Shown here in pieces: positions 1 to 64,000 of a stretch of 64,000 nucleotides of DNA; the stretch's first letter is position 1; each line of letters opens with the position of its first letter. The position numbers and the translations under genes were made by a program. The stretch covers positions 496,001 to 560,000 of the forward strand of contig NZ_JAUOTO010000006.1 of NCBI RefSeq assembly GCF_030546645.1. The letters are read 5' to 3'. The notes below the pieces were generated by a model that had not been told where the DNA came from, made no database searches, and worked only from the letters and a program-made list of their open reading frames with translations. This DNA comes from Flavitalea plasmicola. GTDB taxonomy: Bacteria > Bacteroidota > Bacteroidia > Chitinophagales > Chitinophagaceae.

Positions 1-534
1 TGAGGTTTTCTGAATTTCCTGTTTAGAGCGAACATCGCAAATTTCTCCGGGACAGTATTGGGTCTTTCCCTTAAAAAGCAACGGATAAAATTTACATCCC
101 AGGCAAATACCGAACACCGCTTCAAAAAAGAGAAATATCAAGCAGATGAGGCAGATAATACCGGTGATCGGACTATAGGAGTTGACCAACACCATAAAAA
201 TGAACATGGTTGCCGACAGGACCAGGCCAATGACCCAGGCAAACCTTTTTTGCCGGGCACCCACATATTCGGGTGTTTGCCTGCCAACGATCAGGCGGCC
301 AATGATTAACATAGGGGAGAACTTGGGGTTTATAAAAACCCGTATGGCAAAATCAATAAAAAACAGGGTGATAACATATTTGATCGGCAAGAAATTATTT
401 TTAAACACGATGAACATCAGTGAAAGGAAGGTCGCCAGGAAGAGGATGCCCGCCGCGGCCCTGATCTCCCTTTCATTTAAAACCCGTATTTCATACCCGG
501 CCACCTCTTCGCCGAACTGTATTGTTTTGCTCAT
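1..534 (-). CDS. DUF4395-family membrane protein, partial (C-terminus beyond left edge)
   Basis: This reading frame starts at the ATG whose complement is at 532-534 and stays open for 178 codons to the window edge, so the stop lies outside. It has hydrophobic stretches near residues 26-45 and 48-66 and again around 98-140, the latter ending in a GICLGCKFY motif. That pairing of two membrane hairpins with a late G-x-C-x-G-C motif is typical of DUF4395 proteins, integral membrane proteins of unknown role sometimes found beside thiosulfate sulfurtransferases or thioredoxins. Plus-strand frames over the same bases look like shadows. The function cannot be stated further. Confidence 0.75.
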   Translation of the reverse strand, partial: MSKTIQFGEEVAGYEIRVLNEREIRAAAGILFLATFLSLMFIVFKNNFLPIKYVITLFFIDFAIRVFINPKFSPMLIIGRLIVGRQTPEYVGARQKRFAWVIGLVLSATMFIFMVLVNSYSPITGIICLICLIFLFFEAVFGICLGCKFYPLLFKGKTQYCPGEICDVRSKQEIQKTS

Positions 535-691
535 GGTAGTTTTTTCATAATACTAGCTAAATAACTCAAAGAGTGCAAGTTGCATCAATAGACAAGAGAT
601 TGGGGTATACGAAATGCGATTCGCGGTCAACGATCGAATGGAATAAAAAAGGAGAAAAGATTTAACGATATTTAATCCGTCAAATAACATA

Positions 692-1720
692 ATGAAAACC
701 CTCCTGGACATCAAACGATTTAAATTATACGCATGGATTGGTCTCGCATTTCTATTGCTGAGCCTGGTCCACCATTTGACGCAGGGCTTAGCCGAGGCCG
801 GGCAAAGATTTGCGAATGATTGCTGGAGGGTGGGCTATGTGACCATTCTGAATTACATCCTCTTTGAGTATACTTTCCCGATGTTAAGCTGGAGGAAATT
901 CGTACGGTCCTTGTTGCTGATAGTAGCGCATCTCTTTTTGTACTCAGAGGGCCTGTATCTCTGGCGGCAGATAGGGATCGCGCTAAAAATCTATACCTCA
1001 TTCCCGCCAGGATCACAGGAGGTTTCCCCACAAATGGAATACAGCGTAAGTTCCATATTTTTCTTTGGGATTATCAGACATATTTATAATCATATCAAAT
1101 TAAAACAGACTACCCAACAGCTGCGGATAGAAAAGCAGCAAGCCGAATTGAACTATCTCAAGTCGCAAACCAATCCCCATTTCCTGTTCAATACCTTAAA
1201 TAATATCTACTCACTGGCAAGGGACAAATCTGACCAGACACCCGAAACGATCCTGCGGCTGTCACAAATAATGCGTTATATGTTATACGAGGCTGGCGGT
1301 CCATACATAGCTGTTGAGCAGGAGCTGAAGATCATCGGAGACTATATCTCTCTTGAAAAACTACGCTACGATGATTCCCTGCGGATCAATTTTAACTACG
1401 ATGTGGAAGATATGAAGCAGGCATTACCGCCACTGCTGCTGATCCCTTTGGTCGAGAACGCTTTCAAACATGGGGTTTCTGAAACGAGAAACCAGCCATT
1501 CATCGATATTCATCTTTCCATCGTCAAGCGCCAACTGGCGTTTTTCGTAAGAAACTCGACGGAAGAGTTCTCCGGCGATGGGAAAGTGAAAGAAAATATC
1601 GGGCTTTCGAATCTCCGCCGTCAGCTCGAATTGCTTTACACCGACTACCATGTCTTGTTGGAACAACACATGTCCGAATTTTCCGCCACTTTAAAGATCA
1701 ATCTTGCAAGCCATGTCTAA
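692..1720 (+). CDS. LytS/YehU-type sensor histidine kinase
   Basis: This is a membrane histidine kinase. About four hydrophobic segments fill the first 130 residues, a short coiled linker follows, and the His_kinase domain carries the signature NPHFLFN near residue 160, where the His is the phospho-acceptor. The C-terminal ATPase domain has the N box in PLVENAFKHG and a glycine box near NIGLSNLRRQ. No periplasmic sensor domain is visible, so the signal is probably sensed in or near the membrane. The stop overlaps the start of the LytTR response regulator by 8 bases, so the two are translationally coupled and form a two-component pair. At 342 residues it has the usual length for the family. 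Confidence 0.92.
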   Translation: MKTLLDIKRFKLYAWIGLAFLLLSLVHHLTQGLAEAGQRFANDCWRVGYVTILNYILFEYTFPMLSWRKFVRSLLLIVAHLFLYSEGLYLWRQIGIALKIYTSFPPGSQEVSPQMEYSVSSIFFFGIIRHIYNHIKLKQTTQQLRIEKQQAELNYLKSQTNPHFLFNTLNNIYSLARDKSDQTPETILRLSQIMRYMLYEAGGPYIAVEQELKIIGDYISLEKLRYDDSLRINFNYDVEDMKQALPPLLLIPLVENAFKHGVSETRNQPFIDIHLSIVKRQLAFFVRNSTEEFSGDGKVKENIGLSNLRRQLELLYTDYHVLLEQHMSEFSATLKINLASHV

Positions 1721-2405
1721 AATAAAATGTATGATCATAGAAGATGAGCCTTTGGCCGTAAAAGTCCTAATCGATTACATCTCTCACGTGCCCTTTCTGG
1801 AGCTGCAAGGGACTTTTAAAGACGCTATCCTGGCGGCCGACTATCTGCGTCATACGACCACTCATCTTATTTTCCTGGACATCCATCTTCCCAAACTAAA
1901 AGGTATGTCTTTTTTAAAAACGCTTACCAATCCGCCAGCAGTTATTATTACTACGGCTTACCACCAATACGCTGTGGAAGGTTTTAACCTGAACGTGACG
2001 GATTATTTGCTGAAACCATTTGATTTCGAGCGGTTCCTGGTGGCTGTGACCAAGGTCAGGACCATACACATGACAAATCGGGAACCGGCGGATGACGCGG
2101 AGTTGAGAGACTTCTTTTTTATCAATGTCCAAAAGAAAAAAGTGAAGGTCCTCTTTTCAGAGATCGTCTATATTGAAAGCCAACGGGAATACGTCAAGAT
2201 CATAACCACTCAAAATGAATATATTTCAAAGATGAGCACACATGAGATCGAGGCTATATTGCCTCCCCATCTCTTCAAACGGGTGCACAGATCTTTTATC
2301 GTTTCCATACGCCGGATTGAATCTTACACGGCCGAGATGATCGAAATGAACGGCGTGTCCATACCTATTGGAAAAGGTTATAGGGACGGCATGGAGAAAT
2401 TATAA
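1713..2405 (+). CDS. LytTR-family response regulator
   Basis: This is the partner of the upstream kinase. Residues 1-120 form a receiver domain with the acidic pocket EDEP near the N-terminus, the phospho-acceptor Asp in LIFLDIHLPKLKG near residue 53 and the conserved Lys in LLKPF near 100. Residues 130-230 form a LytTR DNA-binding domain (YIESQREYVKI, FKRVHRSFIVS). I chose the ATG at 1713 rather than a TTG nine bases upstream because it directly begins the receiver fold and overlaps the kinase stop in the common coupled arrangement. The likely role is transcription control in response to the kinase; its targets are not visible here. Confidence 0.93.
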   Translation: MSKIKCMIIEDEPLAVKVLIDYISHVPFLELQGTFKDAILAADYLRHTTTHLIFLDIHLPKLKGMSFLKTLTNPPAVIITTAYHQYAVEGFNLNVTDYLLKPFDFERFLVAVTKVRTIHMTNREPADDAELRDFFFINVQKKKVKVLFSEIVYIESQREYVKIITTQNEYISKMSTHEIEAILPPHLFKRVHRSFIVSIRRIESYTAEMIEMNGVSIPIGKGYRDGMEKL

Positions 2406-2516
2406 GTCCTGGCTTGCAAAATTAAATACAGGATTAAGCGTTACATGTGATCGAATTAAATTGGCATATACCTTGCGATTTATAAATTGATTATTTATCC
2501 CTTTAAACACCTCAAA

Positions 2517-2894
2517 ATGAACAAGATCCTTACATTTGTTTTATTCCTGCTGGTCACATCCAGCGCCATTGGGCAGGTGGTTGGCCGTGTAGATAAAAAG
2601 ACGAAAGAATTCACCATCGCTCCTGATCAGCCATCGAATTATACGATATTAGGATATCAATATCCCAATATTACGACCCGGAAAATGATCTGTTTTTCTT
2701 CGAATGTCAACACGGTAACGGACAATTCAAGCAAGTGCCTTCTGGGAGCTTATTTTGATACGGATAAGATGAAAGTGGGCGACAAGATCTTATATTTGGG
2801 CATGGCAGGCAGTTTTGCTAAGATGAACTACGTTACGGGAAGCGGCAAGAAGATCCTTTTCTATCTGCCGAAATCCAGCTTTGCAATAAAGTGA
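2517..2894 (+). CDS. Small secreted protein of unknown function
   Basis: This encodes 125 residues with a clear signal peptide (MNKILTFVLFLLVTSSAIGQ) and a mature part of about 105 residues containing two Cys near positions 60 and 75, which could form a disulfide. I do not recognise the family. The start at 2517 was chosen because the signal peptide begins there; an in-frame ATG 30 bases upstream would add a charged extension. It stands alone between the LytTR regulator and the fasciclin gene on the same strand and may be one of the regulator's targets, which is only a guess from position. Confidence 0.65.
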   Translation: MNKILTFVLFLLVTSSAIGQVVGRVDKKTKEFTIAPDQPSNYTILGYQYPNITTRKMICFSSNVNTVTDNSSKCLLGAYFDTDKMKVGDKILYLGMAGSFAKMNYVTGSGKKILFYLPKSSFAIK

Positions 2895-2984
2895 TTGGGC
2901 AGCACGAAACATTAACACCGGGACCGGCCAATTTATGCCTACCTTACATCGCCGGTGATTCTACCGACATACAAATAGATAATT

Positions 2985-3395
2985 ATGTCAAATATCACAC
3001 AGGTTGTCAATGTTGATAAACATATGACGACATTGAAAAAAGCCGTTATGGCCTCGGATCTGGATCAAGTGTTAAGCAGCAGGGGGCCGTTCACTGTTTT
3101 TGCACCTTCTGACATTGCTTTTGCAAAACTGGAAAAAGGGATATTGGAGAACTTGTTAATGCCGGAAAATAAGGCCAAACTGGCCGACTTGCTGAATTGC
3201 CATGTGGTGCCGGGGAAAATCGATTTTAAAGATCTGAAAGATGGCGAGAAACTGAAAACAGTGAATGGAAAGGAATTACTTGTTCAGGTGAATAATGGAG
3301 AGGTTAGTATCGAGGGTGCCAATATTAAGAGCTATGATACAAAAATATCTAATGGGGTGATCCATTCGTTGGATACCGTGATGACAAAAAATTAG
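2985..3395 (+). CDS. Fasciclin (FAS1) domain protein
   Basis: This is a single FAS1 domain of 136 residues with almost no extra sequence. The H1 motif is GPFTVFAPSDIAFAKL near residue 32 and the H2 region is NGVIHSLDTVMTKN at the C-terminus. FAS1 domains are usually extracellular adhesion or stress-related modules. This copy has no recognisable signal peptide, which is odd for the family; either it is cytoplasmic or the true start is missed, but no upstream in-frame extension looks like a secretion signal. A strong inverted repeat just downstream ends the transcription unit. Confidence 0.9.
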   Translation: MSNITQVVNVDKHMTTLKKAVMASDLDQVLSSRGPFTVFAPSDIAFAKLEKGILENLLMPENKAKLADLLNCHVVPGKIDFKDLKDGEKLKTVNGKELLVQVNNGEVSIEGANIKSYDTKISNGVIHSLDTVMTKN

Positions 3396-3423
3396 GTTTC
3401 ATCATTATCATGGTCCTGCGGAC

Positions 3424-3463
3424 CGTAAAAGGCTTTAAGTCTAATGACTTAAGGCCTTTTACG
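3424..3463. terminator. Bidirectional stem-loop terminator
   Basis: An 18-bp near-perfect inverted repeat (arms 3424-3441 and 3446-3463, one G-T pair, loop TAAT) follows the fasciclin stop. The arms begin with A-rich and end with T-rich stretches (CTTTTACG), so it could terminate in both directions. Confidence 0.75.
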
Positions 3464-3533
3464 ATTATTGGCGTTCCTGTGTCTGGAATAAAGAGAATTA
3501 TATATCTTTAAAACTTATATCAAGGCATGCAGA

Positions 3534-4430
3534 ATGAAAACTATTAAAAGGCGGGATGGGTTTGAAGGAGAAAAAATGATCAATCTCCCCGAATCCGTCT
3601 GGAAAAAAGCCATCAGGGATAATGTTGTATTGAGCCAGCTTTATATAAAACATATCGGCTATTTTCCCAACGCAACCGCTCATTACCGTGAATGGGAAAA
3701 AGGCTGCCCTGATAATATTCTGATCTATTGTCTCCGTGGTAAAGGTTGGTATGAACTTGGCAAAAAGCGTTTTGAAGTAGGTGTTAATGAATATATCATC
3801 ATACCCGCGTTAAAGAGCTTCCTGCGGTATGGAGCGGATGAAAATGATCCTTGGACAATTTACTGGGTGCATTTTAGCGGCCGGGATATGGATACATTCA
3901 ACCGTTGTTTCAAAATCGGAATGTTTGACGGTCCGCAGCCGATCATATTTAATGAGAAAGGGCTGCAAATCTGGAATATGATGTACCAGAACCTGGAAAG
4001 AGGATATAGCATAGAGAACCTCACGAATACAAATATGTGCCTGTATAATTTTATCGCCACCTTCCTTTACCCGGACCGGCAGGTGAATGAAAAGAAACAG
4101 GATGCAAAAGATCTGATCAACGATACTATCCTGTTCATGCAAAGCAAATTGCACCAGCAGCTCACCGTAGAAGACATGGCGCTGAAGCAAGGCTTGTCCA
4201 CTTCCCATTTTTCCAGCCTGTTTCGCAAGGCGACCGGCATGGCGCCGCTTGACTATTTTATTCACCTGAAATTACAGAAAGCCTGCCTGCTGTTGTACAG
4301 CTCGGATATTAAAATTAAAAAAGTGGCGACGGAAATTGGCTATGACGATCCTTATTATTTTTCAAGGCTCTTTAAAAAATACATGAAAGTCTCGCCTGAT
4401 CAATACAGGGCACTTCAGAAGAAAAGCTAA
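3534..4430 (+). CDS. AraC-family transcriptional regulator
   Basis: This is a one-component regulator with an N-terminal cupin-like AraC ligand-binding domain (about residues 20-170, including the PALKSFLRYG and WTIYWVHFSG strands) and a C-terminal double helix-turn-helix (about 195-297; LTVEDMALKQGLSTSHFSSLFRK and IKKVATEIGYDDPYYFSRLFKK). The family usually senses sugars. Its 3' end overlaps by 4 bases the end of a convergent GH95 fucosidase, so it may control that cluster in response to a glycan-derived sugar, though this is inferred only from position. MINLPESV 14 residues in is an alternative start. Confidence 0.9.
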   Translation: MKTIKRRDGFEGEKMINLPESVWKKAIRDNVVLSQLYIKHIGYFPNATAHYREWEKGCPDNILIYCLRGKGWYELGKKRFEVGVNEYIIIPALKSFLRYGADENDPWTIYWVHFSGRDMDTFNRCFKIGMFDGPQPIIFNEKGLQIWNMMYQNLERGYSIENLTNTNMCLYNFIATFLYPDRQVNEKKQDAKDLINDTILFMQSKLHQQLTVEDMALKQGLSTSHFSSLFRKATGMAPLDYFIHLKLQKACLLLYSSDIKIKKVATEIGYDDPYYFSRLFKKYMKVSPDQYRALQKKS

Positions 4431-6886
4431 CCGATGGAGAAAAAATATTCCATCCCTTTTTGTGTGATAAATTCAATTACATCCTCTGCGTCTTTTTTAT
4501 AGGCGACGGGCTTGCCGGCCGAGTCCCTGATAGTTGTTTTGCCATGCAATAAGATGTGACAAGGCAATCCGTTGGCGGAACGAATCTTTATCTTTTTTAC
4601 TTTGCCCTGCTGCCAGTTAAACGAAACTTCAAATCCTTGCCGAGCCCGTAGTCCTTTTACTGATCCACTTTGGAGAGAGGTATCTGCAGGCAGGGCGGGC
4701 AATATGCGGATAATGTTATGCTTGCCGTGACTCTGTATCAGCATTTCCGCGATACCGGCAGTGGCGCCCAGGTTCCCATCTATCTGGAACGGCGGCCCTG
4801 CGCAAAAAAGATTGGGATAGGTACCAGCACCCCTATTATAATCTATTTCAGAAGCACTGGAAGGCGTTAGAAAAGAACGCAGGAAAGACAAGGCCTTGTT
4901 GCCATCCTGCATTCGGGCATACAAAGCCATCCGCCAGGCCCAGACCCACCCTATTCCGCTCTTTTTACGTCTTTCTAAAGTCACCGCTGCTGCTTTTGCA
5001 AAGGCAGGTGTCTCCCATGGAGTGATCTCGTCAAGCGGATAAACTGCCATTAAATGGGATGTGTGACGATGTTCCGGCTCCACTTCCTTATAATCTTCCA
5101 ACCACTCCTGCAATGCTCCCGTCGAAGGGCTTATTTGTAAGGGTGCGAGCCTGGGAATAATAGAACGAAGGCTATCCCTCCAGATCCTATCGGTATTTAA
5201 AATGGTCGAAGCCTCTATCGCCTCGCTCAATATCTCCCTTCCAAGTTCCATATCCACCGTCGGGCCCATGCAGTTAGCAATAATTTCTCCGTTGGGTCCA
5301 AAAAAAGAATTTTCAGGAGAATTGGATGGGGCTGTGACCAACCAGCTATGTTTTGTTTCTTCTATTATGATATCGCTAAAGAACTGTGCGGCTCCTTTAA
5401 TGATCGGATAAACAGAAGCGAGAAAACTCTTGTCTGGAGCGTATTGGTAATGATGCCACAAATGCATGGTAGCCCATGTGCCGCCAGTGACGGTGGAACC
5501 CCAGTTGGCGCTTTCGCCCGGCGATGTATAACCCCATGGGTTGGTAATAGGATGTGTTACCCAGCCCCTGGCTCCGTAATAGGTCTTTGCAGTACGCCTG
5601 CCATGATCGGCCATTTGTGCCAACAAAGTAAACATTGGCTGATGGCAGTCCGCAAGATTGGTAACCTCCGCCGGCCAGTAATTCATTTGCACATTAATAT
5701 CCGTATGATAATCGCCGTTCCAGGGTGTCTGGTATTCATCGGCCCATAATCCCTGCAAATTCGCGGGCATGCCTCCGGGGCGGGAAGAAGAGATCAGCAA
5801 GTACCTGCCAAAATTGAAGTACATGTTGATCAGGTCAGGATCTGACGCTCCGTTGCCAAAACGAGCCAGTCTTTCCAACACACTTAGCTGTGCTATTTCT
5901 GTACTATTCCCGGCAGCTGTAAAATTCAAACGACACCTGTTAAAATAATATTGGTAATCCTGTACGTGTTCCGTCAGCAATTTTGTCCAGGATTTATCCG
6001 ATAATTTGGTTAACGTTTGGAGCACAACAGGTAATGGCTCCGGCCCCCGCGTTTCTACCTTTGGCCAGTTCATATCGGTGGCAGCTCCTATTAATAGAAT
6101 ACATTCGTTTGCATCGGCGATCACAATACTGGTGTCAGTAACCGATAGCCGCCCACTCAGGGGTATTGCTTTTAGTACGGCAGCGTAATGGATGCCTTCA
6201 TTTCCTTCGCTATTCATAACTCCCTTCATATACATCTGGCCTTTCCCCATCACGTAGCCGGCACGTTCCTTTCTGAAGAGGCGGGTAGAAAAAGATAAAG
6301 CGCCCGGCCTGGAAGCTTTTAAACGGATAGCAATCACCTGCGACGGCGCAGAAACCATAACTTCCTCTGTATAAGTAATTCCTTTTCTTTGCCATGAAGT
6401 GGTTGTAAAAGCGCTATCCAGCCGAAGTGCCCTTTGGTAATTCTGTACGGGTGAGGAACCATCCGCCCAATCGATAAAAAGATCTCCGAGTGTCTGATAA
6501 CAACCATATTTGACGTTGGCACCTTCGCCCGAACCAGAGCCTTTCCCTTTGCATATAAAGTTTTTCTGCATGAGCTCCTGAGCCTCTGCGTTTCGGCCTT
6601 CGAGCAACAATTGCCTGATCCGGGGAAGATAGTTGATTGCATTGGGATCATCCGCATCCTGTATCCCTCCGCTCCACATTGAAATTTCATTTAACACGAT
6701 CCGCTCTCTGTCGGGCCTCCCAAAAACCATAGCCCCCAAACGGCCATTACCCAGGGGAGAGGAAGAATGATAATTGTCAGCGGGTACTTTAAACAGCATG
6801 CGGAGATCGCTCTGTGCGTATAGGTTGGTGGAGTATAAAAAAATGAGTACCAGGGAATTTTGACGGATTGCTTTCAATAATGGCAT
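4427..6886 (-). CDS. Glycoside hydrolase family 95 protein (alpha-L-fucosidase/galactosidase type)
   Basis: This is an 819-residue secreted enzyme. It has a signal peptide ending near LYAQS, an N-terminal beta-sandwich (about 25-280), an alpha/alpha toroid catalytic domain (about 300-680) containing GMPANLQGLWADEY and DINVQMNYWPAE, and a C-terminal sandwich. These motifs are characteristic of GH95, an inverting family acting on alpha-1,2-L-fucosyl or related alpha-L-galactosyl linkages. I placed the start at 6886 because it begins the signal peptide; an upstream ATG at 6934 would add 16 residues before it. It follows the isochorismatase-like gene with a short gap and is probably co-transcribed with it. 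Confidence 0.9.
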   Translation of the reverse strand: MPLLKAIRQNSLVLIFLYSTNLYAQSDLRMLFKVPADNYHSSSPLGNGRLGAMVFGRPDRERIVLNEISMWSGGIQDADDPNAINYLPRIRQLLLEGRNAEAQELMQKNFICKGKGSGSGEGANVKYGCYQTLGDLFIDWADGSSPVQNYQRALRLDSAFTTTSWQRKGITYTEEVMVSAPSQVIAIRLKASRPGALSFSTRLFRKERAGYVMGKGQMYMKGVMNSEGNEGIHYAAVLKAIPLSGRLSVTDTSIVIADANECILLIGAATDMNWPKVETRGPEPLPVVLQTLTKLSDKSWTKLLTEHVQDYQYYFNRCRLNFTAAGNSTEIAQLSVLERLARFGNGASDPDLINMYFNFGRYLLISSSRPGGMPANLQGLWADEYQTPWNGDYHTDINVQMNYWPAEVTNLADCHQPMFTLLAQMADHGRRTAKTYYGARGWVTHPITNPWGYTSPGESANWGSTVTGGTWATMHLWHHYQYAPDKSFLASVYPIIKGAAQFFSDIIIEETKHSWLVTAPSNSPENSFFGPNGEIIANCMGPTVDMELGREILSEAIEASTILNTDRIWRDSLRSIIPRLAPLQISPSTGALQEWLEDYKEVEPEHRHTSHLMAVYPLDEITPWETPAFAKAAAVTLERRKKSGIGWVWAWRMALYARMQDGNKALSFLRSFLTPSSASEIDYNRGAGTYPNLFCAGPPFQIDGNLGATAGIAEMLIQSHGKHNIIRILPALPADTSLQSGSVKGLRARQGFEVSFNWQQGKVKKIKIRSANGLPCHILLHGKTTIRDSAGKPVAYKKDAEDVIEFITQKGMEYFFSIG

Positions 6887-6938
6887 AAAGGCTGAGTTAT
6901 CTGTAAATATAATAGAGTGACAGCAGCCAGCCAACTTA

Positions 6939-7508
6939 TCAAATATTCTTTTTCAAAAACTCTGTTGTGACAACCTTTGCAAATTCCTCATTCAGGCTTG
7001 CCAATGCTGTTGCATGGATGAGTTCCGCTGAATAATATTTTCCGTCAATACCCTTTTTATTGAAGGTTGCCGTTGCATCAGAAACCAGGAAAGTGTCAAA
7101 TCCAAAATTTCCAGCCATCCTTGTCGTTGTTGATATGCAATGGTCGGTGGTTAAGCCAATTATAACAAGTTTTTTGATTTTCAACCTGTCAAGCCGCTGT
7201 TTCAGATCTGTGCCGATAAAAGCGCTATTCACCTTCTTTTTAATGATCGGCTCGCGGCCGATGGGTTTAACCAGGTCCTTAAAAGCATTTCCATCATTTG
7301 TTTCATGCAGCAAGGACCCTGTGTTAGATGAACAATGCTGAATGTGGAAAAGAGGGAGGTCAATCTCTCTCCACAGTTCAAGTATGTGACTCGCATTTTC
7401 CTCCGCGTCCGGATTGTTCCTTTGACCTCCCCAGTATTCGATGTTATCGAATCCTTTTTGAATGTCAACCAATATTAACGCGGGCCTGCATATTCTCGAA
7501 ATATTCAT
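6939..7508 (-). CDS. Isochorismatase-like cysteine hydrolase
   Basis: This 189-residue protein has the isochorismatase fold with a complete Asp-Lys-Cys triad: Asp in ALILVDIQKGF, Lys in the IIKKKVNSAF segment and Cys in VIGLTTDHCISTT. The family hydrolyses small amides or vinyl ethers such as nicotinamide, N-carbamoyl compounds or isochorismate; the substrate cannot be read from sequence. It is cytoplasmic, lies 9 bases after the M24 peptidase gene on the same strand and is followed by GH95, so the three probably form one transcription unit. Confidence 0.88.
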   Translation of the reverse strand: MNISRICRPALILVDIQKGFDNIEYWGGQRNNPDAEENASHILELWREIDLPLFHIQHCSSNTGSLLHETNDGNAFKDLVKPIGREPIIKKKVNSAFIGTDLKQRLDRLKIKKLVIIGLTTDHCISTTTRMAGNFGFDTFLVSDATATFNKKGIDGKYYSAELIHATALASLNEEFAKVVTTEFLKKNI

Positions 7509-7517
7509 TTTTACACT

Positions 7518-8186
7518 TTATAACATTTGCTCAAAATACCCGCCTATTTCGCTCCCTCTATCTGTAAACTGCAGTTCTAAGATCCAGTGCCTTTCGTTAC
7601 CATCTTCGTCACGCAGGAACATATCGTTTGGGTTATCCGGGTGAATATCCAATTCCAGACTTAGGGGGTCGAGCGGCTGTTCATGAGGATATTTCCCGAT
7701 GATATGCCCCGCAATGGCTCCTCCAAACTCCCAACCATATTCCTCCGCCTTCCCGGCGGCATATTGAAATAAGGCCGATGCTTTCAATGTCGTCTGAAGT
7801 TGATACCAGGCCTGTATTTCATGCCAGGCGGCTTCAACATCCTTTTTTAGCTTTAGCTTCCGGGGGTCCTTTCCCAATACATATGTTCTGCCAATATCGG
7901 CCTCGTAACCCTTTACCACCGGCCCCAGATCAATAAACAGGATATCGTCTTCATCTATTACGCGATCAGGAGGGTCGTCATGATAGACTGACAAAGTATT
8001 CTTGCCAGCTCGCACGATCTTTTTATGCCAGTGCCGTCTTATACCGAATTCTTTTAATGCCAGGAAACAAATTTCCTCATTGAGCTGTGCTTCTGTTTTT
8101 CCAGCAACAATCATTTCGTTTTCTTCGACAGCCTTGAAGAATTGAATGGAAACATTCTGCGCGTTGATCAGCGCCTCTCTTGTCAT
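7518..8186 (-). CDS. M24-family metallopeptidase (aminopeptidase P / methionine aminopeptidase fold)
   Basis: This 222-residue protein is a bare pita-bread fold without the N-terminal domain of true Xaa-Pro aminopeptidases. Metal ligands expected for the family are visible: two Asp in FIDLGPVVKGYEADIGRTY, His in AGHIIGKYPHEQP, Glu in WILELQFTDRG and Glu in the final GGYFEQ. It may be a dipeptidase or a creatinase-type enzyme acting on a small molecule. Being first in a cluster with an isochorismatase-like hydrolase, it may act in the same catabolic route, but no pathway is recognisable. Confidence 0.85.
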   Translation of the reverse strand: MTREALINAQNVSIQFFKAVEENEMIVAGKTEAQLNEEICFLALKEFGIRRHWHKKIVRAGKNTLSVYHDDPPDRVIDEDDILFIDLGPVVKGYEADIGRTYVLGKDPRKLKLKKDVEAAWHEIQAWYQLQTTLKASALFQYAAGKAEEYGWEFGGAIAGHIIGKYPHEQPLDPLSLELDIHPDNPNDMFLRDEDGNERHWILELQFTDRGSEIGGYFEQML

Positions 8187-8251
8187 AGCGGGACAATTAT
8201 TTGATACAAAATAAAGGAGCTGGCATCGAATGAAAGTTAATCTACATTAAC

Positions 8252-8827
8252 TTAGCTCAATCTTTTCTTTAAAGCGCTTAAGAACTGAGGGGTGACGCCA
8301 AGGTAGGAGGCAATGTCTTTTTGAGAGAAACGCTTTTCGGCGTACGGTTTCTGCTTCAAGAACAAACTATATCTTTCTTCGGCCGAGGCAGATAAGGCCT
8401 GGTTTATTTGCTCTCTTTGCGTAATGAATGCATTTTGAAAAAGTATCCGGAAAAAGCGCTCAAACTTTGGGATCTTTTGATACAGCATTTCCAGATCAGG
8501 GTTGCTTATTTGTAAAATATCGGTGTCCTCGATTGCTTTAATATTCGATTTTGATGGGGTTTGAGTTAAAAGGCTATATAGATCATCTGCCCACCATTCT
8601 TCAATAGAGAAATCTATAATATGTTCGAATCCGTTTTCATCCAGGTAATATGTTTTTAAGCATCCCCTGACTACGAACGATTCATATTTACATATATTTC
8701 CCTCGCGAAGTAAGAATTCGCCCTTCTTCACAAGCTTTGGCTTTAATAGGGAGGTGAAAAATGCTATTTCTTCCGGACTTAGGGAAATATGCCTTGCAAT
8801 ATTAGAGAGTAAAAGATTGAAGTTCAT
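8252..8827 (-). CDS. Crp/Fnr-family transcriptional regulator
   Basis: This 191-residue protein has an N-terminal cyclic-nucleotide-binding-like beta roll (KKGEFLLREGNICKYESFVVRGCLKTYY) and a short C-terminal winged helix-turn-helix (FSQKDIASYLGVTPQFLSALKKRL). The arginine-serine phosphate cassette of true cAMP receptors is not evident, as in many Bacteroidota members of the family whose ligand is unknown. It is followed on the same strand by the M24 gene and is divergent from the sigma-54 activator at 8918, so it may autoregulate the shared intergenic region. Confidence 0.88.
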   Translation of the reverse strand: MNFNLLLSNIARHISLSPEEIAFFTSLLKPKLVKKGEFLLREGNICKYESFVVRGCLKTYYLDENGFEHIIDFSIEEWWADDLYSLLTQTPSKSNIKAIEDTDILQISNPDLEMLYQKIPKFERFFRILFQNAFITQREQINQALSASAEERYSLFLKQKPYAEKRFSQKDIASYLGVTPQFLSALKKRLS

Positions 8828-8917
8828 AGCCTAATTGAACTTTGAAAATAGGAAGTCGAAGTTAGCAACTAAATGCCAAATCCTTTACATACCCGTATTT
8901 TTGCATAAATTTCCTAT

Positions 8918-11548
8918 ATGAAAAGGGCAAAAATCCCGGCAGTAGAGCTGCCTTCTCCCAGCACAGCTATACTCGAACAGGAAAGAAAAGTTTTATTGGA
9001 ACTGGGAAATGATATCACCAGGGTCCGGGAAAAGAATGACCTTCTCACCTTATTCAAACAACGAATCAAAGGGCTGTTTTACATTAGCCATACGATCGTT
9101 ACACTCATCGACTATAAAGACGAAACCTATACTCCCTTCCTGCTCGATAACGAAGGTTCTCCTATCCGGTCGCATGCCAGATACCAGGAGATGGTGCGAT
9201 CCCATTTTTCGCTGAACGAACCTTTTATCCAGGCCGTATTGCGGGCAGATGGTCCTATATCTTTTTTGCTGGAAGATATAATGGACAAACCCCAAAGCCC
9301 CCCTTTTCTCAGGGTTAATTATGAAAAGGGAGTAAGAGAAATTCTAATGACCAAGCTGATGAAGGAAGGGAAGCCATTAGGCTTTATTCATACCTATACC
9401 GATAAACCAGAAGGCTTTAGCGACGAGTTCAGAAGTGTTATGAAAGGTATCGCCCCTCAATTATCGAGCGCTGTATCCAATATTATCAAAAATGAAGAGG
9501 TCCTTAAAAAGGAAAAAGAAAAATCATTTCTTCTTGATTTTAGCAGTGACATCGCAACAGTGAGAACAAAGGTGGAATTGCGACGCGCCGTTGGCGCCGC
9601 AATACGCAAGTTGAAACAGAAGAGCGGCTATGTCATCCGCAGGATCAATGAGGATGGTACTACCATGAGTCCCTATATCTATGATCTCGGTATACAACAA
9701 CACGATCAAAAGATAATAAATGCACTTGAGCAGGCCAGATATCTCATCAACGATGGACTGCAGGACCGCGTACTGAATAGCCCTATCCCATTATTGCTTA
9801 ACGTAGAGAGGGAAATACAACGTGGCATTACGTCCACTTATTTACAGAACTGGAAAGCAATGGGTTTCAGGAATTTTGTGGGTATCCGGCTGCGCAACGG
9901 GGAAGCTAACCTTGGAATCCTGTTGCTGGAAATTGAAGAGATAAACGTGCAGTTGTTGCAGGGTATTTGCGCACAAATATCCATCGCCCTGGCCAATATT
10001 ATTGCCAATGAGCAAATCATTAGAACACAGGACGAACAGGCCTTTCTGCTGAAGTTCAGTAATGATATTACACAGGCAAGAACGAAGCTGGACCTGCAGA
10101 ACGCTATTTCTACGGTGCTTGACAAAGCGTTGCATACAAAACTTTCCATGATCAGGGTAATAGATGATGACGGCATCCACATGCCTGCATTTATGTATGA
10201 CAGTACGTTATTTACAAAAGCAAAAGTGGATTTTGATAAGATGATGGCCAACCCGATCACCATCGGGGAAATCTACACTTCGCAGGTGTTAGCCAGCAAG
10301 GATGGATTGGTTTTTAACGTGGAAGAGGAACTAAAGAGTGGTAACGCCTACGCCAAATTATGGAAAACCACCGGTCTGAAAAACATGTATGGACTGCCAT
10401 TACGGGTGTCCGATAAAAACATCGGCACTATCTGGCTGCTGGCAGACCGGCTGAGCCAATTACTGTTGAAAGGCATATGTGCTCAAATATCTATTGCCAT
10501 TGCCAATATAAGGGCCAATGAAAAACTGGTGGCCTACAAAAAGCAACTGGAAGTTGAAAATGACTACCTGAAAGAACAGATCAAAACTATTTATAACTTT
10601 TCAGAAATTATTGGCGGCGGGGACCAGATGCAAAAAGTATATCGCCTGATGTCCCTGGTGGCCGATTCAAACACCACCGTTTTGGTATTGGGCGAAACTG
10701 GCACCGGCAAGGAATTGATCGCAAGGGCTATTCACAATGCATCGCCACGAAAGGACAAACTGATGGTAAAAGTAAATTGCGCTGCCTTACCCGCAAATCT
10801 TATCGAAAGTGAATTGTTTGGTCATGAAAGGGGAGCTTTCACCGGCGCTATCGACCGGCGAATCGGCAAGTTTGAACTGGCCAATCACAGTTCCCTGTTC
10901 CTTGATGAAATTGGAGAGCTGCCATTGGAAGCACAGGCAAAGTTGTTGCGGGTAATACAGGAGCGCGAACTGGAACGGGTGGGAGGCAAACAAATAATAA
11001 AGATCGATGTACGATTAATTGCGGCTACCAATCGCAACCTGGAAGAAGAAGTAAAGGCCGGACGTTTTCGTGCAGATTTATATTTCCGTCTGAATGTATT
11101 TCCTATCAGCCTGCCTCCGTTACGTGAGCGGGTAGAAGATATCGAAGCGCTTACCCATTTTTTCGTACAGAAGTACAGCAGGAATACGGGTCGTAAGATC
11201 AGAAAGGTCGCTCCGAAAGTAATTCAGCAATTGCGAAGCTATACCTGGCCGGGCAATGTAAGAGAGCTGGAGCATTTAATAGAACGCAGCATTTTACTGG
11301 CAACAGACGGCACATTGGATGATGTATACATCCCTCAGCCTGCCGAAACAGAAAGGCCCGGGCAGGCGTATCTTTTAAACCGTTCGCTGGAAGAAGTAGA
11401 ACGCGGTTATATTATTGAAACATTGAAACGTTGTACCGGTAAAATTTCAGGCGCCGGCGGCGCTGCTGAAATACTGGGAATCCCCGGTAATACGCTGCAT
11501 TCCAAAATGAAAAAGTTAGGCATCAGCAAGAGCGACTATTTCGCTTGA
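8918..11548 (+). CDS. Sigma-54-dependent activator with three GAF domains
   Basis: This 876-residue enhancer-binding protein has three successive GAF-like modules (about residues 20-195, 205-375 and 385-545), each separated by a similar FLLxFSxDIxxxRTK linker, which suggests tandem duplication. An AAA+ domain follows (about 565-800) with Walker A GETGTGKE, the GAFTGA loop that contacts sigma-54 and Walker B LFLDEIGEL. A Fis-type helix-turn-helix closes the protein (GAAEILGIPGNTLHSKMKKLGI). It should activate sigma-54 promoters in response to small ligands or redox signals bound by GAF modules. No target promoter with a clear GG-N10-GC core was identified nearby. Confidence 0.93.
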   Translation: MKRAKIPAVELPSPSTAILEQERKVLLELGNDITRVREKNDLLTLFKQRIKGLFYISHTIVTLIDYKDETYTPFLLDNEGSPIRSHARYQEMVRSHFSLNEPFIQAVLRADGPISFLLEDIMDKPQSPPFLRVNYEKGVREILMTKLMKEGKPLGFIHTYTDKPEGFSDEFRSVMKGIAPQLSSAVSNIIKNEEVLKKEKEKSFLLDFSSDIATVRTKVELRRAVGAAIRKLKQKSGYVIRRINEDGTTMSPYIYDLGIQQHDQKIINALEQARYLINDGLQDRVLNSPIPLLLNVEREIQRGITSTYLQNWKAMGFRNFVGIRLRNGEANLGILLLEIEEINVQLLQGICAQISIALANIIANEQIIRTQDEQAFLLKFSNDITQARTKLDLQNAISTVLDKALHTKLSMIRVIDDDGIHMPAFMYDSTLFTKAKVDFDKMMANPITIGEIYTSQVLASKDGLVFNVEEELKSGNAYAKLWKTTGLKNMYGLPLRVSDKNIGTIWLLADRLSQLLLKGICAQISIAIANIRANEKLVAYKKQLEVENDYLKEQIKTIYNFSEIIGGGDQMQKVYRLMSLVADSNTTVLVLGETGTGKELIARAIHNASPRKDKLMVKVNCAALPANLIESELFGHERGAFTGAIDRRIGKFELANHSSLFLDEIGELPLEAQAKLLRVIQERELERVGGKQIIKIDVRLIAATNRNLEEEVKAGRFRADLYFRLNVFPISLPPLRERVEDIEALTHFFVQKYSRNTGRKIRKVAPKVIQQLRSYTWPGNVRELEHLIERSILLATDGTLDDVYIPQPAETERPGQAYLLNRSLEEVERGYIIETLKRCTGKISGAGGAAEILGIPGNTLHSKMKKLGISKSDYFA

Positions 11549-11739
11549 TACAATAGGCTACCGCTATTTGCAATTGCTTTTTGCTTACTCTTCCCTATAT
11601 ATAAGGAAAGAAGTCGTGTTTTCACCAAATACAGTGAAAAATATAAGGGCCGATTTATACATTTCTTTGACTATCAATAATTTGATTGATTGGCATTTCA
11701 TTAGCCTTAATGTGCAACAAACCATTTAAAAATCAAATT

Positions 11740-12489
11740 ATGAAAATCGTAGTCATTGGAGGCACTGGCCTCATTGGAACCAAAGTAGTCACACAACTTC
11801 GTCAAAGAGGACACCAGGTTATTGCCGCCTCTCCTGCCACCGGAATTAATACGGTCACGGGAGAGGGATTAGCCGAGGCCGTGAATGATACAGATGTCGT
11901 CATCGACCTCGCTAATTCCCCGTCATTTGAGGATAAGGCTGTCATGGAATTTTTTGAAACAGCAGGCCGAAATTTACTGGCGACAGAGATCAATGCTGAC
12001 GTAAAACACCACATCGCACTTTCCATTGTCGGAGTCGACGTCATGCAAAACATCGGATATATGCGCGCCAAGCAAGTGCAGGAAGATCTGATCAAGAAAT
12101 CAGGGGTGCCGTATACTATCATTCGCAGCACCCAGTTTTTTGAGTTCCTGGCTGGCATCGCCAACCAGGCTGCAGATGGCAATGAAGTACACCTGTCCGA
12201 TGTGCAATTCCAGCCCATTGCTGCGGATGATGTAGCCTCCTTTGTAGCCAAATTTGCATTAGCGGCCCCCGTCAACGGCAAAGTAGAAATAGCCGGCCCG
12301 GAACGTTTTAAAATGTATGAGATTGTTGCGCGGTACCTGCAGCATTCAAATGATCCACGCAAGGTGGTACCTAACGACAAGCCGGCGTACTACGGTGGAG
12401 AAATTGCCCATACGGCGTTGGTACCAGCTGGTCAGGCAGAGCTGGGGGCCATCAACTTTGAGCAATGGTGGAGCAAGCAACTACAATAG
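11740..12489 (+). CDS. NmrA-like NAD(P)-binding SDR protein
   Basis: This 249-residue protein starts with an atypical SDR Rossmann motif (MKIVVIGGTGLIGTKVV) and lacks the Tyr-x-x-x-Lys catalytic pair at the usual place, like NmrA/YwnB-type NAD(P)-binding proteins. It resembles putative NAD(P)H-dependent oxidoreductases or redox sensors. The start at 11740 is chosen because the Rossmann strand begins there; an upstream frame opening at 11686 would add 18 residues without family support. It may be controlled by the adjacent sigma-54 activator, but there is no direct evidence. Confidence 0.88.
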   Translation: MKIVVIGGTGLIGTKVVTQLRQRGHQVIAASPATGINTVTGEGLAEAVNDTDVVIDLANSPSFEDKAVMEFFETAGRNLLATEINADVKHHIALSIVGVDVMQNIGYMRAKQVQEDLIKKSGVPYTIIRSTQFFEFLAGIANQAADGNEVHLSDVQFQPIAADDVASFVAKFALAAPVNGKVEIAGPERFKMYEIVARYLQHSNDPRKVVPNDKPAYYGGEIAHTALVPAGQAELGAINFEQWWSKQLQ

Positions 12490-12506
12490 GCGTATTTTTA
12501 AAAATG

Positions 12507-14906
12507 TCACACATTCCGCGCGATCATCGGCGCCGCGTAGTGCGCCAGCGCCATCACCGTCACCTGCGGATTCACACCCAGGCTGGTTGGAAAGACGCTC
12601 GCATCACATACGAACAGGTTGTCGAACCCAAAAACTTTGAAGCCTTCGTCGACGACCCCCGTAGCGGGATCATTGCTCATGACATTCCCCCCCTGCGGAT
12701 GCCCCGTCCCTGTTGAAATGTCCCGTGAGGATTTGACATCTTTCCGGAGGTTTTCCTTCAGCTCCTCCACTGTCTTATACTCATAATAGCTGAATGTGTT
12801 GGGCATTACCCGAACGGCCCCTCCGCCGGTGAGATATATTTCGGCCGCCTTTTCAAGCGCTTCCATCAGGCTGTCAAAATCGTCTTCCGTGGGGACATAA
12901 TTGATATCTCTTCCAAGCAGACCGGCCGCCTTTACTTCCGCATTCGACGACGTTCCTACCAGCACGCCCGTGCAAGCCATATTTCCGTATTCATACATAT
13001 TGTGAAAATGCTGATCGAACCAGCCAGGCATGGCTGTTGACTGGAACATGGGCGGATTATACCAGGTCTCCATCACAAATCGGCGATCACCCGTTTTCAA
13101 AAAATGGGAGATTTGAAGCCCGTCATAGGAATTGACCCGCTGCCTGAAGGCGGCCGTTATTTGTGATCCCAGGTTAAAGGCAAGCTTTTTGCCCGCATTG
13201 GCAATCCCTAATTTCGACTTTATCAGCAAGATACTGGAAGAGATCGCCCCTGCCGAGGATACGAATGTATTGCCCTTGATGGTCACCTTACGGCCGCTCT
13301 TGAACTGACCGGTCAGCGAAACGATCCGGCTTCCCTTTTTGTTGAAGCTCACCCCTTCGCATCCGGCCAGGATCTGCAATTTATCTGGGTGGCTTTGCTG
13401 TGTCTGTGGTAAAACGGTGTCCAGCATCGACAGTTTTTTTCCGAACTGGCACCCGATGTTGCAATAGCCGCAGCCTACGCATCCGTCGATGTTCGCCATG
13501 ACCGAATCCAGCTGGGGCTTACCAAATCCCATTTTCGCACAGGCGGCAGAGAAAAGACTGCCGCCCGGATTAAGGTATTTCTCACTGGTCATAGTGGGCG
13601 TATGGGCCACATGCATCAAGCTGTAGACCTCCTTCATTGACTGTTCATACCTTGACCGGTCGAGACCAATACCCATTTCATTGATCCATTTATCTAAAAT
13701 ATAGTCCGGCGTCTCAAAACAGACGGCATTATTCACGACAGTCGATCCTCCGACGCAGCTGCCCTGGAAGACCTGGAAACGGAAATCGCGGGACAACTGC
13801 AGCGCCCCATCCGCATATAGACGCGATACCATGTCCACTTCATTATCATTAAAGGTGGAAGGCAATTCCAGCTGACCGCGCTCCACCATCAACACTTTTC
13901 GCCCCAGTCCGACCAGCTGATGGGCGAGGATAGAGGCCCCCGCACCCGAACCTACGATCACCACATCCGCCGTGATCTCGCTGGTCGCTATATCAGACTC
14001 CGTCATCACCCGCAGCGAAGCGCTTTGCGAATGGTTAGTCGGAAATTCAGCAAAACGCTCCTTGATATCTTTTCTGCCGGAGAACGGCGTATATCCAATA
14101 CCCTCATGCACCCGTTTATCACTGTAATAGCCCATGTAACATAGTTGCTTCGACATTCGGATGGCTGCCTGGGTAAGCTGCACATACCAATCGGGCAGCA
14201 TCCGGTATTGCGGGGCTGTCAGAAAGCGTTTCTTTAGGAATTTCAACCTGTCATCAGGCAGCATCTGGCTCAGTGGAACATGGAGAGATAGCAGGGGATA
14301 AAACTCCATACAGGTCAGCACCACCTTCATCACCCACTTGGATCTGGCCTTGAACTTCCACAAATAGTTGTCGACGTTCATCGCTACTTCCACCGGAAGG
14401 ATTGCCAATAACTCAGACCTGCTGTCTCCCGCAATACAAACTTCCGCCAGGGCTTCCAGAGTCTGAAATTGACGGACCGAAAGATATTTGAGCGCATAAC
14501 GCGCCCGTCCCGCCGCACCGAACAACACCCAGAGGATCACCAGCATCACAGCATAAACGGCCGTCTTCGCCCAGTAGGGCATATCCCCCGCATGAGGATC
14601 CATGGCCCGTATCCAGTTGACAATGGACCAGGTCACCCCGATCACAAGGAACCCGATCAGCAGGCGCAACAGGACACTGAAACGACGGATATCTCCGATA
14701 ACCATCGCCAACAGGAGCGTCAAAACTGCTCCTTGGGGGAACGAATGGTTTGCCAGCAGCGAAAATCCATGAAAGGCAAACCCTTCCAGAAATCCCGGCG
14801 TCCATTTCGGGAAAACATGGAAGAAAAGGATGAGTAGGCTCAGCAAAAGCAGCAATTTCAGAATTGTCCGCAGGCGTTTCTCGGCAAGGACCAATGAAGG
14901 ATTCAT
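12507..14906 (-). CDS. Membrane-anchored GMC oxidoreductase, long-chain alcohol oxidase-like
   Basis: This 799-residue protein begins with about four hydrophobic helices (residues 15-150), then a helical linker, then a GMC flavoprotein domain from residue about 310. The FAD-binding VVIVGSGAGASILAHQL motif, a cysteine cluster (CVGCGYCNIGC) and the C-terminal TGHPQGGNVM and VCDASVFPTSLGVNPQ segments are visible. The combination of an N-terminal membrane region, a Cys cluster and a GMC domain resembles fatty-alcohol oxidases; the substrate is inferred. The start at 14906 follows the weak upstream frame to 15005, whose extra 33 residues look unrelated. It is last in a minus-strand cluster. Confidence 0.85.
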   Translation of the reverse strand: MNPSLVLAEKRLRTILKLLLLLSLLILFFHVFPKWTPGFLEGFAFHGFSLLANHSFPQGAVLTLLLAMVIGDIRRFSVLLRLLIGFLVIGVTWSIVNWIRAMDPHAGDMPYWAKTAVYAVMLVILWVLFGAAGRARYALKYLSVRQFQTLEALAEVCIAGDSRSELLAILPVEVAMNVDNYLWKFKARSKWVMKVVLTCMEFYPLLSLHVPLSQMLPDDRLKFLKKRFLTAPQYRMLPDWYVQLTQAAIRMSKQLCYMGYYSDKRVHEGIGYTPFSGRKDIKERFAEFPTNHSQSASLRVMTESDIATSEITADVVIVGSGAGASILAHQLVGLGRKVLMVERGQLELPSTFNDNEVDMVSRLYADGALQLSRDFRFQVFQGSCVGGSTVVNNAVCFETPDYILDKWINEMGIGLDRSRYEQSMKEVYSLMHVAHTPTMTSEKYLNPGGSLFSAACAKMGFGKPQLDSVMANIDGCVGCGYCNIGCQFGKKLSMLDTVLPQTQQSHPDKLQILAGCEGVSFNKKGSRIVSLTGQFKSGRKVTIKGNTFVSSAGAISSSILLIKSKLGIANAGKKLAFNLGSQITAAFRQRVNSYDGLQISHFLKTGDRRFVMETWYNPPMFQSTAMPGWFDQHFHNMYEYGNMACTGVLVGTSSNAEVKAAGLLGRDINYVPTEDDFDSLMEALEKAAEIYLTGGGAVRVMPNTFSYYEYKTVEELKENLRKDVKSSRDISTGTGHPQGGNVMSNDPATGVVDEGFKVFGFDNLFVCDASVFPTSLGVNPQVTVMALAHYAAPMIARNV

Positions 14907-14943
14907 GATAGGAAAATTTGTAGGATTTAATGATAGGGTCACA

Positions 14944-15501
14944 TCACCAGGGCAGATACCGGATCTTATATCGATGTCCCAGGATAAAATAGCAATAGAA
15001 CACATTGAAACTATCTGAAAAATGCAGATAGGCCTTGCAAAGCATCAGGCTATTGTCCCCTTCATTCGGGCAAACGACAAAATCCTTGATCACCGAGAAA
15101 AAAATAAGGTACCATTTGTGAAACGGTACAGTATAATCAAACGTAGCCAGATGCAGATAAGGTGTGGACAATTTCGTTACGGGCTGGTCCCTCGCATACG
15201 CAGTCTTGAAATAACCCAGTTGGTTCGGACGTACCTTGTGCAGGCCGGATTCCCATTGCCCCAGGAAGCCCTGGTGATCCTGGACCACCGTTTCATTAAA
15301 CCCGTAGTTCAGACCATCCTTCTTATAAAACCCTTTTTTGAATTTGATCCCGGACAGGCGCCCGATCCATTCATGGTTCCAGCCACAGTAAATATAGCCG
15401 TTCAGCTCTTCCAGGTCCGGCGGGGTCCCCGTACGGAGGATGTTTTCAAGCGTCGCCTTGTCAGCCTGAGCCAGTGTTTCGTAGGTCCATTTTTGAGTCA
15501 T
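14944..15501 (-). CDS. Uncharacterised 185-residue protein
   Basis: I do not recognise this family. The N-terminal third contains an ELNGYIYCGWNHEWIGRLSG segment and the C-terminal part is rich in aromatic residues (FHKWYLIFFSVIKDF, FYCYFILGHRY). It has no signal peptide or clear membrane helix. It lies directly upstream of the GMC oxidoreductase on the same strand with a 37-base gap and downstream of a lipoprotein gene. Co-transcription suggests it serves the same lipid or alcohol metabolism, possibly binding a hydrophobic ligand. That is a guess. Confidence 0.7.
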   Translation of the reverse strand: MTQKWTYETLAQADKATLENILRTGTPPDLEELNGYIYCGWNHEWIGRLSGIKFKKGFYKKDGLNYGFNETVVQDHQGFLGQWESGLHKVRPNQLGYFKTAYARDQPVTKLSTPYLHLATFDYTVPFHKWYLIFFSVIKDFVVCPNEGDNSLMLCKAYLHFSDSFNVFYCYFILGHRYKIRYLPW

Positions 15502-15536
15502 ACCTGAAGAGTTTTCTGGTTAATAATTAAGCTTTA

Positions 15537-16427
15537 TTATTTGACAGCATCCTTTTTCCAGGAGGTGTCCGCTATCAAGCCGTTTTTGGCCAGCAATTTC
15601 CGGAGATCCGGCTCCAGCCCCGTAGCGACAGAATCCTGCTTGATCCTGGCCGTCACCTGGTCATACACTTGCTGATCCGGGATATCATGGATCTGTTTGG
15701 CGATGATGGCCACCATGCGCAGATATTTCTTCCTGTTTTGCCATACAAGGAATATAATCACGGCCGCGATAGCCCCCAGAGTGATCAGCAGCCACGTAGC
15801 ATTCTTGTTGACGAATGATATATCCCTGGTCAATTGAGGATTGATATCCGCCCGGAACCGCTCGGATATTCGATGCATAGCACTGTCCACAACATGAATG
15901 ACCGCCGTATCGATGATCTTTGTAACGGCCGCGTTTGTTTTAGGCCCCAGCAGCTCATCGCGCATTACGCCAAGCCTGTTCTTCGTATTATTGCTAAGCA
16001 CTTCAGCCAATAATTGACTGAACCCATCCCTCATCTGTAGTACATCCCGCTTGGTTTTTCCCACCAGGATTCCCTGCAGGCTGTCCATATTCATCCTCAT
16101 TTTGCTGCCCGTAAGCGTTTGGATCAGCGAATCAGCCCATCCCAATACCTTTCGGTTGAGAAGGCTGTCTTCCAGGGTCCTGGTTCTGAGATTGAGAGAA
16201 TCGCTGAACTGTGTGAGGATGGAATCAAGCAATAATGACACTTTCCGCCTGGTGGCGGGATTAGTTAGTTCATTCATTGCCCCCGCCACCAGTGTCCGGC
16301 CGATGCTGTCCGTCTGGGAGGACACGCCTTTTGTAAGATCGTGCCCTATCTTTTCGAAGGAGCAGCTTTCAAAAAAGGGAACAGCCATGGTGAGCATTAC
16401 CACTACATACAGCAAGGGGGTTTTCAT
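15537..16427 (-). CDS. Probable lipoprotein with one internal membrane helix
   Basis: This 296-residue protein starts with a signal sequence ending in a lipobox-like FFESC near residue 22. A long helical region follows, rich in Ser/Thr/Leu heptads (residues 30-205). A single strong membrane segment sits near 212-230 (ATWLLITLGAIAAVIIFLVW), and a charged tail of about 65 residues follows. The combination of a lipid anchor and a later membrane span is unusual; it could bridge inner membrane and periplasm. I do not recognise a family. It lies 18 bases after the metallophosphoesterase and is probably in one operon with it. Confidence 0.65.
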   Translation of the reverse strand: MKTPLLYVVVMLTMAVPFFESCSFEKIGHDLTKGVSSQTDSIGRTLVAGAMNELTNPATRRKVSLLLDSILTQFSDSLNLRTRTLEDSLLNRKVLGWADSLIQTLTGSKMRMNMDSLQGILVGKTKRDVLQMRDGFSQLLAEVLSNNTKNRLGVMRDELLGPKTNAAVTKIIDTAVIHVVDSAMHRISERFRADINPQLTRDISFVNKNATWLLITLGAIAAVIIFLVWQNRKKYLRMVAIIAKQIHDIPDQQVYDQVTARIKQDSVATGLEPDLRKLLAKNGLIADTSWKKDAVK

Positions 16428-16445
16428 GTTCTCTATTTTAGTTTC

Positions 16446-17945
16446 CTACTTTTTGTCTATCATGACAAGCGGATCTTCACGCATTGCATCGTCGTTCCAT
16501 CGGAAAAGATCGCAGGGTTTTACATTTCCCCCGTCATCAGTCTCGAGATGCAGGAAGGTATAGGTCCTGTCCAGTCGTACGTCCGCGGCGTCCATTTCAA
16601 AAACAGGGATCCAGGTGCCCGTATTACAATATCTTCTCCCTTTTCCTCGTATGGTTCCTTCGCTCACCTGTTCGGGATCATGGGTATGCCCGAACGTCAC
16701 CAGCTGTAAATGGGGATTGCCGGAGAAGATGCGGCTGGCATTTGGGTATAGGGTAGAAGGAGCGGACAGTTGCAGCATGGCCACCAGCCTTCCGATTAGA
16801 TAAGACAACGCGAGGAATAAGAAATTCTTCAGCTCCGACAGAACGGATTGCCAGATCCCCGGTGAGTTCGTGCCCGGAGAACCTCCCGACTTCAGGATGC
16901 CGGGAAATCCTTTGTATAGTGCAAATGCCGTAATAAGAATGGGGATGACGATAATAAGTAAAAAATGAAATAAGTACCTCAACGCATAGGCATATTGCTT
17001 CTTGGGAATGATCTTTATCGTAAAGGGTATGTAGCTGAATAACAACTGTAAGGCCAAGGGAAATCTTTCCCTTAGCAACAGCGCAAGGATATTTTGCCGC
17101 GGTCTGACATCGTCTATGTGTGGATACGCCAGTTCGATCCGGTTGATCAGATAACGGTTGAAAAAAGATCCGAAAGGAAGGTTCAGCTGCGTATCGCCTT
17201 TCAGGACCGGAGGCCCGTCGACAGTCGTGAAGTTTTCATAGCGATGGCCATGTTCGACGTATATTTTCCCGTCGATCACCAGACTGTCATCGACGAAATG
17301 CGTTTGCGGGTTAACCACTTTGACAAGTATTTCCTCCACATTGCCTCTCTCGCCGGATGCAATATGCTGGGCAAGCAGATAACGAAAGTAGCATCTTACG
17401 GGCTTCCAGTACCACTCCAGGTCATGATTACCCTTGGTAATAATGAGTTCATTTCCTTGCTGGAGCCATAATGCAAGTCTTTTAAAGAACATAGGATGCC
17501 CGGATCCGCATATATATAATTTCCACACCGATTTGAAGTCATCTGTCCGGAGGCCATATTTCACCTCTTTGGGAGAGATCGAGGACTTCAGTAGATCCAT
17601 CGGAATGGACGATCCAAGATCGTCCAGGATTTGCTTCCATATCTCGAAATCATGCTGCGTAACAGGTATATTCCTTATCCTCAGGAAGTCGATAAGATCT
17701 CCATTGATGATAAGCAGGCCTTTTTTCTTTTGAGAAAGCTTTTTCTCAAGGTGATCGATGAAACGCACAAAGGAGTTATCGGCAAAAAAGTTTTCAGTGC
17801 CGTCATAATTGCCGTTGCTATTCAGTCCGGCGGCGAGGTGCAAATCACTGATAATAAAGATCTCTTTTCCGCCAGAGGAGATCTCTACCAGTTTTTCCCC
17901 ATAGGGGATCTGTTCGGGGCCAAGCAGTACAGTAGAAACAGGCAT
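16446..17945 (-). CDS. Membrane-associated calcineurin-like metallophosphoesterase
   Basis: This 499-residue protein carries the five metallophosphoesterase motifs: FIISDLHLA (D-x-H) near residue 35, LLIINGDLIDF (GD) near 80, TKGNHDLEW (GNHD) near 170, VEHGHRYE near 235 and VTFGHTHDPE (GHTH) near 435. Two hydrophobic stretches lie between the last two motifs (about residues 320-350 and 375-400), so a membrane-embedded insert splits the active site in the linear sequence. The family hydrolyses phosphoesters such as lipid A precursors or nucleotides; the membrane insert favours a lipid substrate. It is the first gene of the minus-strand cluster ending in the GMC oxidoreductase. Confidence 0.85.
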   Translation of the reverse strand: MPVSTVLLGPEQIPYGEKLVEISSGGKEIFIISDLHLAAGLNSNGNYDGTENFFADNSFVRFIDHLEKKLSQKKKGLLIINGDLIDFLRIRNIPVTQHDFEIWKQILDDLGSSIPMDLLKSSISPKEVKYGLRTDDFKSVWKLYICGSGHPMFFKRLALWLQQGNELIITKGNHDLEWYWKPVRCYFRYLLAQHIASGERGNVEEILVKVVNPQTHFVDDSLVIDGKIYVEHGHRYENFTTVDGPPVLKGDTQLNLPFGSFFNRYLINRIELAYPHIDDVRPRQNILALLLRERFPLALQLLFSYIPFTIKIIPKKQYAYALRYLFHFLLIIVIPILITAFALYKGFPGILKSGGSPGTNSPGIWQSVLSELKNFLFLALSYLIGRLVAMLQLSAPSTLYPNASRIFSGNPHLQLVTFGHTHDPEQVSEGTIRGKGRRYCNTGTWIPVFEMDAADVRLDRTYTFLHLETDDGGNVKPCDLFRWNDDAMREDPLVMIDKK

Positions 17946-18199
17946 TGAAAAACCATTTATTTACATAAAATGTCTTTTCCCTCAACCATGTTCAGGTATT
18001 GTAAAGCATACGCTTCAATAGCTACTCAGCGATAACCTGCCAGTGACAAGTGATAGTGTTTATGAATTCATCAGGATGGATAAGTTCAGGAGAGGCGCCT
18101 TCGGGTCATTTACAGAAAATCCTGGCTATAGTATTTACTTATAAGAGACTAAGATATTAAATAAATGTGATACTAAAATACCTCAAATAGGGGGGGTAT

Positions 18200-18994
18200 T
18201 TATATTGCGGACCTTACTAAGCCTCCTTCTACCCGGATGGCAGCGCCGTTAGTAGCAGATGCCAACGGACTAACCAGGTAAGCCACCATATTCGCCACCT
18301 CTTCCGTAGTAGCAAATCGTTGGATGAGCGAGGTAGGACGATATTGCTGAAAGAATTTCTTTTCCATTTCATCGAAGCTAACATTATCCTGCTTCGCCAG
18401 ACTGGTTACAAAATCACCCACGCCCCTGGACCTGGTAGGGCCAGGCAATATGGAATTGACGGTTACATTTGTCCCCTTGGTCAATTCAGCCAACCCCCTG
18501 CTGATGGAAAGTTGTGCGGTCTTGGTCATGCCGTAATGGATCATCTCATCGGGAATGAAGACGGCCGATTCACTGGATACAAATATGATCCTACCCCAGT
18601 TCTTCTTCAACATGGCGGGGAATAGCCGTCTTGCAAGGCGGACACCGCTCATTACGTTCACGTCAAAAAAACGGAACCAATCCTCATCCGGTATATCCAC
18701 AAATGCCTTGGGTTCGAAAATACCTACATTATTGATGAGAATATCGATGGAAGGAAGCTTATCCAAAAGACCTGCAACGTCCTCTTTTATTCCGAAGTCA
18801 GCCGGAATGCCGGTGACCCTGGCGCCAGGATAAGTAGCTTTAAGTGCAGATACTGTCTTTTCTACGGCTTCCGTTGTACGTCCATTGATGATGACAGTGG
18901 CTTTTTCCTTAAGGAGAGCTTCGGCGATCGCTAATCCGATGCCGGCTGTCGAGCCGCTGATAAAGGCGGTTTTATCTTGAAGTTGGAGATCCAT
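18200..18994 (-). CDS. Classical SDR-family oxidoreductase
   Basis: This 264-residue protein is a complete classical short-chain dehydrogenase: cofactor motif SGSTAGIGLAIA (TGxxxGxG type) near residue 15, NNVG near 90, catalytic Ser in VSSESA near 140 and Tyr/Lys in HYGMTK near 155. Arg at position 38 (INGRTTEA) favours NADP(H). The substrate is not predictable. It is a single gene with no close partner; the 254 bases upstream of the metallophosphoesterase on its other side hold no recognisable gene. Confidence 0.92.
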   Translation of the reverse strand: MDLQLQDKTAFISGSTAGIGLAIAEALLKEKATVIINGRTTEAVEKTVSALKATYPGARVTGIPADFGIKEDVAGLLDKLPSIDILINNVGIFEPKAFVDIPDEDWFRFFDVNVMSGVRLARRLFPAMLKKNWGRIIFVSSESAVFIPDEMIHYGMTKTAQLSISRGLAELTKGTNVTVNSILPGPTRSRGVGDFVTSLAKQDNVSFDEMEKKFFQQYRPTSLIQRFATTEEVANMVAYLVSPLASATNGAAIRVEGGLVRSAI

Positions 18995-19085
18995 TTAAAA
19001 AATATTTATGCTATCGTGTAACGCAAATTACCCCCTTTTGTTCATTTTTTTGTAACTCCGATCAGCCTTTTACGGTGTATAATCA

Positions 19086-19709
19086 CTATCCCATAACTCT
19101 TTTTCTGACCATGTCGGTATCAACACCGGCCAGTCTCATTTTTTGTTCTGCCGCATCTTCGATCTGCTTCTTTAATTCAAACAATGTTTCATCAAAAAGA
19201 ACATGCTTGTCCATCATATAGCACATGTCATATTCAATTTCTTCCCAGGTGGAGAGATCAGCATGATTATGTTGCAGCTGAACCTCCAGCTTATCTAATG
19301 CATTTGCTACCTTAGCTTCGTATGTATCTTTATTTTCAAACTCATAGAACAGATCATAAATTTCCTGGCCATTAGTGTCTTCTAACGCCACGCGTAGATT
19401 TTCGATGGCTTGCTTTTCCCTTTCTATTTTCTGGATCTTAATGCTGGGATTACGCAAAACGTCCAGGGCCGAGACATCCCTTGCCTCAGCCTCGACCAGG
19501 TCATGGATGATGATCATTTTGAGCAGGCGGACAGTATCCACCTTTTGTTTTAATAAAGGTTCTATCAGCACGGCCATTAATGACATTCTCCAGGTGTGTT
19601 CTGCAACGCTTTCTTGCCTTCCGCTGGAAGTATAACTATGACGAAGCTCAAACTTCAGCCGCTCTGCAAGTGTGAGGACTTTTAAGATCGAAGTAATTTG
19701 TCTTTCCAT
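19086..19709 (-). CDS. HD-domain hydrolase (YfbR/HDDC2-like nucleotidase type)
   Basis: This 207-residue protein has the HD signature: His in SVAEHTWRM near residue 37, His-Asp in MIIIHDLVEAEARD near 68 and a distal Asp in ANALDKLEVQ near 135. The spacing matches the YfbR/HDDC2 group of 5'-deoxynucleotidases, metal-dependent cytoplasmic enzymes that remove phosphate from deoxynucleoside monophosphates. The specific substrate is inferred from family only. It is monocistronic by spacing. Confidence 0.87.
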   Translation of the reverse strand: MERQITSILKVLTLAERLKFELRHSYTSSGRQESVAEHTWRMSLMAVLIEPLLKQKVDTVRLLKMIIIHDLVEAEARDVSALDVLRNPSIKIQKIEREKQAIENLRVALEDTNGQEIYDLFYEFENKDTYEAKVANALDKLEVQLQHNHADLSTWEEIEYDMCYMMDKHVLFDETLFELKKQIEDAAEQKMRLAGVDTDMVRKRVMG

Positions 19710-19909
19710 ATAGGAAGTTACGAAATAGTCTCCGTCTGGCTCCCTGACCCGGAAACTGCTGTCGCAAACGACCCCTTTTTGTTGTTTACTAGTTTAGTAA
19801 AAATATAGTTAAATACGGTCATAGATACCCCATCTGCTCACATAAAATAGACGCCGGCATTGTATCTTTATCAGATGCCTTTTAGGCAAAACCCCATAAA
19901 CCGTTTGAT

Positions 19910-20314
19910 ATGACTCAAAAACCGTCTAATGCATTTATCGCGGCATCCTGGATTGCGCTTGGCGCCGGGATGATAGGATTTCTCATCGGTCTCTACCGGG
20001 CCGGGATGGCCCTCAACGAAAAAGGGTATTATTTCACAGTATTGATGTTTGGACTTTTTGCTGTGATATCCGTACAAAAAAGCGTAAGGGATAGATTGGA
20101 AGGGATTCCTGTCACGGACATATACTATGGACTAAGCTGGTTCTCCACCATTCTGTCGATTATCCTCCTGGTAGTAGGGTTATGGAATGCAACGCTCTTA
20201 CCCAGCGAAAAAGGTTTTTACGCCTTTGCTTTCATGCTCGCACTATTCGGAGCCATCGCCGTTCAGAAGAACGTCCGGGACACGGCGCAAGCAACAAAAA
20301 AGGACGATCATTAG
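19910..20314 (+). CDS. YiaA/YiaB-like inner-membrane protein
   Basis: This 134-residue protein contains two similar YiaA/B modules, each with two membrane helices followed by a conserved charged tail: [23 protein letters not shown] near residue 40 and [23 protein letters not shown] near 105. The duplicated FxAxxxQKxVRD motif defines the family. The cellular role is unknown. It lies divergent from the HD gene and converges on the TonB receptor gene. Confidence 0.9.
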
Positions 20315-20354
20315 TCCCCCCACGCCGCCGGACGCAACGGTCCGGCGGCTAATA

Positions 20355-22490
20355 TCACCCCCCAAACCTTACCCCCAGCGTCACCCCCCAGGTCGCGGGA
20401 TCGCCCAGGTGGTAAGCCCCGAAATCATATGCATAGGAAATGTATTTCTTATCCCCAATATTCCTTCCCCAGACAGCCAGCTCGAATTGCCGCACGTCCA
20501 CACCGCAGCGCATATTATAAATAGAATAAGGAGATTGCCGCATCGTGTTGGCAAGATCGAAATACGTCGATCCCATCATTTTCCATTCTCCACGGACAAA
20601 GGCCCTGATGCCTTCCCGCAGGGAAAGGCCATACTGCACCGCCAGCAGGGAAGTGAGATCCGGGGTAAAAAGCTGCCGCTTCCCCACCAGGTCGACAATA
20701 TCCCCATTCTGTGACAGTTTCAGGGACCGGTATCGGCTATGCGTATACCCTAAATTATATATGACCTCCAACCCCTTGACAAACCTCCCGGCAATCTCGG
20801 CTTCCGCACCCCAATTGTCCAACCTCCCTGTATTCCTTGTGACAGTGATCGCTTCAGGCAAAATGAGCGTCGGTACCTGCGCGTCATTGATATGTGTGAA
20901 AAAAACGTCGGCATTTACCCGTAGCACTCCCGACAGCAGGGAATTTTTGATGCCAAACTCGTAGTTGCTGCTGTACTCCGGCCGGAAACCCGCCAGGGGG
21001 GGCTCCGAAGGGTTAAACGACAGCTGCGTCAAGCCTCCCGTACGAAATCCCCGGCTATAGACGGCATATAAGATAGAATGATCCGCCACCTGGTAATCCA
21101 GCGCCAGCCGTGGTGAAAAAGCATGAAAAGACACCCGCCCCGACGTATCGGGAATGACTACAACAGGCGTAGGGTCAGGATCATGCTGGTATTCACCCAG
21201 GACATCCTCCCGCTGATGTTCATAGTCGTACCGCAATCCAGCCGTCAGATTGGCCCTGCTTGAAATAGGATAGCTCAATTGTCCATAGAAAGCCATCCCC
21301 CATTTATGATTCCGCGTCGTGTTGATCGTCGAGAAAAGAGAATCGCCTACACCCAGTAAATTGGCGTCGTTGCCATACCGGGTTGCCTGCCTATTGGGTT
21401 GATCCTGGTAAAACCAATAAGAGCCGGCCGTCCATTTGAGATTGGAAGAGCTAGCCGAAGAGAATTGAATATCTTCTGTGAACGCTTTTATATTGTTCCA
21501 CCGCCTGCCATAATTATTAATGACCGAAATAGCATCCAAAGGAGAAAAGTCGCCGTCGATCGGCTCCTGGTAGTACCGGTAATTCTTCTGGTAAGAGGTC
21601 TGTGACTTAAAGTTAAACCCACGGCCCTTGTACCCCGCCGAAAGGGAAGACTGGAAAGTGTTGTCCACCATGGTGGTCCTTGCATTCTGATCCAGCTTGA
21701 ATGGCTGCCCGAAGAGCATGGAAGGATCAGCGACAAGGGGGAAAGCCCCATGGTTACGATTGTTTCGCTGTTTGACATTTAGATCCAGGGTCCAGCGTGG
21801 GCCCGGCAGGTACTTTAGATAATAATTCCCCGTAAAAGAATGCTGCCTGTCATAAGAAGAGCCATCATATTCATTCGTATAATAACCATTGCGCCCTTCA
21901 TACAGGCCCGCTGCACCAATGAAGAGTTTATTCTTGACAAGAGGATTCCGGAAGGCGGCCACATACCGCTGCAGACCGTAATTTCCCGTACTGACTTCTG
22001 CGACGCCGCTGAACTGGTTCGTAGGCTGCCGGGTAATAATGTTCATCACGCCGCCCATAGCATTGCGACCATACAGTGTCCCCTGTGGGCCCCTGAGTAT
22101 TTCGATCCGCTGAATATCGAACAAGGAAGGAATATAAGTATCCAGCCCGAATTGATTAATGCCATCGACATACACCGCCACCGCAGGATCATAAGAGGTG
22201 GACGTAACCCCCCTGATAGAAATGACATCTCTCCCATCACCCGGATCGGCTGCATAGAGTCCCGGAACGACGCCCGAAATATCCTTATTATTCCAAAGCC
22301 TGAACTGCTGCACTTGTGTGGCGGTGAAAGCTGCTACTGCAATGGGGACCTTTCCCAAAGGCTCTTCCCTTTTCTGCGCAGTGACCACAACCTCATTCAG
22401 CGAGGTCGCCGAATCCACTGATTGCGCACACACCACTACGGAAGGCATCCATAAGCTGAGGATCAAAACAAGTCGACTATTCCAAAACAT
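20355..22490 (-). CDS. TonB-dependent receptor
   Basis: This 711-residue outer-membrane receptor has a signal peptide ending near VCAQS, a TonB-box-like region (LNEVVVTAQKRE), a plug domain (about 45-165; ISIRGVTSTSYDPAVAVYVDG, RIEILRGPQGTLYGRNAMGG) and a 22-strand-type barrel ending in an aromatic residue near the C-terminus (VTLGVRFGG). It lacks the N-terminal carboxypeptidase-like domain of SusC proteins and resembles siderophore or small-substrate receptors. It lies 9 bases downstream of the ThuA/sugar dehydrogenase gene on the same strand, so the two probably act on the same substrate. Confidence 0.93.
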   Translation of the reverse strand: MFWNSRLVLILSLWMPSVVVCAQSVDSATSLNEVVVTAQKREEPLGKVPIAVAAFTATQVQQFRLWNNKDISGVVPGLYAADPGDGRDVISIRGVTSTSYDPAVAVYVDGINQFGLDTYIPSLFDIQRIEILRGPQGTLYGRNAMGGVMNIITRQPTNQFSGVAEVSTGNYGLQRYVAAFRNPLVKNKLFIGAAGLYEGRNGYYTNEYDGSSYDRQHSFTGNYYLKYLPGPRWTLDLNVKQRNNRNHGAFPLVADPSMLFGQPFKLDQNARTTMVDNTFQSSLSAGYKGRGFNFKSQTSYQKNYRYYQEPIDGDFSPLDAISVINNYGRRWNNIKAFTEDIQFSSASSSNLKWTAGSYWFYQDQPNRQATRYGNDANLLGVGDSLFSTINTTRNHKWGMAFYGQLSYPISSRANLTAGLRYDYEHQREDVLGEYQHDPDPTPVVVIPDTSGRVSFHAFSPRLALDYQVADHSILYAVYSRGFRTGGLTQLSFNPSEPPLAGFRPEYSSNYEFGIKNSLLSGVLRVNADVFFTHINDAQVPTLILPEAITVTRNTGRLDNWGAEAEIAGRFVKGLEVIYNLGYTHSRYRSLKLSQNGDIVDLVGKRQLFTPDLTSLLAVQYGLSLREGIRAFVRGEWKMMGSTYFDLANTMRQSPYSIYNMRCGVDVRQFELAVWGRNIGDKKYISYAYDFGAYHLGDPATWGVTLGVRFGG

Positions 22491-22499
22491 GTGATTCTA

Positions 22500-25400
22500 T
22501 TAGCGATTAAGCAATCGGATATACCAGGAAACAACAGGAACTTCCTGTGCTGCCGGATCCTTTTTCTCACCAACAACATACAGATTATGCCACCCGCCAT
22601 CATTCACCGCCTGTATTGGCGCCATTATGGTCTGCACATATCCTTTTCCGTCGGCAGAGGCCTTCGCACCGCTCCCGCTGAATGCGAGATCCGCGATCTT
22701 CCTGCCCGAGGCGGAATCCAGGCGTACTTCCATTTGATAGGCGGGACCGGGACGCCCATTCCAGGTAATGCTTAGTTCAGCCCGCACAATCCCGGTCAGG
22801 TCGAGATGATCCCGGTGAAAAGGCCCCTTCATAGAGGGCTTGCCATGAAAGGAAAGCTTTGCATTATGGAGAGAGGCCGCGCCCATGCCCGTCAGTGGAC
22901 GAATATGGTCTCCCCCCTTATTCGTAAATGAAGCCGATATGGTCAGGATGCCATTGTCCTTTAGGGGATGATGCATGGTTGGGTCAACCATCCCAGTCGC
23001 TGGCAGAGATTTAATAGTAGACTCCGCTCCGGAAAGCGTTTGTATCCAGGAAACTATCTGCCGGATATCATCTTCTTTGATATTGGGATGTGCGGGCATG
23101 GCTACTTCGCCCCAGTTTCCGCTGCCTCCCTTCATCACCTTTTGCATTAGCTTGGGGACGATCTCCGGATCTTTCGCATAACGTTTAGCTACATCCGTAA
23201 AGGAAGGCCCAATAGACTTTTCATCCACCTTATGACAGGTCTTGCAATCCAGTGACAGCATGATGTTCTTGCCTTCAAACGCTGCGCTTAGCACCTGGTG
23301 ACCCTGGGAAGAGGCGGCTTTATCGGATCCTTCCGTATAGTCCGCCGATACTACAAGACCTTTCATATCTTTTATTCTTCCCGTATCCGCCGGATCATCA
23401 ATAGTCACGACATAAGCTACCGGCTGACCTTCAAAATAGAAGCTTCGATTGCCCTTGATCTGCACATTCACCGTAGGGATGATATTGCCCGCATAGACGC
23501 TCAGCACATTGCTTTTTGTCGCGGCGTGGTGCGCATCTACCACCGTTACCGAAAGGGCATAGTCGCCTGCCTTCGTATAGGTGTGGTCGAGAACGGGAGC
23601 CGATGTTTCCTGGGTACGGCCATCGCCTGTATCCCAAACATACTTAAGAGAGTCTTTCTCTGGATCTTTCGCCCTTACAGAAAGATGCACGCTCATTGGC
23701 AGCAGGCCCGAGATCCTGTCTACTTTAAAACTATCCACGACAGGTGCAATATTCCCCCGGTTAAAGTCGATTCGGGAAATGCCGGCATCCGGGTTCTTTT
23801 GAAACCAGCCATTGCCATATTCAAGCACATAGAGCTTCCCATCAGGCCCAAGCTCCACATCGACAGGAGCATTGAACTTGGTATCCTGCAGGAAGGGCTC
23901 CATGTTATCGAGGTCGCCATTCGCCCGCATCGTCACCATCTTGAACCATCCTCTTACCCAATCGTACATGAGGAATCTTCCATTGTAGTAGTCTGGCAGC
24001 CGGGTGCTGTCCGGGTACAGGTCTGAATAGAACACAGGTCCCGCCATGGCGCACCTGCCCCCGCTGCCCAGCTGGGGAAATTCATCGGATAGCCCATACG
24101 GATACCACACATAGGCCGGCTGCGCAGGAGGAAGGTCCCGGAGTCCCGTGTTATTGCGGGATTCGTTAACAGGTTTCGCCGGATCAAAAAGAGGCCCATT
24201 GACCCCCGTCTGATAATTATGGAGATGGTAGGGATAATTATTGCCTACGAACAATGGCCATCCGAAAAAGCCTGCCTTCCTTGCCTGGTTAACCTCGTCA
24301 TAGCCCCTGGGACCACGGGTATCCAGGCTGTCCTGGTTGGCATCGGGTCCTACTTCCCCCCAGTATAGATAGCCGTTTTTCTTGTCCACCGTTATGCGGT
24401 AAGGATTACGATCCCCCATCACATAGATCTCCGGACGCGCTTTAGTCTCTCCCTTTGGAAAAAGATTGCCCTCTGGTATATCATAGGTGCCGTCCGGATT
24501 GACCCTGATGCGGAGGATCTTGCCACGGAGATCATTGGTATTGCCCGCACCGCGGCGGCTGTCATACTGCAGATGGCCGGGCCTGTCATCGAGCGGAGCA
24601 TACCCATTGCTGGGATACGGCGTATTAGGCTCATCAAAAGGAGTGGAATTATCCCCCGTAGACACAAAAAGCGTATTGTTCGGGCCAAAAGCGATAGAGC
24701 CGCCCGTGTGACAGCATATTTCCCTCTGTGATTGCACCTCCAGTATGATCTTCTCTGATTTCCGGTCAATGCTGTCATTGGACAACGTAAATCTTGACAA
24801 CCGGTTTACCGAAGTATCGATCGGACTGTAGTATACATAGACGAAATGATTCCTGGCAAAGTCCGGGTCAGCCTGAACTCCTAGCAAACCCTCTTCCGCA
24901 TTGACATTCGGCGTATGCTTTGTCTTAAAATATACATCTAAAAATCCCGCCTGTGTCACCTGTTGCGTGGTATGATGATACAGCATAATCTCTCCTCGCC
25001 GCTGTACTACCAGGATGTCCAGGTTGGGGAGGATCGTCATCTCAGTGGGCTCGAAGAAGACGCCTTGTACAAGGTTTGTCTTGGAGAACCTTTCTGCTTC
25101 CGGCACTCGCAGGGCCGTCGCCTTTTTGTAATCCAGCTCGGTATTCTTACCGATGGCATACCGGATCCCATCCGCCAGGAGACGCCGGGAGGACGTATCC
25201 GTCAGAGAAGGTAATGAATCTACATACCAGGCCCGCCCGCCTTCGTATTCGTGGGAGAACATACCCTTCCGGCTGCTATCATCCACCCCGATCATCCGCC
25301 GATACCATCCCCATTCATATTTCGAGGTCGTGGCCGATCGGACACCGGCATAACCACCCCCCGCCTGTATATAACGCTGGAGATCGGCCTGTCCATAATG

Positions 25401-25691
25401 ATCAAGGACATTACCCGGGGTATTCAGGAAAACGATAGCCGAGTATAACGTAAGGCTATCTTCCCGAAAACGTGTACTGTCTGAAGTCGTGTCTGCCAGC
25501 CATCCATTGGTCTCCGCCAGGTTCTGCAGCGCCTGAAGATCAATAGGGGCCACCGCCGAAGCAGCACCCATGGCGCCTTTGCTGAAGATCAGCACCCGCG
25601 GTTTGCCAGGACGGCTATGATTACAACTAAAAAGAACGAATAGCAAAAGGAGGAAGGGCAGGGGGGAAAGCAATCGCCAGGAAATGTTCAT
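22500..25691 (-). CDS. Multidomain ThuA-like / PQQ-type sugar dehydrogenase / PKD / cytochrome c lipoprotein
   Basis: This is a 1063-residue exported protein. A lipoprotein signal ends at FSCNH near residue 23. A shortened ThuA-like domain (about 30-180; RYIQAGGGYAGVRSATTSKYEWGWY) is followed by a glucose/sorbosone dehydrogenase beta-propeller (about 200-620; LPNLDILVVQRRGEI, GLLGVQADPDF, HTGGSIAFGPN). A PKD domain (about 635-720), a class I cytochrome c (heme site CKTCH near 815 and probable Met ligand in VAMPAHPN) and a C-terminal carbohydrate-binding-like sandwich follow. It should oxidise a sugar in the periplasm or at the surface and pass electrons to its own heme. It is co-transcribed with the TonB receptor. 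Confidence 0.9.
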   Translation of the reverse strand: MNISWRLLSPLPFLLLLFVLFSCNHSRPGKPRVLIFSKGAMGAASAVAPIDLQALQNLAETNGWLADTTSDSTRFREDSLTLYSAIVFLNTPGNVLDHYGQADLQRYIQAGGGYAGVRSATTSKYEWGWYRRMIGVDDSSRKGMFSHEYEGGRAWYVDSLPSLTDTSSRRLLADGIRYAIGKNTELDYKKATALRVPEAERFSKTNLVQGVFFEPTEMTILPNLDILVVQRRGEIMLYHHTTQQVTQAGFLDVYFKTKHTPNVNAEEGLLGVQADPDFARNHFVYVYYSPIDTSVNRLSRFTLSNDSIDRKSEKIILEVQSQREICCHTGGSIAFGPNNTLFVSTGDNSTPFDEPNTPYPSNGYAPLDDRPGHLQYDSRRGAGNTNDLRGKILRIRVNPDGTYDIPEGNLFPKGETKARPEIYVMGDRNPYRITVDKKNGYLYWGEVGPDANQDSLDTRGPRGYDEVNQARKAGFFGWPLFVGNNYPYHLHNYQTGVNGPLFDPAKPVNESRNNTGLRDLPPAQPAYVWYPYGLSDEFPQLGSGGRCAMAGPVFYSDLYPDSTRLPDYYNGRFLMYDWVRGWFKMVTMRANGDLDNMEPFLQDTKFNAPVDVELGPDGKLYVLEYGNGWFQKNPDAGISRIDFNRGNIAPVVDSFKVDRISGLLPMSVHLSVRAKDPEKDSLKYVWDTGDGRTQETSAPVLDHTYTKAGDYALSVTVVDAHHAATKSNVLSVYAGNIIPTVNVQIKGNRSFYFEGQPVAYVVTIDDPADTGRIKDMKGLVVSADYTEGSDKAASSQGHQVLSAAFEGKNIMLSLDCKTCHKVDEKSIGPSFTDVAKRYAKDPEIVPKLMQKVMKGGSGNWGEVAMPAHPNIKEDDIRQIVSWIQTLSGAESTIKSLPATGMVDPTMHHPLKDNGILTISASFTNKGGDHIRPLTGMGAASLHNAKLSFHGKPSMKGPFHRDHLDLTGIVRAELSITWNGRPGPAYQMEVRLDSASGRKIADLAFSGSGAKASADGKGYVQTIMAPIQAVNDGGWHNLYVVGEKKDPAAQEVPVVSWYIRLLNR

Positions 25692-25784
25692 AAAGGAATT
25701 TTACAATTATATGTTATATGCATAGTTACTAATTTTTTATTTCAGTCAGCAAGCCATACTCATAACTATAAACCTACATATGTC

Positions 25785-26255
25785 TTATTTCCAATCCTTG
25801 TAAGGATGAATAGTGAGATTGGAATTATAATACCTGCTTTCTGCTGTTACCTCTTTGTCAATCCAATCCGGCACCGTAAAAGTTTCATCTTCCCTTGCCA
25901 GTTCTATTTCAGCAACAATCAATCCCTCATTATCGCCAGAAAATTCATCAATTTCCCAGAGATGGTTGTCGAATTGAATTTTGTATCGCACCTTACTAAT
26001 GGTAGCCGGGCAGAAATTATCTAAAAGCGCAATAGCATCCTCTTTGGGAATTTCATATTCGAATTCGGGCCTGGAAGCACCCTCTGAAAGACCTTTTATG
26101 GTAAGATAGCCCTGCTCACCGGCTAATCTAACCCGGATGGTTTTGGAGGGGTCAGTAAGAATATAGCCTTGCCGGTATTGGACTCCATCTTTTGCTAAGG
26201 ATGTATTCCATTTGTCTTTCTTTATCAAATATTTCCTTTCAATTTCTATTCCCAT
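25785..26255 (-). CDS. CYTH-domain protein
   Basis: This 156-residue protein begins with the ExExK signature (MGIEIERKYLI) that defines CYTH phosphatases and class IV adenylate cyclases, and continues with alternating charged strands (RVRLAGEQGYLTIKG, EFEYEIPKEDA, EIDEFSGDNEGLIVAEIEL) forming a triphosphate tunnel. Short bacterial members are commonly inorganic triphosphatases; thiamine triphosphatase or cyclase activity cannot be excluded. It is a single gene. Confidence 0.92.
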   Translation of the reverse strand: MGIEIERKYLIKKDKWNTSLAKDGVQYRQGYILTDPSKTIRVRLAGEQGYLTIKGLSEGASRPEFEYEIPKEDAIALLDNFCPATISKVRYKIQFDNHLWEIDEFSGDNEGLIVAEIELAREDETFTVPDWIDKEVTAESRYYNSNLTIHPYKDWK

Positions 26256-26363
26256 TTCAGTTGGATATTAATGATTAAGGTACGACAACTATTTTTCACA
26301 CCATGCCAACCCTGGCGCATATTCTTGTAAAACATTAAGTATATTTAACTAAAAATCACCACC

Positions 26364-26657
26364 ATGATCCAGGTACACGACATCTTTGTCTGTAAACCAG
26401 GCAACGCTTCCAAACTGGCAAAGAAATTCAAAGAAGCCATGACCAGCGCCAGCGAACTGGTTAATATCCTTACAGATATGAGCGGACAATACAACAGGGT
26501 AATAATGGTGACCCAATACGAGAACCTCACCGCGTATGAAAAGAGCTGGGAGAAGTACAAAGAGGACACCGAAGCAATGAAGAAAATGGAGGCAGCCATG
26601 GCTGGCTACCAGGATATGTACCTCACCGGATCCCGGGAAATATACCAGATCTGGTAG
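26364..26657 (+). CDS. Small dimeric alpha/beta-barrel-like protein
   Basis: This 97-residue protein has a beta-alpha-beta pattern (MIQVHDIFVCKPGNASKLAKKF ... YNRVIMVTQYENLTAYEKSWEKY) like NIPSNAP and antibiotic-monooxygenase-type ferredoxin-like folds. No catalytic residue is obvious. It lies alone, convergent with the DUF4421 gene. Its function is unknown. Confidence 0.7.
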   Translation: MIQVHDIFVCKPGNASKLAKKFKEAMTSASELVNILTDMSGQYNRVIMVTQYENLTAYEKSWEKYKEDTEAMKKMEAAMAGYQDMYLTGSREIYQIW

Positions 26658-26668
26658 TGAATTCGACG

Positions 26669-27688
26669 TTAATCCTCTGGCCCGATTATTTGTTTCATCT
26701 TACGGTTGATAGCAATTCGCCTGGCATATACCAGCCGATAATTACCGGCAGTGATGGAATATCTGTAATCGAACTCCTTTCCCTGCAGCTTCACGCCCGT
26801 GGTGAGCCATGCTAAGCTCAGGCCCCATTTACTGGTGTTGTAGCCCGTCGCCAGGCGCAGCATGTAATTAGGGGAAATGCCCACTTTGTCCCCGCCAATA
26901 CCGGTGCCTGATTCGTGAGAAAATCGGAAATTAAGATTGGCTTCGAAAGAGCCAAGCAGGAAATAATGCTTTTGCAGCACCAGCGTATAGGCGTAACCAA
27001 CACCCGGCCCTATTTCAAACAAGCGTATTTTACGAAGGTTGCTCTGATTGTACACCGGGTCTACTTTGTATGGTGCAAACGCGCTGTCGCCGCTGATCGA
27101 CACGTAAAATGCTTCGCCCCCCAACAGGAATGAGCCTGCCGACTTTTGTTGCCAGGCATTTTGTGATAACCCCGCGCCATAACAAAACCGCCGGTCGTTC
27201 AGCACGCGAACCACCGAGGTGCCCACCATGCTAATTTTCATATCGGGCCGGACGTAATAGCGATGGCTGTCTTCGACGCCTAACCCGCGCGTATCCAAAT
27301 AATATCCTTTGTAAAAGGAAGCCACCGCGTCTATCGTCCACTTCCGCTTATACAGGCGCAGCTGCAGGTCCGTACTCTTCGTTGACCCTTTTGAACTATT
27401 CGAATGCAGGAAATTCAAACCTTTTGAAAAACTGAAGGACAACGATTTATAAGTAAGACCTACTCCGAGGCTCAAAGGCTTGTTCACCGGGTAGTTCATG
27501 GAATGAATGCCCGCTGGCGGCTCCATTTTGAATTGTAAATAGCTCCTGGATAAATATACCCGGCCGATGATCGTCCCTTTGAACGACCGGTAATACGTGG
27601 TGTCGTGGTCCGGCTCATTGTATACCTGAGCCCTGACAGCGCTGAAAGACAATGCGCATATAAGCAGTAAATAGGGGCTTCGGTTCAT
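26669..27688 (-). CDS. DUF4421-family outer-membrane-like protein
   Basis: This 339-residue protein has a signal peptide (ending AVRAQ) and a mature part of amphipathic beta strands typical of DUF4421. The N-terminal DTTYYRSFKGTIIGRVYLSRSY segment and repeated strands such as LSLGVGLTYKSLSFSFSKGL are visible. The pattern suggests a beta-barrel in the outer membrane. The role is unknown. It directly follows the DUF4267 gene with an 8-base gap. Confidence 0.8.
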   Translation of the reverse strand: MNRSPYLLLICALSFSAVRAQVYNEPDHDTTYYRSFKGTIIGRVYLSRSYLQFKMEPPAGIHSMNYPVNKPLSLGVGLTYKSLSFSFSKGLNFLHSNSSKGSTKSTDLQLRLYKRKWTIDAVASFYKGYYLDTRGLGVEDSHRYYVRPDMKISMVGTSVVRVLNDRRFCYGAGLSQNAWQQKSAGSFLLGGEAFYVSISGDSAFAPYKVDPVYNQSNLRKIRLFEIGPGVGYAYTLVLQKHYFLLGSFEANLNFRFSHESGTGIGGDKVGISPNYMLRLATGYNTSKWGLSLAWLTTGVKLQGKEFDYRYSITAGNYRLVYARRIAINRKMKQIIGPED

Positions 27689-27696
27689 ATCGAAAT

Positions 27697-28125
27697 TTAA
27701 GCATTATTTATCATAATGGTATCCGCCCTGAAAAGTAAAAAACTGGTGGCCATCATGACAACTGCAGTCCCCCAATGAATAAGCAAATGCTGCACATCAC
27801 CCGCGCCATTGTTTACAAGTACGATCACCCCGTCTGTCACCGGAACAATAATAGTCGTAGTGAACACCCAGGCTGCCGCAGTTCGCATCCGCATCCACAA
27901 CAATGGCAATAATACCACACCGGAAAAAATGTCCCGGATGCCCTTGATTCTTCCATAAGCCCAATCATGTGCATCTATGATACCTATGCCGAATCCCTCC
28001 GCGCCCACGGAAGGCGCCACGATAAATCGAACCCCTACGAAAATAATTCCAAGCGCTAAAAACAGCGTAACCCAATAACTTACGCTGCGCGGACCCCATT
28101 CTTTAGCATGATTTTGTGTTTTCAT
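27697..28125 (-). CDS. DUF4267-family membrane protein
   Basis: This protein of about 142 residues has four membrane helices and the GRIKGIRDIFSGVVLLPLL motif characteristic of DUF4267. I chose the ATG at 28125 because an upstream frame to 28146 adds only seven residues with no family support. The role is unknown; proteins of this type often lie beside regulators. The Crp-like gene is immediately upstream on the same strand. Confidence 0.82.
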   Translation of the reverse strand: MKTQNHAKEWGPRSVSYWVTLFLALGIIFVGVRFIVAPSVGAEGFGIGIIDAHDWAYGRIKGIRDIFSGVVLLPLLWMRMRTAAAWVFTTTIIVPVTDGVIVLVNNGAGDVQHLLIHWGTAVVMMATSFLLFRADTIMINNA

Positions 28126-28189
28126 CTTATTTTGATTTAATAGCACAAATCTCCAGCTAAAAAATTGCCGGTTTATTCACCTGGGTTAA

Positions 28190-28765
28190 TTACCGCTTTC
28201 CGGCGAGACGCTTGCGGATCCGGCTTAAGGAAGGCGGCTTCACCCCTATATAGCTGGCAATAAAATATTGGGGTATACGCTGTCCGATATCCGAATAGAC
28301 AGCTAGAAATTCCTGGTACCGCACCTCTGGCGGGTCGTTATACATGCTGGTGATCTGCCGGATAGCGGCAATAAACACTTGTTCTATCACCAGACGGCCA
28401 AACCGCTCTCCATGTTTCAGCTCCCGGTACAGCTGCTGCAGATTGCGATATCCGATCATATAGACAACGGTAGTTTCAAGTGCCTGAATGTTCCTGTCCG
28501 AAGGCTGCTGTGGCAAAAAACTTTCATTGTCGCATATAAATGCTCCTTCCTTACTAAAATAATATGTTTTCTCATCTTCGCCATTGACGGTGTAATAGCG
28601 GACAAGTCCACTTTCGATAAAACCTACGTACCGGCAAGTGCTACCCGCTTCCAGGAAGTGTTCGCCCTGCCGGAATATTTTTCTCTTGAACAGTCGCCTG
28701 ACAACTTCCTCGTCATCGGGAGATAAGGGGATGTAAGTACGTATGGTTTTGAGAAGCAGCTCCAT
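28190..28765 (-). CDS. Crp/Fnr-family regulator
   Basis: This 191-residue protein has a beta-roll sensor domain (RQGEHFLEAGSTCRYVGFIESGLVRYY) and a C-terminal helix-turn-helix (IPQYFIASYIGVKPPSLSRIRKRLAGK). The start at 28765 gives the usual family length; an upstream ATG at 28822 would add 19 residues and cross most of the intergenic region. It is divergent from an AraC regulator and upstream of the DUF4267 and DUF4421 genes, which it may control. Confidence 0.88.
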   Translation of the reverse strand: MELLLKTIRTYIPLSPDDEEVVRRLFKRKIFRQGEHFLEAGSTCRYVGFIESGLVRYYTVNGEDEKTYYFSKEGAFICDNESFLPQQPSDRNIQALETTVVYMIGYRNLQQLYRELKHGERFGRLVIEQVFIAAIRQITSMYNDPPEVRYQEFLAVYSDIGQRIPQYFIASYIGVKPPSLSRIRKRLAGKR

Positions 28766-28836
28766 ATGGAAGGATTCAGGAATTTTCGCTAAATTTAATA
28801 CCAATTTGCCAGGGATTCGCACCCGGCAGCAATATA

Positions 28837-29610
28837 ATGAAAGTAGAAAAGTTCCTTCCCGCTATAGCATTACAGCCTTTTGTCAGGGAGTTTATCATCA
28901 TTGAAAGCGACCTGGCAACAGACAGCAGCACCATTCCGGATACATCCATGGTGATGTCCTTTCGGTACAAGGGGAGGGTTCAAATGATGGAAGGAGATGA
29001 AAAGTCCAACCTCCCCGCCACCGTTGTCTCTGGCCTGAGAAAGTCTTCCCGGCATTTCACCTACGAAGAGAACACTTCCAACCTCCTGGTCGTTTTCACC
29101 GAAGGCGGGATCAATGCCTTTTCCAGGACACCCGCACATGAATTGTTCGAACAGCACGTCCATTCCGGGAACCTCTTCCATTCCTCAACGTTGAATGAGA
29201 TCCTGGAGCGCCTGGCTGAAGCCGCAAACAAAACAGATAGGATAAAGATCATGCAATCTTTCCTCCTGAGGCACCTGACAAATACCAAAGCCGACCTCCT
29301 CATTGACAATGCACTTCAGCTGATCAAAAGACAAAATGGGATCATAAGGGTCAAAGACCTGGCTGCCTCCCTTTACATCAGCCAGGATGCTTTCGAAAAA
29401 AGGTTCAGGACAATGGTGGGATCCACGCCTAAACAATATGCTTCCATTGTCCGCCTGCGACACCTCATCAATGCATATCCCTCCTTTCATTCATTGACCG
29501 ACGCCTCCTATGAAGCCGGTTATTTCGACCAATCCCATTTTATAAAAGACTTCCGGCTTTTTACGGGCCAAACTCCCAAAGACTTCTTCAGATCAGGCCA
29601 ATATTGGTAG
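28837..29610 (+). CDS. AraC-family regulator with DUF6597-like sensor
   Basis: This 257-residue protein has an N-terminal domain (about 5-140) of the type common in Bacteroidota AraC proteins, starting with an ALQPFVREFIIIES motif. A double helix-turn-helix follows (about 155-255; IRVKDLAASLYISQDAFEKRFR and SLTDASYEAGYFDQSHFIKDFR). It starts 71 bases from the divergent Crp-like gene and precedes the SnoaL/monooxygenase fusion, a plausible target. Confidence 0.88.
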   Translation: MKVEKFLPAIALQPFVREFIIIESDLATDSSTIPDTSMVMSFRYKGRVQMMEGDEKSNLPATVVSGLRKSSRHFTYEENTSNLLVVFTEGGINAFSRTPAHELFEQHVHSGNLFHSSTLNEILERLAEAANKTDRIKIMQSFLLRHLTNTKADLLIDNALQLIKRQNGIIRVKDLAASLYISQDAFEKRFRTMVGSTPKQYASIVRLRHLINAYPSFHSLTDASYEAGYFDQSHFIKDFRLFTGQTPKDFFRSGQYW

Positions 29611-29673
29611 ATCAATGATTTTTTACAATTCCTCGCCTGCCTGCCAGGGTATTTTTGTGTAAAATAAAACAAA

Positions 29674-30522
29674 ATGGTACGGATGCATACCCTGCTATCG
29701 GCGCTACTCCTCATGGCAGGAATAACACAGGCACAAGGAATCAATAACAACACAAAAACTAAAAAAATGTCTACCGTTGAAAAGAACAAGACAGTCATCC
29801 GCAGACTGTACGACCAATCCCTGAATAAAAGAAATACAGCGCTGCTGAAAGAACTGGTATCCGAAGATTACGTAGGGTTCCAGGGACTGAAAGGGGCAGC
29901 GGGATTTGAAAAACCAATCGCCCCGCTGATGGATGCCTTTCCCGACATACAATGGCATATCCAGGAGCTTCTCGGAGAAGACGATAAGGTAGTCGTCAGA
30001 TGGAAGCTTAAGGGCACCCAAACAATGGAGTACAATGGCTTAGCCCCGACAGGTAAGCCCATCACCAACGAAGGGATGGCTATTTTCACCTTGAAGGACG
30101 GCAAAATAACAAATGGCCAGGTCCTCACGGACCGCTTGGGCTTTTTGCAGGAATTGGGGGCAGTCCCTCAGGACTTAAACCAGCTATCGAACGATGCCAC
30201 CCTTAAAGACCAGGTCAATCTCATTGATAAGTTCCTCGTTCCCCCAGCCGGCAAAGCTGAATTCTATGAAAGAATGCACATGAACCGAAGCCTCCTGAAA
30301 ACCTTGCCCGGGTTTATAAAAGACGAAGCATATGAATACAACGATAATGATGGCAATCTGATCTGTGTGACGGTGGCCCATTGGGCAAATAGAGAGGTCA
30401 TGGCAAAGGCCAGGGAGGCAGTGCAGGCAGCGTATAAGAAGGAGGGATTCGATCTGCCGGCCATGCTGAAGAGATTGAATATCAACATTGACAGAGGGAT
30501 TTACACCACAGTGACGGATTAG
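29674..30522 (+). CDS. Exported SnoaL-like / antibiotic monooxygenase-like fusion protein
   Basis: This 282-residue protein has a signal peptide (MVRMHTLLSALLLMAGITQAQ). A SnoaL-like polyketide-cyclase domain follows (about 32-165; NKTVIRRLYDQSLNKRN, LVSEDYVGF, GLAPTGKPITNEGMAIFTLKDGKI), then an ABM-like ferredoxin-fold domain (about 180-270; VNLIDKFLVPPAGKAEFYERM, VTVAHWANREVMAKAREAVQ). Both folds usually act on small aromatic or lipophilic molecules; joining them in one exported chain is uncommon. ATG at 29683 is an alternative start. Confidence 0.8.
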   Translation: MVRMHTLLSALLLMAGITQAQGINNNTKTKKMSTVEKNKTVIRRLYDQSLNKRNTALLKELVSEDYVGFQGLKGAAGFEKPIAPLMDAFPDIQWHIQELLGEDDKVVVRWKLKGTQTMEYNGLAPTGKPITNEGMAIFTLKDGKITNGQVLTDRLGFLQELGAVPQDLNQLSNDATLKDQVNLIDKFLVPPAGKAEFYERMHMNRSLLKTLPGFIKDEAYEYNDNDGNLICVTVAHWANREVMAKAREAVQAAYKKEGFDLPAMLKRLNINIDRGIYTTVTD

Positions 30523-30550
30523 CCCCCCTTATTTGTCGTTTTACCATAGT

Positions 30551-30580
30551 TTTTCATTTCAAATGCCCGTGGTATGTTTG
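30551..30580 (+). promoter_or_regulatory. Bacteroidota-type promoter upstream of the SRPBCC gene
   Basis: TATGTTTG at 30573-30580 matches the -7 consensus TAnnTTTG exactly, and a T-rich -33-like element lies about 20 bases upstream near 30551. Transcription would begin about 40 bases before the SRPBCC start codon. Confidence 0.5.
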
Positions 30581-30626
30581 CATCATCAAACAATAACCCA
30601 ATCATTAACACCAAAAACTAAGAAAA

Positions 30627-31052
30627 ATGGAAACGGTAAATAAGACCACCATCACCATCGAAACCACCGTAAAAGCTCCCGTAGAAAAAGTGTGGGCGTA
30701 CTGGAGCGGCCCCGAACACATCATTAAATGGGCCACCCCCTCGCCCGATTGGCACACGCCCCGCGCCGAGAACGACCTTCGTACAGGCGGTAAATTCCTC
30801 TCCCGTATGGAAGCGAAGGACGGCAGCTTCGGCTTTGACTTCGGTGGCGTATACGACAACGTTAAAACAAACGAGCTCATCGAATACACCATCGGCGACG
30901 GCAGGAAAGTAGTGACCAATTTCACGAAAAAAGGGAATGAGACCCGAATAGTACAAACCTTCGAGGCGGAAAACGAAAATCCTATCGAAATGCAAAGAGG
31001 GGGCTGGCAGGCCATCCTGGATAGTTTTAAGAACTATACAGAAACCAACTAA
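30627..31052 (+). CDS. SRPBCC (AHSA1/START-like) family protein
   Basis: This 141-residue protein is a complete AHSA1-like fold: an initial strand ITIETTVKAPVEKVWAYWSGPEHIIKW, a DLRTGGKFLSRM turn and a C-terminal long helix (MQRGGWQAILDSFKNYTE). Such proteins bind hydrophobic ligands or, in the Aha1 branch, chaperones. The function is not predictable. It has its own promoter-like element and a GC-rich terminator and so is monocistronic. Confidence 0.9.
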   Translation: METVNKTTITIETTVKAPVEKVWAYWSGPEHIIKWATPSPDWHTPRAENDLRTGGKFLSRMEAKDGSFGFDFGGVYDNVKTNELIEYTIGDGRKVVTNFTKKGNETRIVQTFEAENENPIEMQRGGWQAILDSFKNYTETN

Positions 31053-31056
31053 TACG

Positions 31057-31078
31057 AAGGCCCCCGGAAGGGGGCTTT
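31057..31078 (+). terminator. Rho-independent terminator after SRPBCC gene
   Basis: Stem GCCCCC/GGGGGC with a GGAA tetraloop (31060-31075) follows the stop, flanked by AA on the left and TTT on the right. It lies between two convergent genes and can serve the plus strand. Confidence 0.75.
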
Positions 31079-31091
31079 CGCTTATTAAAAC

Positions 31092-31766
31092 TTAAAGCTG
31101 TTTTTTATACTCCTCTATCTCCTTCAGATACTCCATCGATTTGATAACGGAAGTCCACTCCCTCCCGCTGAACAGTAATTTGAACCATTTCTTATTGGCA
31201 TTCCGAAGATGAATATTTCTGTACAGCCAGATGGAAAAGATAGCGAACAGGACCGCAACAGGGAATGCGATCAGCCAGAAAGAGAGGGGACTCTCCCTCA
31301 TCCATTGAAAATTCCAGAAGAAGGTACAATAAAACGGCGTCTGCAGGAATAATACACGCGTTGCCTGCAAGGTAGAAGCCTTCAGCTCCGCCGTCTTTTG
31401 CTGCACTTCTATCAGGCTCTCGCTGTTGTCGATCTCCGAGATCAGCAACGTATGTCGGATATAAACGATCACCGCATAAATGTTAAATCCCAGAATGGCC
31501 GCCACCGACACCACAAAGAACAACTTTCCCCAGACCAGTGAATTGACGATGAGAAAGACCAGGAAAAGTACCCATACCACACCGAGCGCAGCTACCCATT
31601 TCTTCCACCTGCTCACCGCATTCAACCTGGACTTCGCCTTTTCAGTTTGTAAATACTCAAAAGTCTGCAGATGAAGCACCCAGGATTGTAAGTTCAGGAT
31701 ATTGGCCCTTTCAATCTTTTGATTGTATTGCTTCCAGAGCTCACTTAATTCAAGATCTTCCATCAT
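31092..31766 (-). CDS. Membrane protein cotranscribed with an ECF sigma factor
   Basis: This 224-residue protein has a charged N-terminal region (about 1-50) and four membrane helices (about 55-75, 80-105, 140-165, 170-190), then a cytoplasmic tail. Its start lies one base beyond the sigma factor stop, so the two are co-translated. Position and topology suggest an anti-sigma factor, but no known anti-sigma motif (zinc-binding HxxxCxxC) is present, so this is an inference. Confidence 0.7.
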   Translation of the reverse strand: MMEDLELSELWKQYNQKIERANILNLQSWVLHLQTFEYLQTEKAKSRLNAVSRWKKWVAALGVVWVLFLVFLIVNSLVWGKLFFVVSVAAILGFNIYAVIVYIRHTLLISEIDNSESLIEVQQKTAELKASTLQATRVLFLQTPFYCTFFWNFQWMRESPLSFWLIAFPVAVLFAIFSIWLYRNIHLRNANKKWFKLLFSGREWTSVIKSMEYLKEIEEYKKQL

Positions 31767-31767
31767 A

Positions 31768-32277
31768 TTATTTTTTATTATTTAAAATGCATTGCTTAAG
31801 TTTATCCTTGATCCGGCTGATCTTCGTCGCCACATTGGTCTCGGTCAGACCAAGGATCTCTGCTATCTCCCGGTAGCTTTTCTCTTCGAAATAAAGCAGG
31901 ATCAATGCTCTGTCGAACTCCTTCAGCCCTTGTATGCAGGCTTGCAGCCAGGCAAACCTTTCTTTTTCCTGGGACATGTCCGAAGACCTGTCTTCGATCT
32001 CCAGGTGCAACGTCGACAGGGAATGATCACCCCTCCGCCGCTTACCCTCCCTGTAAAACGAAATAGCTACATTCAGCGCCACCCGGTACATCCAGGTAGA
32101 AAAACGATAGGTCGCATCGTAACTTCTCCCCGACCTCCACAGGTGGTAAATGATCTCTTGCGTGAGATCCTCCCTGGAATGCTTGTCAGGGCAGTAAAGT
32201 GCGCATATTTTTAATATAATCCCTTTATTTTCAAGTATCAATGCCAGAAAATCGGGATGGTTATTGGCGGATGACAT
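31768..32277 (-). CDS. ECF RNA polymerase sigma factor
   Basis: This 169-residue protein has region 2 (REDLTQEIIYHLWRSGRSYDATYRFSTWMYRVALNVAISFYR, residues about 35-75) and region 4 (LKEFDRALILLYFEEKSYREIAEILGLTETNVATKISRIKDKLK, about 115-160). It should direct polymerase to stress or envelope promoters. It is the first gene of a two-gene unit with a four-helix membrane protein likely to restrain it. Confidence 0.93.
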   Translation of the reverse strand: MSSANNHPDFLALILENKGIILKICALYCPDKHSREDLTQEIIYHLWRSGRSYDATYRFSTWMYRVALNVAISFYREGKRRRGDHSLSTLHLEIEDRSSDMSQEKERFAWLQACIQGLKEFDRALILLYFEEKSYREIAEILGLTETNVATKISRIKDKLKQCILNNKK

Positions 32278-32331
32278 GCTGTTATTATGATTCGCAGCAG
32301 CAGGTGAAAAATCACAATTTGCAGGAATTAT

Positions 32332-33018
32332 TCACTCTTCCAGCACCAAAGTGCCAAATGCGGAGGGAATATGAAAATCCGGCTGGACAGACGCAGGCCT
32401 GATCCAACTGATCCAACGCAGGTCCGCCCTTCCATTCACCACCCCTTTACATTCCGCACGGAATAATCCCGCATGGAGTCGACCATTTTGCAGCAACCCC
32501 AGTTCCTTCAGGGATTGAATACTGATGGCGAAGGCCAAAATATAACCACCGGAGACCCTGGACGCTTTTATCACCAGCTGCCCTTCGGGCCAGGTCCAGG
32601 GATAATTCATTTTTCGGTAATATACAGCGTTATAATCCAATACCCTTCCGTCGGCATCCATTTCGAGGCAGTAATAAGGGGTCATCGAGTCGTTCCTGGC
32701 AAGAAAGATTTCCACCCGGTCGGAAGCGCCTACCTCCATTTTATCATTTTTCTTCACCAGCGTGATCACGGAGTCGTCCTGCGCCTTGTATAGGCCATAC
32801 AGCCATTTCCCATCCCACACAGCCGAAAAGGAGGTGCCCGGCGCAGCTGCACTGTCCCAGGGGTATACAAAATCCTTCAGTATACCAGCCTGGCGCCATG
32901 CCGGCGCAGACCCCAGGTCACCGGCCCTTACGGCTCCGGCAGCCACCTTCTTCACCTGGTATACTTGCGCCAATCCACTATTCGCATAGAACAGTAAGCA
33001 CAGCAATCCCATTTTCAT
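32332..33018 (-). CDS. Exported CBM9-like carbohydrate-binding protein
   Basis: This 228-residue protein has a signal peptide (ending SGLAQ) and a CBM9-like domain (about 35-225). Hallmarks are a WRQAG opening, FSAVWDGKWLYGLYKAQDD, a DRVEIFLARND strand and the ALAFAISIQSLKELG-like helix region, followed by a final VLEE. Such domains bind plant-polymer sugars or occur as stand-alone exported proteins. It lies 4 bases after the phytanoyl-CoA dioxygenase gene and is co-transcribed with it. Confidence 0.8.
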   Translation of the reverse strand: MKMGLLCLLFYANSGLAQVYQVKKVAAGAVRAGDLGSAPAWRQAGILKDFVYPWDSAAAPGTSFSAVWDGKWLYGLYKAQDDSVITLVKKNDKMEVGASDRVEIFLARNDSMTPYYCLEMDADGRVLDYNAVYYRKMNYPWTWPEGQLVIKASRVSGGYILAFAISIQSLKELGLLQNGRLHAGLFRAECKGVVNGRADLRWISWIRPASVQPDFHIPSAFGTLVLEE

Positions 33019-33022
33019 GAAT

Positions 33023-33994
33023 CTACCATTTGTCCAAACCTAATAATTTCCTTCCAAGTGCGGACAGGTCCGCTGTCTTATATTTTGTTTGTTCCCACCC
33101 CCGGGGGTCGCCGGGGAAAGCATAACCCTCCGGCGCGATCCTGTCCCTCCACGACCGGATCCTCCACTGGCGCAGGTCTTCATTTTCTTCTTCGGCAGGC
33201 ATCATCGAAATATATTGGGCCATACGCACTTTATCCTTGCTGTAGTTGGCGCGGATCCCATGCGGCTGTGAGCTGTTGAATATTAATAGATCCCCCGCTT
33301 CCATTTTTATTTTTTCGGTCCCGAACCCCGTAGTGTCCGGCTTGAAGTGATCCCTGTCCTCCGGCTGCGTAAGCTTCCATTGGTCATACGTCCTGAATAG
33401 ATCCGGGATACACTGGAAGCCACCCATCTCTTCGTCCATCTGGTCGGCCAGCGCCAGTACGCCCTGCACGTTTTGCGGTTTCGTCTCAGGATCATAGTCC
33501 CAATGGATAAACCCCTTGTATTCGAAGCCCGGTCGTATCGGGAAATTCAGGTTAGCCCTGTCGATCGTACACCAAAGTTTTTCGGTCCCCCAAATATCTG
33601 CAAAAGCTGCATGCACTCTTGGCATTTGGCGGTTATCCCACAGCAGCTGGTGATTATAAACCTCTACCATGCCCGTATTGGTAAGCTCTTTCATTTTCAT
33701 CTCCGCCCGGGGGATCGTATACCAGGAGGCCGGATCATGCGGATCTTTCTCCTCGAATTCCCAGAGAAAGTCTGCCGTTCTTTTCACCTGCTCTTTCGGC
33801 ACGGCCGCCTTGATGATCACATAACCATTATATATCCAGAATTGCCAGTCCTCTTCCGACATTACCCGCAGCCGCTCCCCATTGCTACGGTTACTTAGCT
33901 TCACGACACTGCTTGTGGCAGTGGAAGGATTGCCCGGTATCTCTTTATGCGCATTGTTAGGGATCATCGTAGGCGCCATCTTTATATTTACCAT
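33023..33994 (-). CDS. Phytanoyl-CoA dioxygenase (PhyH) family protein
   Basis: This 323-residue protein is a non-heme Fe(II)/2-oxoglutarate dioxygenase. The iron-binding H-x-D is in FIHWDYDPE near residue 155, the distal His is in SSQPHGIRANYSKDKVRMAQY near 235, and the following Arg can bind 2-oxoglutarate. Substrates in this broad family range from lipids to ectoine-like compounds. It is divergent from an AraC regulator at 34130 that probably controls it, and it heads a two-gene unit with the CBM9-like protein. Confidence 0.9.
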   Translation of the reverse strand: MVNIKMAPTMIPNNAHKEIPGNPSTATSSVVKLSNRSNGERLRVMSEEDWQFWIYNGYVIIKAAVPKEQVKRTADFLWEFEEKDPHDPASWYTIPRAEMKMKELTNTGMVEVYNHQLLWDNRQMPRVHAAFADIWGTEKLWCTIDRANLNFPIRPGFEYKGFIHWDYDPETKPQNVQGVLALADQMDEEMGGFQCIPDLFRTYDQWKLTQPEDRDHFKPDTTGFGTEKIKMEAGDLLIFNSSQPHGIRANYSKDKVRMAQYISMMPAEEENEDLRQWRIRSWRDRIAPEGYAFPGDPRGWEQTKYKTADLSALGRKLLGLDKW

Positions 33995-34129
33995 ATAAAT
34001 GATTTTATAGGACGAAGTTCATCCGCAAAGCCCGCATTGAAAACCTCGGCAATGACCAGTTTTTGCTCTGTATTGACATATTTTGACCATGTATCTAAAA
34101 AATTGTAGCTTACTAGCAAAATCTGAACA

Positions 34130-34990
34130 GTGAAGATCCAGAAAGAGATTGTTTTGCCGGACCCCGGACAGTCTTTCAAACTGTTCAGTCCCAGCCTGCG
34201 TAATCAATTTTATTGGCATTACCACCCCGAATTTGAGCTCGTATTTGTAGAGGCGACTTCGGGCATTCGGCATGTAGGTCAACATATCTCCAGCTATATG
34301 GAAAGCGATCTGGTGTTCATCGGCCCCAATATTCCTCACCTGAACTTCGACTATGGCGTAAAGACAGCATACAAACAGATCGTCGTCCAACTGAAACAAA
34401 ATTTCCTGGGCGATGCTTTAAAAGAGACACCTGAATTCGAATCCCTGGGACAGCTGTTCCAACTGGCCAGTTTCGGATTGTCATTTGCCGGGAACACCAA
34501 AACCATTGTCGCTGAAAGACTGAGAAGAATGAAGACCTTAGACCGTTTCGAACAGCTGTTGTCCCTCCTGGAAGTTTTCCAGCTGCTGGCGGCTTCCCGG
34601 GAAATGACCGTACTTAATCAGCAGGACACCAGCGTCAGGTTATTCCTCGATGACAAGATCCGCATGGGCGCTGTTTATAAATATATCCACACGCATTACA
34701 ATGCCCACCCGGATGTCAATACGGTTGCCGCCAGCGTACACCTGAGCACTCCCGCCTTCTGCCGCTATTTCCGCAGGCAGACAAAGATGACTTTCACGGA
34801 CTTTGTAAATCAATATCGTATCGCTCAGGCGAAGACGCTATTGTTGCAGGACAGCAGCATTTCTGAGGTTTGTTATGAGGTAGGGTTTGAAAGCCTTTCC
34901 TATTTTAATAAGCTTTTCAACAGGCTGACGGGAGAAAACCCTTCGACGTTTAAAAAAAGATATTTTCCTCCGGCTCATGCCCTAACTTAG
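34130..34990 (+). CDS. AraC-family regulator
   Basis: This 286-residue protein has a cupin domain (about 15-150; FYWHYHPEFELVFVEATSGIRHVG, NIPHLNFDYG) and a double helix-turn-helix (about 185-283; VNTVAASVHLSTPAFCRYFRRQTKM, SISEVCYEVGFESLSYFNKLFNR). The start is a GTG at 34130; no ATG fits the cupin. It lies divergent from the PhyH gene with a 135-base shared regulatory gap and is probably its activator, sensing a small ligand. Confidence 0.9.
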   Translation: MKIQKEIVLPDPGQSFKLFSPSLRNQFYWHYHPEFELVFVEATSGIRHVGQHISSYMESDLVFIGPNIPHLNFDYGVKTAYKQIVVQLKQNFLGDALKETPEFESLGQLFQLASFGLSFAGNTKTIVAERLRRMKTLDRFEQLLSLLEVFQLLAASREMTVLNQQDTSVRLFLDDKIRMGAVYKYIHTHYNAHPDVNTVAASVHLSTPAFCRYFRRQTKMTFTDFVNQYRIAQAKTLLLQDSSISEVCYEVGFESLSYFNKLFNRLTGENPSTFKKRYFPPAHALT

Positions 34991-35006
34991 CGGCAATACA
35001 CCGGTT

Positions 35007-36596
35007 ATGCAGCATACGTTCATCATCTATATTTCCCTGATCCTTATCATCCTCCTGCTCGTGATGCTGGCCGAAAGGCTGAAGGTGGCATATCCTATTA
35101 TACTAGTGCTGGGAGGGCTTACGTTAAGCTTTTTCGACGGAATAAATATTATTTCGATCAACCCGGAGCTGATCTTCATCATATTCCTGCCGCCCCTGCT
35201 GTACGAGGCCGCCTGGTATACCTCCTGGAAAAATCTCTGGCGATGGCGAAGGGTGATCGTCAGCTTTGCGTTCCTCATCGTACTCGTGACCTCCCTGGTG
35301 GTAGCCGTAGTGTCCAGCCTGCTGATCCCCGGCTTCACCCTGGCCCTGGGATTTTTGCTGGGTGGCATCGTATCCCCGCCTGATGCCGTCTCGGCCAGTT
35401 CCGTCATGAAATATGTCAGGATCCCCCGGAGCATGACCTCCATCATAGAAGGGGAGAGCCTGCTGAACGATGCATCCAGCCTGATCGTATTCCGCTTTGC
35501 CTTGATCGCCGTGGATACAGGCCGGTTTGTCTTCCACGAGGCCGCCCTCAGCTTTGTGGTGGTCATCGTAGCCGGTGTGCTCATCGGCGTGGCCGTAGGC
35601 CTGATCTACTATGCCATTTACAAATGGCTGCCTACCTCCACCAATATGGACATCGTACTAAGCCTGACGGCGCCCTATGTCATGTACATAGCGGCGGAAT
35701 CCATTCATGTCTCCGGCGTACTGTCCGTGGTCGCAGGCGGACTCTTTCTTTCGGTAAAAAGCCATTTATACATGAGCCAGCGCAGCCGTTTGCGGGGAGG
35801 TAATGTATGGTCTACGCTCGGATTTGTGCTGAATGGGCTCGTTTTTATGCTCATCGGTCTGGAACTGCCCCACATCATCGGACAATTGGGCGAGGTGCGG
35901 CTATCACAGGCCATTGGCTATGGACTGCTGATCACAGGGGTCCTCGTCGTAGGACGCATCCTTTCCACTCTGGGCGCTTCTGCTTTCACCGTATGGGTCA
36001 GTAAATATATAACTACCGCCGATAGCAGACCGGGCTGGAAAAATCCCCTGATCTTCGGTTGGGCGGGCATGCGGGGCGTGGTTTCCCTCGCTGCTGCCTT
36101 ATCCATTCCATTGCACCTGCAGAATGGCGCTCCTTTTCCACAAAGGAACCTCATCCTCTTCATCACCTTCACTGTCATCCTACTGACACTGGTCGTACAG
36201 GGGTTGACCTTGCCGCTGGTAATAAAATGGCTGCATGGTGGAGAGAACAGGGACATCACACTTCCCCATCGTGACCAGGAATTGATCCTGAGGAAAAAAC
36301 TGTCATATTATAGCCTGCAATTACTGGATGGCGAACACAAACAGACAGTAGAGAACAATCGTCCCCTTCAACAGCTGCGGGAAAGGTTTGCAAATGATCA
36401 GCTGCCCCAGGATGAGAATGCCAACCTGCTGCACGAAGACTATCGTCGTGTCTATTTACAGCTATTGGACAGGCAACGCGAGGTACTTCACCAGCTGAAT
36501 AAAAAGGATGAACTGGACGATGAGATCATCCGGAAATACCTCACCATGCTGGACCTGGAAGAAGAAAAGCTGCGCATGAAGTTCGAAGGCGTATAA
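35007..36596 (+). CDS. CPA1-type Na+/H+ antiporter
   Basis: This 529-residue protein has about twelve membrane helices in the first 410 residues, including the conserved ion-binding helix with SPPDAVSASSV (the Asp-Ala pair of CPA antiporters) near residue 125 and EGESLLNDASSLIVFR near 150. A cytoplasmic charged tail of about 115 residues follows (HRDQELILRKKLSYYSLQLL). It exchanges Na+ or K+ for protons across the inner membrane. It starts 16 bases after the AraC gene. Confidence 0.93.
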   Translation: MQHTFIIYISLILIILLLVMLAERLKVAYPIILVLGGLTLSFFDGINIISINPELIFIIFLPPLLYEAAWYTSWKNLWRWRRVIVSFAFLIVLVTSLVVAVVSSLLIPGFTLALGFLLGGIVSPPDAVSASSVMKYVRIPRSMTSIIEGESLLNDASSLIVFRFALIAVDTGRFVFHEAALSFVVVIVAGVLIGVAVGLIYYAIYKWLPTSTNMDIVLSLTAPYVMYIAAESIHVSGVLSVVAGGLFLSVKSHLYMSQRSRLRGGNVWSTLGFVLNGLVFMLIGLELPHIIGQLGEVRLSQAIGYGLLITGVLVVGRILSTLGASAFTVWVSKYITTADSRPGWKNPLIFGWAGMRGVVSLAAALSIPLHLQNGAPFPQRNLILFITFTVILLTLVVQGLTLPLVIKWLHGGENRDITLPHRDQELILRKKLSYYSLQLLDGEHKQTVENNRPLQQLRERFANDQLPQDENANLLHEDYRRVYLQLLDRQREVLHQLNKKDELDDEIIRKYLTMLDLEEEKLRMKFEGV

Positions 36597-36670
36597 CTTG
36601 TCTCATTTCCCCCCTTCTATTGTCATATTTGACCATCGTGTCACATCAGATAAGCGGTTAGCTTTGTTAC

Positions 36671-37177
36671 ATGGAAAAACAACTTATCAACGAAATAGAA
36701 ACTACAGCGCATGAGCTGCTGAAGGTGGTCAACAACATTCCGCTGGATGCTTTCAACCAGATACCCTTCGAAGGCAGCTGGACGCCGGGACAGGTGGCAG
36801 AACATCTCTTTCTTTCCGCCTCCGGCATATTAAAAGCCGTTAATGGGAACACGGAGCTTACGCAACGCGACCCCCATCAAATGATCGCACCCTTGCGGGA
36901 GGCATTCCTGAATTTCAATATTAAGATGCAATCCCCGGACTTCATTATTCCCTCGGACGATCCGAAGGACAAACAAACCTTACTCCAGATGACAAAAGAC
37001 ACCTGGAAAGGTCTTGCCAGCGCCGCTCAAACAACCGACCTCACCGCCACTTGCCTGGATTTCGAAATGCCCACTGTCGGCCACCTCACCCGGTCAGAAT
37101 GGCTGTCCTTCGCCGTGGTCCATACCCAGCGGCATATCTGGCAGCTAAAAAAGATCAGCAAGGTCATCGCTTTGTAA
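36671..37177 (+). CDS. DinB-like (YfiT/DinB superfamily) protein
   Basis: This 168-residue four-helix-bundle protein has an ordered His motif: WTPGQVAEHLFLSA near residue 42 and VVHTQRHIWQLKK near 150, giving the three His metal site of the DinB family. DinB-like proteins are often thiol transferases or hydrolases of small molecules and are frequently damage-inducible. No partner gene is evident. Confidence 0.88.
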   Translation: MEKQLINEIETTAHELLKVVNNIPLDAFNQIPFEGSWTPGQVAEHLFLSASGILKAVNGNTELTQRDPHQMIAPLREAFLNFNIKMQSPDFIIPSDDPKDKQTLLQMTKDTWKGLASAAQTTDLTATCLDFEMPTVGHLTRSEWLSFAVVHTQRHIWQLKKISKVIAL

Positions 37178-37219
37178 GCATTATCATTTACTTTAGACGT
37201 TCCAATTACCGGAAGGTCT

Positions 37220-38689
37220 ATGAAAATAGCTTACTACATATTCCTAAGCTTTCTGCTCATCCTGTTGCTGTTTGCTATTACCACCTTTATCAATTTTCGC
37301 CTTTCCGGAATTGTCAACGCCAATACCGAGTATCTGTCCACCTCCACCGAGGTCATCCGGTACAGCGGCCGTTTCCAAAGAAATATCCTGAACATGGTCA
37401 GCGGCTTGCGGGGCTACCTCCTGACAGGCGAACGGTCGTTCATCGAGTCCTATGACGCCTCAAACACGGAGAACGACTCCATACTCTCCGAGCTGACCCC
37501 CCTAGTGACCGACACCCAGCAAAACCAGCTGTTGAAAGAGATCAAAGCGCTCAACGACGAATGGACGGAAGAATACACGGATCCGCTGCGTAAAGCAAAA
37601 ATGCTGGCGAACGTCAGCGACAGTAACCTGCAGGTATTTAACAGGTTCTACAGGGAGAAATTCATCACGGGCGATGAAAAGATCATCCAGGCCAAGCTCC
37701 AGCAAAAGTTCAAAGCCTTCCTGACCCTGGAATACGATCTTCGGCGGGAAAGAAAGACCAGGCTCACCGAAATGGTCGACAGGACCCGCAGATTATCTTT
37801 CTGGCTCACCGTCATATCCCTGATAATTGCCCTGGTAATAGTGGGCATCGTGGTAAGAAAGATATCGCGAAGGATCGCGGGGATGACCAGGATGGCCAAT
37901 GCCATCGCCGGGGGTAATTACAACGTAAATATCAAAGACACAGGTAAAGATGAGTTAAGCTCCCTGGGATATTCGCTGAATCATATGGCAGACCAGCTCT
38001 CCAGGAATATCTCCTTGCTGGAAAGATCCAACGAAGAGCTGAATCAGTTTGCCCACATCGTGTCTCATGATATGAAAAGCCCGCTCCGGGGAATTAGCAA
38101 TGTGGTGTCATGGATCGAGGAAGATCACAAGCAGGAGCTATCTCCTAAAGTAGACCAATACCTGCAAATTATCAAGGACAGGATCGTACGGGCCGAGGCC
38201 CTGATAGAAGGAATTCTTTCGTACGCCCGCATCGATAAGGAGGAGGCGGAGAAAGAGACCACAGACCTCAATATGCTGGTGAATGAAGTGCTGGAAAACT
38301 TGCCGGCCGGCGGCAACGTGAGAGTGGAAGTCTCGCCGCTCCCCATCATCTACTCCGAAAAACTCCCGCTCTTCCAGGTTTTTTCCAATCTCATCGGCAA
38401 TGCCATCAAATACAATGACAAGGAAATGGGCCAGGTAAAGATATCCTGTGAAGAACATCTGACGGAGTATGAATTTTTTGTGGAAGACGACGGCATAGGT
38501 ATTGCCCCGGTTTATCACAAGAAGATCTTTGCTATCTTTCAAACCCTCTCGGACAAGAATTCTTTCACAGGTACAGGGGTAGGACTTGCCATTGTTAAAA
38601 AGATCCTGGATGGGAAGAAGAAAACCATCCGGTTAACCTCGGTGCCGGGGAAGGGTTCGATCTTTTCATTCACCTGGCCAAAATATTAA
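37220..38689 (+). CDS. Hybrid-free sensor histidine kinase with CHASE3 and HAMP domains
   Basis: This 489-residue kinase has an N-terminal membrane helix, a CHASE3-type extracytoplasmic domain (about 30-180; FQRNILNMVSGLRGYLLTGERSFIESYD), a second membrane helix (about 190-212) and HAMP (about 213-265). HisKA follows with HIVSHDMKSPLRG (about 275) and HATPase_c with NLIGNAIKYND (about 392) and GTGVGLAIVKKI (about 455). It should sense an envelope or redox signal. It is followed after 5 bases by its likely cognate response regulator. Confidence 0.93.
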   Translation: MKIAYYIFLSFLLILLLFAITTFINFRLSGIVNANTEYLSTSTEVIRYSGRFQRNILNMVSGLRGYLLTGERSFIESYDASNTENDSILSELTPLVTDTQQNQLLKEIKALNDEWTEEYTDPLRKAKMLANVSDSNLQVFNRFYREKFITGDEKIIQAKLQQKFKAFLTLEYDLRRERKTRLTEMVDRTRRLSFWLTVISLIIALVIVGIVVRKISRRIAGMTRMANAIAGGNYNVNIKDTGKDELSSLGYSLNHMADQLSRNISLLERSNEELNQFAHIVSHDMKSPLRGISNVVSWIEEDHKQELSPKVDQYLQIIKDRIVRAEALIEGILSYARIDKEEAEKETTDLNMLVNEVLENLPAGGNVRVEVSPLPIIYSEKLPLFQVFSNLIGNAIKYNDKEMGQVKISCEEHLTEYEFFVEDDGIGIAPVYHKKIFAIFQTLSDKNSFTGTGVGLAIVKKILDGKKKTIRLTSVPGKGSIFSFTWPKY

Positions 38690-38694
38690 TATCA

Positions 38695-39105
38695 ATGCGA
38701 CCGATCAACATTTTACTGGCAGATGACGATCCCCTGGACATCATCGACATTTCAAGGCAGCTGGACAAACAGCATATCATCTACCAGCTGTACGAAGCGC
38801 ACAATGGTGAAGAGGCAATAGGCATATTGGAAGAGGCTCCCGAACCGCCCGACATTGCCCTGATCGATATCAACATGCCGAAGATGAATGGACTTGAGCT
38901 TCTCCAGACCATACGACAGCATGAAAGGTGGAAACATTTAAAATGCTTTATCATTACTACTTCCGACGAAAAAATAGACAGGCGCACCGCTTCGGCCCTT
39001 GGCGTGTCAGGCTACATCATCAAACCTTTAAAGTTGAATAGCCCCGCGTCGATGGATGCTTTCAATCTGATGATTGACCTCATTAATTTAAAAAGCATGG
39101 AATAA
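38695..39105 (+). CDS. Single-domain response regulator
   Basis: This 136-residue protein is a bare receiver domain: acidic pocket LLADDDPLDII, phospho-acceptor Asp in DIALIDINMPKMNG near residue 58, Thr in CFIITTSDEK near 85 and Lys in GYIIKPLKLNS near 105. It has no output domain, so it acts by protein contact or as a phosphate sink for the upstream kinase. It belongs to the Rcp1/CheY-like group often paired with CHASE3 kinases. Confidence 0.92.
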   Translation: MRPINILLADDDPLDIIDISRQLDKQHIIYQLYEAHNGEEAIGILEEAPEPPDIALIDINMPKMNGLELLQTIRQHERWKHLKCFIITTSDEKIDRRTASALGVSGYIIKPLKLNSPASMDAFNLMIDLINLKSME

Positions 39106-39149
39106 TAATTTTTATATATTTGCTATCGTAAGCTGCTTGATTAGTAACG

Positions 39150-39740
39150 ATGCGCTCCCACGACTGCCATAATGAAAATGAAAAGGATCTTGCCCGACGG
39201 CTGGCAGCCGGAGACATGGCGGCTTTTAATGAAATTTATCACCTTTACTTTCATCCCGTATATAACAATGCCGTAAAGATCACCCGTGACCCTGCGATCG
39301 CAGAGGACATCCTCCAGGAAGTCTTTACTACTCTTTGGGAGAAAAGAATGGCCATCGACCCTGAAAGAGCATTGGCAGGCTGGCTTTTTGTGCTTTGTTA
39401 CAACCGCAGCATTAATATCCTGAGACGCCGCCTGCGGGAATCCTTGCTTTACAAACAGCTGCCGCAGCCCTTCGAAAGCTCTTCCGAAGAAGAAATAAGA
39501 TTCGGCGCTCAATGGAATATCCTGGAGAATGCCATGTCTCGCCTTTCACCCCAGCGTCGCCGCGTCTTCGAATTATGCAAGCTGCAGGGAAAAACTTACG
39601 AAGAGGCGGCCCTGGAGCTGCACATCTCCAAATACACCGTGAAAGAGTATTTGTCCGCTGCCCTCGTATCCATTAAAGAATACAGCCTTCATCACCCCGG
39701 TTCCACCGCCCTTCTACTGCCTCTTTTCCTCTTCGGATGA
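39150..39740 (+). CDS. ECF sigma factor of the FecI/SusC-linked type
   Basis: This 196-residue protein has sigma region 2 (AAFNEIYHLYFHPVYNNAVKITRDPAIAEDILQEVFTTLW) and region 4 (LSPQRRRVFELCKLQGKTYEEAALELHISKYTVKEYLSAAL). It is followed by FecR, SusC with an STN domain and SusD, the standard cell-surface signalling order. A TATATTTG element at 39115-39122 upstream fits the -7 consensus. The C-terminal LLLPLFLFG tail is hydrophobic. Confidence 0.92.
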   Translation: MRSHDCHNENEKDLARRLAAGDMAAFNEIYHLYFHPVYNNAVKITRDPAIAEDILQEVFTTLWEKRMAIDPERALAGWLFVLCYNRSINILRRRLRESLLYKQLPQPFESSSEEEIRFGAQWNILENAMSRLSPQRRRVFELCKLQGKTYEEAALELHISKYTVKEYLSAALVSIKEYSLHHPGSTALLLPLFLFG

Positions 39741-39810
39741 TCTCCCGTTAAAAAAAACCGACCTACCCCCCCTTTTTTAGGGCGTCTTTGTATTTATCTA
39801 AACTGCCATA

Positions 39811-41019
39811 TTGGAAAAAGATAATAAACAAGAGTGGCTAAGGCTGCTTTTTGAAAAAGACGAATGGTCGGAGGACGATCGCCGGCGATTGTTGGAATTC
39901 CTGGACGAAAAGGACGACGATGCTATGCGTCGCCTCATGGAAGATCGTTTTCGGGAAGATATGACCGCATCCCACCCTTCCCCCGAAAAAGAACAGCACT
40001 TGCTTTCCCTTATTCATGAAAAGATTCAGCCGCCGGCAAACAGAACCCGTCTGATATCATTGGGAGGGTGGAGAAAATGGGCCGTGGCTGCCATATTGTT
40101 GCTGGTTGCCGGCAAATTCATCTTCCACCTCGCCGGCTCTGGCTCCATCCCGGCAAAACATTCCACGAACGAGCCCCTTGCAAAAGCCGCCACAGACTGC
40201 CCCCCGGGTACCCAAAATGCGATCCTCACGTTGGCCGATGGAACCAGGATCGCACTTGACAGCGCGGCAAATGGTAACCTGGCTCAGCAAGGCAACACAA
40301 AGGTGATTAAGCTCAACGGGCAGATAGCCTACGCCAGTAATGGTAAGACCACTGGGGGAGAGCCCCTTCTCAACACTATCTCCACGGCCAGAGGCAATCA
40401 ATACATGCTCATACTGTCTGATGGGACAAAGGTTTGGCTGAATGCCGCCTCCTCCATGCGCTTCCCCACCGCATTCAAAGGCACTGAAAGAAAGGTGGAG
40501 ATCACGGGCGAAGCCTATTTTGAAATTGCCAAAGATCCCGCCATGCCTTTTAAAGTAATGGCCGGCGGCGGTGAGATCCGGGTGCTGGGTACGCATTTCA
40601 ACGTGAATGCCTATGCAGATGAATCCACTGTAAAAACTACGCTCCTGGAAGGCGCCGTCGCCGTCGAGAAAGAAAATACCCGGCTGGTGCTTTCCCCGGG
40701 ACAACAGGCGAAATTCCGTCCGCAGACAAAATCCCCCGGCTCCGGGAAGCCGATCACGCTGATAAGGGACGTAGATACAGGCCACGAAACAGCCTGGAAA
40801 GACGGGTACTTCTGGTTTGACAACACCGATCTTCCCACCCTGATGCGACAGGTAGCAAGATGGTACGACGTGGAAGTGGAGTTTAAAGGCAATGTAACCG
40901 ACGACAGTTTCTCCGGAAAGGTCTCCCGCAGCGTTCCCTTATCGCGGCTCTTAAAAGTGCTGGAACAATATGAGATAAACTTTAAAATAGAAGGTAAAAA
41001 GATCATCATATCGCCTTAG
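39811..41019 (+). CDS. FecR-family anti-sigma factor
   Basis: This 402-residue protein has a cytoplasmic N-terminal sigma-binding region (about 1-85), a membrane helix near 90-110 (WAVAAILLLVAGKFIFHLAG) and a periplasmic FecR domain (about 185-290; LSDGTKVWLNAASSMRFPTAF, EVLGTHFNVNAYADES-like). A C-terminal DUF4974 domain follows (about 325-400; WFDNTDLPTLMRQVARWYDVEV). The start is TTG at 39811, the only plausible initiation codon. It should hold the upstream sigma factor until the STN domain of the next gene's product signals. Confidence 0.92.
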   Translation: MEKDNKQEWLRLLFEKDEWSEDDRRRLLEFLDEKDDDAMRRLMEDRFREDMTASHPSPEKEQHLLSLIHEKIQPPANRTRLISLGGWRKWAVAAILLLVAGKFIFHLAGSGSIPAKHSTNEPLAKAATDCPPGTQNAILTLADGTRIALDSAANGNLAQQGNTKVIKLNGQIAYASNGKTTGGEPLLNTISTARGNQYMLILSDGTKVWLNAASSMRFPTAFKGTERKVEITGEAYFEIAKDPAMPFKVMAGGGEIRVLGTHFNVNAYADESTVKTTLLEGAVAVEKENTRLVLSPGQQAKFRPQTKSPGSGKPITLIRDVDTGHETAWKDGYFWFDNTDLPTLMRQVARWYDVEVEFKGNVTDDSFSGKVSRSVPLSRLLKVLEQYEINFKIEGKKIIISP

Positions 41020-41123
41020 CGGGCCGGCGACCCCATCAAAATAAAAGCCAGTAGTGCGGCAACACTGCTGGCTGACATCTAGGCTATTTTTTGCGTCATT
41101 ATTAACCTAAACAAAACAAAGTT

Positions 41124-44100
41124 ATGTATTTACGACTGCTTTCCAAAGCCCCCTCCCCGGGGAGGGCAGGCTTCGTCAAAATCCTGCTGATTATGAAGCT
41201 CACGACAATTTTCCTGCTGGCCGCCTGCCTGCAGCTTGCCGCCAGGGGATACGGGCAAAAGATCACACTGTCCCAAAGCAATGTTTCCCTGAAAGCCGTA
41301 TTCAGGGCAATAGAAAAACAAAGCGATTACCAATTCTTTTATAAGGACAAATTGCTTCGGGAGACGAAGAACATCACCATAAAGGTTACCAATGCCTCCA
41401 TTGAGGAAGTGTTGGCAATTTGTCTTCACGACCAGCCCCTCGCCTGGTCCCTGGTAGATAAGATCGTCGTGATCAAGCGGCAAGCGCCTGCTCCCGTGAA
41501 GCCCAGCGAGACTGCGCCCCCGCCGGTCTACATTCCGGTGACAGGGGTCATCGTCTCCGACAGCACCGGTCAACCCCTCTCCGGCGTATCGGTAAAGCTG
41601 AAAGGCACTTCCTCCGGCACCTATACGGACAACAACGGCAATTTTAATTTACAGATCCCCGAGACGGGAGGGATATTGGTCATCTCCTCTATTGGCTACG
41701 AGTCACAGGAAATACGGGCAACAACCAATGGGACCATCCGCATCCGCCTGAAGCAGGCCGCCACCCGGCTGAACGAGATAGTCATCGTCGGATACACCAC
41801 GCAGGAAAAACGAAAGCTCACCAGCGCAGTGGTCTCGGTCACAGGCGAAGAGATCACAAAGCGCGTTGCCACTGACCCCGCCACACTCCTGCAAGGCCAG
41901 CTGCCGGGCCTTTCCGTGGTCCAGAACTCCGCCGAGCCGGGCAATGAGTCCACCCAACTGCGTATCCGTGGCGTAGGCACCTTCAGCGGTGCAGGCACCA
42001 ACCCCCTGATCATCGTGGACGGCTTACCAGGCAATCTTTCTATTGTCAATCCCAATGACATTGAGTCCGTCACGGTTTTGAAAGATGCGGCTTCTGCTGC
42101 TATCTATGGCTCCCGAGGCGCTAATGGCGTCATCGTGGTCAGGACCAAAAAGGGGAAGAGCGGCGGATTCTCGTTAACCTACAATTACAATGTTGGCATC
42201 GCCAAACCCTCCCGCCTGCCAGACCTGATCACCAATTCAGCAGAGTATATGGCGCTGTTGAATGAAGCGGAAGCCAACTCAGGCGGTACACCGGTATATA
42301 CACAGGCACAGATCGACCTGTATAAGAATGCCACCGACAAAGTGAAATACCCCAATCACAATTGGCTGGATGACATGTTCAGGACGGTGGCCATCCAGAA
42401 CCATTATCTCAATCTCAGCGGAGGCAGAGAAGGGACTACCTACAGCCTGAGCCTGGGTTACACGGATCAACCAGGCACCATGCTGGGATTCAACTACAAG
42501 AAATATACAATGGACCTTGGGCTTTCGTCCAGGATCAACAAAAGGATCACCTTGGGTACGAATATCCAGCTCCGTTACGGCGACAGAGCCTACGCCGGCA
42601 GCAGCACCGACCTGTATATTTCTGCCATGGCCCAGTCCCCGCTGTTCCCGGCCCGGACGGAAGATGGCAAATGGCTGGCCAAAGCCTATCCCAAAGAGCT
42701 GGGCAACAAGAATCCCGTACTGGTAGCAACCCAGATACCCATAAAGAATCCGAACTACTACGGCCAGGGTAATATGAGCCTGGACGTGGATCTGGTGAAA
42801 GGACTCAAATGGGAGAACCGCGCAGGCATTAACTTTGAAGTGAATAAGAACAAGGTATTTGTACCTACACTGCCGTTGTATTACTACAACGACATGAGCT
42901 ACGCCGGCAATTACAATGGAAATATCGGCCTTTCCATAGGTGAGAACGATGACATCCATACCACCATCTACAGCCAGTTGAACTACAGGCGCAGCTTCGG
43001 AACGCACAACCTGTCCCTCCTGGGTGGCGCACAGCAGGAAGTGGACAATTACAGCCAGCTGAACGCTTTCCGTACAGGCTATCCTACCAATTCCCTCTTC
43101 GAGCTGGACGCGGGTTCACCCAGTGGCCAGTCCAATAATGGCACCTCTTCACAATGGGTCATACATTCTTATTACGGCAGCCTGAACTACGACTTCAATG
43201 ACAAATACCTGTTTGGCAGCAGCATCAGGTCTGACGGTACTTCCCGGCTGCCCAAAGATCATCGCTGGGGACTGTATTATTCATTCTCAGGCGCCTGGCG
43301 CATTTCTCGGGAAGCATTCCTGAAAGATGTCTCCTGGCTGAATGACCTGAAGGTCCGCGGCTCCTGGGGCAAATTGGGCAATCAGAACATCGGTACTTAT
43401 CCCTATCAGCTGGCTTTACAGACAAATAGTTATGCTTTTGCCGGCAATGTCGTACCAGGCGCCGCAGCCAACGCAACGGTGGATCCCAACCTTACCTGGG
43501 AGAGCACACGTGTTGTTGACCTGGGCGTGGATCTGGCCATCTTTAATAACAAGCTCACCTTCTCCGCCGACTGGTTCAATAAATACACCTATGACATATT
43601 GAGGCCTTCCCAGGTACCCGTATGGCTGGGCCTGCAGGCTCCCACCATCAACAACGGCGCAGTAAGGAACAAAGGCTTCGAGTTCAGCGCACGCTATCAG
43701 GATAAGATCGGGAAAGACCTCAACTTCTATGTGGTCGGCAATTTCCAGGCCTATCGCAATAAGCTCGAATCTTTTGGTAAGGACGAGATCACAGGCCCTG
43801 ATGGACAGACCATCATGCGGAACGGTCAACCCATCAATTCGCTCTATTTGTACGTAATGGATGGGATCTTCCAAAGTCAGGATGATATCAATAAAGCGCC
43901 CGACCAATCCTCTTTGGGCGGCACACCCACCCCCGGAGATATAAAATACAAAGACATCACGGGCGATAACAAGGTAGACGCCAACGACCGCAAGGTATTC
44001 AACGGCCAATATCCGAAATTCGAATACTCCCTCACCATGGGCGCCAACTGGAGAGGCTTTGACGCATCCATCCAGCTATATGGCTCACAAGGGAACAAAC

Positions 44101-44513
44101 TCTACCTCTATAAATGGGGCACCGATCCCTACGCACAAGGCGCGCCGCCTACCGTGGATTGGAGGGACCGCTGGACACCTGATCATCATTCCACCACCAT
44201 GCCGAAGATCTACATGGGTTTTTACGGTTACCCAAAGATCACCAATGTCCAATCCACCTTCCATCTGTATGACGGCAGCTTCATGCGCATCAAGAACATC
44301 CAGGTGGGATATACTTTCAGCGGGAAGTTCATACGCGAGCTGAAGAACCTCCGTATCTATACTTCCATAGATAACGTAGCCCTCTTTACACCCCTGAAGC
44401 AGGGCACGGACCCCGAAAGATTGGATATCAGCAACAAGCCGGATGCCTGGTATGGATTCGCCAACTATCCTCAAAACAGGACGTTCACTTTTGGAGCCTC
44501 CGTACAATTCTAA
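41124..44513 (+). CDS. SusC/RagA TonB-linked outer-membrane protein with STN domain
   Basis: This 1129-residue protein has a signal peptide (MKLTTIFLLAACLQLAARGYGQ, starting about residue 25), an STN signalling domain (about 50-115), a carboxypeptidase-like beta domain (about 140-215; GVIVSDSTGQPLSGVSVKLKG), a plug (about 225-340) and a barrel. The STN domain links transport to the FecR/ECF pair just upstream, so binding of a nutrient can trigger transcription. The SusD-like partner follows after 9 bases. No glycoside hydrolase is adjacent, so the substrate is open. Confidence 0.95.
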   Translation: MYLRLLSKAPSPGRAGFVKILLIMKLTTIFLLAACLQLAARGYGQKITLSQSNVSLKAVFRAIEKQSDYQFFYKDKLLRETKNITIKVTNASIEEVLAICLHDQPLAWSLVDKIVVIKRQAPAPVKPSETAPPPVYIPVTGVIVSDSTGQPLSGVSVKLKGTSSGTYTDNNGNFNLQIPETGGILVISSIGYESQEIRATTNGTIRIRLKQAATRLNEIVIVGYTTQEKRKLTSAVVSVTGEEITKRVATDPATLLQGQLPGLSVVQNSAEPGNESTQLRIRGVGTFSGAGTNPLIIVDGLPGNLSIVNPNDIESVTVLKDAASAAIYGSRGANGVIVVRTKKGKSGGFSLTYNYNVGIAKPSRLPDLITNSAEYMALLNEAEANSGGTPVYTQAQIDLYKNATDKVKYPNHNWLDDMFRTVAIQNHYLNLSGGREGTTYSLSLGYTDQPGTMLGFNYKKYTMDLGLSSRINKRITLGTNIQLRYGDRAYAGSSTDLYISAMAQSPLFPARTEDGKWLAKAYPKELGNKNPVLVATQIPIKNPNYYGQGNMSLDVDLVKGLKWENRAGINFEVNKNKVFVPTLPLYYYNDMSYAGNYNGNIGLSIGENDDIHTTIYSQLNYRRSFGTHNLSLLGGAQQEVDNYSQLNAFRTGYPTNSLFELDAGSPSGQSNNGTSSQWVIHSYYGSLNYDFNDKYLFGSSIRSDGTSRLPKDHRWGLYYSFSGAWRISREAFLKDVSWLNDLKVRGSWGKLGNQNIGTYPYQLALQTNSYAFAGNVVPGAAANATVDPNLTWESTRVVDLGVDLAIFNNKLTFSADWFNKYTYDILRPSQVPVWLGLQAPTINNGAVRNKGFEFSARYQDKIGKDLNFYVVGNFQAYRNKLESFGKDEITGPDGQTIMRNGQPINSLYLYVMDGIFQSQDDINKAPDQSSLGGTPTPGDIKYKDITGDNKVDANDRKVFNGQYPKFEYSLTMGANWRGFDASIQLYGSQGNKLYLYKWGTDPYAQGAPPTVDWRDRWTPDHHSTTMPKIYMGFYGYPKITNVQSTFHLYDGSFMRIKNIQVGYTFSGKFIRELKNLRIYTSIDNVALFTPLKQGTDPERLDISNKPDAWYGFANYPQNRTFTFGASVQF

Positions 44514-44522
44514 CCTGAAAAA

Positions 44523-46025
44523 ATGATTAAAATGAACGCAACTATCAGATATATATCGCTGCTGATGCTCGCAGGGGCCGCTTTTATCGCTTCATGCAAA
44601 AAGCTGGACGTAACCCCGCCGGACAAAATATCCACGACCATATTCTGGAAGACCGAAAGTGACGCAGACCTGGCCCTTACGGGTATCTACAACAGATTTT
44701 ACGCTTCCTCCACTGAAAGCTACATCCCCCAGTATATGCCATTCTGGTGGGACAATTACAGCGACAATTCTTATACACGGCACAACATAGCAGGTGCGCA
44801 ACAGGCACTAATCGCAGGGCTTACCCCCACCAGCAGCGGATTTGCCGCCAGTTACTACAGCAATGGCTACATAGCTATCGCCGCCGCCAATTATTTTCTG
44901 GCCAATGTCAATAAAGTCCTTACAGGTGATAAACTGAAGCAATACAAAGGGGAGGGCTTTTTCCTCCGCGGTTTCAATTACTTCGAGCTCGCAGAATTAT
45001 ACGGCAATCTACCGCTGGTGACAGAAGATCCCTTTTCAATAGATTATAAGAGCACCCGCGCCAAATCACCCCGGGCGGATATCTTAAAACAGGTGGAGAA
45101 AGATCTGGATAGCGCGATTGCTTACTTGCCAGATGTAAAATTCACGACAGGACACGCTGTAAAAGCCACCGCTCAGGGATATAAGATTAGGATGCTGCTG
45201 TTTGAAAAGCGCTGGTCCGAGGCAGCTGCGCTGGCGCAGGAGGTGATCACCGACAACCTGTTCTCCCTGAATCCTAAATATCCCTCTAACTTTTATAAAC
45301 CGGACCAGCGCTCCAGCCCCGAGATCATGTTCTCCGTCCAGTTCCAGGCGCCAACGCGCACGCACGGGGAAAAATCACTGGCTGCCTTGCTCAGCGGACC
45401 CGGATGGTGGGATGTACAAGGCACACAGGACATGATCGACGAATACGAGACAGGCGATCCCCGCAAAACCATGACCTTCTTCATGCCAGGAGATGGTCCC
45501 GCCCAGGGCTGGCCCTACCCCGGCACTGTGGGAAATCCGGGCACAGGTGAATGGGAGAAAGGATTTTATGCCGCCAAAAAATGGCTGGACCCCACCGTGA
45601 CAAATCCCACCGACGCTCTCCTGGATGACCAGGATTACGTATTACTGCGCTATGCCGACATTAAGCTAATGTACGCCGAAGCACAAAATGAAGCGGTCGG
45701 TCCTGACGCCTCTGTCTACCAGCAGATCGACGAAGTACGCGCCCGTCCTGGCGTTAACATGCCCGCGCTTCCGGCCGGCCTGTCCCAGGACGAAATGCGT
45801 GACCGCATCCGCCACGAAAGAAGAGTGGAGTTCGCCCTGGAAGGTCTCAGGTATTTCGACCTGCGGAGATGGGGGATCGCTAAGCAAAAGCTGAACGGTT
45901 TTGTCCAGAATCCGATCACCCCGGATATCAAGACCCTTTATAAGGATAACTATGAATTCTGGCCCATCCAGCAGACAGAGATAGATAGGAATAAGCCCGT
46001 GCTTATCCAAAATGATGGATACTAA
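44523..46025 (+). CDS. SusD/RagB-family nutrient-binding lipoprotein
   Basis: This 500-residue surface lipoprotein has a signal with lipobox FIASC near residue 22, followed by KKLDVTPPDK. TPR helices and a SusD fold follow, ending in the RHERRVEFALEGLRYFDLRRWG motif that defines the family. It caps the SusC barrel encoded immediately upstream and captures substrate. An in-frame ATG 9 bases in is an alternative start. A hairpin terminator follows. Confidence 0.94.
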   Translation: MIKMNATIRYISLLMLAGAAFIASCKKLDVTPPDKISTTIFWKTESDADLALTGIYNRFYASSTESYIPQYMPFWWDNYSDNSYTRHNIAGAQQALIAGLTPTSSGFAASYYSNGYIAIAAANYFLANVNKVLTGDKLKQYKGEGFFLRGFNYFELAELYGNLPLVTEDPFSIDYKSTRAKSPRADILKQVEKDLDSAIAYLPDVKFTTGHAVKATAQGYKIRMLLFEKRWSEAAALAQEVITDNLFSLNPKYPSNFYKPDQRSSPEIMFSVQFQAPTRTHGEKSLAALLSGPGWWDVQGTQDMIDEYETGDPRKTMTFFMPGDGPAQGWPYPGTVGNPGTGEWEKGFYAAKKWLDPTVTNPTDALLDDQDYVLLRYADIKLMYAEAQNEAVGPDASVYQQIDEVRARPGVNMPALPAGLSQDEMRDRIRHERRVEFALEGLRYFDLRRWGIAKQKLNGFVQNPITPDIKTLYKDNYEFWPIQQTEIDRNKPVLIQNDGY

Positions 46026-46031
46026 AGAAAG

Positions 46032-46061
46032 CAGGCGTCTCTAAGAGGCGCCTTCTTTTTT
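46032..46061 (+). terminator. Rho-independent terminator after SusD
   Basis: AGGCGTCT at 46033-46040 pairs with AGGCGCCT at 46046-46053 (8 bp with one G-T, 5-base loop), followed by a T-rich tract to 46061. It separates SusD from the Kelch regulator gene. Confidence 0.75.
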
Positions 46062-46095
46062 CTACAGGAAAATGAGCTATTTTTACCCTCAGCTT

Positions 46096-48648
46096 ATGAG
46101 GTATATCTATAGCATCATAATTTCGTTATTCTCAACGGTTAGCGTTTTTGCCCAATCTTATGGTTTGATGTTCAGCAGCCATGAGGTTGTCCAGGAAAAA
46201 AGGACCAGCCTCGACCTTTCACCCGATGATTCATTGTGCTTTAAAAAGGAGTTTGAATTAAGCTTCGATATTCGCTTCATTCCCGGTCGCTCCATCTATT
46301 TCGGCTACGTGGTCCGCCTGATCTCTTCCAACAACCAGAACATCGACCTTATATACAATCAGCCCCTCCGTACCTTTAAGGTCATCATTGGTGAAAGCTT
46401 TTCAGGCATCAGCTTCACGGTGGACAGCGCCTGGTTGCATAAGGATTGGAGCCGCTTTTCATTTATATGTGATCTGGAAAACCATATCCTGCATTTTTCG
46501 GTCAACGGGAAGACGATCGGTACCAGTCCCCTCCCGGCTACCGAAAAGTGCTTTAAGTTCCTCTGGGGCGCTAACGATTACCAGAAGTTCAAGACGAGAG
46601 ATATCCCGCCCATGCGTATCCGGGATATTAAGATCCTTGAAAAGGGTGCGGAAAAATATTTTTGGCCACTGGATGAGACCTCCGGTGACATAGCTTACGA
46701 CAGGGTCGGCCGGCACCCGGCAAAGATTAAGAACCCCGTATGGATCAAGCCCAAATATCAGAAATGGGAAATGGTTAGCTCATTTTCGCTCAATGGATAT
46801 GGCGCCGTAACCTATGATCCCAAACACGATAAGGTCTACGTAGCCGGCTCCGACTCACTGGCGATCTGGGCCCTCCGGATGGATCAGCATACCCTGGATT
46901 GGATCTCCACCAACCATCAGGAATTTATCCTGGGGCATCAGGCCATATACGACACCTTCCGTGACAAGCTGTACGATATTTTCGTGGATAAGAAGATGAT
47001 CCTCACATTTGACATGGGACGCCGCCAGTGGGATATCCCCATGCCCTATTCGCCGATTACGGAATATTGGCACGCTAATAAATTCATCGCGCCTTACGAT
47101 ACTTGCTTATACACCATCGGCGGCTACGGACAGCTCAGGTACAGGAATTATGTCCATCGCTATAGCTTCTCCTTGCACAGATGGGACACGGTTCATACCT
47201 CCGGGGACTATTTCCCGCCGCGCTATCTTTCCGCGTTGGGATTGTCTCCCGACGGAAGATCCGCCTATGTGGTCGGCGGCTATGGTAGCCAGACAGGCGA
47301 CCAGATGCTCGACCCCCGGAACTACTATGATCTTTACCAATATGATATAGGGCAAAGCTCGTTCAAGAAACTTTTCACGCTGAGGACTCTCACCACTCCA
47401 TTCACATTTTCCAATAGCCTGGTGATTGGCGCCAGGCCAGGAGCCTGGTACGGATTGATCCATGCAAATGATAGCTATAATTCCAATCTTCAGCTGGTGG
47501 AAGGTTCGTTTACCGACTCCTCTTACCAGACTGAAGGAGATCCCATCCCCTATAGTTTTCATGACGTCCAGTCTTATGCAGATCTTTATTATTCACCCCT
47601 CAGTAATAAGCTCATAGCTGTTACGATGCTCTATTCAAAGGAGGAGACAAAAGAAAAAAGTACACAGGTAAAGATCTATACGCTGAATTTCCCGCCGGAA
47701 AAAACAGAAGTTGTGCAGGCCCAGCCAGTAGCCTCAGCCGGTAGTTACTTTTGGCGTGCCTTCCTCTTCATGATAACAATTGGAGCAGCCGTCTTTTGGT
47801 TCTTCAGCAGGAAAAAAGTCCCGGTCGTACCACCCGATCCATCCGCGCCTGAGGCCACCAGTAACCCACAACCGCCGGCGAAGCCTCAATTTGAAACCCT
47901 CCCTCCTTCCGGATCTTCTGAAAAGACAATCCACCCTGCTGTCTACCTTTTCGGCCCCTTCCAGGTTTTAGATAAGGAGGGCAATGACATTACCAGGTTG
48001 TTCACCCCCTTGCTGAAAGAATTATTGCTCATCATTATCACCTATACCTTCCGCAATGGAAGAGGCATATCCTCTGAAGGGCTGAATGAAATACTCTGGC
48101 ACGACAAATCTGAAAAAGATGCTAAGAACAATCGCTCGGTGAACCTGGCCAAGTTAAAAGTAATACTGGAAAAGGTTGGCAATATTGTGATCAATAAGGA
48201 ATCCGGCTACTGGCAGTTTCAAACGCCCGAAGAGGACCTGTACGTGGATTTTAGGAAGTATACATCCCTCCTGCAAGCGCCGCGTGATAGCACGAGGGCC
48301 GATATCCGCCCCCTGGTGAGCATCATCAAGAGGGGAGCGCTCCTCTCCCAGACGGAATATAGCTGGCTGGATGATATTAAGTCAGAAGTGTCAAATGCCG
48401 TGATCGATCGATGCCAGGAATACATGAGGGCGCATCCGCTGAACGAACCGGAATTCATTATCGAGATCGCCAATTGCATCTTCTGTTTTGACCCGCTGAA
48501 CGAGGACGCCCTCAATTACAAATGCAAAAGTCTCATCTTGCTGCGCCGTCATGCCCTGGCCAATAACACCTACCTGAAATTCATAAAAGAATATAAGGAC
48601 ATATACGGCACTGATTTTGGAAAAACATTTCAGGAGGTGATTGCCTGA
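46096..48648 (+). CDS. Membrane-spanning regulator: LamG-like and Kelch-type sensor, winged helix and BTAD output
   Basis: This 850-residue protein has a signal peptide (MRYIYSIIISLFSTVSVFAQ), a ConA/LamG-like beta sandwich (about 25-215; LSFDIRFIPGR, KDWSRFSFICDLENHILHFSVNGKTIG) and Kelch-type repeats forming a probable propeller (about 220-540; GYGAVTYDPKHDKVYVAG, YTIGGYGQLRYRNYVHRY, SAYVVGGYGSQTGD). A single membrane helix (about 550-573), a Pro-rich linker, an OmpR-type winged helix (about 613-710) and a BTAD-like helical region follow. It reads as a one-protein trans-envelope transcription regulator. Its location after SusC/SusD suggests it senses the imported glycan. ATG at 46072 is an alternative start. 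Confidence 0.85.
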   Translation: MRYIYSIIISLFSTVSVFAQSYGLMFSSHEVVQEKRTSLDLSPDDSLCFKKEFELSFDIRFIPGRSIYFGYVVRLISSNNQNIDLIYNQPLRTFKVIIGESFSGISFTVDSAWLHKDWSRFSFICDLENHILHFSVNGKTIGTSPLPATEKCFKFLWGANDYQKFKTRDIPPMRIRDIKILEKGAEKYFWPLDETSGDIAYDRVGRHPAKIKNPVWIKPKYQKWEMVSSFSLNGYGAVTYDPKHDKVYVAGSDSLAIWALRMDQHTLDWISTNHQEFILGHQAIYDTFRDKLYDIFVDKKMILTFDMGRRQWDIPMPYSPITEYWHANKFIAPYDTCLYTIGGYGQLRYRNYVHRYSFSLHRWDTVHTSGDYFPPRYLSALGLSPDGRSAYVVGGYGSQTGDQMLDPRNYYDLYQYDIGQSSFKKLFTLRTLTTPFTFSNSLVIGARPGAWYGLIHANDSYNSNLQLVEGSFTDSSYQTEGDPIPYSFHDVQSYADLYYSPLSNKLIAVTMLYSKEETKEKSTQVKIYTLNFPPEKTEVVQAQPVASAGSYFWRAFLFMITIGAAVFWFFSRKKVPVVPPDPSAPEATSNPQPPAKPQFETLPPSGSSEKTIHPAVYLFGPFQVLDKEGNDITRLFTPLLKELLLIIITYTFRNGRGISSEGLNEILWHDKSEKDAKNNRSVNLAKLKVILEKVGNIVINKESGYWQFQTPEEDLYVDFRKYTSLLQAPRDSTRADIRPLVSIIKRGALLSQTEYSWLDDIKSEVSNAVIDRCQEYMRAHPLNEPEFIIEIANCIFCFDPLNEDALNYKCKSLILLRRHALANNTYLKFIKEYKDIYGTDFGKTFQEVIA

Positions 48649-48649
48649 C

Positions 48650-49132
48650 CTAATTTTTCAACAATACCAACTGACCCAGGTGATAAGCAATATGACTAGC
48701 CCGGCCGATCAAAACATTCAGCTTATTGCGATGCGGCTCCTTTATGAAGTCTTCCTCACTGACGGAATTATGCCGCTGAAGCCATTGTTCCTCCGAAAGA
48801 CTGGCGAGACGCTCTCCCAAATGGCCGTGCACCTCCGTCCAGTAGGCTCTTAACTGAAGGAGAGAGGGTATTGGCTTACCGGATTTATCAGGGCTGCTGA
48901 TAAAAGTCTCTTCCAGCTCCGGATGAAGCCTTTCTCCCAGTCCAAACAGCGGTAGTATGGCGTCATGTACGGCAATGAGATGCCCCATCAGATAGATACC
49001 CGTGTTACGTCCGGGAGCTATCTCTTTTGACAGCTGCTCGTCTGTCAGACTATTAAATAGGCTAGTGACTCTCTTCAGCTGCCCTTCCCAGGTGAGCAGG
49101 CCCATTTTTACAAAAAGGGGTTGGTTTTGCAT
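48650..49132 (-). CDS. DinB-like protein
   Basis: This 160-residue protein is a four-helix bundle of the DinB family: GIYLMGHLIAVHDAILPLF near residue 47 supplies His ligands and the C-terminal RASHIAYHLGQLVLLKN supplies the third. It faces the Kelch regulator gene with a 1-base gap between stops, so the two are convergent. Its substrate is unknown. Confidence 0.88.
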   Translation of the reverse strand: MQNQPLFVKMGLLTWEGQLKRVTSLFNSLTDEQLSKEIAPGRNTGIYLMGHLIAVHDAILPLFGLGERLHPELEETFISSPDKSGKPIPSLLQLRAYWTEVHGHLGERLASLSEEQWLQRHNSVSEEDFIKEPHRNKLNVLIGRASHIAYHLGQLVLLKN

Positions 49133-49200
49133 GGTGGTGATTGCTTTTGCGGGAATTACAAATCAAAACGAAACTTGTTCGTTTACTCGCTAAAACATCC

Positions 49201-49683
49201 CTACCGCACGATCCCATGCGCCGACAGATCCTGTATCACCGGCTTGTCCCTGGAGGTTTTGATAAAGATGGCAGCAGTCATGACGCCGTTGGCGAACCCG
49301 CAGCTTGAATTTGGGTTCGAATATAATCCTCGCAGCTCCATCGCCTTGTCCGAAAACCAAAAGATCATCGTACAGGTGGAATCACAGGAAGGAGTATACC
49401 GGGCCATATCCTCGTTATACTTTAGGGTATCTATCATGGAGCCTGCTTCATAATTGGGATACCCCTTGTTGATATAGAAGGATATGGCGACCCTGCTGCT
49501 GTCCAGCAGTACGACCCTGACCTCCCCCGAATGACCCATGACCCGGTTTTTCCGGACAGTACCTGTTAGGGTATAGGTACCCGTTGGATTAACAAAACCA
49601 GATCCTGTGAGATCCTGGGCGGCCGCACCGAAAAGCAAACCTTGGCTGAGAAAAAGGATGGGAATAATAAACAGACGTCTCAT
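49201..49683 (-). CDS. Exported protein of unknown function
   Basis: This 160-residue protein has a signal peptide (MRRLFIIPILFLSQGLLFGAAAQ) and a beta-rich mature part with repeated short strands (GTYTLTGTVRKNRVMGHSGEVRVVLLDSSRVAISFYIN) and two Cys near residue 105 (PSCDSTCTMIFWF). I do not recognise the family. It is divergent from the RNA island promoter at 49778. Confidence 0.65.
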   Translation of the reverse strand: MRRLFIIPILFLSQGLLFGAAAQDLTGSGFVNPTGTYTLTGTVRKNRVMGHSGEVRVVLLDSSRVAISFYINKGYPNYEAGSMIDTLKYNEDMARYTPSCDSTCTMIFWFSDKAMELRGLYSNPNSSCGFANGVMTAAIFIKTSRDKPVIQDLSAHGIVR

Positions 49684-49742
49684 AAGCTGTAATGCTTTTA
49701 ATTGTTGAGTAAAGGGATTTTCCCATGTCTGTCATCTCTCTA

Positions 49743-49769
49743 AAGATACTTCGATAAAAAAATATCTTT
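49743..49769. repeat. Inverted repeat upstream of the tRNA-array promoter
   Basis: AAAGATA (49743-49749) and TATCTTT (49763-49769) form a perfect 7-bp inverted repeat with a 13-base spacer, ending 8 bases before the -33-like TTG. It could be a regulator-binding site or a weak bidirectional terminator. Confidence 0.35.
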
Positions 49770-49777
49770 CCTAAAAG

Positions 49778-49809
49778 TTGGTGGTATCAGTAAAAATGTT
49801 GCATCTTTG
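49778..49809 (+). promoter_or_regulatory. Probable promoter of the attenuated tRNA array
   Basis: TTG at 49778-49780 and CATCTTTG at 49802-49809 are separated by 21 bases, matching the Bacteroidota pattern TTG-N19-21-nAnnTTTG with one deviation at the first -7 position. Transcription would start near 49815, about 20 bases before the leader ATG. Confidence 0.6.
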
Positions 49810-49834
49810 CACTGTTAAAGAAATCATAAAACAA

Positions 49835-49924
49835 ATGCATCGCACTTTTATCATATCAGGAGCAAAATGGAATAGTCGTGAAGACTATCATCCAGGTGTG
49901 CGGGGCAAATTTGCATGTAAATAG
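49835..49924 (+). CDS. Putative 29-residue leader peptide of the tRNA-array attenuator
   Basis: An open frame of 29 codons plus stop starts at ATG 49835 and begins MHRTFIISGAKWNSR. The first 15 residues include Met, His, Arg, Phe, Ile, Ser, Lys and Trp, which are exactly the eight specificities of the tRNA array 230 bases downstream. They include the rare codon ATA (codon 7, read by Ile-UAU) and AGT (codon 14, read by Ser-GCU). A small hairpin (ATAGTC 49872-49877 with GACTAT 49883-49888) lies in the coding part, and codons 22-24 contain the antiterminator arm. This is a proposed leader peptide; translation is not proven. Confidence 0.5.
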   Translation: MHRTFIISGAKWNSREDYHPGVRGKFACK

Positions 49925-49977
49925 TTTAGAATTAAAACACTATAACGAGCCCCGCAAGAAATTGTGGGGCTTTTTTT
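49900..49977 (+). promoter_or_regulatory. Transcription attenuator 1: antiterminator arm and terminator
   Basis: The terminator is a 10-bp stem (49948-49957 with 49962-49971, loop GAAA) followed by seven T. Upstream GCGGGGC at 49900-49906, inside the leader frame, is perfectly complementary to GCCCCGC at 49949-49955 of the terminator 5' arm. The two pairings exclude each other. If a ribosome stalls early in the leader, the upstream arm is free to pair and the terminator cannot form, the classic arrangement of amino-acid operon attenuators. Here the downstream genes would be tRNAs instead of biosynthetic enzymes. Confidence 0.6.
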
Positions 49978-50026
49978 ATGTCCTTGTGTTCAAAACGATA
50001 TAGCTATTCCCGCAACGGGTATAGGG

Positions 50027-50157
50027 CCGGTCACCATCGGTTTAATAGTCGAATGGGAGAGACATGTCTGAAAAGACCGTGGTATATGCCAATGGGATCT
50101 GTGTAGTGCGGATCTTCCAGATAGCAAGCCCGGTCAACAATGACCGGGCTTTTTTTT
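50027..50157 (+). promoter_or_regulatory. Second terminator/attenuator-like element directly before the tRNA array
   Basis: A perfect 10-bp stem (50127-50136 with 50141-50150, loop ACAA) followed by a T run ends at the first base of the tRNA-Met gene. Upstream CCGGTCA at 50027-50033 duplicates part of the 5' arm and could pair with TGACCGG of the 3' arm, which would block the terminator. A strong hairpin (50004-50024, CCCG-CAA-CGGG core) precedes it, and an 18-codon frame (50053-50106) lies between. The terminator is clear; the regulatory reading is inferred. The stretch 49979-50156 holds no other gene that I can support. Confidence 0.5.
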
Positions 50158-50228
50158 GCGATCTGGTGTAACGGCAACACCCTACTCTCATAAGGTGGAG
50201 GATCCTGGTTCGAGTCCGGGGGTCGCAA
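50157..50228 (+). tRNA. tRNA-Met (anticodon CAT)
   Basis: All four stems pair: acceptor TGCGATC/GGTCGCA (one T-G), D stem GTGT/ACAC with loop AACGGCA, anticodon stem CTACT/GGTGG around CTCATAA, T stem CCTGG/CCGGG around TTCGAGT. The discriminator is A; no CCA is encoded. Anticodon CAT could also be an Ile2 tRNA after lysidine modification. It is the first gene of an eight-member array. Confidence 0.85.
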
Positions 50229-50235
50229 CACAAAT

Positions 50236-50308
50236 GTTGTCTCTAGCTTAACAGGTAAAGCGCTTCGGTGTGAACGAAGAGTACAGGGTTCGAGTCCCGG
50301 GGACAACC
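50236..50308 (+). tRNA. tRNA-His-like (anticodon GTG), slightly degenerate
   Basis: The anticodon stem CTTCG/CGAAG with loop GTGTGAA gives anticodon GTG, and the D arm GCTT/AAGC and T loop TTCGAGT are normal. The acceptor GTTGTCT/GGACAAC pairs, but there is one extra base (C at 50243) before position 8, and the T stem has an A-G mismatch. The G-1:C73 pair of normal tRNA-His is therefore not formed in register. It may be functional, decaying or a mimic. Confidence 0.55.
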
Positions 50309-50313
50309 GAGAA

Positions 50314-50442
50314 TGGCTTATAGTTCAATGGAAGAATGCCACGCTACGAACTTGGTGACAACCGAGCAACGCGAAGGTTGCGAGCGAGGAGGAACGAGGA
50401 ACGATGTTCCGACGAAGTTCTGTTCGACTCTTCTTAAGCCAG
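50314..50442 (+). tRNA. tRNA-Arg-like (anticodon ACG) with about 57 extra bases
   Basis: The ends pair perfectly (TGGCTTA 50314-50320 with TAAGCCA 50435-50441). The D arm GTTC/GAAT is fine and the loop CTACGAA gives anticodon ACG. The anticodon stem CCACG/CTTGG has one C-T mismatch. Between 50356 and 50422 lies a structured insert in place of the normal variable loop and T-stem 5' strand: hairpins GCAAC/GTTGC and GGAAC/GTTCC, and CGAAG (50413-50417) that can pair with CTTC(T) after the T loop if TTCTG is looped out. The insert repeats GACAACCGAG found at the end of the preceding His-like gene. It could be an intron, a chimera or a pseudogene. Confidence 0.45.
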
Positions 50443-50449
50443 CAAATAC

Positions 50450-50521
50450 TGGCCCGTAGCTCAACAGTGGAGCGCCGCACTTTTAATGCGGAGGCTCCGG
50501 GTTCGAGTCCCGGCGGGCCAA
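50450..50521 (+). tRNA. tRNA-Lys (anticodon TTT)
   Basis: Acceptor TGGCCCG/CGGGCCA, D stem GCTC/GAGC, anticodon stem CCGCA/TGCGG around CTTTTAA, T stem CCGGG/CCCGG around TTCGAGT are all paired. The D loop AACAGTG lacks the usual adjacent G18-G19, which may weaken the elbow. The discriminator is A; no encoded CCA. Confidence 0.8.
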
Positions 50522-50527
50522 CTGGAA

Positions 50528-50600
50528 TGGTCAGTAGCTCAATGGTTAGAGCAAGTGCCTTATACGCACTGCGTTACCAGTTCGAGTCTGGTCTGACCAA
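50528..50600 (+). tRNA. tRNA-Ile (anticodon TAT)
   Basis: All stems pair perfectly: TGGTCAG/CTGACCA, GCTC/GAGC with loop AATGGTTA, AGTGC/GCACT around CTTATAC, ACCAG/CTGGT around TTCGAGT. Anticodon TAT reads AUA directly, a rare solution in bacteria, which usually use a lysidine-modified CAT tRNA. Discriminator A. Confidence 0.85.
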
Positions 50601-50625
50601 CCCGGATGAATAGTGCAACGAAAAC

Positions 50626-50712
50626 GGAGAGTTGACAGAGTGGTAATGTGCAGGCCTGCTAAGCTTTGGCTATCCTTTTTTGGATACGAAGGTTCGATCC
50701 CTTCACTCTCCG
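50626..50712 (+). tRNA. tRNA-Ser (anticodon GCT)
   Basis: This is a class II tRNA with acceptor GGAGAGT/ACTCTCC, a 3-bp D stem ACA/TGT, loop CTGCTAA with anticodon GCT and a variable-arm stem TATCC/GGATA with a T6 loop. The T stem GAAGG/CCTTC encloses TTCGATC and the discriminator is G, as usual for Ser. The first anticodon-stem pair (27-43) is a C-T mismatch. Confidence 0.8.
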
Positions 50713-50717
50713 CAACT

Positions 50718-50792
50718 GGCGCTTTGACAGAGATGGTTCTATTGCGCCGGCCCGAAAAGCCGGTGATCGGGGTCCGATTCCCCGGGGCGCCG
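50718..50792 (+). tRNA. tRNA-Phe-like (anticodon GAA), degenerate
   Basis: The acceptor GGCGCTT/GGGCGCC, anticodon stem CCGGC/GCCGG and T stem CGGGG/CCCCG pair well. However, loop CCGAAAA has C instead of the invariant T33, the T loop TCCGATT has C at position 55, the D stem has a mismatch, and about three extra bases separate the D and anticodon arms. The discriminator G is followed by CCA, perhaps by chance. It looks like a decayed or non-translational tRNA. Confidence 0.5.
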
Positions 50793-50796
50793 CCAT

Positions 50797-50868
50797 ACGG
50801 GATTAATGTAATTGGTAACAGGTCAGTCTCCAAAACTGACGATACAGGTTCGAATCCTGTATCCCGTG
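50797..50868 (+). tRNA. tRNA-Trp (anticodon CCA)
   Basis: Acceptor ACGGGAT/ATCCCGT, anticodon stem TCAGT/ACTGA around CTCCAAA, T stem ACAGG/CCTGT around TTCGAAT are all paired. The D stem has three pairs plus an A-G. Discriminator G as in other tRNA-Trp. It ends 17 bases before the YkuK-like gene, so they probably share a transcript. Confidence 0.85.
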
Positions 50869-50885
50869 CGATAAAAGATAGAAAA

Positions 50886-51371
50886 ATGGAACAGCAGCAG
50901 AAGTGGAGGCGCCTTGACGGCACTCCCGTAAAAAGGAACATCGAAGATGAGATCAGGTCCGCTCTTGTCAGGGAAAAGGAGGCAGGCCACGAACTAAAGG
51001 TCTGCATCGGAACGGATAGCCAGGTGAAAGGCGCCGAGACGGCATTCGCCACCGTCATCGTCTTCATCCGGAAAGGGAAAGGAGGTTTCATGTATATTAA
51101 TACTGAGATCTCCCGAAAGAAGATGAGCGTCAAAGAAAGGATGTTGAAAGAAGTGGCCAGAAGCATCGACGCGGCATACCCGCTGAGCCGTCTGTTCACT
51201 TTGTACGGCGTGGACCTGGAAATCCATGCGGATATCAATACCAACCCGGGCTTCAAAAGCAACCATGCATTGAAAGAAGCAATGGGCTATATCCAGGGTA
51301 TGGGCTTTTCTTTCCGGGCAAAACCGGAAGCTTTCGCAAGCTCCAGCTGCGCAAATAAGGTAGTACAGTAA
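50886..51371 (+). CDS. YkuK/DUF458 RNase H-like protein
   Basis: This 161-residue protein has an RNase H-like fold: the first strand has KVCIGTDSQVKG (first acidic residue Asp near 43), RKGKGGFMYINTEIS supplies the second strand, GVDLEIHADINTNPG near 120 the central acidic strand and GMGFSFRAKPEAFASSSCANKV the C-terminal helix region. DUF458 proteins are widespread and uncharacterised; the fold suggests a nuclease or nucleic-acid-binding role. ATG 50886 is chosen over an upstream open frame that would run back through three tRNA genes. Its place at the end of the tRNA array suggests it trims or degrades tRNA-like RNA. Confidence 0.85.
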   Translation: MEQQQKWRRLDGTPVKRNIEDEIRSALVREKEAGHELKVCIGTDSQVKGAETAFATVIVFIRKGKGGFMYINTEISRKKMSVKERMLKEVARSIDAAYPLSRLFTLYGVDLEIHADINTNPGFKSNHALKEAMGYIQGMGFSFRAKPEAFASSSCANKVVQ

Positions 51372-51383
51372 AGAACAAGCCAG

Positions 51384-52418
51384 TCAAAAAGATCCTGGAC
51401 CAGTTGAAGGATGATACAGCTCATTCATCAACCGTACCTTTTTCTGAATGATGCGTACAAGTCGGGCAGGGGAGAGGACCTTCAATCCCTCCCCAAACCC
51501 CATCAATTCGCGCTCCAGCTCAAAGTTTGGAATAACTACGATGCTGAAATGCGTACCGGTCTGCACCTCTTCCAGGATCTTTTGTGTAGGATGGATAGGC
51601 TTGGTCTTGATATACGGCGCCTGCACATGGCTGGCCCAAAAGATCACTTCCATGGGTGCTTCGCCGGTGTTACGCGTCACGCCTACGATCGGCAGGAAAT
51701 AAGTATGCGGATCGAAGTCCTTTTGCCAGCGGAACGTTTCCGAAGGCAGCAGCATGATATCCTGGATGCGGTCCAGGGCAAAGGTAATGATGGCCTTTCC
51801 CGACTTCAGCATACCAAGGACAAACCAGCGGTTGCGATATTCTTTCAGTAAATAAGGATAGAATACCTGGCTGCTGCCGGTCCGGGCCTTAAAGGATTGA
51901 TAGGAGAGTTGGACCGTTGTCCGGGAGATGATGGCCTTGTAGAGGACATCCAGCCATTGGATGCCGGTCAATAGCTCATTCTTCTCGAAATCGATGACCG
52001 AAGGAGAATGATTTTGCTCGCTGTGGATCTTGTCCTCCAGCCGGCTGATCATTTCAGACATTTCGGTAAAATGGCTGAATCCTTTGAATTGATGTAGCAG
52101 ACCGGATACTTCCTGCAGAATGCCCAGGTCACGGGCGCTGAGAGGGATATTGGTGATGGAATAGGCAGGGTCTTCATAACTATAGTACTTACGGTCACGG
52201 ACAATGATCGGAGCATTATAACCCAGCTTGTCGCTTCGCATGGCATTGAGATCCAATCGGATAGTACGGAGACTTACGCCGCGTTGGATCCCCTCGAATT
52301 CATAGAGGGCTTCATTGCAGGCTTCGATAAGGTCCTCGATCGTCCATTTCCGCCGACGGTTCTGAAGACATTTGTCGATAGTGCGATATCGGATCAGGGC
52401 ATTGCGGTTAATGGGCAT
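51384..52418 (-). CDS. WYL-domain transcriptional regulator
   Basis: This 344-residue protein has an N-terminal winged helix (about 1-75; RRKWTIEDLIEACNEALYEFEGIQRGVSLRTIRLDLNAMR), a helical linker, a WYL domain (about 150-245; YKAIISRTTVQLSYQSFKA, FYPYLLKEYRNRWFVLGML) and a C-terminal WCX-like extension. WYL domains bind ligands, including nucleic acid or nucleotide signals in some cases. The start at 52418 begins the DNA-binding domain; the longer frame adds 48 hydrophobic residues read from the promoter region. It is divergent from the Ro60-like gene and is the likely regulator of the RNA-repair operon, in place of RtcR known from proteobacteria. Confidence 0.88.
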   Translation of the reverse strand: MPINRNALIRYRTIDKCLQNRRRKWTIEDLIEACNEALYEFEGIQRGVSLRTIRLDLNAMRSDKLGYNAPIIVRDRKYYSYEDPAYSITNIPLSARDLGILQEVSGLLHQFKGFSHFTEMSEMISRLEDKIHSEQNHSPSVIDFEKNELLTGIQWLDVLYKAIISRTTVQLSYQSFKARTGSSQVFYPYLLKEYRNRWFVLGMLKSGKAIITFALDRIQDIMLLPSETFRWQKDFDPHTYFLPIVGVTRNTGEAPMEVIFWASHVQAPYIKTKPIHPTQKILEEVQTGTHFSIVVIPNFELERELMGFGEGLKVLSPARLVRIIQKKVRLMNELYHPSTGPGSF

Positions 52419-52457
52419 CAGCAAGAATTTTTGCAAAAGAAAGAAAAAATATTTTAC

Positions 52458-52476
52458 TGTGCAAGTAGGTTGCACA
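52458..52476. promoter_or_regulatory. Candidate operator between WYL regulator and Ro60-like gene
   Basis: TGTGCAA (52458-52464) and TTGCACA (52470-52476) form a perfect 7-bp inverted repeat with a 5-base spacer, 40 bases from the regulator start and 61 from the Ro60 start. It is well placed to bind the WYL protein and control both directions. Confidence 0.55.
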
Positions 52477-52524
52477 CTTCGATGCGAGGTTTGTAATGTC
52501 AACAGAAAACAAGACTTAATCACC

Positions 52525-52530
52525 AGGAGG
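52525..52530 (+). promoter_or_regulatory. Strong Shine-Dalgarno site of the Ro60-like gene
   Basis: A full AGGAGG lies 6 bases before ATG 52537. Bacteroidota genes usually lack such sites, so this one decides the start and suggests unusually efficient or transferred expression signals. Confidence 0.65.
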
Positions 52531-52536
52531 CATAAC

Positions 52537-54051
52537 ATGAAATTCAACGTAAAAGCCATCACCGCTAAGCTGCTGAACCACGAAGGGGAAACAGCCTTTG
52601 CCCTTACGCCCCAGATGGAGCTGTATACGATGGTCGCCGTATCTGCGCTGAATGATCAGTTCTATGAGAACGCGGAAGACAAGCTGAAAAGGCTGCGGAA
52701 GCTCATCGAAAAGAACGAGGCCGCATTCGTAGCCCGTCTGGCCGTCTATGCCCGGGAGCAGATGCACCTGCGGACCATTCCGCTGGTACTGGTTGTTGAG
52801 CTGGGAAAGGTCCATCGTGGTGATGGTGTTGTAGCCAAACTGGTCGCCCGGGTAATACAACGTGCGGATGAGATCACGGAGCTGCTGGCCTATTATCAGC
52901 TGGCCAACAAGAGGACCCAGGTAAAGAAACTGAACAAGCTTAGCAAACAGCTGCAGAAAGGCCTGGCGGCATCATTCAATAAATTTGACGAATACCAGTT
53001 CGCCAAATACGATCGGGCCAACCAGGTAAAGCTGCGCGATGCGCTGTTCCTGGTCCACCCTAAGGCAAAAGACGATGCCCAGCAGGTGATTTTCGATAAG
53101 ATTGTAAAGAATGAGCTGAAGACCCCCTACACCTGGGAAGTGGAATTGAGCGCATTAGGCCAGCTGGCTTTCAATACGGAAGCCGTACGCAGCAAGGCCT
53201 TTAAGGAAAAATGGGAAGAGATGATCTTCAGCAACAAGCTGGGTTATATGGCCACCTTGCGGAACCTCCGGAATTTCCTGGAAGCGGGCATCAGCAACGA
53301 AGCATTGAATAAGGTGTGTTCATACCTGTCCGATGGGAAAGCCGTAACATCCAGCCGGCAGCTGCCCTTCCGTTTCCTTAGCGCTTACAGGGAGCTGAAA
53401 GACGTAAAGGACGGCAGGGTGGGGAATATCCTGGAAGCGCTGGAAGCCGCCATTCTTTGCAGCGCCCTCAATATCCCCGGATACGATGACAACACCCGGG
53501 TGGTCGTTGCCGCAGACGTCAGCGGCAGCATGCAGGCGGCCATCAGCCCGAAAAGCAAGGTGCAGTATTTTGATATAGGTCTTGTCCTGGCGATGTTATT
53601 ACGCAGCCGGTGCAGGAATGTCATCACCGGGATGTTCGGGAATACCTGGAAAACGATCAACGTGCCGAAGAACAATATCCTCTCCAACGTGGAAGAGTTT
53701 CGCCGGAGAGAAGGAGAGGTGGGGTACAGCACGAACGGATACCTCGTGATCCAGCAGCTATTAAACGATTCACAAATCGTTGATAAAGTGATGATGTTCA
53801 CGGACTGCCAGTTATGGAACAGTAATAACAACGGGTATCACATCAATACACTGTGGAAGAGCTATAAAAAGCTGGCGCCACAGGCAAAGCTCTACCTCTT
53901 CGACCTTGCAGGTCACGGACAGTCACCTTTGCAGCTGGAAAAAAATGATGTCTACCTGGTGGCGGGATGGAGTGATAAGATCTTCCACGCCCTGCAGGCC
54001 ATCGAGGAAGGAGGAAATGCTATAAAGAGGATCGAGAACCTTAATCTATGA
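52537..54051 (+). CDS. Ro60-like TROVE / vWA domain RNA-binding protein
   Basis: This 504-residue protein is a bacterial Ro60 (Rsr-type). The TROVE HEAT-repeat ring covers about residues 1-310 (ALTPQMELYTMVAVSALNDQFYE, REQMHLRTIPLVLVVELGK). The vWA domain covers about 318-490 with a complete MIDAS: D-x-S-G-S in VVAADVSGSMQ and the late Asp in VMMFTDCQLW. Ro60 rings bind 3' ends of misfolded RNA in the central hole and Y RNA on the surface. The start is fixed by the AGGAGG site; a longer frame upstream crosses the operator. A Y RNA candidate, tRNA-like RNAs, slipin and RtcB follow on the same strand. Confidence 0.93.
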   Translation: MKFNVKAITAKLLNHEGETAFALTPQMELYTMVAVSALNDQFYENAEDKLKRLRKLIEKNEAAFVARLAVYAREQMHLRTIPLVLVVELGKVHRGDGVVAKLVARVIQRADEITELLAYYQLANKRTQVKKLNKLSKQLQKGLAASFNKFDEYQFAKYDRANQVKLRDALFLVHPKAKDDAQQVIFDKIVKNELKTPYTWEVELSALGQLAFNTEAVRSKAFKEKWEEMIFSNKLGYMATLRNLRNFLEAGISNEALNKVCSYLSDGKAVTSSRQLPFRFLSAYRELKDVKDGRVGNILEALEAAILCSALNIPGYDDNTRVVVAADVSGSMQAAISPKSKVQYFDIGLVLAMLLRSRCRNVITGMFGNTWKTINVPKNNILSNVEEFRRREGEVGYSTNGYLVIQQLLNDSQIVDKVMMFTDCQLWNSNNNGYHINTLWKSYKKLAPQAKLYLFDLAGHGQSPLQLEKNDVYLVAGWSDKIFHALQAIEEGGNAIKRIENLNL

Positions 54052-54055
54052 GAAT

Positions 54056-54088
54056 ATGACAGCTCTCGGCTCCGGCCGGGGCTGTCAT
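54056..54088 (+). terminator. Stem-loop after the Ro60-like gene
   Basis: ATGACAGC (54056-54063) pairs with GCTGTCAT (54081-54088); the loop contains a smaller CGGC/GCCG stem. There is no long T tract, so it may be a processing or stability element separating the mRNA from the Y RNA as well as a terminator. Confidence 0.5.
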
Positions 54089-54111
54089 TTAAAAACCAGA
54101 AAGATCTTTGA

Positions 54112-54250
54112 CGAAAGAAATATAAGGATGTCGTAGGAGTGAGTTCCATCGTCCAAACCAGGGGTAGGACCCCGGAGTGATCCGGGGAGAGGTGCAAATC
54201 CTCGCTTGACAGCGCCCCGTTCTCAGTCCGCTTGTTACTCCTTATTTTTT
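54112..54250 (+). ncRNA. Candidate Y RNA (Ro60 partner)
   Basis: A structured RNA of about 135 bases lies just after the Ro60 gene. Its ends pair (AGGAGT 54135-54140 with ACTCCT 54237-54242, alternatively ATAAGGA with TCCTTAT) and are followed by a T6 tract. The 5' strand contains GTAGGAGTGAGTT, very close to the conserved GUAGUGAGUU of the Ro-binding stem in animal Y RNAs. Inner hairpins include GGGG/CCCC around TAGGA, CCGGA/TCCGG around GTGA, and a T-arm-like GAGG/CCTC around TGCAAAT. Bacterial YrlA RNAs combine a Ro-binding stem with a tRNA-like module, which fits. A GATCTTTG -7-like element ends at 54109. Confidence 0.65.
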
Positions 54251-54260
54251 AATGATATTT

Positions 54261-54392
54261 TACAGGTGCCGTAGACAAGAGTTACTTCGGGACGAAGAGG
54301 TGGCGGGTTCGAATCCCGCTGGGTTGCCCCGTGCAATCCATAGCTCAGCGGTTAGAGCACTTTGCGTACTCTTTTCGACTTGTTGCCCTGTA
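54261..54392 (+). ncRNA. Circularly permuted tRNA-like RNA, Pro (anticodon CGG) type
   Basis: The tRNA parts occur in swapped order: anticodon loop TTCGGGA (54286-54292), CGAAG, variable AGGTG, T stem GCGGG/CCCGC around TTCGAAT, acceptor 3' strand TGGGTTG (54320-54326), C73, a 5-base linker, then G-1, acceptor 5' strand CAATCCA (54334-54340), TA, D stem GCTC/GAGC with loop AGCGGTTA and anticodon 5' strand CTTTG (54360-54364). Rejoined at 31/32, every stem pairs fully and T8, A14, G18, G19, A21, T33, G37, T54, T55, C56, A58 and C61 are present. The loop with G37 matches bacterial tRNA-Pro(CGG). Leader AAGAGTTAC (54277-54285) pairs with trailer GTACTCTT (54366-54373), and outer TACAGG with CCTGTA. 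It is either a permuted tRNA gene or a Y RNA with a tRNA-like head. Confidence 0.65.
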
Positions 54393-54489
54393 AATACTTT
54401 ATTCCCTTTCAAAAGGGAAACCTCGGTTATGCCGATTCCCCGCGTTTCAAAAGACGCAACAGTACAGGTGTAGTAACTCCCTGTATCCT
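54393..54489 (+). ncRNA. Structured RNA segment of unknown class
   Basis: Several hairpins can be seen: TTCCCTT/AAGGGAA (54402-54419), which competes with GGGAA/TTCCC enclosing TCGG/CCGA; GCGTTT/AGACGC (54442-54457); and TACAGG/CCTGTA (54463-54485). An outer TGTTGC (54381-54386) to GCAACA (54456-54461) pairing would enclose the first part. TTTCAAAAG occurs in two of the hairpin loops. The last hairpin resembles the tRNA-Trp T arm with an altered loop. I cannot assign a function. Confidence 0.4.
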
Positions 54490-54600
54490 GCAGCAACCGG
54501 CCATATCCACGGGTTCGATTCCCATTTCGTCTTGAACACGAAACGCTCAATGGAAGAGCACTACCTTGAAAACGTAGGTTGGAAAGCAGCACACCGCTGC
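54490..54600 (+). ncRNA. Second permuted tRNA-like element, Phe (anticodon GAA) type, degenerate
   Basis: Here a T arm (ACGGG/CCCAT around TTCGATT, one C-A mismatch) and acceptor 3' strand TTCGTCT (54526-54532) precede, by a 3-base linker, the acceptor 5' strand ACACGAA (54536-54542), D stem GCTC/GAGC with loop AATGGAA, and a complete anticodon arm CTACC/CGTAG around TTGAAAA, the loop typical of tRNA-Phe. The break is in the variable region. The acceptor has one C-C mismatch, position 8 is A, and pair 31-39 is C-C. Leader CAAC (54494-54497) can pair with trailer GTTG (54578-54581), and a GCAGC/GCTGC hairpin closes the 3' side. It is weaker than the Pro element but has the same swapped order. 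Confidence 0.5.
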
Positions 54601-54866
54601 TATAAAAATGGTGAAACAACTAAGCCAGGCTTATGCGCCGGCGATGAACAGAAAACCCGGTGAAACTCACCGGAATGGACGTCCACCGCAATCCGGCATG
54701 GGCCAGCAGCCCCGTCATAAGAGTTAGTCAGCATTTCTCTACCCCGGCTCACCGGGGGCAGGAAAAGGCAACTATATCAGCGACCCGTCTCCGCACATGC
54801 AGGATGGCAAATAACCCCTGGCTTTTACACAAAACCAGTATATAAAAATTGATAAATGACAACAAA
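54601..54866 (+). other. Structured leader upstream of the slipin/RtcB genes
   Basis: No open frame of convincing quality is present. Strong hairpins include CCGGTGA/TCACCGG (54657-54673, loop AAC), GGGC/GCCC around CAGCA near 54700-54712 and CCCCGG/CCGGGG around CTCA (54742-54757). None is followed by a T tract, so they look like folded non-coding or leader RNA. It does not fit a riboswitch class that I can recognise. Confidence 0.4.
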
Positions 54867-55967
54867 ATGAAAAAGGTAATGATCAACGCCTACCAGGTAG
54901 GACTGTTGTACAAGCATGGAACGTATCAGCACATGTTGAAAGAGGGGGCCTACTGGCAATGGCCATCCCAAAGGATAGAGGTATATGACCTCACCGCACC
55001 CTTTACTCCCGCTTGCGAGCTCAATATCCTGTTGAAGGACGAAGCCCTCACGGAATCCCTGCATGTAATTGAAGTAAAAGACCACGAACTGGTCCTACAA
55101 TATGAAAATGGATTTTTGAAGCAGGTCCTCACCGCCGGGCGCTATGCCTACTGGAAAGGGATCGTCGCCTATGGCTTCGTCCGCCTGGATCTCGGGAAAA
55201 TCGAGATCATGGAGAACCTGGACCGTACCACGCTGCTGCATAAGCTGGTTTCCCCCTATGTTCGGACGTACACCATAGAGAGCTACGAAAAGGCACTGTT
55301 GTTCGTAGATGGAAAGTATGTACAGACCCTGGAAAGTGGTGTATATTACTGGTGGAAGAACGGCATAGCCATCCATGTGGGCAAAGTGGACACCCGGCAG
55401 CTGCAGCTGGAGATCAACGGACAGGAGATCCTCACGAGAGACAAAGCCGCCCTGCGGATCAACGCATGGGCTCAGTATAGGATCGAAAATATTGAGAAGG
55501 CGCTGCTGCAGAATAAGGACCACGAAAGGCAGCTGTACGTGGCTTTTCAGCTGGCTCTTCGGGAGTATGTCGGAGGACTGAGCTTTGACGAGCTGGTGGA
55601 AAAAAAGGAGACCGCCTTGCCTTATGTAAAGGAAAAGGTACAGCAGACGGCGGAAACGCTGGGTATACAGGTGTCCGGCTTCGGCATCCGCGACATTGTC
55701 CTGCCGGGTGAAGTAAAAGACATCATGAACCAGGTGCTCGTGGCGGAAAAGAAAGCGCAGGCCAACATCATCCTCCGTAGGGAAGAGACGGCCAGCACCC
55801 GAAATCTGCTGAATACCGCCAAGTTGATGGAGGACAACCCCATGCTGTTCAAGCTGAAAGAAATGGAGTACGTCGAAAAGATCGCAGAAAAGGTCAGCAG
55901 CATCAGTGTCAATGGCAATGGTGTGTTGATCGACCAGCTCCGGCAGATCTTCGCGACCTCAAAGTAA
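54867..55967 (+). CDS. Slipin-like SPFH/band-7 protein of the RtcB operon
   Basis: This 366-residue protein has an SPFH domain (about 125-300; ILTRDKAALRINAWAQYRIENIEKAL, LREYVGGLSFDELVEKKETALPYVKEKVQ, IRDIVLPGEVKDIMNQVLVAEKKAQANIILRREETA). It lacks the N-terminal membrane hairpin of ordinary slipins. Three GxYxxW-type repeats (EGAYWQWP, AGRYAYWKG, SGVYYWWKNG) show a threefold duplication of the domain entry. Such proteins accompany RtcB in several lineages and form oligomeric scaffolds; the RNA-repair role is inferred from neighbourhood. It ends 12 bases before RtcB. An upstream TTG at 54849 is less likely than ATG 54867. Confidence 0.85.
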   Translation: MKKVMINAYQVGLLYKHGTYQHMLKEGAYWQWPSQRIEVYDLTAPFTPACELNILLKDEALTESLHVIEVKDHELVLQYENGFLKQVLTAGRYAYWKGIVAYGFVRLDLGKIEIMENLDRTTLLHKLVSPYVRTYTIESYEKALLFVDGKYVQTLESGVYYWWKNGIAIHVGKVDTRQLQLEINGQEILTRDKAALRINAWAQYRIENIEKALLQNKDHERQLYVAFQLALREYVGGLSFDELVEKKETALPYVKEKVQQTAETLGIQVSGFGIRDIVLPGEVKDIMNQVLVAEKKAQANIILRREETASTRNLLNTAKLMEDNPMLFKLKEMEYVEKIAEKVSSISVNGNGVLIDQLRQIFATSK

Positions 55968-55979
55968 AAAAACAAAAAA

Positions 55980-57428
55980 ATGGGAAAATTAAAATTAACA
56001 GGAAAAGATCTGCGATCCATCGGTTATCCCGAAGGTCCCGTGATCAGCATAGCCATGAATATCATGGAGAAGAATTACAAATTTACAGAACAGGAGGAGG
56101 CGATGAATTTATTGAAGCAAATATTGGCCGCGCCTGTGGAATACGAAAATGACGCCGTATTGGGCCTGATAGCCCGGCAATTGATACCAAAAAAGGACGA
56201 GACAGAAGGCGTTGAGATCTCCCTGAACCAAACAGGTGTGCCGTTTAATATTTTTGGAAGCGACCAGATCGAACAGGGCGCTACCCACCAGATGTACCAG
56301 GCGGCAAAATTGCCGGTTGCTATAGCAGGAGCCCTGATGCCGGATGCGCACGCCGGGTATGGATTGCCCATTGGAGGTGTACTGGCAACGGAAAATGCAG
56401 TTATTCCTTACGGAGTAGGGGTCGACATCGGCTGCCGTATGTGCCTGTCTGTTTTCGACATCAACCCGAAAGAGCTGTTGCAGCGGGAGCACTATTTTAC
56501 ACGGGAGCTCAACGAGGCCACGCTGTTCGGGGGAGGAAGACAATTCGACCAGAGCACACCGCACGAGGTCATGGAAAGGAAGGAGTTCACGGAGATTTCT
56601 ATCCTGAAACCCCTGCAATGGAAAGCCGCGAAGCAATTGGGCTCCTCCGGCTCGGGAAATCATTTCGTGGAATTCGGCGTCGTGGACATCAGCGAAAAGG
56701 ATCCTACCCTGAACCTTGAGCCGGGACAATACCTTGGCCTGCTCTCGCATTCCGGATCGAGGGCCCTGGGGGCGATTATTGCCGGCCATTACACGAAGGT
56801 GGCCAAACAGAAACGAAGGCTACCGGGGGAAGCGAACAACCTGGCCTGGCTGGACCTGAAGGAAGAAGAAGGTATGGAATACTGGCTAGCGATGAACCTG
56901 GCCGGAGACTATGCGGCTGCCTGCCACGAAGTCATCCATGATAAGATCGCCCTGCAATTGGGAAGACGCCCTTTGAAAAGGGTAGAGAACCACCACAACT
57001 TTGCCTGGAAGGAATGGTATGAAGGACGTGAGGTCATCGTCCACCGAAAAGGAGCTACGCCCGCCGGAAAAGACGTCCTGGGCATTATCCCGGGATCGAT
57101 GACGGCGCCTGGCTTTATCGTAAAGGGTAAAGGACAGGAAGCGTCTCTGTCTTCCGCCTCCCATGGGGCCGGCAGAAAGATGAGCCGGACGACCGCTCTT
57201 AACACGGTGACGAAAGACCTGCTGAAAAAGACCTTGCATGAACATGGCGTAACGCTCCTGGGAGGAGGCCTGGACGAAGCGCCGCAGGCGTACAAGGATA
57301 TCGAAGCCGTGATGCAGTCCCAACGGCAATTAATAGATGTGCTGGGAAAATTCACCCCAAGGATCGTAAAGATGGATGGCGCACAGCCAAAACCTTGGCA
57401 AAAAGGCAAAGCCGTCGAAGGAGAATAA
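55980..57428 (+). CDS. rtcB: RtcB RNA 3'-phosphate/5'-hydroxyl ligase
   Basis: This 482-residue protein shows the full set of RtcB motifs: LMPDAHAGYGLPIGGV near residue 120, GVDIGCRM (metal-binding Cys) near 145, GSSGSGNHFVEFG near 225, LLSHSGSRALG near 255, ENHHNFAW near 330, HRKGATPAGKD near 350 with the guanylylated His region nearby, and SHGAGRKMSR near 400. It joins 2',3'-cyclic phosphate or 3'-phosphate RNA ends to 5'-OH ends using GTP and Mn2+, as produced by anticodon nucleases or tRNA splicing. Operon context with slipin, Ro60, Y RNA and tRNA-like genes points to repair or maturation of tRNA. No archease (RtcB activator) or RtcA gene is in the window. Confidence 0.95.
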   Translation: MGKLKLTGKDLRSIGYPEGPVISIAMNIMEKNYKFTEQEEAMNLLKQILAAPVEYENDAVLGLIARQLIPKKDETEGVEISLNQTGVPFNIFGSDQIEQGATHQMYQAAKLPVAIAGALMPDAHAGYGLPIGGVLATENAVIPYGVGVDIGCRMCLSVFDINPKELLQREHYFTRELNEATLFGGGRQFDQSTPHEVMERKEFTEISILKPLQWKAAKQLGSSGSGNHFVEFGVVDISEKDPTLNLEPGQYLGLLSHSGSRALGAIIAGHYTKVAKQKRRLPGEANNLAWLDLKEEEGMEYWLAMNLAGDYAAACHEVIHDKIALQLGRRPLKRVENHHNFAWKEWYEGREVIVHRKGATPAGKDVLGIIPGSMTAPGFIVKGKGQEASLSSASHGAGRKMSRTTALNTVTKDLLKKTLHEHGVTLLGGGLDEAPQAYKDIEAVMQSQRQLIDVLGKFTPRIVKMDGAQPKPWQKGKAVEGE

Positions 57429-57433
57429 GCCGC

Positions 57434-57466
57434 AGGCCGTCTCGACTATTTTGAGACGGCCTTTTT
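57434..57466. terminator. Bidirectional terminator after rtcB
   Basis: AGGCCGTCTC (57434-57443) pairs perfectly with GAGACGGCCT (57453-57462), followed by a T run to 57466. It lies between rtcB and a convergent alpha/beta hydrolase gene, whose stop falls in the loop. Confidence 0.85.
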
Positions 57467-58351
57467 CTGGACCACCTTATCCAGCATGTCCAAAATGGCT
57501 TTCTCGATCCGGGGCTTCTCCGAGAATGCAATAAGATGCCCCTTACCCGGGATCATCTGGATCTCCAATGAGGGTGCATTCTTCAAATGCTCCCTGGCAA
57601 AGTCCGCATTAGAGGTATAGATCAGTCCGTCATCGGCGCCTTGCAGATAGGCTACAGGGACATGGATCCGGGGCCACAGCGGCAGCATCTTTGTCAGCTC
57701 TTCCCGGTGATGGATCTTCTCCTGGTTGGCAGACTGTAACATACGGGGAATGACCCAGTGGATCAACGGGTTTTCAATCATATAGCTGAACCAAAAGATC
57801 CTTTCCTGCCCCGGACCCAGGGCCGGACCCGTTAAAACAAGGCCGTCCGCCAGCTCGGGGTAATCCATCGCCAGTCGACAGGCAATAGGAGCCCCAAAAG
57901 ACACGCCTACGATGATGATGGGATGGTGCGCCCGATGAAGGCTGTCCAATATTAATTTTATGGCAGCTGCCTGAGCAGCAATGTCCGGCAGAGGCTTCCC
58001 CAGCCCGGAGTAACCATAGCCGGGTCTGTCGACGGCATAGACTGTTGCCCTGCTCAGCAAAGTGCTGTCGGAAAGGTAGTTTTTCCAGTAACTGAGGGAA
58101 CTGGGCGCCCCATGGATGAAAAGGATGGAGGCATCAGGCTTATCCCCCACCCGCAGATACCGGACATCCCGCCCGCCCGCCTTGTAATAAGCGATGTGCG
58201 GATCCAGCTTCCGCTCATGAAAATACTTTGTCAGGTCGGTGTCATCCATACGAAACTGCACCAGCCGATCGAACACCAGTAACAGTACAATCAGGAGAAC
58301 AAATGCCCAGATAACAGTCTTTAGGAAAATACGGCCGATCTTCGCTACCAT
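57446..58351 (-). CDS. Alpha/beta hydrolase with N-terminal membrane anchor
   Basis: This 301-residue protein has one N-terminal membrane helix (about 10-28) and an alpha/beta hydrolase fold: oxyanion HGAPSS near residue 80, nucleophile Ser in IVGVSFGAPIA near 150, acid Asp in LQGADDGLIYTS near 235 and His in PGKGHLIAF near 270. It probably cleaves an ester or similar bond at the membrane face. The substrate is unknown. Confidence 0.9.
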   Translation of the reverse strand: MVAKIGRIFLKTVIWAFVLLIVLLLVFDRLVQFRMDDTDLTKYFHERKLDPHIAYYKAGGRDVRYLRVGDKPDASILFIHGAPSSLSYWKNYLSDSTLLSRATVYAVDRPGYGYSGLGKPLPDIAAQAAAIKLILDSLHRAHHPIIIVGVSFGAPIACRLAMDYPELADGLVLTGPALGPGQERIFWFSYMIENPLIHWVIPRMLQSANQEKIHHREELTKMLPLWPRIHVPVAYLQGADDGLIYTSNADFAREHLKNAPSLEIQMIPGKGHLIAFSEKPRIEKAILDMLDKVVQKKAVSK

Positions 58352-58408
58352 ACCTTAAAAATACTGATTGAAATTTACATACTTTTATTTCTGCGCTGTC
58401 GTTAAAAA

Positions 58409-60304
58409 ATGATGAAATTCCCCTCCGCCTTATTCCTGTCGCTGATCCTTCTCTCCGCCAGGCCAAACACCCATGCAGCACCGCCGTCCTATTTTGGTGA
58501 GGACAGCAATATTATCATCAGCAATAAGGCCGAGCGATACTCCTACGAGGAAGGCGACCAGGCCCACCCCGTTATCATCCGGCAGGAACAGAAAACCACC
58601 TATTATTGTGCCGAATTAAGGGCTTCCATCCCTTGGGTGGAGACTTATGACGGCCAATCCAGGATAGACGGCGTGAAGATCTATGTAAATGGCTCCCGCG
58701 ACAAGTCCATCCAGCCTAAGGACGAATTTTATTCCTCCGGGGATATCTTCTTCTCCGACCAGCGCGTGTATTATTTCTCCCTGCCTTTCATAAAAAAGGG
58801 GACCTCCAACGAGGTCGACCTGGAAAAGACGACCCTGGACCCGCGTTACTTCACGACCATCTATTTCCCGGAAGAGCAGCCGGTCCGGCAAAAGACAGTG
58901 GAGATCGCGGTTCCAAAATGGATGCATATAGAAATAAAAGAGATGAACTTTGCGGGATACAGCATTCGGAAGACCCACCAGTTCGACGATCGCAAACAAA
59001 TTGACGTCTACACCTATACCATCGCCAATCTACCCTCTTTCAAAAAAGAAGAGAATAGCCCGGGTCCATCATATGTGTACCCGCACCTGTTCATTCTCAG
59101 CAAATTCGCAGAGCTGAAGACAGGCAAACAACAGTATTTCAACGATCTGAAAGATCAATACGCCTGGTACCGTGGCCTCGTCCTCCAGACCAACAATGAC
59201 GCCGCCGTGATGAAAGCCAAAGCCACAGAGATCACCAAAGGCCTCACCACAGACCTGGATAAAATAAAAGCCGTCTATCAGTGGGTACAGGAAAATATCC
59301 GGTACATTGCCTTTGAGAACGGTCTGGCTGGCTTCCGCCCCGCAAAAGCCCAGGATGTCCTGAACAAAAAATATGGCGACTGTAAAGGCATGGCCAACCT
59401 GACGAAGAACCTCCTGGCCGCCCTCGGGTTCGATGCCCGCCTTTGCTGGATCGGCACCGACCACATCGCTTACGATTATTCTACCCCCTCCCTGGCGGTG
59501 GACAATCATATGATCTGCGCCCTGAACTATAAAGGGAAATTCTATTTTTTAGATGCCACCGAATCTTACATCGGCTTTGGACAATATGCACAACGTATAC
59601 AGGGCCGCCAGGTGCTCATCGAAAATGGCGACAGCTACCTTCTGCAGCGGGTGCCGGTGTCCGGTTACGAACAGAATGAGGTCCATAATCAATATGACCT
59701 TCGCATCGAAGGTACGGCCCTCACAGGTCAGGTCTCTCACCTTTGGAAAGGAGAAAATAAAGAGAACATTCTTTTCCGTGCCAATTCTGTCTATAAGAAC
59801 AAATTACAGGAAGCCCTGCAGCAATTCCTTTCCCGTGGCAACCCTAATTACGTTATGACAACGGTGAAGCAGGACGGTCTGGAAAATCGCAATGCCGACC
59901 TTTCTTTCCAGTATAAGCTGGTGTATAACAACGCCGCCACTATATTCGATAATGACATCTACATCGACCCGGATTTCCGTAAGGAATTTGGCGAAGCCGA
60001 CATCGATACCACCAGCCGCCAATTGGATTATTTGTTCGATTGTAAAGGAGATTGGATCACAGAGACCAATCTTGCGCTGCCGGCGGGCTATAAAGTCCAG
60101 GACTTGCCTCCGGGACTGGATATCCAACGCAAAGGATATAGCTTTTCGATTTCCTGCAAACTGGAGGGGAATGTGCTCAAGTACCGGAAAGCCATCGTCA
60201 TAAAGGATGTACATCTGCCCAGGCCCGGCTTCGGACAATGGAATGCCGATATAGCGGCGCTGAAAAAGACTTACCTGCAGCAGGTAACACTTACACGGAA
60301 ATAA
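58409..60304 (+). CDS. DUF3857 / transglutaminase-like protein with intact catalytic triad
   Basis: This 631-residue exported protein has a signal peptide (MMKFPSALFLSLILLSARPNTHA), a DUF3857 beta domain (about 40-250) and a transglutaminase-like core (about 270-400): Cys in KKYGDCKGMANL near 324, His in AVDNHMICA near 365 and Asp in YFLDATESY near 382. A C-terminal DUF2569-type beta domain follows. Such proteins act in the periplasm or outer membrane of Bacteroidota, probably as peptidases or acyltransferases. It is followed within a few bases by a paralogue lacking the Cys. Confidence 0.9.
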   Translation: MMKFPSALFLSLILLSARPNTHAAPPSYFGEDSNIIISNKAERYSYEEGDQAHPVIIRQEQKTTYYCAELRASIPWVETYDGQSRIDGVKIYVNGSRDKSIQPKDEFYSSGDIFFSDQRVYYFSLPFIKKGTSNEVDLEKTTLDPRYFTTIYFPEEQPVRQKTVEIAVPKWMHIEIKEMNFAGYSIRKTHQFDDRKQIDVYTYTIANLPSFKKEENSPGPSYVYPHLFILSKFAELKTGKQQYFNDLKDQYAWYRGLVLQTNNDAAVMKAKATEITKGLTTDLDKIKAVYQWVQENIRYIAFENGLAGFRPAKAQDVLNKKYGDCKGMANLTKNLLAALGFDARLCWIGTDHIAYDYSTPSLAVDNHMICALNYKGKFYFLDATESYIGFGQYAQRIQGRQVLIENGDSYLLQRVPVSGYEQNEVHNQYDLRIEGTALTGQVSHLWKGENKENILFRANSVYKNKLQEALQQFLSRGNPNYVMTTVKQDGLENRNADLSFQYKLVYNNAATIFDNDIYIDPDFRKEFGEADIDTTSRQLDYLFDCKGDWITETNLALPAGYKVQDLPPGLDIQRKGYSFSISCKLEGNVLKYRKAIVIKDVHLPRPGFGQWNADIAALKKTYLQQVTLTRK

Positions 60305-60336
60305 AAGAAATGAATTCACACCCACAATCCTATATC

Positions 60337-62544
60337 ATGAAGCCGCTTTCACGCATTTGTTTACTGCTCAGCCTGGCGGGAATCACCTGCGTTTCCGCCT
60401 CTGCCCAGGCGGATTCGACCAAATATAAAGAGAGAGCCACGGCCATCCGCGCTGAGGTTTGGGCATGGAAAGACGCTGTATTTGCCAATCGGACCGTTCC
60501 CGCAGAGCATGCCAATGAATCCTGCGTGATCATGGGCAGAAAAGCCGTGATAGAGGCGGATACAAAAAAGAAGATCAACTGGGCACTGTCAGCGCACCGG
60601 AATTTCTATTACAACAGTACGGTAAGAGAAATGGTGAAGATCAACGATAAAGCTTCCCTGGAGGAATATTCGCAGCTCAGCTACCGCCAGTTCAAAAAGC
60701 TCAACGGCTGGATGTCAGCCACATCCACCAGCTTTGTAGGAGCACGCATCATCAAGCCCAACGGCACTATAAAAGAGGTGAACACAGACGAAGCGGTGTC
60801 GTTGAACAACGGCCGCAATGACCAGCAACGCAAACTGGCCATCAGTGACCTGCAGGTGGGAGACATCCTGGACTACTTTGTCAGGACGGAAGAGTTCTCT
60901 GAATATATCAAGGAACCGGAAAGACTCATCTTCGTTTTTGGCGATGACCATCCCATCATGTATTATTATCTGCACTGCGAGATCGGAAGTAAATACGCCA
61001 TCGAATACCGGTCGATGAACAATGCACCCGATGCGAAGCAGACGACCAATGAAGATAAAGATGTCATCCTGGACATCGGAATGAAAAATCTCCCCGCTGC
61101 CCCCACAGGTTTCTGGATGGCCTCGCTCCGGGAGCTGCCTGCCTTCCGCCTGAATGTGCTCGCTGGCGGAACCTATGCGGGCGCAGGGCGGGCCCCGGGA
61201 GAAGTAGTGAAGGATGTTCCGCTGGCGGACATCATAAACCTGATCAACACAGGCATATCCTATCCCGATCCAGGCAAATCAGCCGTGCTGAAGCGCCTGG
61301 TGGTAGACGTGCTGAAAGGGTATGACAAACATTACAACAAGCTTCCGAAGGACAGCCTGGCCAATCTCATCTACTATGCCTATCGGTTTGTCCGCTATTA
61401 TAACCAGGTGGATGCCAGCCTGGAAGTAGGCGAGGACCGGAATGAAATGGATATCAATAATTATGATTATCTCATTTACCTGCAGCCCATACTGGAGCAA
61501 CATAAGATCTACTCGAAATTTGTCGTCATGCCCTATAAACATGGGCCGTCCATTGACCATGTAATGGGCATCGGGGATCTCTCGGTCATGCTGCTGGTAG
61601 ACCTGGAAAAACCAATCTACTTCACCAACAACAATATGTTCACATACCCCGGCTATATACCCGCCAGTCTGGAAGGACAGCCCTGCCCCGAAGTCCGTTC
61701 CAAAAGGTTCACGCGCAACCAGGTGGTAGGACTTGACCAGCTCACCCCCCTGAGCACGGCGCGGGACAATACCCAGGAGGAAAACCTGAAAGTAGCTTTC
61801 AACGGCACGGACATGCAATTGCTGCACGTAAAAAGACATACCGTTCTTACAGGTAAAATGAAGGAGGGCGAGCAGCTGCGGCTCCTGAATTTTGAAGATT
61901 GCTACGAATCTGAAAGAAATGCATTGCATGTGGAGAAATCCATTATGGACAACCTCCAAAAGGCCAGGAAAAGTAAGAACGTGTCCGAAGACTACGCCGC
62001 CGCCCTGCAAAAAGCCAGAGCATCCCTAAAGGACCGCTTTAAGGCCGAGATCTCAGGAGAATTTGAGCAGGATCCAAAGGACGTCATCTCCTGGAAGATA
62101 GACAATCCCGGTCTGCGCCATACGGCGCCCGACCTGGTATATTCTACAGAGTTCACCGTGGATGGTCTCATCCAGCGGGCGGGGAATAATTTCCTGCTCA
62201 ATATAGGTAAAGTGGTTAATTCTCCCCTGAAATTGACCCCCTCCCAGAGGACCCGCAATATAGATATCTATATGTCCTATGCCCGCACGCTGGACTGCAC
62301 TGTGGCCTTCGACATTCCCCAGGGATATTCCGTACAGGGAGTGGATAAGCTCAACAAGACCTTGAACAATGATTGCGGATCAGTGGTCACCAGCGCCCAG
62401 GTACAGGGCAGTCAGCTGATGGTGCATTTTAAAAGGACGTATAAACACGACCAGGAATCCGTAAACAAATGGCCTCAGTTACTCGCCATTATCGACGCGT
62501 CTACGGAGTTCGCAGATCAGAAGGTGTTGTTGAAAAAGGGGTAA
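60337..62544 (+). CDS. DUF3857-family protein with a lost transglutaminase active site
   Basis: This protein of about 735 residues has a signal peptide (MKPLSRICLLLSLAGITCVSASAQ) and a DUF3857-like region (about 60-290), then a transglutaminase-like segment. Where the upstream paralogue has GDCKG this one has MDINNYDYLI, and no Cys aligns, so it is probably catalytically inactive. The start at 60337 begins the signal peptide; ATG 60310 would add nine residues. It is co-transcribed with the active paralogue and may be a scaffold or partner for it. Confidence 0.85.
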   Translation: MKPLSRICLLLSLAGITCVSASAQADSTKYKERATAIRAEVWAWKDAVFANRTVPAEHANESCVIMGRKAVIEADTKKKINWALSAHRNFYYNSTVREMVKINDKASLEEYSQLSYRQFKKLNGWMSATSTSFVGARIIKPNGTIKEVNTDEAVSLNNGRNDQQRKLAISDLQVGDILDYFVRTEEFSEYIKEPERLIFVFGDDHPIMYYYLHCEIGSKYAIEYRSMNNAPDAKQTTNEDKDVILDIGMKNLPAAPTGFWMASLRELPAFRLNVLAGGTYAGAGRAPGEVVKDVPLADIINLINTGISYPDPGKSAVLKRLVVDVLKGYDKHYNKLPKDSLANLIYYAYRFVRYYNQVDASLEVGEDRNEMDINNYDYLIYLQPILEQHKIYSKFVVMPYKHGPSIDHVMGIGDLSVMLLVDLEKPIYFTNNNMFTYPGYIPASLEGQPCPEVRSKRFTRNQVVGLDQLTPLSTARDNTQEENLKVAFNGTDMQLLHVKRHTVLTGKMKEGEQLRLLNFEDCYESERNALHVEKSIMDNLQKARKSKNVSEDYAAALQKARASLKDRFKAEISGEFEQDPKDVISWKIDNPGLRHTAPDLVYSTEFTVDGLIQRAGNNFLLNIGKVVNSPLKLTPSQRTRNIDIYMSYARTLDCTVAFDIPQGYSVQGVDKLNKTLNNDCGSVVTSAQVQGSQLMVHFKRTYKHDQESVNKWPQLLAIIDASTEFADQKVLLKKG

Positions 62545-62612
62545 ACCAATCCCTCCGCCCTGGCCGGTCATTTGCATAGGTTTTGTTAAGCCAATACTTA
62601 AGGCCACAGATC

Positions 62613-62819
62613 ATGAAAAAACTATGTGCCGCCTGCTTCCTGACGGCAATGCTTGCCGCATGTTCTACGCCCGGTCCGGTGACAGGGCGCCCCGACAGGA
62701 ATGTAAGCACCAGCGGGACCATCGGTTCGGTAAAGGCCACGGACGGTCCCCCACCCGAGAAAATACCCGTCCCCAAGGTGCCGGACACCGCACGTCACAA
62801 AAGGGACACTACGTTATAG
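62613..62819 (+). CDS. Small lipoprotein, about 68 residues
   Basis: MKKLCAACFLTAMLAACSTPG gives a clear lipobox (LAAC) after which only about 50 Pro- and Thr-rich, probably disordered residues follow. It resembles small outer-membrane lipoproteins of unknown role. Its last 6 bases overlap the end of the convergent bestrophin gene. Confidence 0.7.
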   Translation: MKKLCAACFLTAMLAACSTPGPVTGRPDRNVSTSGTIGSVKATDGPPPEKIPVPKVPDTARHKRDTTL

Positions 62820-63728
62820 GACATAATATCTCTTCTTATGGGGCGCCGTTTCCGTATAATGGGGGACATCACTGATCATCTGCTTCAGATCCCGCTCAAT
62901 GGTAAAGCAAATGGCCGTCATCGGAGTATCCGTGGGCTTGTTTTCAAAAGGGTCCTGTAGGTGGATCGCCATTTTTTCGATCAGGAAAAATACAGCGCCG
63001 ATGGCAATGACGACCGGGATGCTCATAAATCCAAAGAGATCCACCACCGCAAAAGGGAGCAGCAGGAAAAAGAACAGAAGGGAAAAATGAATATAAAGGC
63101 TGTAGGTGGCCGGGAATATGGTATTCTTTATCCTTTCGCATTTCCCCATGGCATCACAAAGCCGTGACAAAGTCCTGTCGATCTCCACCTGCTGATAGGA
63201 ATTCATCAAACCATTGTGATAAGCCTTCTGCAATTCCTGCCCATGCAGGTCAAGGATAGCCATGGGAGTATTGTTGAAATTTTTAATATGCTGCATATCG
63301 CTCCGGCTGATAAATTTTTCGATTCCATACTGGGTATCCTGGCCACGCAGGCTCCGGCTGAGGCTATAGCACCAGGCGATCTGCCTTTTGATAAACCGCG
63401 ACCTGATAAAATGTGCCTGCTCATCCTGGCCTGCAGTATGGGTGAACCAATTGATCTGCCTGGCCAGGCTTCGGCTGTCGTTCACGATGGATCCCCAGAT
63501 GGTCCTGGCTTCCCACCAGCGATCATACGCCTGGTTGGACCGGAAAGCCAGCAGTAAAGAGATCACCGTTCCCATGATCATAGGCACGGATAAGGGAATG
63601 GTAAGGTTGGTAAATTGAAATACTTTGTATAGAATAGCCACTCCCATGGCATACAGGCTTAACAGGATCAGCTCTGTCCTGATCTTCCCCATGATATACT
63701 TGATAGGGATATTTTTTTTCAGTAACAT
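62814..63728 (-). CDS. Bestrophin-family (YneE/UPF0187) ion channel
   Basis: This 304-residue protein has four membrane helices and the family features: an N-terminal RTELILLSLYAMGVAILYKV helix, the neck-lining FRSNQAYDRWWEARTIWGSIVNDSRSLARQ segment near residue 65 and the later PFAVVDLFGFMSIPVVIAIGAVFFLIEKMA helix pair near 225-250. Bacterial bestrophins form pentameric cation or anion channels in the inner membrane. It lies just downstream of the gene fragment at the right edge. Confidence 0.92.
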   Translation of the reverse strand: MLLKKNIPIKYIMGKIRTELILLSLYAMGVAILYKVFQFTNLTIPLSVPMIMGTVISLLLAFRSNQAYDRWWEARTIWGSIVNDSRSLARQINWFTHTAGQDEQAHFIRSRFIKRQIAWCYSLSRSLRGQDTQYGIEKFISRSDMQHIKNFNNTPMAILDLHGQELQKAYHNGLMNSYQQVEIDRTLSRLCDAMGKCERIKNTIFPATYSLYIHFSLLFFFLLLPFAVVDLFGFMSIPVVIAIGAVFFLIEKMAIHLQDPFENKPTDTPMTAICFTIERDLKQMISDVPHYTETAPHKKRYYVL

Positions 63729-63729
63729 A

Positions 63730-64000
63730 TCAGGCTAACATTTTTTCTTTATACAAAAGCGTTGTCAGAACCCCTACTTCATTTTGTCTGCCCTTTTCCA
63801 CATATACGATGGGGACCTTGCACTTTCTTAATGTCCGTATACAGCTGACGGATTGTGGAAGCCTGTTTTCATACACATGGTCTTCCAGCAAATACACGGA
63901 TTGGATATTACGCCCCTGCATGTAATGACGAAGGTAAGCCCGGGAATTGCCATACAGGAATTCGAACGACAGGAGATGGATAATGGAAGCATATTTCTTT
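63730..64000 (-). CDS. Unrecognised protein, C-terminal 89 codons (N-terminus beyond right edge)
   Basis: The frame is open from the right edge to a stop at 63730 and can be read as at least 89 residues, including LLSFEFLYGNSRAYLRHYM and SVYLLEDHVYENRLPQS. An internal ATG at 63921 is possible but the upstream part reads well. It stops 1 base before the bestrophin start and is probably in the same operon. I do not recognise the family. Confidence 0.55.
   Translation of the reverse strand, partial: KKYASIIHLLSFEFLYGNSRAYLRHYMQGRNIQSVYLLEDHVYENRLPQSVSCIRTLRKCKVPIVYVEKGRQNEVGVLTTLLYKEKMLA

Follow-up and report, generated by a model that had tools for sequence, protein, structure and literature searches.

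A tRNA array next to an RNA repair cluster

The window analyzed here is a stretch of 64,000 nucleotides from Flavitalea plasmicola (GCF_030546645.1, contig NZ_JAUOTO010000006.1, positions 496,001 to 560,000 of the forward strand). An island at positions 49778..57466 harbors eight tRNA genes, one of them split by a dispersed repeat, together with genes for a DUF458 protein, a WYL regulator, Ro60, Y RNAs, an SPFH protein and the RNA ligase RtcB (Table 1). The island looks like two units, namely an attenuated tRNA array with DUF458 and a Ro60-Y RNA-SPFH-RtcB unit, with the WYL gene located between them on the opposite strand. The constituents named in an earlier sequence-only reading were recovered: the tRNAs by ARAGORN, the protein domains by Pfam, as well as a promoter-like box and two terminators. 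Of the eight tRNA or tRNA-like genes counted in that reading, ARAGORN calls seven (within 50157-50869); the eighth, tRNA-Arg(ACG), stays below the cut-off because about 60 nt are inserted in its variable region. The insert (about 50360-50421) is a dispersed repeat with 11 matching places in the genome, itself counted. A further tRNA-Ile(TAT) is not found among the 42 other tRNA places of the genome, a possibly incomplete list that also holds no tRNA-Ile(GAT). The tRNA-Phe(GAA) carries a C replacing U33 (loop assigned by eye).

The genome encodes a second DUF458 copy, 66% identical, at G000:C3:86196-86660. The vWA_Ro60 match of the Ro60 protein is slightly under the cut-off (27.1 vs 27.7), and the inverted repeat downstream of the RtcB gene probably marks the end of that unit. 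Flanking proteins scanned with Pfam comprise a DinB_2 protein, an alpha/beta hydrolase and one protein without a Pfam match.

YrlA-type Y RNAs are defined by a Y stem that closes a tRNA-like module in permuted order. The second Y RNA of the window has this architecture and is clearly YrlA-like: an alignment of 22 sequences reveals compensatory changes in 21 of 30 consensus pairs, and Rfam YrlA (RF02553) matches at 54286-54382 with 32.7 bits (E = 7.8e-4), under the gathering score of 69. Two permuted tRNA-like RNAs had originally been proposed. The clear one belongs to a type that is already described, both as an Rfam family and as YrlA carrying a tRNA-like domain (PMC7790460). The other was delineated by eye and is partly conserved in one relative (L089); its minimum free energy fold does not display all arms.

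Table 1. Features of the island in the window.
Feature	Position	Strand	Remarks
Putative promoter of the attenuated unit	49778..49812	+	YAnnTTTG box CATCTTTG at 49802-49809; TTG at 49778 as possible -33 element
Leader ORF 1	49835..49924	+	peptide MHRTFIISGAKWNSREDYHPGVRGKFACK; 18 different amino acids in 29
Candidate antiterminator strand TGCGGGGC	49899..49906	+	near leader 1 end; complementary to 5' arm of terminator 1
Intrinsic terminator 1	49947..49979	+	11-bp stem, U tract; begins 22 nt past leader 1 stop
Leader ORF 2	49978..50106	+	peptide MSLCSKRYSYSRNGYRAGHHRFNSRMGETCLKRPWYMPMGSV; 17 different amino acids in 42
Weak candidate antiterminator strand GACCG	50075..50079	+	for terminator 2; p = 0.38
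Intrinsic terminator 2	50126..50159	+	U tract adjoins 5' end of tRNA-Met
tRNA-Met(CAT)	50157..50229	+	ARAGORN; 51.0 bits
tRNA-His(GTG)	50236..50308	+	ARAGORN; 42.4 bits
tRNA-Arg(ACG)	50314..50442	+	24.6 bits vs gathering cut-off 29; anticodon by eye
tRNA-Lys(TTT)	50450..50522	+	ARAGORN; 70.2 bits
tRNA-Ile(TAT)	50528..50602	+	ARAGORN; 66.4 bits
tRNA-Ser(GCT)	50626..50713	+	ARAGORN; 49.3 bits
tRNA-Phe(GAA)	50718..50795	+	ARAGORN; 39.4 bits
tRNA-Trp(CCA)	50797..50869	+	ARAGORN; 65.5 bits
DUF458/RNaseH_like protein (PF04308), array-type paralogue	50886..51371	+	Pfam E 3.8e-35
WYL regulator	51384..52418	-	Pfam WYL and WCX; divergent from Ro60; start codon assumed
Ro60 (TROVE + vWA)	52537..54051	+	Pfam TROVE E 1.1e-27
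Y RNA	54124..54243	+	motif search, 5' motif GGATGTCGTAG...TTCCATCG; ends set by closing stem AAGGA/TCCTT
YrlA-like Y RNA	54262..54391	+	Y stem enclosing T-arm, acceptor stem, D-arm
Second permuted tRNA-like RNA (uncertain)	54450..54590	+	T-arm, acceptor, D-arm, anticodon-like arm; by eye
SPFH/Band-7 (slipin-like) protein	54867..55967	+	Pfam Band_7
RtcB RNA ligase	55980..57428	+	Pfam RtcB E 3.7e-79
GC-rich inverted repeat and U tract	57435..57466	+	3' of RtcB; from sequence

Two leader ORFs with terminators precede the array

Upstream of the tRNA array, one promoter box is followed by two short ORFs in series, each of which stops 19-22 nt before an intrinsic terminator. The box conforms to YAnnTTTG, which we take to be the Bacteroidota -7 box. 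The start of leader 1 was picked 3' of this box; its frame is also open from an ATG at 49796. We use the term attenuator for a short leader ORF whose final codons would be able to pair with the 5' arm of the following terminator. We consider these leader peptides and their near-complete amino acid coverage, which are absent from the sequence-only reading, to be the main finding.

Leader 1 is diverse in amino acids (p = 0.014) and contains cognate codons for 7 of the 7 array anticodons other than CAT (p = 0.0036, null from 10 genes). Its candidate antiterminator strand pairs over 8 bp (p = 0.003 against dinucleotide shuffles). Leader 2, taken alone, is ordinary in diversity (p = 0.44), and pairing of its GACCG strand with terminator 2 is no better than in dinucleotide shuffles, the corresponding fold reaching 0.81 vs 0.58 in mononucleotide shuffles. 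Mutual exclusion of antiterminator and terminator is hence a property of leader 1 in the window, not of leader 2.

Candidate attenuators recur in three classes of Bacteroidota

On genome contigs of three Bacteroidota classes, leader-terminator attenuators recur ahead of loci with a tRNA array, DUF458, SPFH and RtcB as well as of loci with Ro60, Y RNAs and RtcB. Our first set draws 20 loci (17 of them with tRNAs) from the 30 that a DUF458 search listed: all 20 have at least one attenuator, and 17 have two. The second set, from Weeksellaceae, takes in 20 of the 58 genomes that gave a match; 19 of its 20 loci have two attenuators. Counting both strands under equal criteria, the 17 first-set loci with tRNAs yield 31 attenuator-like calls in 17,917 nt upstream of the arrays vs 4 in 396,029 nt elsewhere, which, judged on these relatives, is more than chance. 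Relatives have similar, variable tRNA arrays next to DUF458, SPFH and RtcB, and sometimes Ro60 and Y RNAs, behind the same type of attenuator; a search for co-occurrence across Bacteroidota had been suggested in the sequence-only reading. That reading had named a lack of the tRNA-like parts in related loci as counting against it; since relatives share both array and attenuator type, no such lack is seen.

The distance from leader stop to hairpin is 19-33 nt in 25 curated leaders of 14 loci (chosen by eye, with 0-110 nt allowed) and likewise in a wider set of 41 leaders, 16 of which came from finders demanding a spacing of 15-36 nt. The end of the leader pairs with the terminator arm better than dinucleotide shuffles do in 19 of 21 cases for leader 1, the exceptions being L073 and L103 (p = 0.56 and 0.35), and in 9 of 20 for leader 2, the remaining 11 being no better than shuffles. 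The leader 1 end pairs with the terminator 5' arm by seven different sequences, both sides shifting together across lineages: GCGGGGC/GCCCCGC, TTTGCAGGGC/GCCCTGCAGA, TGAGGCG/CGCCTCG, GGTTCGG/CCGAACC, GTTCGGGT/ACCCGAAC, CGTTTTGGGC/GCCCGAAACG and, from the second-set analysis, CGGACGTT/AGCGTCCG (L260). In folds that stop short of the 3' arm, the mean probability that the 5' arm pairs with upstream sequence is 0.78/0.76 vs 0.48/0.53 in mononucleotide shuffles, and 73 of 73 cases exceed the mean of their own shuffles; when a modelled ribosome occupies the leader stop, the terminator forms at 0.96/0.97. Of 37 leader 1 ATGs, 35 have a YAnnTTTG box at most 75 nt upstream (mean of 1.3 and maximum of 5 in shuffles), compared with only 1 of 36 for leader 2.

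The array might alternatively be tRNA cargo derived from a mobile element or phage (anti-defence), the short ORFs being incidental. We regard this as very unlikely: examination of 34 viral loci gave no attenuator call, the same layout is seen repeatedly on genome contigs of three classes, and attenuators are retained at loci where no tRNA was called (L200, L210, L218 and the Hymenobacter loci), even though viral contigs L236, L243 and L244 carry Ro60 amid 10-25 tRNAs and phages and plasmids are known to carry tRNA arrays (PMC12803027, PMC6409571).

A different question is whether the Ro60/RtcB half of the island in the window is controlled by WYL alone, the adjacent tRNA array being functionally separate. 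In the window and in L089-L091, WYL is divergent to Ro60 and attenuators are seen solely ahead of the array. A comparison covering 78 of the 80 loci shows that a WYL gene and an attenuator call ahead of Ro60 tend to be mutually exclusive (both in 2 loci, WYL alone in 21, the attenuator alone in 21, neither in 34; p = 0.013). We nevertheless consider a functional separation rather unlikely. L070 and L072-L074 have a double attenuator ahead of Ro60, followed by Y RNAs and a tRNA array; three of them (L070, L072 and L074) also have RtcB downstream, and a scan of these loci gave no additional attenuator on that strand. In L201-L203 the attenuators precede the tRNA array, DUF458, SPFH and RtcB.

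Amino acid composition and codon usage of the leaders

The leaders of one locus jointly hold 20 of 20 amino acids in 13 of 17 loci of the first set and in 18 of 19 loci of the second. Individually, 25 of 32 automatically called leaders of the 17 loci with tRNAs and 27 of 39 second-set leaders have a diversity p ≤ 0.05, with small null pools of 110 and 60 proteins, respectively; combined p-values overstate the effect because the leaders are homologous and shared ancestry is ignored. The diversity depends on the reading frame, with a mean of 18.4 residues in frame vs 14.4 and 14.6 out of frame for leader 1 (27 leaders), and 19.2 vs 17.4 and 17.1 for leader 2. Leader-like calls of L146 (16 and 16 residues), L158 (14; also 17 and 19) and L071 (11) were omitted from the diversity and pairing tests of the initial leader set, which preceded the two sets above, and would lower the average of that initial set. 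Diversity is lower in Hymenobacter, with 15-18 residues per leader, and the loci there gave no tRNA array call.

First-set leaders favor ATA (49/102 vs 0.20 in genes), CTA (15/71 vs 0.035), CGA (37/99 vs 0.068), AGT (46/99 vs 0.20) and CAT (50/55 vs 0.63), codons that are presumably read by a single or minor tRNA. Codons ending in A or T are favored generally (CAA 0.71 vs 0.40, TCA 0.31 vs 0.13, TTA 0.30 vs 0.14). Cognate leader codons exist for 188 of 189 array anticodons (CAT excluded, 25 loci), with 162.1 expected, a weak excess by locus (Fisher 0.034). The codon bias does not closely follow array content: leader amino acid enrichment is not correlated with the isotypes carried by the arrays (Spearman 0.06, p = 0.81). 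CTA, ATA and AGT are enriched although, among the 14 first-set arrays of at least two tRNAs, Leu(TAG) occurs in none, Ile(TAT) in 4 and Ser(GCT) in 3.

The leaders could also encode functional small proteins, with terminators that merely fix a basal level. The ORFs have 27-57 codons in array loci and are partly alignable inside a family, but differences by codon position (433/497/589) indicate only a mild third-position excess, composition is better kept than order between the leaders of the window and L089 (by eye), and the final codons are tied to the antiterminator. A small-protein function is therefore highly improbable.

A putative sensor of tRNA integrity

The array is probably a replacement set of tRNAs, held off by two serial transcription attenuators under one promoter, with the leaders serving as a test of the amino acid alphabet. 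With all tRNAs present, the ribosome would reach the leader stop and mask the antiterminator strand, such that the terminator forms and transcription ends. When a tRNA is scarce, the ribosome would stall upstream, the antiterminator would take the 5' arm, and the polymerase would continue past the terminator into tRNA genes and DUF458, reaching SPFH and RtcB in many relatives and Ro60 and Y RNAs in some; in the window the Ro60-SPFH-RtcB half is apparently a separate unit beside WYL. As the leaders together usually spell 20 of 20 amino acids, biased to codons dependent on single or minor tRNAs, a stall at nearly any codon would cause antitermination and supply replacement tRNAs along with repair genes. 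The joint need for usually all 20 amino acids therefore means that the cell could sense when almost any of its tRNAs is lost, and could make good that loss. The array would provide fresh tRNAs and RtcB would religate broken ones, while Ro60 and Y RNAs would deal with RNA that is misfolded or broken. An alphabet leader would equally sense amino acid starvation or ribosome-targeting antibiotics.

From the ORFs, terminators, complementarity, amino acid coverage, codon bias and recurrence, we infer that the leaders would be translated, that stalling would lead to antitermination in vivo and that tRNA breakage would be the natural trigger. The attenuated relatives strengthen the working model of the sequence-only reading, in which replacement tRNAs next to Ro60 and RtcB are induced by stalled translation; the interpretation given in that reading is, as a whole, partly supported. 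On balance, and with less confidence than in the attenuation itself, we favor a whole-alphabet checkpoint: serial leaders, each under selection to require almost all tRNAs at a vulnerable codon, would form a cis-acting sensor of tRNA integrity that controls replacement tRNAs and an RNA ligase in three Bacteroidota classes, the two attenuators acting as an AND gate that rejects brief pauses.

It is quite possible, if somewhat doubtful, that the attenuator is instead a general sensor of starvation or ribosome inhibitors, like PA5471.1 and toiL, that array and RtcB form a broad translation-stress response and that tRNA breakage is one input of many, not the selected one. Downstream of the attenuators, the identified genes are for the most part those for tRNAs, DUF458, SPFH and RNA ligase, and none was recognised as serving biosynthesis, efflux or resistance. 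The leader codons lean, under commonly held decoding rules, to those read by single or minor tRNAs. Both points speak against a general sensor. A leader of all codons would, however, be unable to separate tRNA loss from a lack of amino acids or a slowed ribosome. A proposed role of toiL is to detect, via stalling at any position of the ORF, several classes of antibiotics that target the ribosome (PMC12121999), and translation antibiotics activate the Anabaena tRNA operon (PMC10272220).

Relation to known systems

Leader-peptide attenuation is already known; a whole-alphabet leader governing tRNAs and repair was not found in the literature searched. Attenuators of the trp, his and ilv type consist of a leader ORF with control codons, mutually exclusive antiterminator and terminator, and one promoter. 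The candidate attenuators described here share the leader ORF, the single promoter and, for leader 1 above all, the exclusion of antiterminator and terminator, and they may share the control codons. In the trp, his and ilv systems, a leader is enriched for one or a few amino acids and biosynthesis is under its control, whereas here two serial leaders with nearly all 20 amino acids precede tRNA genes and RNA repair. The Pseudomonas PA5471.1 leader of armZ responds to loss of the CCA-adding enzyme and, likewise, senses defective tRNA maturation by stalling and antitermination, but Gln3 and Phe4 codons are implicated and the target is an efflux anti-repressor, not tRNAs or RtcB, as far as the available text goes (PMC13041342). 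In the model proposed for the E. coli toiL uORF, a stall at any point of the ORF relieves repression of the gene that follows; toiL works via translation and Rho-dependent termination, its target is a toxin-antitoxin operon, and the available text does not mention alphabet composition (PMC12121999).

The joining of a tRNA array to RtcB has a precedent in Anabaena, where a silent, stress-induced array is co-regulated with rtcB, slipin and a TIGR02452 protein by a single regulator and derepressed by translation stress (PMC10272220). The regulator there is a trans-acting RHH repressor, TrcR, with the array on a megaplasmid and the other genes chromosomal; the words 'attenuat' and 'Ro60' have 0 occurrences in the available text (PMC10272220). 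Among the 8 window proteins scanned (48.6-58.4 kb) there is no RHH repressor of the TrcR type, nor an RtcA cyclase or an RtcR sigma54 activator. The latter two belong to the Salmonella rsr-yrlBA-rtcBA operon, whose activator RtcR has a CARF domain; neither 'attenuation' nor 'tRNA genes' occurs in the accessible text of that paper (PMC7790460). This operon responds to damaged tRNAs and combines Ro60, Y RNAs with a tRNA-like domain and RtcB (PMC7790460), and in the window Ro60, Y RNA and RtcB are likewise all present in one locus.

Organization of the locus and its proposed attenuators

Judged from its sequence as a whole, the locus in the window is probably best explained as an array of replacement tRNAs under attenuation. 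In this genome (8.73 Mb, 19 contigs, family Chitinophagaceae) seven tRNAs are called behind two leader ORFs, each followed by an intrinsic terminator. The array is followed by genes for a DUF458/RNaseH-like protein, a divergent WYL regulator, Ro60, Y RNAs, an SPFH protein (Band-7, slipin-like) and RtcB. The sequence-only reading had counted eight tRNA or tRNA-like genes. All eight are present but not all are intact: the eighth, tRNA-Arg(ACG), carries in its variable region an inserted dispersed repeat that matches 11 places in the genome. Outside the array the genome also has housekeeping tRNAs with the anticodons GTG, ACG, TTT, GCT, GAA, CCA and CAT, from which the array copies, as judged by eye, have diverged. 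In the array tRNA-Phe, C replaces the conserved U33 ahead of the anticodon (by eye); the change might allow escape from U33-requiring nucleases, or might result in poor decoding.

Features of the locus and its surroundings, in window positions
Feature	Position	Remark
DinB_2-family protein	48650-49132	Pfam
Promoter box CATCTTTG	49802-49809	upstream of array; single box
Leader ORF 1	49835-49924	
Leader 1 end TGCGGGGC	49899-49906	complementary to terminator 1 5' arm
Terminator 1	49947-49979	
Leader ORF 2	49978-50106	
Terminator 2	50126-50159	U tract abuts first array tRNA
Seven called tRNAs	50157-50869	
Dispersed repeat	50350-50428	in tRNA-Arg(ACG)
Array tRNA-Phe	50718-50795	C33
Candidate second permuted-order RNA	54450-54590	

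PADLOC returned WYL-type matches for the regulator and weak ATPase matches, and nothing else; DUF458 has no match among solved structures at E<=1. The same genome encodes a second Ro60, 42% identical (G000:C17:291062-292516, loci L052 and L088), and neither tRNAs nor any of the remaining tested genes lie within roughly 9 kb of it.

When the RNA is folded without the 3' arm, TGCGGGGC pairs with the 5' arm of terminator 1; in the whole RNA the terminator prevails. Complete translation of the leader would hide this antiterminator and let the terminator form, and the antiterminator would become available when a ribosome stalls at an earlier codon. Of 37 leader-1 cases 35 show the promoter box, against 1 of 36 for leader 2, so polymerase would need to cross both terminators. 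From the output genes we infer tRNA breakage as the natural trigger.

Recurrence in related genomes

A search for Ro60 in 294 family genomes gives a match in 21, and loci from the 20 genomes besides the window's own were enlarged. In seven of these (L070-L076) at least two tRNAs lie close to Ro60, and in L070 and L072-L074 a double attenuator precedes Ro60. A wider scan of genome contigs gives 80 loci, at least 7 of which (L092-L097, L120) come from genomes already in hand; here attenuators precede arrays or Ro60 in Chryseobacterium (Flavobacteriia), Hymenobacter (Cytophagia) and others. The Hymenobacter locus L101 has no tRNA array; its double attenuator is accompanied by Ro60, a microbial PARG protein (PF10021), Y RNAs in a row (by eye) and RtcB. 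One scan of these Ro60-derived loci (the first set) had an antiterminator score of 12 as its lower limit, and the leader pairing in Hymenobacter is therefore partly selected. WYL and an attenuator before Ro60 show a modest mutual exclusion (p=0.013, in a table that still includes the spurious-looking calls L097, L141 and L157).

Leaders of the first set, start codons included, were curated by eye. Its statistics omit gene-end-like calls (L097, L139 at 8658, L141, L150, L157, L167) as well as plausible, less diverse leaders in L071, L146 and L158. The idea that the leaders of a locus jointly spell all 20 amino acids was formed on these loci, ahead of two follow-up sets obtained by DUF458 searches.

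Some DUF458 match exists in 271 of the 294 family genomes, often the more distant paralogue alone, which rules out any DUF458 gene as a marker of the array. Set 1 comprises 20 of 30 loci from this search, hand-picked after tRNA counts and before their leaders were read; the ten others include the window (listed as L169) and three loci from first-set genomes (L193, L196, L198). At least one tRNA lies upstream of DUF458 in 17 of the 20 loci, all 17 with an attenuator, and arrays of two or more tRNAs are found in 14. The remaining loci without a called tRNA (L200, L210, L218) also have an attenuator, in a search extended to 4 kb upstream of DUF458. The attenuator is single in L199, L200 and L217 and double in the other 17. 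Since 18 of the 20 loci come from genomes in which the Ro60 search gave no match, the core seems to consist of attenuator and DUF458, usually with tRNAs, SPFH and RtcB, and Ro60 and Y RNAs seem to be an optional partner.

Set 2 was drawn from the family of Chryseobacterium populi, where 58 of 197 genomes have a DUF458 match; 20 of these were taken, weighted toward lower identity. Arrays of two or more tRNAs together with two attenuators occur in 19 of the 20 loci, and L262 has neither tRNA nor attenuator. Chryseobacterium is already represented in the first set, so by descent set 2 is no independent sample. The set-2 terminators are unlike those of Chitinophagaceae in sequence, and the leader ends differ along with them.

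Amino acid and codon content of the leaders

In set 1, 25 of 32 automatically called leaders (17 loci) contain more different amino acids than some 95% of same-length segments taken from neighbouring proteins, and the leaders of one locus jointly reach all 20 amino acids in 13 of 17 loci. Two leader-1 peptides of 30 residues (L209, L212) each contain all 20 (p=0.00002 each). For set 2, p<=0.05 is obtained for 27 of 39 leaders, a count that retains the gene-end-like first leader of L261, and joint coverage is complete in 18 of 19 loci. Leaders of sets 1 and 2 were read from the longest ATG start, a choice that can inflate diversity; the attenuator-call and fold analysis counts the second leader of L211 as leader 1.

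Across 25 loci, 188 of 189 array anticodons have a cognate leader codon (expected 162.1), with weak significance per locus and a combined Fisher value of 0.034 that is indicative only, as the leaders are homologous and the null pools small. In the window, leader 1 alone provides cognate codons for 7/7 array anticodons (p=0.0036), and leader 2 is unremarkable on its own. Amino-acid frequency in the leaders is uncorrelated with isotype frequency in the arrays (rho 0.06). Leader composition is therefore no mirror of the array, and the leaders would test for more than the array could replace.

Codon usage in set-1 leaders departs from that of genes: ATA makes up 49/102 Ile codons (0.20 in genes), CTA 15/71 Leu codons (0.035), CGA 37/99 Arg codons (0.068), AGT 46/99 Ser codons (0.20) and CAT 50/55 His codons (0.63). 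First-set leaders show agreeing preferences. ATA is read by TAT (or lysidine-modified CAT), CTA by TAG, CGA by ACG, AGT by GCT and CAT by GTG, and each of the anticodons TAT, TAG, ACG, GCT and GTG is present in some arrays. A one-to-one match to the array would account for the bias less well than a choice of "sensitive codons", because, of the 14 set-1 arrays with at least two tRNAs, 4 carry TAT, 3 carry GCT and none carries TAG, and because A/T-ending codons are preferred more widely in leaders.

We lean, with less assurance than for the attenuated array itself, towards two leaders in series acting as a translation checkpoint that would sense tRNA integrity across the whole amino-acid alphabet. 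The cell would then detect destruction of any one tRNA by means of a short text using every letter, silent tRNA arrays would gain a regulator and a function, and RtcB, Ro60 and Y RNAs would be tied to a tRNA-damage signal without a protein sensor. The codon stalls that induce the system would become predictable, and the attenuators could act as reporters of tRNA cleavage. The idea is directly testable in cultured isolates, for example Paraflavitalea sp. CAU 1676 (L096).

Relation to known systems

A comparable logic has been described for the PA5471.1 leader, which responds to loss of the CCA-adding enzyme (PMC13041342), and for toiL (PMC12121999). In Anabaena, a 26-tRNA operon is reported to be repressed by TrcR and switched on by translation antibiotics; in the trcR mutant, expression of rtcB and of genes for a slipin and a TIGR02452 protein goes up (PMC10272220). 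The gene set is very similar to the loci described here, whereas the regulator is different. Among the matches listed for open-licence PMC titles and abstract starts, none concerns a tRNA array under attenuation or a leader peptide spanning all amino acids. We read the system as leader-peptide attenuation applied to tRNA replacement and repair.

Y RNAs and further observations

A search of 14 kb of the window and of its relatives gives 178 instances of the 5' Y motif, all on the Ro60-bearing strand. Rfam Y RNA families give no hit at gathering score in 14 relatives. The sequence-only reading had proposed two permuted tRNA-like RNAs. The clear one exists but is YrlA-like, and is hence not novel in itself: 22 such sequences, including the window's, share a 30-pair structure (Y stem, T-arm, acceptor stem and D-arm) with compensatory change in 21 pairs. 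The second, a candidate seen by eye, has a T-arm, acceptor, D-arm and anticodon-like arm, with candidate anticodon GAA in the window and GAT in L089 (by eye). A fully permuted tRNA-like RNA would be unusual for a bacterium. By eye, Y RNAs alternate with tRNA genes within one array in L070 and L072-L074.

Three viral contigs (L236, L243, L244) carry a Ro60 of the distant type (33-36% identity) amid 10-25 tRNA genes, with no attenuator calls; they are a possible phage-side counterpart. Viral DUF458 is found at three loci (33-37% identity), none with a called tRNA.

Some attenuated operons contain a gene for an AAA ATPase, absent in the window, between array and DUF458 or directly after DUF458 (L205:5490-6560, by Pfam AAA; L201:6862-7938 and L211:1092-2165, by eye). 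DinB_2-family proteins are encoded in or beside several islands, namely the window, L205 (Pfam), L070 and L074 (both by eye).
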